Shown: positions 1 to 5,999 of the stretch, in pieces
Layout: every line of letters starts with the position of its first letter
Position numbering within the stretch: position 1 is the stretch's first letter
Origin: Defluviitaleaceae bacterium
GTDB lineage: Bacteria; Bacillota_A; Clostridia; Lachnospirales; WQUN01
Direction: 5' to 3'
DNA: 5,999 nt
Assembly: GCA_009779525.1 (NCBI GenBank)
Contig: WREB01000079.1
Location: forward strand, 1 to 5,999
The notes under the pieces: model-generated
The model's input: the letters and a program-made list of their open reading frames with translations, nothing else
Database searches by the model: none
What the model was told of the DNA's origin: nothing
Translations under genes and position numbers: made by a program

Positions 1-31
1 CGACGAACGAAAAATTTGCGCCGCGTATCAT
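1..31 (-). CDS. Possible start of a gene downstream of alr (partial, leaves window)
   Basis: On the minus strand the alr stop codon overlaps an ATG in the arrangement ATGA. Ten open codons follow, reading MIRGANFSFV, before the left edge. A GAGGG stretch inside the end of alr, about 10 bases before this ATG, could serve as ribosome binding site. A 4-base overlap is typical of translationally coupled genes in an operon. Ten residues are too few to assign a family. The open frame could also be chance, so this is only a candidate. Confidence 0.3.
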   Translation of the reverse strand, partial: MIRGANFSFV

Positions 32-1164
32 TTTACGTAAACCCTCGGCACCCTCTTACCTATTTGGCAGACGATTTCGTAGCCGATCGTCCCGACTTGT
101 TCGGCGAGCGAATCCGCGGTTATCCGGCCCCCGATCATTATGGTTTCGTCGCCCGGCTCAACGTCCGGTATTTCGGTAACGTCGGCCATGCATTGGTCCA
201 TGCAGACGGAGCCGACGAGCGGCGCCAGCTTTCCCCTGATAATAACGCAAGCCTTGTTTGAGAGCCTGCGCGGGTAGCCGTCCGCGTAGCCGACCGGAAG
301 CGTGGCGATAAGCGATTCGCGCTTTGTCACGAACGTGTGGTTGTAGCTGATTCCGGAGCCTTTAGGAAGCCGTTTGACCATCCCGACTTGCGTAAGCAGC
401 CGCAGCGCGGGCCTTAGGTTAAGCGGTTCGCACGCCTCTTTCATTTCGGCGGAGGGCAGCATCCCGTAAAGCAGTATTCCGACGCGCGCGGCGTCCATGA
501 AAAATTTTCCGCCGTTTGGCGACCTCAACGTTTGGGCGAGCGCGCCCGAATTCGAGGCGTGCCGCATCGGGATAGAAACGCCGCGTTTAACAAGTTCGCC
601 AAGCATCCGGGCGAATCTCTCGTTTTGCAAGCCCATGAACGAATTGTCCAGCGCGTCCGAAGTTGCGAAATGCGTGTATACGCCGTCGATGACAAGCGAA
701 GGCAGCGCCGCGATTCCGGCGATTTCGTCCGCCGAGCGGCCGTCCGGCAAAAAGCCGAGCCGGCCCATTCCGGTGTCGATTTTTATGTGCGCGCGGGCGG
801 TTTCGTTCATGGAGGACGCTGCCGCGGATAGGCTTCTCGCGGTCGCGGCGGAAAATACCGTCGCGGTAAGATTGTGCCTTACGAGGTCGCCAAGCAGCGG
901 TTCGGGAGTGAAACCCATGACTAAAATCGGCGCCGCTATATGGTTTTCGCGCAGCCATACGCCCTCCTCGCAGGTCGCGACTCCCAGCATCTCGGCGCCG
1001 CAGTACAGGAAGACCCTCGCGCATTCGACCGCGCCGTGGCCGTACCCGTCGGCTTTCACGACCGCGATGAGTTTCGTTTCGGCGGGGAGGAGCCTTCTTA
1101 CGGCGCGGTAGTTTTCCGCGAGGCTTCCCGTGTTAATCTCGGCCCAGGACCGCCTGTAATCCAT
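28..1164 (-). CDS. alr: Alanine racemase
   Basis: PLP-dependent cytoplasmic enzyme that interconverts L- and D-alanine, supplying D-alanine for peptidoglycan. The 378 residues match the usual family length. Visible landmarks are: the start of the TIM-barrel domain with K37 in VVKADGYGHG, the lysine that carries PLP; HIKIDTGMGRLGF around residues 126-138, with the conserved arginine R135; HASNSG at 202-207; RVGILLYG at 227-234; and Y274 in GISYNHTF, the expected second catalytic base at the start of the C-terminal beta domain. SVCMDQ and the C-terminal GYEIVCQIGKRVPR are also family signatures. The ATG at 1164 is preceded by an AAGGAGG site (1170-1176) at 5-base spacing, so the start is well supported. 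The gene is divergent from nadD. It could be the biosynthetic or a catabolic paralogue, which sequence alone does not settle. Confidence 0.97.
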   Translation of the reverse strand: MDYRRSWAEINTGSLAENYRAVRRLLPAETKLIAVVKADGYGHGAVECARVFLYCGAEMLGVATCEEGVWLRENHIAAPILVMGFTPEPLLGDLVRHNLTATVFSAATARSLSAAASSMNETARAHIKIDTGMGRLGFLPDGRSADEIAGIAALPSLVIDGVYTHFATSDALDNSFMGLQNERFARMLGELVKRGVSIPMRHASNSGALAQTLRSPNGGKFFMDAARVGILLYGMLPSAEMKEACEPLNLRPALRLLTQVGMVKRLPKGSGISYNHTFVTKRESLIATLPVGYADGYPRRLSNKACVIIRGKLAPLVGSVCMDQCMADVTEIPDVEPGDETIMIGGRITADSLAEQVGTIGYEIVCQIGKRVPRVYVK

Positions 1165-1210
1165 AGGCGCCTCCTTGATTTTTTACGGAGGTTATTTTAA
1201 CATACCCGCC
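1165..1210. promoter_or_regulatory. Divergent alr / nadD intergenic region with back-to-back Shine-Dalgarno sites
   Basis: Only 46 bases separate the two start codons. The region holds the alr ribosome binding site (AAGGAGG on the minus strand, 1170-1176) and the probable nadD site (GGAGG on the plus strand, 1187-1191). CCTCC and GGAGG form a 5-base inverted repeat with a 12-base spacer, mainly T-rich. I could not find a convincing pair of -35 and -10 hexamers for either gene here. A TAAAAT on the minus strand (1194-1199) is -10-like but lacks a partner. The promoters may lie inside the opposing reading frames. Confidence 0.6.
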
Positions 1211-2536
1211 ATGAAAACCGCCGAATGGGATTTGCGAAACGTCAAAAGGCTCGCCGTGATCGGCGGGACGTTCGACCCGATCCATTACGGGCATTTGGCG
1301 CTCGCCGAAGCCGCGCTTTACGCCCTGCGTCCCCAGCGCGTGCTTTTTATTCCGGCGGGAAACCAGCCGCACAAGCGGGGCGCGCGCGTTTCGGCGAGGC
1401 GGCACAGGTATGCGATGACGCTTCTTGCGACGGCAAAGCATCCCTTCTTCGACATTTCCGAAATCGAAGTCCTTCGGGACGGCTTCTCGTACACCGTCGA
1501 CACCGTTCGGGCGCTTCGCGGGCTGCTCCCGCCGGAGGCGGAGCTATTTTTTATCGCCGGGACGGACGCGGTCGGCGAGATAGGGACATGGAAGGATCCG
1601 GGCGAGCTGCTTTCGATGTGCCGCTTGGCGTTCGCGCAAAGGCCCGGGACCGAAAGCGAAGCGACCCGGCGCGCGGTTCGCGAATTGCAAGGCTTTGGCG
1701 CGGCTGAGCCGGTCATGCTCGATATGCCCGCCATGGAAATTTCGTCCACGGAAATACGGAGGCGGATCGCCTGCGGAAAATCCGCGAGGTACCTGCTTCC
1801 GGGCGGCGTCCTCGAATACATAAAAAAGGAAAGGCTGTACTTAGAAGAAGGCGGTGATTCGTCCGGATTCGAATCCAAAGCGCCGTCGGACGACGAAATA
1901 GAATGCGAATCGTTAGAAGCCACCGACGAATGGGACGTGCGCGAATTTTTGCGCGAAACCTCCGCGTTCGACTTCGGCGCGGCCGAACGCGAACTGGAAC
2001 AGAGGCTTTCCGCGAAGCGCTTCAAGCACACGCGGGGCGTCGTGGCCGAGGCGGAAAGACTGGCTTCGATCTACGGCGAGGACATAGAGTCGGCCAAAAT
2101 CGCGGCGCTGCTCCACGACTGCGCGAAAGAATACGGCGACGCGAAGAAACGCTGCCTCTGCCGCCTTTGGGACGTTGCGACCGACGAGGCGATCGAAACG
2201 CACATCGATCTCGCGCACAGCCTGCTCGGCGCGGAGTCGGCGCGCAGGGACTTCGGGGTAAGGGATGAGAAAATCCTTCGCGCGATCCGCTACCACACCA
2301 CCGGCAACTACGGAATGACGCTCTTCGACAAGGTCGTGATGCTCGCCGACTACACCGAACCCTATAGGGGCGAGTACGGGGCGCTCAGTGAAATGCGCGC
2401 GTTAGCAGGCCGCGACATAGACGAGGCGCTTAGGGTCGGGATAAGGTTCGTGATGAAGCTGAACGCGCAAAGAGGGCGGATCGTGCATCCGTGGAGCCGC
2501 GCTGCGCTTGACTGGCTTGATAATAATAAAGAATAG
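1211..2536 (+). CDS. nadD: Fused nicotinate-nucleotide adenylyltransferase (NadD) and YqeK-like HD phosphohydrolase
   Basis: A 441-residue two-domain cytoplasmic protein. Residues 12-210 are NadD, which joins nicotinate mononucleotide and ATP to give nicotinate adenine dinucleotide and pyrophosphate. Evidence is GGTFDPIHYGHL (18-29, with the HxGH nucleotidyltransferase motif), FIPAGNQPHK (46-55), AGTDA (116-120) and ISSTEIRRRI (177-186). A Ser/Asp/Glu-rich linker covers roughly 212-250. Residues 265-441 match YqeK-type HD proteins, known as diadenosine tetraphosphate hydrolases: H273, H302-D303, H336, H362 in YHTTG and D380 in the LADYTEP segment are the expected metal ligands. In many Bacillota nadD and yqeK are adjacent separate genes; here they share one frame with no stop between them. 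The ATG at 1211 was chosen because the in-frame TTG at 1175 lies on the opposing alr ribosome binding site. However, the GGAGG at 1187-1191 is 19 bases from this ATG, so the exact start is uncertain. rsfS follows after 16 bases. Confidence 0.93.
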   Translation: MKTAEWDLRNVKRLAVIGGTFDPIHYGHLALAEAALYALRPQRVLFIPAGNQPHKRGARVSARRHRYAMTLLATAKHPFFDISEIEVLRDGFSYTVDTVRALRGLLPPEAELFFIAGTDAVGEIGTWKDPGELLSMCRLAFAQRPGTESEATRRAVRELQGFGAAEPVMLDMPAMEISSTEIRRRIACGKSARYLLPGGVLEYIKKERLYLEEGGDSSGFESKAPSDDEIECESLEATDEWDVREFLRETSAFDFGAAERELEQRLSAKRFKHTRGVVAEAERLASIYGEDIESAKIAALLHDCAKEYGDAKKRCLCRLWDVATDEAIETHIDLAHSLLGAESARRDFGVRDEKILRAIRYHTTGNYGMTLFDKVVMLADYTEPYRGEYGALSEMRALAGRDIDEALRVGIRFVMKLNAQRGRIVHPWSRAALDWLDNNKE

Positions 2537-2552
2537 ACGGGGGAAGCGTTAA

Positions 2553-2876
2553 TTGGATTTAATAGAAAAGCTTCGGGAGGCGCTCGACAAAAAATTCGCC
2601 GAGGATTTGGTAGTGCTCGATATCGGTAACATAACCACCATTGCGGATTACTTCGTGATAGCAAGCGGGGGCAACGCCCCCCAGATACGGGCGCTCGCCG
2701 CCGCGGCCGAGGAGACGATGCTAAAAGACGGACGCAAGCTCCGGCACGCGGAGGGGCTTGGGTCCGCCAATTGGGTGCTGCTCGATTTCGGCGAGATCAT
2801 CGTCCACATCTTCGACAAGGAAAGCCGCGCCTTCTACAGCCTCGAAAGGGTTTGGGGCGACGCCAAGATGGTCTGA
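2553..2876 (+). CDS. rsfS: Ribosomal silencing factor RsfS
   Basis: RsfS binds ribosomal protein L14 on the free 50S subunit and blocks joining to 30S, lowering translation in starvation. The 107 residues are the normal length and the family pattern runs throughout: ITTIADYFVIASG (27-39), the EG at 67-68, NWVLLDFGEIIVHIF (73-87), and the C-terminal RAFYSLERVWGDA (92-104). The start is a TTG at 2553; a purine-rich GGGGGAAG (2539-2546) sits at suitable spacing and no better ATG lies nearby, so a weak start codon is likely real. It follows nadD by 16 bases and is almost certainly co-transcribed with it, the common Bacillota order. Its stop lies 6 bases from the rpmB stop on the other strand. Confidence 0.96.
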   Translation: MDLIEKLREALDKKFAEDLVVLDIGNITTIADYFVIASGGNAPQIRALAAAAEETMLKDGRKLRHAEGLGSANWVLLDFGEIIVHIFDKESRAFYSLERVWGDAKMV

Positions 2877-2882
2877 GCCCGG

Positions 2883-3086
2883 TTAAACCGAGCGGGTGAC
2901 TTTCTCGGACCTGAGGCAGCGCGTGCAAACGTGCGCCTTCCTCACGTTCCCGGATTTTTCGACGATTTGAATTTTTTTGATGTTGGGCTTCCAGAAGCGG
3001 TTCGCCCTACGCGAGACCTGGCTGCGGGTGATGCTGATCCTGTGCCCCGTCCTCACGCTTTTGTCGCACACTTCGCACTTTGCCAT
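2883..3086 (-). CDS. rpmB: Large-subunit ribosomal protein bL28, four-cysteine (zinc-binding type) form
   Basis: A 67-residue basic protein of the 50S subunit. The L28 pattern is visible in the N-terminal CEVCDKSVRTGHRIS, the central RRANRFWKPNIKKIQIV (26-42) and the C-terminal CTRCLRSEKV. Cysteines come in two pairs, C4/C7 and C54/C57, the arrangement of the zinc-binding ('C+') version of L28; many bacteria have a paralogue without these cysteines. The start at 3086 (MAKCEVC) was chosen over an ATG two codons upstream because the AAGGA site is 7 bases from the former but nearly touches the latter. The gene has its own promoter just upstream, and its 3' end converges with rsfS. Confidence 0.95.
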   Translation of the reverse strand: MAKCEVCDKSVRTGHRISITRSQVSRRANRFWKPNIKKIQIVEKSGNVRKAHVCTRCLRSEKVTRSV

Positions 3087-3118
3087 GTTCATTTCCTTTC
3101 ACGCATATAAGACGCGGT

Positions 3119-3147
3119 ATTTTATCAAAACCCGTTGCAAAGCGCAA
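3119..3147 (-). promoter_or_regulatory. Predicted sigma-70-type promoter of rpmB (extended -10)
   Basis: On the minus strand a -10 TAAAAT (3119-3124) is preceded by TG at extended -10 spacing. A weak -35 TTGCGC (3142-3147) lies 17 bases upstream. Transcription would start near 3112, giving a leader of about 25 bases that contains the AAGGA ribosome binding site. The site lies in the 77-base gap between the nadE stop and rpmB, so rpmB may be transcribed on its own as well as by read-through from nadE. Confidence 0.55.
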
Positions 3148-3163
3148 ATATTTTTTTACCGGC

Positions 3164-5032
3164 TCAATCGCGCTTGCCAAACTGCCAAAATTTTGCGGAT
3201 GCGTCGCTTGGCATCCTCCAGAAACCGCGCGGCGAAAGGCTGACCTGGCCGACCGCCGGCCCGTCGGGCGAACACGAGCGCTTGAACTGGCCGGCGAAGA
3301 ACCTGCGCAAAAACACCTCGAGCCATTTTTTTATCTCGCCGCGTTCGTATTTGCCGTTAAACGCGCCGCAGGCGAGATAAAAAATCTTTTCCGGAGACTT
3401 GCCGCGCTTAAGCATGTGGTAGATAAAGAAGTCGTGCAGCTCGTAGGGCCCGACGATCGACTCCGTCTCCTGCGCCCCGACGCCTTCGCGTTCCGGAAGC
3501 AGCTCCGGCGAAATAGGGGTGCGTAAAATATCCTCAAGCACATCCCTTAAGCCGGCCCTTTTTTTTGCGGCCGCGGATATGACCGGCCTTATAAGGGTCT
3601 TTGGTATCGAAGCGTTTACGTTGTACATCGACATGTGGTCGCCGCCGTATGTCGCGAACCCGAGCGCGAGCTCGGAAAGGTCGCCTGTTCCGACCATGAA
3701 ACCCTTGTGCAGCGCGGCGTAATCCATCGCCACCTGCGTGCGCTCGCGCGCCTGCGCGTTTTCGTAGACGACTCCGTAATCGTCCGGCTCGCGCCCGATG
3801 TCTTCGAAATGCCCGCGCACCGCCTCGCCGATTTCTATTTCAACGAAGGTTACCCCGAGGCTTTCGGCAAGCAACCTCGCGTTTCGCCTCGTGCGGAAAG
3901 ATGTGCCAAAGCACGGCATCGAAAGGGCGCGTATGTTTTTTAAATCAAGGCCCGTCCGCAAGGCGGCCTCAACCGCGACAAGCAGCGCGAGCGTCGAGTC
4001 AAGCCCGCCCGAAACCGCGACGACGACGCTTTCGGCGCCCGTAGCCTCGATCCTTTGCGCGAGTCCCGCGGACTGCATCATAAGCGTTTCAAGGCAGTAG
4101 GCCTCGAGGTCTTCCTCGCGGTCAGGCAGGAACGGACGCGTGCTCAGCCTGCGTTCCAAATCGTTTTCGTTCTCGTCGAAGTAAAAGGCGGCGCGGCGCG
4201 ACGAATTTTTTTTTGTTCGCGTTTCGGGCGAAAGCGGCGCCGATTCGGAGTCGACGTCCGCGCGGACCGTTTCGTTTTCGAAAAGTTTCGCTTCCGCTAC
4301 AATTTCGCCGTCCTCGACGATCAGGTTGTGGCCGGAGTAGACCGCGTCGGTGGTCGACTCCCCCAGCCCCGCGCAGGCGCAGACATAGACGCAAGCAAGC
4401 CTCTCGGACTGGCACGAAACCGCCCCGCGCCATTTCGCGGGCCCGAAGGCGCGGTCTCGCAAAGCCGAAATGTTGACGACGATTCTCGCGCCTTCGGGGA
4501 CTGACAGGCTTGACGGCGGCGTCGGCAAATAAAAATCGCTTCCGATTTCGACGGCGAAGGCAAAGTCTTTTTTCGTTAAATGACAAAAAATCAGATCGGC
4601 GCCGAACGGAACTTCGCCGCCGCAAAACTCAATCGTTTCAAAATTTGCGCGGTCTCCCGGCGAAAAAACGCCGCCCGAAGTTCCAGCCTTAGGCGCGATT
4701 CCGACTAGCTTCCCTCCGCAGACGACCGCGGCGCAATTAAAAAGCCTTCCGCGCGTCCTGACGGGAAGCCCCGCGACGACGGCCATTTTTTTATTTTGGC
4801 TCGCTTTAACGATTTTTAAAAGCGCTTCCTCCGCGCCGTCCGTCAAATGAGCGTTTAAAAACAAGTCGCCGCAAGTCGCGCCGGTCACGCACAGTTCGGG
4901 GAGCGCAAGCAAATCGCAGCCGACGGCGGAAGCCTGTTCCATCAAATTAATTATCGCGGCGGCGTTGTGGCCGCAGTCCGTCGGTTTGACGCGCGGCGTC
5001 GCCGCGGCGGCGCGCACGAAGCCGTGTTCCAT
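3164..5032 (-). CDS. nadE: NAD+ synthetase with degenerate N-terminal glutaminase domain
   Basis: Amidates nicotinate adenine dinucleotide to NAD+ with ATP, the last step of NAD synthesis; the 622 residues match the long glutamine-dependent form. Residues 1-270 are a nitrilase-fold glutaminase domain. E46 (LPELCVTG) and K115 (GIAPKAG) of the Glu-Lys-Cys triad are present, but the cysteine position is G164 (VEIGSDFYLP; the family has EICED). The loop after K115 is also short and lacks the usual LPNYxEFYE-like sequence. Residues 300-622 are the synthetase domain and look complete: SGGLDS P-loop (341-346), YENAQARERTQ (423-433), GTGDLSELALG (448-458), GDHMSMY (464-470), then GPYELHDFF and FKRSC-PDGP near the end. 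The ATG at 5032 has GGGAG six bases upstream; an in-frame ATG at 5074 lies inside the -10 box and is rejected. I infer an ammonia-dependent enzyme. NAD synthetase identity is certain; glutaminase loss is likely. Confidence 0.95.
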   Translation of the reverse strand: MEHGFVRAAAATPRVKPTDCGHNAAAIINLMEQASAVGCDLLALPELCVTGATCGDLFLNAHLTDGAEEALLKIVKASQNKKMAVVAGLPVRTRGRLFNCAAVVCGGKLVGIAPKAGTSGGVFSPGDRANFETIEFCGGEVPFGADLIFCHLTKKDFAFAVEIGSDFYLPTPPSSLSVPEGARIVVNISALRDRAFGPAKWRGAVSCQSERLACVYVCACAGLGESTTDAVYSGHNLIVEDGEIVAEAKLFENETVRADVDSESAPLSPETRTKKNSSRRAAFYFDENENDLERRLSTRPFLPDREEDLEAYCLETLMMQSAGLAQRIEATGAESVVVAVSGGLDSTLALLVAVEAALRTGLDLKNIRALSMPCFGTSFRTRRNARLLAESLGVTFVEIEIGEAVRGHFEDIGREPDDYGVVYENAQARERTQVAMDYAALHKGFMVGTGDLSELALGFATYGGDHMSMYNVNASIPKTLIRPVISAAAKKRAGLRDVLEDILRTPISPELLPEREGVGAQETESIVGPYELHDFFIYHMLKRGKSPEKIFYLACGAFNGKYERGEIKKWLEVFLRRFFAGQFKRSCSPDGPAVGQVSLSPRGFWRMPSDASAKFWQFGKRD

Positions 5033-5072
5033 AAAAAACTCCCGGCCGGCGTAGCCATTTTTATACGGCGGC

Positions 5073-5101
5073 ATTATACCATTTAAAGGCCTGCCGGTTA
5101 A
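5073..5101 (-). promoter_or_regulatory. Predicted sigma-70-type promoter of nadE (consensus extended -10)
   Basis: On the minus strand a perfect TATAAT (5073-5078) is preceded by TG one base upstream, forming an extended -10. A -35-like TTAACC (5096-5101) lies 17 bases further upstream. The predicted start near 5066 gives a 34-base leader with the GGGAG ribosome binding site of nadE. This is the strongest promoter-like signal in the window. The -35 sits in an imperfect palindrome (CCGG-TTAAG-CCGG, 5094-5106), which could be an operator or chance in GC-rich DNA. The stretch 5102-5161 shows nothing else I can name. Confidence 0.7.
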
Positions 5102-5161
5102 GCCGGAAACATTCGCTTCGATTAAGCTCGCGGCGTTATGCTTCGCGGCGATTTGGTTCTT

Positions 5162-5190
5162 TTGATTGAAATCCGGTTCCCCGATATGAT
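5162..5190 (+). promoter_or_regulatory. Predicted sigma-70-type promoter of the flavodoxin-like gene / mtaB unit
   Basis: A -35 TTGATT (5162-5167) and a -10 TATGAT (5185-5190) are separated by exactly 17 bases. Transcription would begin near 5197, leaving a short leader with the GAGGGG ribosome binding site (5201-5206) before the ATG at 5215. It is divergent from the nadE promoter, with the two -35 boxes about 60 bases apart. The -10 lies within the inverted repeat at 5181-5198. Confidence 0.6.
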
Positions 5191-5198
5191 AATATCGG
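5181..5198. repeat. Perfect 7-bp inverted repeat overlapping the -10 box (operator-like)
   Basis: CCGATAT (5181-5187) and ATATCGG (5192-5198) are perfect reverse complements around a 4-base GATA centre. The repeat covers the predicted -10 hexamer and reaches the expected transcription start, a position where a bound dimeric repressor would block initiation. It has no T-run after it and stands before a gene, so a terminator is unlikely. No regulator gene is in the window, and a role as operator is inference. Confidence 0.45.
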
Positions 5199-5214
5199 CC
5201 GAGGGGATGATCGG

Positions 5215-5937
5215 ATGGTTTACTATTATACGTACGGAGGCAGGACGAGAGTCTTCGCCGAGGCGCTGGCGGGCGTTTTGGGATGGGAAGCGCATGAGCT
5301 TAAATCCGATTTAAACGAGAGGGGAAGGCTTAGCTTTCTCTTTAAGGCGCTGGGACTCGCCATCACGAAAAAGCCCTATCCCATAACGAACATGCCTTCC
5401 GTCGACGCGGCGGAAATATACGTCTGCGCGCCGGTTTGGGGAGGCCATATGGCTTCGCCCGCCAAATATTTTGTGGAAAACGCCGGGTTGAAGGATAAAA
5501 AGGTAAACGTGCTTTTAACTTGCGGCAACATTCTTTCCGGCGAGAAGTTCAAGCGCAAGGCCAGGGAAGCGCTTGCGGCCGCGGGCTGCGCGGAGGGGAA
5601 AATAATGGTCTTCGCGACGGTCGAATCGTTGCCGGAGGCCGAAGTGATAACGGGGCAGCTAAAAGAAATGCTTGACGAAAGCGGCGAGCCGAAGCCTGAC
5701 CTGACGGAACCGCTTATTATCGATCCGTTGCCGGCGCCGGAAGCGGAACCAGCCGCTCAGACGGAAGAATTATTGGCGCAGACCGACGAAAAAAACATAT
5801 CCGAATCCGCTCCGGCGGAAGAAGCGGCCGGACGACGGGACGAAAACTCGGAGCCCGCGTCGTTCGACGAAGCGCCGGGACAGCCGGACGCGCAAACGGC
5901 TTCGGAACAAACCGCGCAGCCGGATGAGCCGGCTTGA
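5215..5937 (+). CDS. Flavodoxin-like protein with long acidic low-complexity C-terminal tail
   Basis: Residues 1-155 resemble short flavodoxin-fold proteins. The N-terminal YYYTYGGRTR (3-12) fits the FMN phosphate-binding loop (T/S-x-x-G-x-T) right after the first beta strand. IYVCAPVWGGHMASPAKYF (68-86) matches the second strand and flavin-contacting loop, and VNVLLTCGN (97-105) the third. The likely role is FMN-dependent electron transfer or quinone/flavin reduction in the cytoplasm; the partner is unknown. Residues 156-240 form a tail rich in Glu, Asp, Pro, Ala and Gln, with loose QTEE / QTDE / QPDA / QPDE repeats, probably disordered; typical flavodoxins end near 140-180. No signal peptide or membrane segment is visible. 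The ATG at 5215 has GAGGGG eight bases upstream. The reading frame ends 14 bases inside mtaB, so the two are probably one transcript. Confidence 0.8.
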   Translation: MVYYYTYGGRTRVFAEALAGVLGWEAHELKSDLNERGRLSFLFKALGLAITKKPYPITNMPSVDAAEIYVCAPVWGGHMASPAKYFVENAGLKDKKVNVLLTCGNILSGEKFKRKAREALAAAGCAEGKIMVFATVESLPEAEVITGQLKEMLDESGEPKPDLTEPLIIDPLPAPEAEPAAQTEELLAQTDEKNISESAPAEEAAGRRDENSEPASFDEAPGQPDAQTASEQTAQPDEPA

Positions 5938-5999
5938 GTGTTCTGCTTTTACGCTCGGATGCAAGGTCAACCAATGCGAAACCGATTCGTTATTAAAAG
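5924..5999 (+). CDS. mtaB: tRNA threonylcarbamoyladenosine methylthiotransferase MtaB (5' part only, runs off the right edge)
   Basis: MtaB is a radical-SAM iron-sulfur enzyme that adds a methylthio group to t6A at position 37 of tRNAs, giving ms2t6A. Only 25 codons are visible. Residues 9-19 read FTLGCKVNQCE, the N-terminal signature of MtaB-type methylthiotransferases (usually TLGCKVNQYE), and C13 would be the first ligand of the N-terminal iron-sulfur cluster. The radical-SAM and TRAM domains would lie beyond the window. The ATG at 5924 lies inside the end of the flavodoxin-like gene, overlapping it by 14 bases in another frame, with no strong ribosome binding site. This suggests translation coupled to the upstream gene. 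The related MiaB and RimO families have different signatures here, so MtaB is favoured. Confidence 0.85.
   Translation, partial: MSRLECSAFTLGCKVNQCETDSLLK

What the first reader, a model, noticed from the sequence alone, without database searches (positions are those of the whole stretch)
4530..4570. NadE glutaminase domain lacks its catalytic cysteine
The codon at the nucleophile position reads GGA (Gly164), giving VEIGSD where glutamine-dependent NAD synthetases have EICED. The catalytic Glu (E46) and Lys (K115) and the whole synthetase domain are kept, so the alignment is unambiguous and the gene is not broken. A glutaminase domain without its cysteine cannot release ammonia by the known mechanism. 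The enzyme may use free ammonia or ammonia delivered by a separate glutaminase, with the dead domain kept for structure or regulation.
Basis: partly seen in the sequence, partly recalled or inferred. Interest (0 to 1): 0.72.

Follow-up and report, generated by a model that had tools for sequence, protein, structure and literature searches.

The report
NAD synthetase with a dead glutaminase
This bacterial enzyme makes the coenzyme NAD but has lost the part that cuts ammonia out of glutamine, and related bacteria have lost the same part many separate times, sometimes in several other enzymes of the same cell, which suggests they build with free ammonia instead of glutamine.

The parts
3167..5074 (-). 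nadE, two-domain NAD synthetase, 636 aa from the first ATG; likely start Met15 at 5032 (622 aa)
   Evidence: NCBIfam NF002730 675 bits, cut-off 473; relatives start at Met15
4241..5014 (-). glutaminase (CN_hydrolase) domain, residues 21-278, without nucleophile
4541..4543 (-). codon GGA, Gly178 (Gly164 from Met15) at the position of the catalytic Cys
4538..4540 (-). Ser179 in place of gate Glu177(Tb)
   Evidence: role of Glu177 from PMC6946656
4667..4687 (-). remnant (7 residues) of the YRE loop, 14 residues in cysteine-bearing relatives
   Evidence: role of the loop from PMC6946656
4877..4879 (-). Ala66 in place of invariant Tyr58(Tb), tunnel constriction 1
4895..4897 (-). Glu60, catalytic Glu52(Tb), kept
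4688..4690 (-). Lys129, catalytic Lys121(Tb), kept
3383..4069 (-). NAD synthetase domain (residues 336-564), motif SGGLDS kept
   Evidence: Pfam PF02540 84 bits
3254..3256 (-). Ala607 in place of tunnel Lys644(Tb)
   Evidence: Lys644 as constriction 2A from PMC6946656
3221..3223 (-). Phe618 in place of Asp656(Tb), conserved C-terminal loop
1175..2536 (+). nadD-yqeK fusion: nicotinate-nucleotide adenylyltransferase (makes the substrate of NadE) plus HD hydrolase
   Evidence: TIGR00482 171 bits, TIGR00488 113 bits

Best explanation
The gene encodes a working NAD synthetase that takes free ammonia straight into the synthetase half. The N-terminal nitrilase-type domain is a pseudoenzyme: it cannot form the glutamyl-thioester, has lost the loop that binds glutamine and couples the two sites, and is kept because the subunit and oligomer are built around it. 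The change is recurrent: once ammonia is plentiful the glutaminase is released from selection, the nucleophile goes mostly to Gly, the YRE loop shrinks, and tunnel residues of the synthetase half follow. In several lineages the same happened to CarA, GuaA, TrpG or PyrG of the same cell. Shown: the sequence changes, the recurrence, relaxed but purifying selection in one dead lineage, and no second working NadE found in related dead genomes. Inferred: the activity, the ammonia source, the order of events, the structural role, and that the window's organism shares the wider loss.
For: Gly at the nucleophile plus loss of YRE loop, Tyr58, Glu177, Lys644, Asp656. Across 257 distinct long NadEs, window included: loop shorter than 14 in 24 of 29 rows without Cys (23 of 28 without L171, whose frame is broken there), 0 of 228 with Cys; Tyr58 changed in 18 of 29, 0 of 228; Glu177 changed in 13 of 29, 1 of 228; Lys121 changed in 7 of 29, 0 of 228 (one gap among the 29 for Tyr58 and Lys121). 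Tree on the synthetase domain alone: at least 18 changes of state, 12 forced by starred branches (quick method). 42 of the 120 proteins listed for P0062 have Gly. dN/dS, three pairs among three dead Alistipes/Rikenellaceae rows: glutaminase 0.19-0.26, synthetase 0.079-0.086; 12 live pairs: 0.067-0.130 and 0.042-0.111. No second NadE-level match (over 35 bits) in 6 of 6 dead genomes outside the Alistipes group and 10 of 10 further dead Clostridia. CarA dead 5 of 9 v 2 of 42, p 0.001; GuaA without working glutaminase 6 of 11 v 1 of 41, p 0.0001. In 4 of 4 genomes of the Alistipes group examined, each class I GATase found (CarA, PyrG, GuaA) is dead. NadE also uses free ammonia (abstract of PMC6946656).
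Against: No assay. The window's genome is not held, so a second NadE or live CarA/GuaA there cannot be excluded. Catalytic Glu (26 of 29) and Lys (21 of 29) are mostly kept, more than free decay would predict. On the tree only 5 independent pairs stand on supported branches, and the link of NadE death with CarA/GuaA death is not significant (median p 0.25; 3.5 pairs in favour, 0.1 against). Four of nine dead-NadE Clostridia keep a live CarA, five of eleven a full GuaA, and T. parvum keeps both. In 7 of 8 further genomes of the Alistipes family with a dead NadE the glutaminases that I read are live, so NadE death alone does not mean a whole-cell switch. Lone or half GuaA copies also occur beside a full one in six live-NadE genomes. 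Most genomes are drafts.
Confidence: 0.8

Rival explanations
1. The old glutaminase pocket has become an ammonia funnel: small Gly and the missing loop open the bottleneck so that free ammonia enters there and runs down the old tunnel.
For: YRE loop residues, Tyr58 and Pro204 form the major bottleneck (PMC6946656); loop and Tyr are what is lost most; Gly, the smallest residue, stands in 24 of 29 distinct rows.
Against: Tunnel residues of the synthetase half erode too: Asp656 kept in 38% and Arg658 in 24% of dead rows against 99% and 97%. Gly may simply relax a strained nucleophile elbow (recalled).
Confidence: 0.15
2. The dead domain is a sensor or docking site (for example of glutamine or of a protein) that regulates the synthetase.
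For: The domain is retained in the dead rows and is under purifying selection in the one lineage tested; PII control of NadE is reported elsewhere (PMC7196632, search listing only).
Against: Glutamine-contacting loop lost; dN/dS 2.4 to 3.1 times that of the synthetase half; in six genomes of one family the protein has shrunk to about 453-471 aa.
Confidence: 0.1
3. A separate glutaminase feeds the enzyme, as in the two-subunit NadE of Thermus.
For: Two-subunit NadEs exist (PMC3376133); 8 of 16 dead genomes have at least one CN_hydrolase match other than NadE.
Against: In the other 8 of 16 the dead domain is the only CN_hydrolase match; none was found among the five other window proteins scanned.
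Confidence: 0.05
4. Assembly or sequencing error, or a decaying pseudogene.
For: One metagenomic contig; nearest relative 54% identical; long branch. One dead relative, L171, has an in-frame stop.
Against: Two base changes needed; six concerted changes; open frame with intact synthetase motifs; Gly also in P0030, P0121, P0122.
Confidence: 0.02

Closest known systems
Glutamine-dependent NAD synthetase of M. tuberculosis (two-domain, type F)
   Different: No Cys nucleophile; YRE loop halved; Tyr58, Glu177, Lys644, Asp656 changed
Mammalian CPS1, ammonia-dependent carbamoyl phosphate synthetase
   Same: Keeps an inactive glutaminase-like domain in an N-terminal region whose removal drastically lowers activity, and uses ammonia (PMC9445089 passage; PMC6022934 passages)
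   Different: Different enzyme and glutaminase class (class I against nitrilase type); here recurrent in bacteria, and in some genomes in several enzymes at once
Archaeal PurF' proteins
   Same: Amidotransferase relatives without nucleophile Cys, suggested as possibly ammonia-dependent (PMC3261824 passages)
   Different: Paralogues beside a live PurF; here the dead enzyme is the only NadE found in the Clostridia and Treponema genomes examined
Single-domain, ammonia-dependent NadE (E. coli, Salmonella)
   Same: Expected chemistry: ammonia as in vivo donor (PMC3376133)
   Different: No glutaminase domain at all; the window's enzyme keeps the domain

Membership tests
NAD synthetase (NadE), two-domain | Match to the family model above its cut-off, over full length | tested here: met
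   NF002730 675 bits v 473, residues 15-631
NAD synthetase (NadE), two-domain | Synthetase motif SGGxDS and synthetase fold | tested here: met
   SGGLDS invariant in alignment A1; fold match
Glutamine-dependent NAD synthetase (glutamine-hydrolysing) | Cys nucleophile of the C-E-K triad | tested here: not met
   Gly at the position
Glutamine-dependent NAD synthetase (glutamine-hydrolysing) | Glu and Lys of the triad | tested here: met
   Glu60, Lys129
Glutamine-dependent NAD synthetase (glutamine-hydrolysing) | YRE loop with second Glu | tested here: not met
   7 residues instead of 14, no Tyr or Glu in it
Glutamine-dependent NAD synthetase (glutamine-hydrolysing) | Glutamine-dependent activity | not testable with these tools
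   needs an assay
Ammonia-dependent amidotransferase with pseudoglutaminase (CPS1-like way of working) | Glutaminase-fold domain retained without nucleophile | tested here: met
Ammonia-dependent amidotransferase with pseudoglutaminase (CPS1-like way of working) | Ammonia as the donor in the cell | not testable with these tools
   inferred from the absence of another working NadE in related dead genomes

The most novel reading that the evidence does not exclude
Some bacterial lineages, several of them from animal guts, have given up glutamine as amide donor for much of biosynthesis: NAD, carbamoyl phosphate, GMP, CTP and anthranilate are made with free ammonia by amidotransferases whose glutaminase domains are dead or cut away, reached many times independently; the window's organism is one of them. 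The four Alistipes/Rikenellaceae-labelled genomes, where every class I and NadE glutaminase found is dead, would be the end state.
Probability: 0.45. Interest if true: 0.85.

Novelty: new variant of a known kind. Interest (0 to 1): 0.72.

Why it matters
Databases call such proteins glutamine-hydrolysing NAD synthases (P0030 is named so by its source), and the reference study treats fused NadEs as glutamine users (PMC3376133). Dead domains in 10 of 55 long NadEs of a Clostridia draw would make that rule unsafe for annotation and metabolic models. The parallel losses in CarA, GuaA, PyrG and TrpG offer a sequence-readable marker of life on ammonia, and make testable the old question of why cells route ammonia through glutamine. 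They also give natural replicates of gate and tunnel loss in a coupled enzyme.

Tried and rejected
Own-genome search: no genome is held for the window, so a second NadE, nitrilase, CarA or GuaA of this organism could not be sought. The other window genes gave no tblastn hit (E 1e-5) in the 80 loci, so neither synteny nor lineage could be read from neighbours. Independent-pairs test of NadE death against CarA/GuaA death: underpowered (5 pairs on starred branches, 11 on all branches; median p 0.25). One-clade test for the four Gly sequences of the window's clade: a single loss there is not rejected (p 0.119). Tree: quick method, with long branches (L194, L193, L195, the window, L189) whose places are unsure. 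Chance as account of Gly: under a one-step model from a Cys codon with Gly 1 in 7, 15 or more Gly of 18 events has p about 1e-10; the split into events is my own reading of the tree, and strain relief at the nucleophile elbow (recalled) may explain the bias without ammonia use. Class II glutaminases (PurF, GlmS, AsnB) were not examined: no genome searches left. Literature: ten searches (only the CC-licensed PMC library) listed no paper that I could recognise as describing NadE without its cysteine or a genome-wide loss of glutaminases; subscription papers are not covered.

Rows dropped, unread or unclear. Outside the GuaA count: G050 (63-aa fragment), G034, G066, G084 and dead G003, G018, G060, G071 (none found). 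Outside the CarA count: G107, G012, G052 and dead G001, G002, G035, G060, G071, G128 (none found). T. parvum (G004) keeps CarA and GuaA and is left out of both. A genome counts as live if one cysteine-bearing copy was read; a second CarA-level match in ten live-NadE genomes (G066, G121, G070, G036, G106, G123, G112, G127, G073, G040) was not read. Of 49 GATase matches, 30 came as loci and were read, plus the half GuaAs from earlier loci. Names of class I enzymes are mine from frame length, domain place and motif; of 19 checked against NCBIfam, 19 pass the cut-off of a model of that name (L295 only that of the TrpG/PabA subfamily). L171 (G060) has an in-frame stop in the loop and was used only for the open part after it; it is in the dead counts. 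G128 lies below the family cut-off but is in the 55; G039 (NadE in two frames) was not fetched; G003 was the centre of the draw and is left out of the 55. L015's nucleophile alignment (Ala next to Gly) is ambiguous. The aligned Cys of L242 lies in a shrunken domain and is in my reading an artefact. The 30 Bacteroidia rows are the best-scoring ones, not a random draw. The three dead dN/dS pairs share one lineage. In one search the loop count runs over fewer columns than, so its lengths are not comparable.

Full report
The observation. The window carries nadE on the minus strand (5074-3167). It matches NF002730 (two-domain NAD synthase) at 675 bits against a cut-off of 473, Pfam CN_hydrolase and NAD_synthase, and the M. 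tuberculosis enzyme at E about 1e-110. In that alignment the catalytic Cys176 faces Gly178 (codon GGA, 4543-4541); Glu52 and Lys121 are kept.

Recurrence. Of 257 distinct sequences, the window included, 228 have Cys, 24 Gly, 2 Ser, 2 Ala, 1 Asp. A tree from the synthetase domain alone (104 rows) needs 18 changes of state, of which starred branches force 12; dead rows often sit beside live ones (P0012 with P0071, 85% identical there; L010 with L002, 82%). Two further protein searches brought the protein set to 349: 300 Cys, 48 Gly, 1 Ser. Of the 120 listed for P0062, 42 have Gly; they form tight groups in which the state is stable, mixed with cysteine-bearing neighbours. The window sits in a clade of five (support 100/100): P0030, P0121, P0122 and the window have Gly, P0002 has Cys; one loss or more is possible there. 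In an even draw of 118 Clostridia-class genomes, 10 of the 55 long NadEs that I read lack the cysteine, the chosen centre left out.

Concerted change. In the 228 cysteine-bearing rows the loop is always 14 residues and Tyr58 always Tyr (one row with a gap); in the 29 others the loop is shorter in 24 and Tyr58 is changed in 18. Asp656 falls from 98.7% to 38% and Arg658 from 97% to 24%. Catalytic Glu stays in 26 of 29 and Lys in 21 of 29 (one further gap each). The domain is not simply rotting: in three pairs from one dead lineage dN/dS is 0.19-0.26 in the dead domain and about 0.08 in the synthetase half, against 0.067-0.130 and 0.042-0.111 in 12 live pairs. So constraint is relaxed and still purifying, as expected of a structural part.

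A second NadE type. In the family of an Alistipes-labelled genome (G006) another NadE of about 525 aa occurs. In the 30 best-scoring Bacteroidia rows and 4 Clostridia rows its Cys is present 34 of 34 times. In 42 genomes of that group (38 from the family draw, G006 included, plus G007 and G009-G011), 36 have full-length forms with Gly (34), Asp (1) or Asn (1); in 6 the protein has 453-471 aa and no active site can be aligned. This looks like an old loss that has lasted.

Is it the only NadE? Of 11 genomes of the named loci, the 5 from Alistipes or Rikenellaceae MAGs carry the dead long form plus the dead 525-aa form; the 6 others, Treponema parvum with its complete genome included (Ser instead of Cys), have no other match above 35 bits. 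In 10 of 10 further dead Clostridia no second match above 35 bits was found; G180 has the dead 525-aa form and G143 none. In 8 of 16 dead genomes the dead domain is the only CN_hydrolase match, which argues against a separate nitrilase-type glutaminase. Draft genomes may hide genes.

Other glutaminases. I then read class I glutaminases in genomes with dead and with live long NadE (names checked). CarA lacks its Cys in 5 of 9 dead-NadE Clostridia against 2 of 42 live-NadE ones (p 0.001; smaller-genome controls 1 of 14, p 0.018). GuaA lacks a working glutaminase (lone ATPase, half domain, or no Cys) in 6 of 11 against 1 of 41 (p 0.0001; smaller-genome controls 1 of 14, p 0.021). G017 has lost the nucleophile in NadE, CarA, GuaA and TrpG/PabA; G057 in NadE, CarA and PyrG, with a lone GuaA. 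HisH-like domains keep Cys where I read them. Against: G003, G005, G008 and G022 have dead NadE with live CarA; two live-NadE genomes (G030, G026) have a dead CarA and G084 a dead TrpG; lone or half GuaA copies occur beside a full one in six live-NadE genomes; and the test on independent pairs is underpowered (median p 0.25), so kinship may explain part of the link. In the Alistipes group, four genomes (G006, G007 labelled Alistipes; G010, G011 labelled Rikenellaceae) show CarA with Ser, PyrG with Gly or Asn, and GuaA with only the first part of its glutaminase domain: each class I domain found (3 of 3 per genome) is dead, on top of both NadEs. Of eight other genomes of that family, seven have Cys in the glutaminases that I read, and G162 has lost it in CarA.

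How it works. The most likely mechanism is that free ammonia reaches the adenylated intermediate in the synthetase half directly, as in single-domain NadE, for which ammonia is the in vivo donor (PMC3376133, three sections read). The dead domain stays because the protein is built on it. CPS1 is the close parallel: ammonia-dependent, with an inactive glutaminase-like domain, and removal of the N-terminal part that holds it drastically lowers activity (PMC9445089 passage). A role as ammonia funnel is possible, but tunnel residues are eroding as well.

Novelty. Pseudoglutaminase domains are known (CPS1; archaeal PurF', PMC3261824 passages). A NadE of this kind, its many origins, and its company of dead CarA, GuaA, PyrG and TrpG were not found in ten searches of the held library. 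I file it as a new variant of a known kind: a NAD synthetase by descent, not a glutamine-dependent one by its tested features, working like CPS1.

Limits. No enzyme was assayed, the window's genome is not held, most genomes are drafts, class II glutaminases were not examined, and habitat ammonium was not measured; several named MAGs come from ruminant guts by their titles, which fits but does not show ammonia-rich life.

Noticed in passing
G006, G007, G010, G011 (loci L487, L489-L491, L500-L503, L103, L105, L106, L110): Alistipes/Rikenellaceae-labelled genomes in which CarA, PyrG and GuaA have all lost the glutaminase nucleophile (GuaA by loss of most of the domain), beside two dead NadEs.
   Followed up: partly
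L340 (G116), L348 (G074), L349 (G022), L479 (G089): A GuaA form of 436-448 aa with only the first ~76 positions of the glutaminase domain; sole GuaA found in G116, second copy beside a full-length one in the other three.
   Followed up: partly
L315 (Treponema parvum, G004): Second CTP-synthase-like copy with Asp at the nucleophile beside a normal one.
   Followed up: no
L241-L246: NadE of about 453-471 aa in which the glutaminase domain has shrunk beyond recognition of its active site.
   Followed up: partly
L394 (G030), L447 (G026), L389 (G084): Genomes with a live NadE but a dead CarA (G030, G026) or TrpG-like protein (G084, Asn).
   Followed up: no
L171 (G060): Dead NadE with an in-frame stop inside the shortened loop; pseudogene, split gene or draft error.
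   Followed up: no
window 1175-2536 +: nadD and yqeK fused in one 453-aa frame.
   Followed up: no
window 5215-5937 +: 240-aa frame with no Pfam or NCBIfam match; the start looks flavodoxin-like, the tail is rich in Glu, Pro and Ala. A frame starting near 5924 looks like MtaB (both by eye).
   Followed up: no
window 2883-3092 -: Ribosomal protein L28 scoring below its NCBIfam cut-off (40.8 v 48.3 bits).
   Followed up: no
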